This document shows positions 1-8,404 of a DNA stretch of 8,404 nucleotides, piece by piece (positions within the stretch are counted from its first letter, which is position 1; each line of letters starts with the position of its first letter). Source of the stretch: a bacterium (GTDB lineage Bacteria > JAJVIF01 > JAGGVT01); contig JAGGVT010000217.1 of NCBI GenBank assembly GCA_021157815.1, positions 1 to 8,404 of the forward strand, read 5' to 3'. The position numbers and the translations under genes were made by a program. Under the pieces are notes generated by a model. It saw only the letters and a program-made list of their open reading frames with translations, was not told the DNA's origin and searched no databases.

Positions 1-220
1 ATTCCGGGTCAAGCCCGGAATGACAAGAGATTGCCACTATAATGACGTAGATTGCCACTATAATGACGTAGATTGCCACTATAATGACTTAGATTGTCAC
101 TATAATGACTTAGTCACTATAATGACGTAGATTGCCACTATAATGACGTAGATTGCCACTATAATGACTTAGATTGCCACTATTATTACGTAGATTGTCA
201 TTCCGGGCTTGACCCGGAAT
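1..220. repeat. Palindrome-bounded tandem repeat block
   Basis: Positions 1-26 and 195-220 are perfect reverse complements of each other (26 of 26). Each arm is itself a hairpin: ATTCCGGG, a 5-base loop TCAAG, then CCCGGAAT. The arm resembles a palindrome (GTCATTCCGGGCTTGACC...) that I recall as dispersed in many bacterial genomes. That is recollection, not a search. Between the arms lie tandem 21-bp units. The right arm ends in GGAATCCA, so the left copy is probably cut by the window edge. No protein is encoded here, and the block is not a CRISPR because the units abut with no spacers. Confidence 0.9.
30..193. repeat. 21-bp tandem repeat array (8 units)
   Basis: The consensus unit is ATTGCCACTATAATGACGTA followed by G. 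Units start at 30, 51, 72, 93, 114, 131, 152 and 173. The fifth (114-130) is only 17 bp and lacks the leading ATTG. Variation is confined to a few positions: GCC/GTC, and ACG/ACT before TAG. The eighth unit diverges to TATTATTAC. Units one to seven each contain TATAAT. The beginning of a ninth unit (ATTGTCA, 194-200) merges into the right palindrome arm, so array and arm share sequence. The role is unknown. Confidence 0.9.
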
Positions 221-258
221 CCACTTTTTTTAGAAGTCTCTTGTTTGTAACTTGTAAA

Positions 259-264
259 TATAAT
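259..264 (+). promoter_or_regulatory. Possible -10 box for the phosphatase gene
   Basis: A perfect TATAAT lies about 80 bp upstream of the ATG at 344. The best -35 at normal spacing (237-242, TCTCTT, 16-bp spacer) is poor, and the surrounding DNA is AT-rich, so this is only a candidate. It lies outside the tandem array, whose units also carry TATAAT. Confidence 0.3.
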
Positions 265-332
265 TTTCAAATACAGAATTACATTTGTAAAATAAGCATC
301 AAATCGATATCATTGCGTGTTTATCTTAAAGA

Positions 333-340
333 AGGGAAGG
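333..340 (+). promoter_or_regulatory. Shine-Dalgarno fixing the phosphatase start
   Basis: AGGGAAGG lies 3 nt before the ATG at 344, with purines extending back to 328. A longer frame could begin at GTG 317, but that start would place this ribosome-binding site inside the gene and add a non-family MFILKKGRL leader. ATG 344 is therefore preferred. Confidence 0.65.
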
Positions 341-343
341 CTT

Positions 344-1156
344 ATGCCAGAATTAAATCCAACAGATGTACTTTTAACGATGAGGAAGGCCGCGAGTGCG
401 GCCGGCCAGCTTACGCGCGAATCAACACCCGAACAGCGCCTGAATATCGGTAATCATGATGACATGGTAACGATGATAGACCTTGATGCTGACAAACTGA
501 TAAATGAAATAATCAAACATGATTTCCCTGACATAAATATTATCAGCGAGGAAGAAGCAAAGTTTGATCCGGAATACAAACCGTCCGAACTTCACAATTA
601 CACTGGTTTCCTGATAGACCCTATCGATGGCAGCGTGAATTTCAGCAGGATGATATCCAATCAATGTGCGAATTTCGCTGTCTCCATTGCCTATTGCGAA
701 AACGGAGTTCCAATTGTTGGAGTGGTATATAAACCTATTGAGGATGAAATGTTCCACGCGATTCGTAATCACGGAGCGTTTCTGAACGACACACCCATCA
801 AGGTTTCAGAGGTTGACTCGCTTGAACAATCCGCGATTGAAGTCGGCAGTTTCTGGGTACGGCATGAGATGGAGCTTTTCAACCGATGGTTCAACAATTC
901 TGCGACGGATGTTAAACAAATTCTTATTCGCGGAAGCGCGGCCGCGGCGTTGGCCGATATCGCGCGTGGACGGATCGAAGCGATGCTTCATTCACGCCTG
1001 AATGCCTGGGATTACGCCGCAGGATGGGTCATTATTGAAGAAGCCGGCGGGATTGTCATGGACGGCGACACATCTCCTCTTACGCTTGGCAGCAGTTTCA
1101 TTTACGCTACCAACAAAAACCTTAACGAACAGATTGCTCAAATAATAAGGGTATAA
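344..1156 (+). CDS. Inositol monophosphatase family protein
   Basis: This is a Mg2+-dependent sugar-phosphate phosphatase of the IMPase/FBPase-like fold: 270 aa, the usual family length, cytoplasmic, with no signal peptide. All metal-binding motifs are visible: E69 and E70 in ISEEE (residues 67-71), LIDPIDGSVNF at 90-100 with D92 and D95, and AWDYAAG at 221-226 with D223, followed by the EEAGG segment at 232-236. The usual DGT is DGS here, a conservative change at a position that helps coordinate the metal/water. The motifs prove the fold and chemistry but not the substrate: myo-inositol-1-phosphate, fructose-1,6-bisphosphate and 3'-phosphoadenosine phosphate are all possible in this family. 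The start is ATG 344 with a strong Shine-Dalgarno. The gene ends 3 bp from the end of convergent rel. The repeat block ends 123 bp upstream. No operon partner is visible in the window. Confidence 0.92.
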   Translation: MPELNPTDVLLTMRKAASAAGQLTRESTPEQRLNIGNHDDMVTMIDLDADKLINEIIKHDFPDINIISEEEAKFDPEYKPSELHNYTGFLIDPIDGSVNFSRMISNQCANFAVSIAYCENGVPIVGVVYKPIEDEMFHAIRNHGAFLNDTPIKVSEVDSLEQSAIEVGSFWVRHEMELFNRWFNNSATDVKQILIRGSAAAALADIARGRIEAMLHSRLNAWDYAAGWVIIEEAGGIVMDGDTSPLTLGSSFIYATNKNLNEQIAQIIRV

Positions 1157-1159
1157 AAC

Positions 1160-3400
1160 CTACATCCTGACACTGCGGGAAACATCGAGAACGTCGGGGA
1201 TTTTCAACATCAAGCCTATAACTTTTTCAAGCGCTCGTTTGTTTTTGACCTGAACGCGAAGGCGAATTCGAACGGTTTTATCACTGGACGGATGCATCTT
1301 TAAATCGCTGATGTTCACTTTCGTTTCAGCTACCGCGTTGGTCAGGTCATTGAGTAATCCTATTCTGTCAAGCACCCAAAGGTCGATTGAACTCAGATAT
1401 CTGCCATCGAATCCTGCAAGCCAACTGACTTTGGTTAATCGTTCCTTATCAAAGGTTTTCGATGTAACATGCTTGCACATCTTGCGATGAATCGTTATTC
1501 CACTGCCCTTTGTCACATATCCAACTATTCTGTCACCATGAATCGGAAGGCAGCATTTCGCGATTTTTATTTTAACATTGTCCAAGCCGTCCACAATAAT
1601 GCCAAAATCCCTTGAATCCCCCTCAAGTGGAATTTTCTGCAGCAGAGAAAGTTTTCGAGCGTGAGTCTGTTTGGACTTCAGTTTGTGAACCAGAGTATCC
1701 TTGAGTTTTTTAATAACTACTTTCGGGCTGATATCCCCTCGTCCGATTGCGGCGTATAAAGCGTTGATATTCTGATAATTGAAAATGCTTAATTTTGATT
1801 TTAAATAGTGTTCTGTAAGCAGTTCAAGCGCCTGCAGTCCGCCTCGTTTTTCCTCCTTTTCAAGTAAAAGGCGTCCTGATTCGACATTGTCCTCAAAATC
1901 AAGCTTGCGATGAAATTGTTTGATTTTGCTTCTCGCAGCTGGAGAAACCACAAAGGAAAGCCAGTCAAGTGATGGTGTTGTGCGTTTCTGAGTGATGATT
2001 TCAACAATATCGCCGCTTTTAAGCTGCCTGTCCAGAGGGGCAATCTGGCCATTGACCCTCGCTCCCTTGCATGTATCGCCGACTTCCGTATGAATGTGAT
2101 ACGCAAAATCAACAGGTGTAGCTTTAATTGGCAGCGCGACAACCTCACCCTTTGGCGTAAAAACAAAGACTTCCTCGCTAAGCAGTTCAATAGTTAAAGT
2201 ATCCATGAATTCTCTTGCATCCATGGTTCCAGCCTGCCAGTCAACAACATTACGGAAAAACGCAAGGTGCTGGTCAAACACCGAGGGTTTCTTCGTGCCT
2301 TCCTTGTATAGCCAGTGAGCGCATACGCCATACTCCGCGACTCTATGCATCTCTTCGGTTCTAACCTGAATTTCAACCGGTTTATGTTTAGGGCCAAACA
2401 CAACGGTATGCAGTGAACGATACATGTTCTGCTTGGGACGACTAATATAATCCTTGATTCTTTCACCCATCGGTTTCCAAACCAGGTGAATTATGCCTAT
2501 TGTTGAATAGCAATCTTTCAGGTTTGGAACAATTACTCGAAGCGCCATTAAATCCATTATCTGGTTGAAGTTGAGATTATCGCGCTTCATTTTTTTATAA
2601 ATTGAATATAGGTGCTTTGCCCGTCCCTGAACAGTGGCATCAATATCCATGGCTTTAAGCACCTTTGTTAATTCAACAATCAGTTCATGGATTTCTTCCT
2701 CGCGCTCCGACTTGCGCATCTCAACTTTATGCGAAATTTCCCTGTAGATATCAGGCATCAGATGCTTGAACGCAAGGTCCTCCATTTCGTTTTTCATGCT
2801 GTAAATGCCGAGCCTGTGAGCGAGCGGAGCAAAGAAATCGAGAGTATCTTGAGCGATTCGCTTCTGTTTGTCATCAGGAAGGTATTGGAGAGTTTTCAGA
2901 TTGTGCAGGCGGTCGGCAAGTTTAATCAGAATCACGCGGACATCCTTTGTGATTGCGAAAATCATCTTCCTTGCATTTTCAGCTTTCCTTTCCTCGTAGG
3001 AAGAAAAGCTCATCCTGCTTAATTTTGTGACGCCCTCCACAAGTTCCGCGATTTCCTCGCTGAATTCCTCGGCAATCTGTGCATGGCTGACACTGGTGTC
3101 CTCAATGACATCATGCATTAGAGCAGCGGCAAGCATTTTGTCATCCGCTTTCATGCCCGAGAGAATATTCGCTACCTCAACCGGATGTATAAGGTACTTG
3201 TCCCCGCTTACTCGAAGCTGCCCCTTGTGAGCATTCTCTGCAAAATAATATGCCCGAACGATAAGATCGAAATCAATGCTTTCCGGCTGAGCCGCAAGAA
3301 TGTTCTCTATTAGGATATCCAGTTCCTTTGGAAGATTCGATTTGCAAACAGGTCCTGTGAACCTCTTATTTCCCGGTTTTTCGAACGCTTTTTCCTGCAT
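1160..3400 (-). CDS. rel: Bifunctional (p)ppGpp synthetase/hydrolase Rel/SpoT
   Basis: This cytosolic stringent-response enzyme makes (p)ppGpp from GTP/GDP and ATP and also degrades it. The 746-aa length is typical of long RelA-SpoT homologues, and all domains are in order. The HD hydrolase has H72, H96-D97 (MHDVIEDT, E100, D101) and D163/N167 (LADRLHNL). The synthetase has GRAKHLYSIYKKM near 259-271, a metal-binding Asp (D283) in IMDLMALR, and EIQVRT at 343-348. TGS follows at about 410-470, a Cys-rich zinc-finger-like segment (C616 C617 ... H638 ... C642), and a C-terminal ACT at about 674-746. RIKD at 314-317 matches the RxKD signature of bifunctional Rel rather than the acidic ExDD of synthetase-only RelA, and the intact HD residues agree. 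One oddity is MYRSLHT where GYQSLHT is usual. The start chosen is ATG 3400, with AGAGTG 10 nt upstream. A TTG two codons earlier (3406) is possible but sits only 4 nt from that site. Confidence 0.96.
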   Translation of the reverse strand: MQEKAFEKPGNKRFTGPVCKSNLPKELDILIENILAAQPESIDFDLIVRAYYFAENAHKGQLRVSGDKYLIHPVEVANILSGMKADDKMLAAALMHDVIEDTSVSHAQIAEEFSEEIAELVEGVTKLSRMSFSSYEERKAENARKMIFAITKDVRVILIKLADRLHNLKTLQYLPDDKQKRIAQDTLDFFAPLAHRLGIYSMKNEMEDLAFKHLMPDIYREISHKVEMRKSEREEEIHELIVELTKVLKAMDIDATVQGRAKHLYSIYKKMKRDNLNFNQIMDLMALRVIVPNLKDCYSTIGIIHLVWKPMGERIKDYISRPKQNMYRSLHTVVFGPKHKPVEIQVRTEEMHRVAEYGVCAHWLYKEGTKKPSVFDQHLAFFRNVVDWQAGTMDAREFMDTLTIELLSEEVFVFTPKGEVVALPIKATPVDFAYHIHTEVGDTCKGARVNGQIAPLDRQLKSGDIVEIITQKRTTPSLDWLSFVVSPAARSKIKQFHRKLDFEDNVESGRLLLEKEEKRGGLQALELLTEHYLKSKLSIFNYQNINALYAAIGRGDISPKVVIKKLKDTLVHKLKSKQTHARKLSLLQKIPLEGDSRDFGIIVDGLDNVKIKIAKCCLPIHGDRIVGYVTKGSGITIHRKMCKHVTSKTFDKERLTKVSWLAGFDGRYLSSIDLWVLDRIGLLNDLTNAVAETKVNISDLKMHPSSDKTVRIRLRVQVKNKRALEKVIGLMLKIPDVLDVSRSVRM

Positions 3401-3441
3401 GGTCAATTATCACTCTGGAAACATGAGAAGATTTTTATTTA

Positions 3442-3447
3442 ATTATA
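3442..3447 (-). promoter_or_regulatory. Possible -10 box for rel
   Basis: Read on the - strand this is TATAAT, about 42 bp upstream of the rel ATG, giving a predicted 5' UTR of roughly 35 nt. No recognisable -35 lies at 16-18 bp and the region is AT-rich, so this is a weak call. Confidence 0.3.
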
Positions 3448-3531
3448 ATCAATTATGAAAAACACGCTTCCGCATTTTAACTTAAATCAGAGCATAGAAG
3501 AAGCCTCAATTTTAATTTTACCACCGTATTA

Positions 3532-3545
3532 ATATTCATGAATAT
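3532..3545. promoter_or_regulatory. Perfect 14-bp palindrome, candidate regulator site
   Basis: ATATTCATGAATAT is perfectly self-complementary. Its centre is about 60 bp upstream of the predicted start of transcription for the promoter at 3563-3591, where activator sites often lie. I do not recognise the regulator. A 14-bp AT-rich palindrome can occur by chance. Confidence 0.35.
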
Positions 3546-3562
3546 ATTTCGACAGCTAATCC

Positions 3563-3591
3563 TTGACACCTTTATATTGGTAGCGTAAAAT
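3563..3591 (+). promoter_or_regulatory. Sigma70-type promoter facing korD
   Basis: TTGACA (3563-3568) is a perfect -35. After exactly 17 bp comes TAAAAT (3586-3591), 5 of 6 to the -10 consensus. Transcription would start near 3598, within or next to a 10-bp palindrome TTCACGTGAA (3592-3601) that could act as an operator. This is the best promoter in the window. It would give korD a leader of about 280 nt unless the transcript ends at the hairpin near 3722. Confidence 0.65.
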
Positions 3592-3702
3592 TTCACGTGA
3601 ATCAGGTCATGATTGTCAAGATTATTCAATAATTGCGATGAATCCTGATAATCGGAAATTGAAATGGCTTGTTGATGATAACTTGAAAACTGTAAAGGCA
3701 AC

Positions 3703-3722
3703 GTCGCATCAGAAGATGCGGC
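3703..3722 (+). other. Hairpin in korD leader, possible weak terminator
   Basis: GTCGCATC (3703-3710) pairs with GATGCGGC (3715-3722, one G-U) across an AGAA loop. It is followed by ATTAGTTTTATAT, a poor U tract. It could end a short transcript from the promoter at 3563-3591, act as an attenuator, or simply be leader structure. Confidence 0.4.
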
Positions 3723-3782
3723 ATTAGTTTTATATCAGGAATTTTTACGGTGATGATGGTTCATGTTATGATCCAATCGCTC

Positions 3783-3791
3783 TGTTATATT
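3783..3791 (+). promoter_or_regulatory. Possible extended -10 promoter for korD
   Basis: TGTTATATT fits the extended -10 form TGn followed by TATATT. The -35 region at 17 bp (ATGTTA, 3763-3768) is weak. Transcription would start near 3798 and give a leader of about 80 nt. Confidence 0.35.
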
Positions 3792-3833
3792 ATACAAGCA
3801 GGCAATCAGTCATTATGATGTTTGTAACAAAAC

Positions 3834-3862
3834 CCCGGGATTTCCACCTTGTGAAAACCGGG
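3834..3862 (+). promoter_or_regulatory. Hairpin overlapping the korD ribosome-binding site
   Basis: CCCGG (3834-3838) pairs with CCGGG (3858-3862). Inside it, TTTCCAC (3841-3847) pairs with GTGAAAA (3851-3857) with one mismatch, leaving a 3-nt loop and a 2-nt bulge. The 3' strand covers the beginning of the Shine-Dalgarno GGAGGGGG (3861-3868). That site is 11 nt before the korD ATG, a rather long spacing. The fold could limit korD translation. This is inferred from sequence only. Confidence 0.45.
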
Positions 3863-3879
3863 AGGGGGCTATATACAAG

Positions 3880-4221
3880 ATGAAACCGTGGCAAACACCG
3901 CTGGATGTCGATAAGCAGAAGACGCCGCACGGTAAAATTCACATCATCGTGGACAGATGCAAAGGATGCGGTTTTTGTGTTGAATACTGTCCGCGTGATG
4001 TTCTTGAAATGTCTGATGAGTATAATCAAAAGGGTTATCACCCGGCTTTTGCCGCCCATGAAGAAAAGTGCATTAACTGTGACCTGTGTGAATTGATCTG
4101 TCCTGAGTTTGCGATTTTCGTTCTCAAGGATGATGACGAATCGGAAGACAAACTTAAGGGACATGTGGACACGGTGCTTGATGATTCAGATGAGGAGCCA
4201 TCAGATGAAAAGAGCTCTTAA
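3880..4221 (+). CDS. korD: 2-oxoglutarate ferredoxin oxidoreductase, delta (2x[4Fe-4S]) subunit
   Basis: This 113-aa ferredoxin-like subunit probably carries electrons between the TPP-containing core of the Kor complex and soluble ferredoxin. Two complete 4Fe-4S motifs are present, each CxxCxxCxxxC followed by Pro: C27, C30, C33 and C37-P, and C64, C67, C70 and C74-P. It is cytoplasmic with no membrane segment. The N-terminal PW.TPLD stretch and the spacing of about 27 residues between clusters fit KorD/OorD subunits. The C-terminal 30 residues (84-113) are strongly acidic, 14 Asp/Glu, and look disordered. The start is ATG 3880 behind GGAGGGGG. Assignment to Kor rather than an independent ferredoxin rests on the order korD-korA-korB-korC downstream. 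Two hairpins and a U tract lie between it and korA, so it may be made in excess of the other subunits. Confidence 0.93.
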   Translation: MKPWQTPLDVDKQKTPHGKIHIIVDRCKGCGFCVEYCPRDVLEMSDEYNQKGYHPAFAAHEEKCINCDLCELICPEFAIFVLKDDDESEDKLKGHVDTVLDDSDEEPSDEKSS

Positions 4222-4243
4222 ACAGAGACGGATTAGCATGAAT

Positions 4244-4265
4244 CCCCATTAGGGGCTTTTTTTTT
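4244..4265 (+). terminator. Rho-independent terminator after korD
   Basis: CCCC (4244-4247), loop ATTA and GGGG (4252-4255) are followed by C and nine T residues (4257-4265). Flanking A-U pairs can extend the stem past one mismatch. The stem is short but the T tract is excellent. It lies 22 nt after the korD stop. Confidence 0.65.
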
Positions 4266-4294
4266 GGCTGTTCTGTTAATTCAGAATAACAGCC
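4266..4294 (+). terminator. Second hairpin before korA
   Basis: GGCTGTT (4266-4272) pairs with AACAGCC (4288-4294). CTG (4273-4275) pairs with CAG across a TTAATT loop, with a 3-nt bulge on the 3' side. The run after it, TTATTTTCATTTTTAC, is U-rich. It may back up the first terminator. Confidence 0.45.
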
Positions 4295-4352
4295 TTATTT
4301 TCATTTTTACTATTGCTTTTATTTTTTTTATTAAGCAACCAGATACCCCCCA

Positions 4353-4357
4353 AAGGG
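4353..4357 (+). promoter_or_regulatory. Shine-Dalgarno fixing the korA start
   Basis: AAGGG lies 6 nt before ATG 4364. A longer in-frame start, TTG 4313, would add a hydrophobic MLLFFLLSNQ leader translated from the T-rich tail of the terminator. This site argues for ATG 4364. Confidence 0.6.
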
Positions 4358-4363
4358 TTGGTA

Positions 4364-5551
4364 ATGACTGGAAAAATAAAACAAATTAAAACCGTACCGG
4401 CTGACCCGAGAGGTGTTTTGACCGGTTCGCATTATCTTGACGGTGACCACGCTGCCGCTGAAGGATGCATCGCTGCCGGATCCCGTTTCTTCGCCGGTTA
4501 TCCAATTACGCCGGCGACTGAAATCGCGGAGAGAGTTTCCGCGCGTTTTCCCCGCATTGGCGGAATTTTCGTCCAGATGGAAGATGAGCTTGCCAGTATG
4601 AACGCGATTCTTGGGGCAAGCTGGGGAGGCGCGAAAGCGATGACTTGCACATCCGGGCCGGGATTCTCACTCATGATGGAAAATTTCGGGCTTGGAATTA
4701 TGCTTGAAACACCTTGCGTTCTCGCCAATGTGCAGCGTGGAGGGCCATCGACCGGACTTCCAACTCTTGTCGCGCAATCCGACATGATGCAGGCACGATG
4801 GGGCAGCCATGGCGATTACGAAGTCATCGCTCTTGTGCCGGATTCACCGCAGGAATGTTTCGACCTGACAATAACAGCGTTTAATTATTCAGAATTATAC
4901 AGAATGCCTATTCTGATAATGATGGATGAATGTGTTGGGCACATGACAGAGCGGGTTATCATTCCGGAGGCTGATAAAATCCGGATTGTTCCAAGGCGCT
5001 ACACTACAGAATCACCATCCACTTATCTTCCATACAAAGCTGATGATGATCTTATTCCTCCAATGCCGCCTGTTGGTGAGGGTTACAGGTTTCATGTAAC
5101 GGGGCTGACCCACGATGAAAAGGGTTATCCGGTGATGAACGCGGCCACACAGAAAAAACTTGTTAGTCGACTTATAAATAAAGTCAAGGATCACGCTGAG
5201 GAAATCATCATTACAGATGAAAAGTATATGGATGATGCCGAGATTGTCCTTTTGAGTTACGGCATTACAGGCCGCGTGGCAATCCCCGCGATTGAAAAAG
5301 CGCGAGAGGAAGGGCTCAAGGTCGGAAGCATGCGATTGAAAACAGTCTGGCCTTTCCCGGAAAAACGAATCCGCGAGATGTCCAAACATATTAAGGGATT
5401 TGTGTTTCCCGAATTGAACATGGGGCAGGTTGTTCTTGAGGCTGAGCGATGCGCCTGCGGTAATTGCAAGGTTGTTCGAGTGCCGCATGCCGGCGGATGG
5501 GTCCATGATCCTGAAGTTATTTACGATGCAATTAAGGAGGCCGCAAAATGA
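4364..5551 (+). CDS. korA: 2-oxoglutarate ferredoxin oxidoreductase, alpha subunit
   Basis: This is the alpha chain (395 aa) of a 2-oxoacid:ferredoxin oxidoreductase. It holds the pyrimidine-binding (PYR) TPP domain and the transketolase C-like domain that contacts substrate and CoA. Visible family motifs are FAGYPITPATEIAE at 43-56, MEDELASMN at 72-80 (E73 is the candidate TPP-activating glutamate), TSGPGFSLM at 96-104, QRGGPSTGLPT at 124-134 and ARWGSHGDY at 144-152. The C-terminal domain has MRLKTVWPFP at 323-332 and ELNMGQ at 350-355. These are characteristic of KorA/OorA and of closely related 2-oxoacid enzymes, so 2-oxoglutarate is the likely but unproven substrate. An unusual CACGNC cluster (C363, C365, C368) sits near the end. 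The stop overlaps the korB start by 4 nt (ATGA), indicating translational coupling. The start is ATG 4364. Terminator-like hairpins lie between korD and this gene. Confidence 0.94.
   Translation: MTGKIKQIKTVPADPRGVLTGSHYLDGDHAAAEGCIAAGSRFFAGYPITPATEIAERVSARFPRIGGIFVQMEDELASMNAILGASWGGAKAMTCTSGPGFSLMMENFGLGIMLETPCVLANVQRGGPSTGLPTLVAQSDMMQARWGSHGDYEVIALVPDSPQECFDLTITAFNYSELYRMPILIMMDECVGHMTERVIIPEADKIRIVPRRYTTESPSTYLPYKADDDLIPPMPPVGEGYRFHVTGLTHDEKGYPVMNAATQKKLVSRLINKVKDHAEEIIITDEKYMDDAEIVLLSYGITGRVAIPAIEKAREEGLKVGSMRLKTVWPFPEKRIREMSKHIKGFVFPELNMGQVVLEAERCACGNCKVVRVPHAGGWVHDPEVIYDAIKEAAK
5534..5540 (+). promoter_or_regulatory. korB Shine-Dalgarno inside the korA end
   Basis: AAGGAGG lies 7 nt before the korB ATG and within the last korA codons. 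With the ATGA overlap this supports coupled translation and fixes the korB start. Confidence 0.7.
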
Positions 5552-6486
5552 GTGAAGAAGCCCCTCCCAAAATAATGCGGCGCAAACCGGTTACAGACCA
5601 TCCAATGTCTGACCTTTTAAGGATAGATCGTTTTCCACATGTCTGGTGCCCAACCTGCGGTCTTGGCACGGTTGTAAACTGCCTTGGCACGTCGATTTTA
5701 AAAACTCCGGAAGTCGATCCCAATCACATTGCTGTTGTCAGTGGAATTGGCTGCGCGGGACGCGGCGCCGGTTATCTGAGATTTGACAGTTTCCATACTA
5801 CTCACGGGCGTGCTCTTCCGTTCGCAACCGGTCTCTCGTTGAGCCGTCCTGACATGAAAGTAATCGTATTCAGTGGTGATGGCGATATCGTATCAATTGG
5901 CGGAAATCATTTAATTCATGCCGCGCGTCGAAATATGGACATGGTTGTTATCTGCGTGAATAATTTCATCTACGCCATGACCGGCGGACAGACCGCGCCA
6001 ACAACGCCAACTCACGCCAGAAGTTCTACCAGCCCGTTTGGAAACAGCGATCCACCGTTCAATCTTCCCTATCTCGCGGCAAGTTGCGGAGCCACTTATG
6101 TCGCGCGATGGACTGCTCTCCATGTAAGACGCCTGCAGAAATCAATCAGTGAAGTTTTAAAGAAAAAAGGATTCAGCTTCATCGAGGTTATTTCTCCTTG
6201 TCCCACTCTTTATGCGCGATTGAACAATCTGGGCACCGGTCTTGATTTGATGAGATTCTATCACGACAATTCAGAGATCAATAACGACGCGGATTTAAAA
6301 AGCCTCGATATAAATTTTAAAGGCAAAATAATCTGCGGGAAATTTGTTGACCTGGATAGTCCAACCTACCGAGACAGATATGATGAAGAGAATGAACATA
6401 TCCTGGGCGATAAATTTATTCCCTACGATCTGCCGGATTTTCCACATATAAGCAGCAACTCCGACAAGGAAAAGATTGAAAAGTGA
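5548..6486 (+). CDS. korB: 2-oxoglutarate ferredoxin oxidoreductase, beta subunit
   Basis: This is the beta chain (312 aa) of the Kor complex. It carries the TPP diphosphate-binding (PP) domain and, by family knowledge, one [4Fe-4S] cluster. Likely cluster ligands are C34 and C37 (WCPTCG), C69 (GIGCAGR) and C218 (SPCPT). TPP/Mg2+ binding is marked by SGDGD at 109-113 and NNFIYAMTGGQ at 138-148. The segment FDSFHTTHGRALPFATG at 79-95 is typical of 2-oxoglutarate and related beta subunits. No membrane or export signal is present. Length is near family norm, with a polar tail (about 275-312) rich in Asp, Glu and Lys. The ATG overlaps the korA stop by 4 nt, and the gene's own stop overlaps the korC GTG by 4 nt, so the three proteins are made in concert, as expected for subunits of one enzyme. 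Confidence 0.94.
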   Translation: MSEEAPPKIMRRKPVTDHPMSDLLRIDRFPHVWCPTCGLGTVVNCLGTSILKTPEVDPNHIAVVSGIGCAGRGAGYLRFDSFHTTHGRALPFATGLSLSRPDMKVIVFSGDGDIVSIGGNHLIHAARRNMDMVVICVNNFIYAMTGGQTAPTTPTHARSSTSPFGNSDPPFNLPYLAASCGATYVARWTALHVRRLQKSISEVLKKKGFSFIEVISPCPTLYARLNNLGTGLDLMRFYHDNSEINNDADLKSLDINFKGKIICGKFVDLDSPTYRDRYDEENEHILGDKFIPYDLPDFPHISSNSDKEKIEK

Positions 6487-7043
6487 AAAGTGAAATACGA
6501 ATATCCGGTCTCGGCGGCCAGGGTGTAATCAAATGCGCGTATATCATCGGCAAAGCCGCCAGTATTTTTGATACAAAGTTCGCCACGATGACACAGAGCT
6601 TTGGGCCTGAAGCGAGAGGATCATCGTGCAGCGCGCAGCTGGTTATCAAAGATGACCACGTTGAATATCCATATCTGCAGAACACGCAGATTCTTGTCAG
6701 CATGTCGCAGGACGCCTATACAAAATTTGAAACGGAAGTGGATGATGAAGGCCTTATATTGATTGATGACAGCCTTGTGCATCCAACCCCTCCGAGAAAA
6801 AATATCAGGCAGTATGCAATACCCGCAATGAAATTCGCGGAGGAAACAGGCAACAAAATTGTCTTAAATATAATCATGTTCGGTTTTTTTGTCGCGATGA
6901 CTGAAGGATTACTTGATTATGACGCTGCTGTAAAGGCGGTTGAAACATCCGTTTCCAGTTCGACAATCGATATGAACATGAAAGCGTTTAATAAAGGGTT
7001 TGAATACGGAAAGTCCTTGCTGGAAAAAGAGGCACTTCAATAA
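6483..7043 (+). CDS. korC: 2-oxoglutarate ferredoxin oxidoreductase, gamma subunit
   Basis: This is the gamma chain (186 aa) of the 2-oxoacid:ferredoxin oxidoreductase, a single catalytic-domain family protein. Motifs include GLGGQGV at 9-15, TQSFGPEARGSSCSAQLVI at 37-55 and LNIIMFGFF at 128-136. Length is normal. The start is GTG 6483, overlapping the korB TGA by 4 nt, with AAGGA 12 nt upstream, so translation probably depends on coupling with korB. The last residues are unusual in origin: the TAA at 7041-7043 lies inside the left terminal repeat of a 209-bp MITE-like element. If the element is removed at the flanking direct repeat, the frame continues ...LLEKEG and stops at TAA 7254-7256. 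The insertion thus changed the tail from G to ALQ and left the catalytic domain intact. Confidence 0.93.
   Translation: MKSEIRISGLGGQGVIKCAYIIGKAASIFDTKFATMTQSFGPEARGSSCSAQLVIKDDHVEYPYLQNTQILVSMSQDAYTKFETEVDDEGLILIDDSLVHPTPPRKNIRQYAIPAMKFAEETGNKIVLNIIMFGFFVAMTEGLLDYDAAVKAVETSVSSSTIDMNMKAFNKGFEYGKSLLEKEALQ
7022..7030 (+). repeat. Left copy of probable target-site duplication
   Basis: GGAAAAAGA lies inside the korC 3' end, one base from the left terminal repeat. The identical 9-mer follows the right end at 7241-7249. It is A-rich, so chance is not excluded, but its exact placement supports transposition. Confidence 0.6.
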
Positions 7044-7240
7044 ATTGTGTGGGTTATTTGTCCCCCCGTAAAAAAAGTGGCTTTCCCCAATCATGGGGTA
7101 CGTCCACATGAGGCTTCAAATCTGATGTTATCAATATACTATGCTGTAAACTCTTATTTATACTGTATTTATTCACCTGGTTGGGACAGGCCCCTTTTTT
7201 TACTCAATCTAAACTCGACCCACACGATTTATTGAAGAGC
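7032..7240. mobile_element. MITE-like 209-bp element at the korC 3' end
   Basis: The ends 7032-7054 and 7218-7240 are inverted repeats matching at 21 of 23 positions. The core on the left is CTTCAATAAATTGTGTGGGT and the right copy has C for the second T of AATT. GGAAAAAGA flanks both sides directly (7022-7030 and 7241-7249). Extending by one mismatched base makes 10-bp repeats abutting both ends, as a target-site duplication would. A second subterminal inverted pair sits at similar depth: 7068-7088 and 7183-7203, about 17 of 21. The interior has no transposase and no credible ORF, so mobilisation would need an enzyme elsewhere. The family was not recognised. The element carries the korC stop codon. 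Confidence 0.75.
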
Positions 7241-7249
7241 GGAAAAAGA
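7241..7249 (+). repeat. Right copy of probable target-site duplication
   Basis: GGAAAAAGA directly abuts the right terminal inverted repeat. The following AGGATAA gives the inferred ancestral end of korC (Gly then stop at 7254-7256). Confidence 0.6.
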
Positions 7250-7266
7250 AGGATAACAGTTTGCAG

Positions 7267-7287
7267 CCCGGTTTCTCATTAACCGGG
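7267..7287. repeat. Perfect 7-bp hairpin (CCCGGTT/AACCGGG)
   Basis: CCCGGTT (7267-7273) pairs with AACCGGG (7281-7287) across a 7-nt loop. It begins 10 nt after the inferred ancestral korC stop. No T tract follows, so it is not a standard intrinsic terminator. It might protect the 3' end of the mRNA. Confidence 0.5.
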
Positions 7288-7313
7288 AAAATGGTGGTAA
7301 ATTTACGCAATAC

Positions 7314-7333
7314 CCCGGCAAAGGGATGCCGGG
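7314..7333. repeat. Perfect 6-bp GC hairpin
   Basis: CCCGGC (7314-7319) pairs with GCCGGG (7328-7333) across AAAGGGAT. No T tract follows. It may belong with the previous hairpin. Confidence 0.45.
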
Positions 7334-7375
7334 TTACATGAAAAACCGTTGTTATTATGGTTGTTATTATGCAGG

Positions 7376-7442
7376 AATAGCATAGGGAATGGAAATAGCA
7401 AAGGGTTTAAAACCTCTGCTATTTCCATTGCCCTTTGCTATT
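7376..7442. repeat. Long hairpin built from TTTGCTATTT repeats
   Basis: The left arm 7376-7405 pairs with the right arm 7413-7442 over about 30 positions with a few mismatches and one bulged G (7430). The loop is only about 7 nt (TTTAAAA region). The core AATGGAAATAGCA pairs perfectly with TGCTATTTCCATT. TTTGCTATTT recurs at 7434-7443 and 7446-7455, and its complement AAATAGCAAA is at 7394-7403, so the arms are themselves built from short repeats and can pair in more than one register. Confidence 0.7.
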
Positions 7443-7461
7443 TTCTTTGCTATTTATCATC

Positions 7462-7532
7462 TGGGTGCCGCCCACACATCACGTCTTTTTGTGATTTGTG
7501 GGTGAAATGCGTAACTTCGCTGCAAGCACCCA
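7462..7532. repeat. Nested inverted repeats, possible three-way RNA fold
   Basis: The outer pair is TGGGTGC (7462-7468) with GCACCCA (7526-7532), perfect. The inner pair is CCCACACATCAC (7471-7482) with GTGATTTGTGGG (7491-7502), 11 of 12. A third short stem GCG/CGC (7509-7511/7518-7520) can form between them. It resembles a small structured RNA or repeat element. No family was recognised. Confidence 0.5.
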
Positions 7533-7588
7533 TGCTACAAATCCGCAATGAATGGTATAGTCAGATATTGAAAATAAAATATTGAAAT

Positions 7589-7681
7589 CCGAGCCTCGAA
7601 CGTTAGTGAGAGGTATTGCGACAATATTCGCTTTCGAAAAACCTCTCACTAACCTTCGAGGCTTGGTTATTTACTTTTTTT
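7589..7681 (+). terminator. 26-bp-stem hairpin with T tract
   Basis: 7589-7614 pairs with 7641-7666, with one mismatch and one G-U in 26 positions. The 26-nt loop can form a small GCGA/TCGC stem. Downstream is TTGGTTATTTAC and then seven T residues (7675-7681). The complementary side is also T-rich on the - strand. It could stop transcription from kor in front of the lipoprotein promoter. The stem is far longer than an ordinary terminator, so a dispersed palindromic repeat is an alternative. Confidence 0.5.
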
Positions 7682-7741
7682 GTTTAAATCAATCGTGGAT
7701 TGTGGGTGAACTCCTTTTCTTAAAATACATCAACCCAGTTA

Positions 7742-7750
7742 TGCTATAAT
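7742..7750 (+). promoter_or_regulatory. Extended -10 promoter for the lipoprotein gene
   Basis: TGCTATAAT is a perfect TGn plus TATAAT. The -35 region at 17 bp (AAAATA, 7722-7727) is poor, as allowed for extended -10 promoters. Transcription would start near 7757 and give a leader of about 60 nt containing a small GGGT/ACCC hairpin and the Shine-Dalgarno GGAGG (7804-7808), 7 nt before ATG 7816. Confidence 0.55.
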
Positions 7751-7815
7751 ATCAAATCAGTTTAAGATCATATATTAAGGGTACTAACCCATAATAAATC
7801 TTCGGAGGATATAAA

Positions 7816-8404
7816 ATGAAAAAGTACTTCCTGCTCATCACAATAATATTTCTCGTGATGTTGCCGGCATGTTCCGGCAATGGGGAAAATCCAATCTCAC
7901 CGGATGCACCAAACCCGCAGGACCAATCCGCGGGCAGCCATGATGAATTCACGCCGGCTGAGGCATCTGATGTTCTCTATTCACGCGCATCAAGGGACAA
8001 CTGCGCTTACAAGGCATTCGGAATTTACCAGGTCATTATTGATCCTGACGCCCTGACTGGTGAAATCATCCCCGCGCGAAACGCACTGGCAATCGGTGAT
8101 ACATTCGATGCTGACCTGACCCAGTTTTTAACTGTAAGCCCATGCTCCAACTGTCTTCAGATTGACGGCATCAACCTTCTGCCCGGCAATCAGGTACAGG
8201 TCGGATTTGCAGTCAAGCATCCATTTGCGGATATTACAACTCGTCCCGACCTTCATGGTTTCGATGTTCGGGGAATTGTAATCGCTGATGGCAACTACAA
8301 TTTTCCACTCACGATTGTGATGCTGAATGAATTGGATTTCGCATCCGCGCGCGCGAATGTGTCGCTTGTCGCAAACGCGGACGGCTACACGCATCACTTT
8401 GACG
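7816..8404 (+). CDS. Putative lipoprotein, C-terminus beyond the window
   Basis: The frame is open from ATG 7816 to the window end (196 codons, no stop). It is preceded by GGAGG at 7804-7808 and an extended -10 promoter. Residues 1-18 form a signal peptide (MKKYFLLITIIFLVMLPA) ending in a lipobox LPAC with C19. Ser at +2 suggests outer-membrane sorting. A low-complexity Pro/Asn/Asp linker follows (about 22-50). The rest looks beta-rich, with YQVIIDPDALTGEIIPAR at 71-88, SPCSNC at 108-113 (C110, C113; also C63) and a KHPF...HGFDVRGIVI segment at 134-156. I have an impression of similar DP...P.R...HPF...GFDVRG proteins in genomes of uncultured bacteria, but cannot name a family. Function is unknown. 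Two short frames on the opposite strand here are shadows. Confidence 0.85.
   Translation, partial: MKKYFLLITIIFLVMLPACSGNGENPISPDAPNPQDQSAGSHDEFTPAEASDVLYSRASRDNCAYKAFGIYQVIIDPDALTGEIIPARNALAIGDTFDADLTQFLTVSPCSNCLQIDGINLLPGNQVQVGFAVKHPFADITTRPDLHGFDVRGIVIADGNYNFPLTIVMLNELDFASARANVSLVANADGYTHHFD

Follow-up and report, generated by a model that had tools for sequence, protein, structure and literature searches.

In the stretch of DNA analysed here (8,404 nucleotides, called the window throughout), a korC-like gene ends inside the terminal inverted repeat of a short repeated element, which raises the question of whether its stop codon is the gene's own or was supplied by an insertion. We consider it highly probable that a transposase-mobilised, non-autonomous MITE-like element inserted at the end of korC with an 8-bp stagger and supplied the stop, and that the insertion was tolerated, only the non-conserved tail of the protein being changed. 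The coordinates of the features discussed are listed in Table 1.

Table 1. Features of the window at the end of korC
Feature	Position	Strand	Basis or remark
korC-like gene, 2-oxoacid:ferredoxin oxidoreductase gamma subunit	6483-7043	+	Pfam POR PF01558, E 2e-29; ORF
Target duplication (8 bp), left copy, GAAAAAGA	7023-7030	unstranded	boundaries from aligned copies
MITE-like element, L end toward korC	7031-7241	+	211 bp; family alignment; multi-copy in own genome
Left terminal inverted repeat, GGCACTTCAATAAATTGTGTGGGT	7031-7054	+	inverted-repeat detection and family alignment
Current korC stop TAA, within left terminal repeat	7041-7043	+	sequence, ORF and joined-flank reading
Right terminal inverted repeat, family consensus GGCTCTTCAATAAATCGTGTGGGT inward	7218-7241	-	final base C->G here
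Target duplication (8 bp), right copy, GAAAAAGA	7242-7249	unstranded	boundaries from aligned copies
Leftover of older korC end	7250-7256	+	with GA of the duplication, GAA GGA TAA (Glu-Gly-stop)

A first-pass annotation of the window had described a 209-bp MITE-like element with terminal inverted repeats matching at 21 of 23 positions and flanked by a 9-bp direct repeat. The inverted repeat (23 nucleotides, 21 paired) was found at 7032-7054 and 7218-7240, and the element lies where it had been placed, but alignment of the family extends it to 211 bp. Likewise, the letters of the 9-bp direct repeat are present (GGAAAAAGA at 7022-7030 and 7241-7249), but the duplication of the family measures 8 bp and is perfect in the window; it appears as 9 bp because the terminal C of the element has been mutated to G at 7241. 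The joined-flank reading described below is unaffected by this shift of the boundary. As a single DNA strand the window element folds 5.6 sd better than shuffled sequences, and an Rfam search with it gave no match.

The genome that carries the window is represented by a 91% complete assembly of 3.2 Mb in 221 contigs, broken at repeats. Searches of this genome for the terminal repeats, which the first-pass annotation had proposed as a check, returned, spread over many contigs, 55 matches to the left end and 62 to the right end when up to 3 mismatches were allowed, compared with 0 for reversed control patterns, and about 60-70 copies of the window-type element are present, mostly with 80-93% identity to the window copy. 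Both ends were recovered for 52 copies among the fetched loci; of the remaining copies a single end was recovered, in most cases at the edge of a contig, where the assembly broke inside the repeat. The aligned family starts with GGCGCTTCAATAAA and finishes with TTTATTGAAGAGCC, its ends are of the GGCKCTTCAATAAA type, and the terminal inverted repeats are conserved at both ends throughout. Nearly all complete copies measure 190-221 bp and fall mainly into two length classes; a stretch near GGCATTCCCCGATAACGGGGTAC is missing from the class of about 192 bp but present in that of about 211 bp. The target duplication (8 bp, 90% A/T) is exact in 25 of the 52 complete copies and has at most one mismatch in 35, whereas an exact match was seen in 3 of the 2652 control pairings of left and right flanks from different copies. 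The element was thus found to be MITE-like as claimed, being short, without transposase coding capacity (no gene was called inside any of the 52 complete copies) and present in many dispersed copies with terminal inverted repeats and a duplication of fixed length. At three loci (L043:1008-1218, L049:1316-1519 and L092:189-380) the family ends enclose a different core, and the ends have therefore been combined with at least two interiors.

None of the 52 copies lies inside a called gene. Distances to genes are approximate, because the genes were called from a simple score of codon usage and the distances had already been viewed when the 30-bp limit was set; they placed a copy within 30 bp of the facing gene's 3' end in 21 of 45 cases versus 7 of 48 for the 5' end (Fisher p 0.0013). 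With the same approximate gene calls, copies in tandem gaps sit closer to the 3' end of the gene upstream, at a mean fraction of 0.34 (p 0.002 by simulation), and the right end of the element is the one turned toward a gene 3' end in 31 cases versus 14 (p 0.016); a rank test over all copy-gene distances was not significant (p 0.17). Taken with the strong single-strand hairpin, this bias in position and orientation could mean that the repeat is a selected gene-end element, such as a transcription terminator or an RNA-processing hairpin, and not a transposon. We regard that as unlikely, since the target duplications show transposition, many copies have their nearest gene 100-600 bp away or sit between two divergent genes, and the 3' bias follows from an avoidance of promoters. 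A terminator role for the window copy was not supported, as the terminator scan found nothing and the T-tract region gains no folding stability over shuffled sequences (z +1.4). The placement of the copies calls for no more than purifying selection against insertions into genes and promoters.

The favoured reading is that of an inserted transposable element, beyond which the older end of korC can be read. When the flanks are joined without the element, the empty site reads GAAAAAGAAGGATAA and the gene ends with CTG GAA AAA GAA GGA TAA, the stop falling at 7254-7256. The joined flanks encode ...SLLEKEG-stop versus the present ...SLLEKEALQ-stop, whose final codons GCA CTT CAA TAA are derived from the element; the Glu codon at the junction has passed from GAA to GAG and still encodes Glu. 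Three points of the first-pass annotation are reproduced here, namely that the korC TAA lies inside the left terminal repeat, that collapsing the direct repeat restores a frame ending LLEKEG-stop, and that the insertion recoded the gene end to ALQ while leaving the older end readable beyond the element. In the proposed sequence of events, a MITE-like element making staggered 8-bp insertions into A/T-rich targets would have placed one copy 7 bases before the end of the korC stop codon; the frame would then have run one base into the element and on through the Ala, Leu and Gln codons to the TAA of the terminal repeat. The protein would consequently end in EALQ instead of EG, which would have been tolerated because only a non-conserved tail was altered.

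Two further genes of the same genome end in copies of the element. In the first (locus L100), an ABC-transporter ATPase gene (280-1002, 240 aa) runs into the right end of a copy and stops there; this copy has a perfect AAAAATCA duplication on its two sides. Its joined flanks read NQSEGA-stop, and a single base separates that TAA from the ATG with which the following gene starts; this TAA-A-ATG layout is typical of coupled genes and therefore gives independent support for the joined reading, and the arrangement suggests that the element split an operon junction. The AAGGAG of the next gene is moved away from the end of the first gene by this copy (L100:940-1230). In the second (locus L026), a HEAT-repeat protein gene ends inside a copy without a duplication, and its older end is uncertain for that reason. 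Frames running into copies at some other loci (L029, L031, L011 and L034) are probably shadow frames and were left out, the codon-usage caller having selected none of them as a gene.

The frames of korC and of these two genes all pass into the element at an offset of one base from its boundary, and in that phase either end of the unmutated element reads GCN CTT CAA TAA (Ala-Leu-Gln-stop); a C-to-T change in the L100 and L026 copies brings the stop one codon earlier. All three gene-ending copies (3/3) are thus in the phase that stops after 10-13 bases, for which the chance is 1/27 for a named phase, and with n=3 a shared entry phase is suggestive only. Since both ends carry the same Ala-Leu-Gln-stop in one phase and all three genes use it, the terminal repeats might have been shaped as an adaptation of the element, their stop phase rendering insertions at gene ends harmless. 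This appears decidedly improbable: there are three cases, one of which (L026) is without a duplication, the other phases of the right end also stop within 27-38 bases, and A/T-rich ends carry stops anyway. As regards the first-pass proposal that an in-frame stop makes such elements tolerable at gene ends, the common phase speaks weakly for it, but purifying selection explains the wider pattern equally well. There is a slim chance that the portable in-phase Ala-Leu-Gln-stop of both ends is harmless in the last codons of a gene, so that gene ends would serve as a repeated safe site, even where coupled operon genes are separated without the first being broken.

That the tail of KorC can vary is indicated by its relatives. 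Alignment of korC with relatives, also proposed in the first-pass annotation, showed that KorC proteins of 26-58% identity have ends that vary just after a conserved K-A-F-x-x-G, with no common tail, and that none of the aligned KorC-like proteins of other genomes ends in ALQ. The closest genomes compared share only the class, the best KorC match being 58% identical, and a search of a contig collection for near korC relatives gave a single distant match. Because both length and sequence differ among the proteins beyond K-A-F-x-x-G, the change of tail is expected to be tolerable, and the intact frame together with the variable tails of relatives suggests that the enzyme is still functional. It is extremely improbable that the ALQ tail and stop are the old end of korC itself and the direct repeat a coincidence, for although the reading frame continues uninterrupted into the repeat, dozens of copies beside unrelated genes begin with GGCNCTTCAATAA, the duplication coincides exactly with the boundaries of the family and the ALQ ending is absent from the relatives.

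For the insertion of the MITE-like element, we infer the action of a mobilising transposase, which this genome either lacks or has in unassembled form. Transposases of five families (PF01610, PF12762, PF00872, PF13610 and PF03400, for ISL3, IS1595, IS256, IS6 and IS1) were sought in this 91% complete assembly, broken at repeats, and none was found. No transposase lies beside the four unpaired contig-interior ends that were read; such ends were considered as parts of a long autonomous element and rejected, being truncated copies (L089, L094, L096 and L098), while most other single ends are at contig edges. The ends and duplication of the element fit ISL3, which has an 8-bp duplication and GGCTCTT-type ends, but an ISL3 transposase is among those not found in the assembly. 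The parent element may have been lost, may be unassembled or may belong to another transposase family, and many described MITEs have no resident parent element. The first-pass annotation had also proposed to look for the element in relatives, but it was detected in none of three other genomes of the phylum, nor in 36 more distant ones. The end sequence had no match among viral contigs and the element none in a plasmid collection, and a literature search for the end sequences found none. Judged from these sequence comparisons, the family is apparently lineage-restricted.

Several other repeats were observed in the window. The segment at 7452-7533 is another dispersed repeat, with 93-100% similarity to parts of L030, of L105 and, at two places, of L037; in L037 a MITE copy directly adjoins a repeat of this type. 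Just past the older korC stop, 7265-7340 (AGCCCGGTTTCTCATTAACCGG ... GGATGCCGGGTTACATG) belongs to a small dispersed family with relatives in L098, L111, L089 and L004. Short repeats at 1-29 and 195-226 recur together, about 97% alike, in L053/L096 (one place), L035 and L021. At 7568-7687 there is an imperfect inverted repeat of 54 nt with 76% pairing and a loop of 12 nt; it finishes close to a T-run and is possibly a terminator or another element.

The present element is a new family, and repeats that supply gene stops are already known from BOX, ERIC/RU-1 and MITEAba12. In Streptococcus pneumoniae, the BOX repeat encodes the extreme 3' end and stop of 36 annotated genes, with no strong sign of truncation (PMC3049150). 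BOX is likewise interspersed and MITE-like and favours the 3' sides of genes, but it is modular (boxA/B/C) and of other sequence, whereas the element described here has a fixed length of 190-211 bp, 8-bp duplications and a readable empty site (PMC3049150). An enterobacterial ERIC/RU-1 repeat has joined an amidase gene at its 3' end and removed the normal stop; as in the present case the element provided a new tail and stop beyond the conserved domain, but RU-1 measures 127 bp and gives a long tail of about 35 aa, whereas 3-4 residues are added here (PMC2759123). In Acinetobacter, 31 bases of MITEAba12 are fused to a gene and create its stop. It too is a bacterial MITE with A/T-rich target duplications; unlike the present element, it is 113 bp long, has 9-bp duplications and a parent, ISAba12, and strongly truncated the gene (PMC6382973).

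Apart from the detail of the boundary, the insertion at korC very probably took place as first described, and the stop phase of the ends as the cause of tolerability is a suggestion from small numbers. The general picture is unchanged, because repeats that supply stops had already been documented. Within it, korC provides a clean case from a poorly sampled phylum in which the old and new gene ends can both be read, and the same genome holds a second independent case in the ABC-transporter ATPase gene; small repeats are here seen to alter the tails of proteins.
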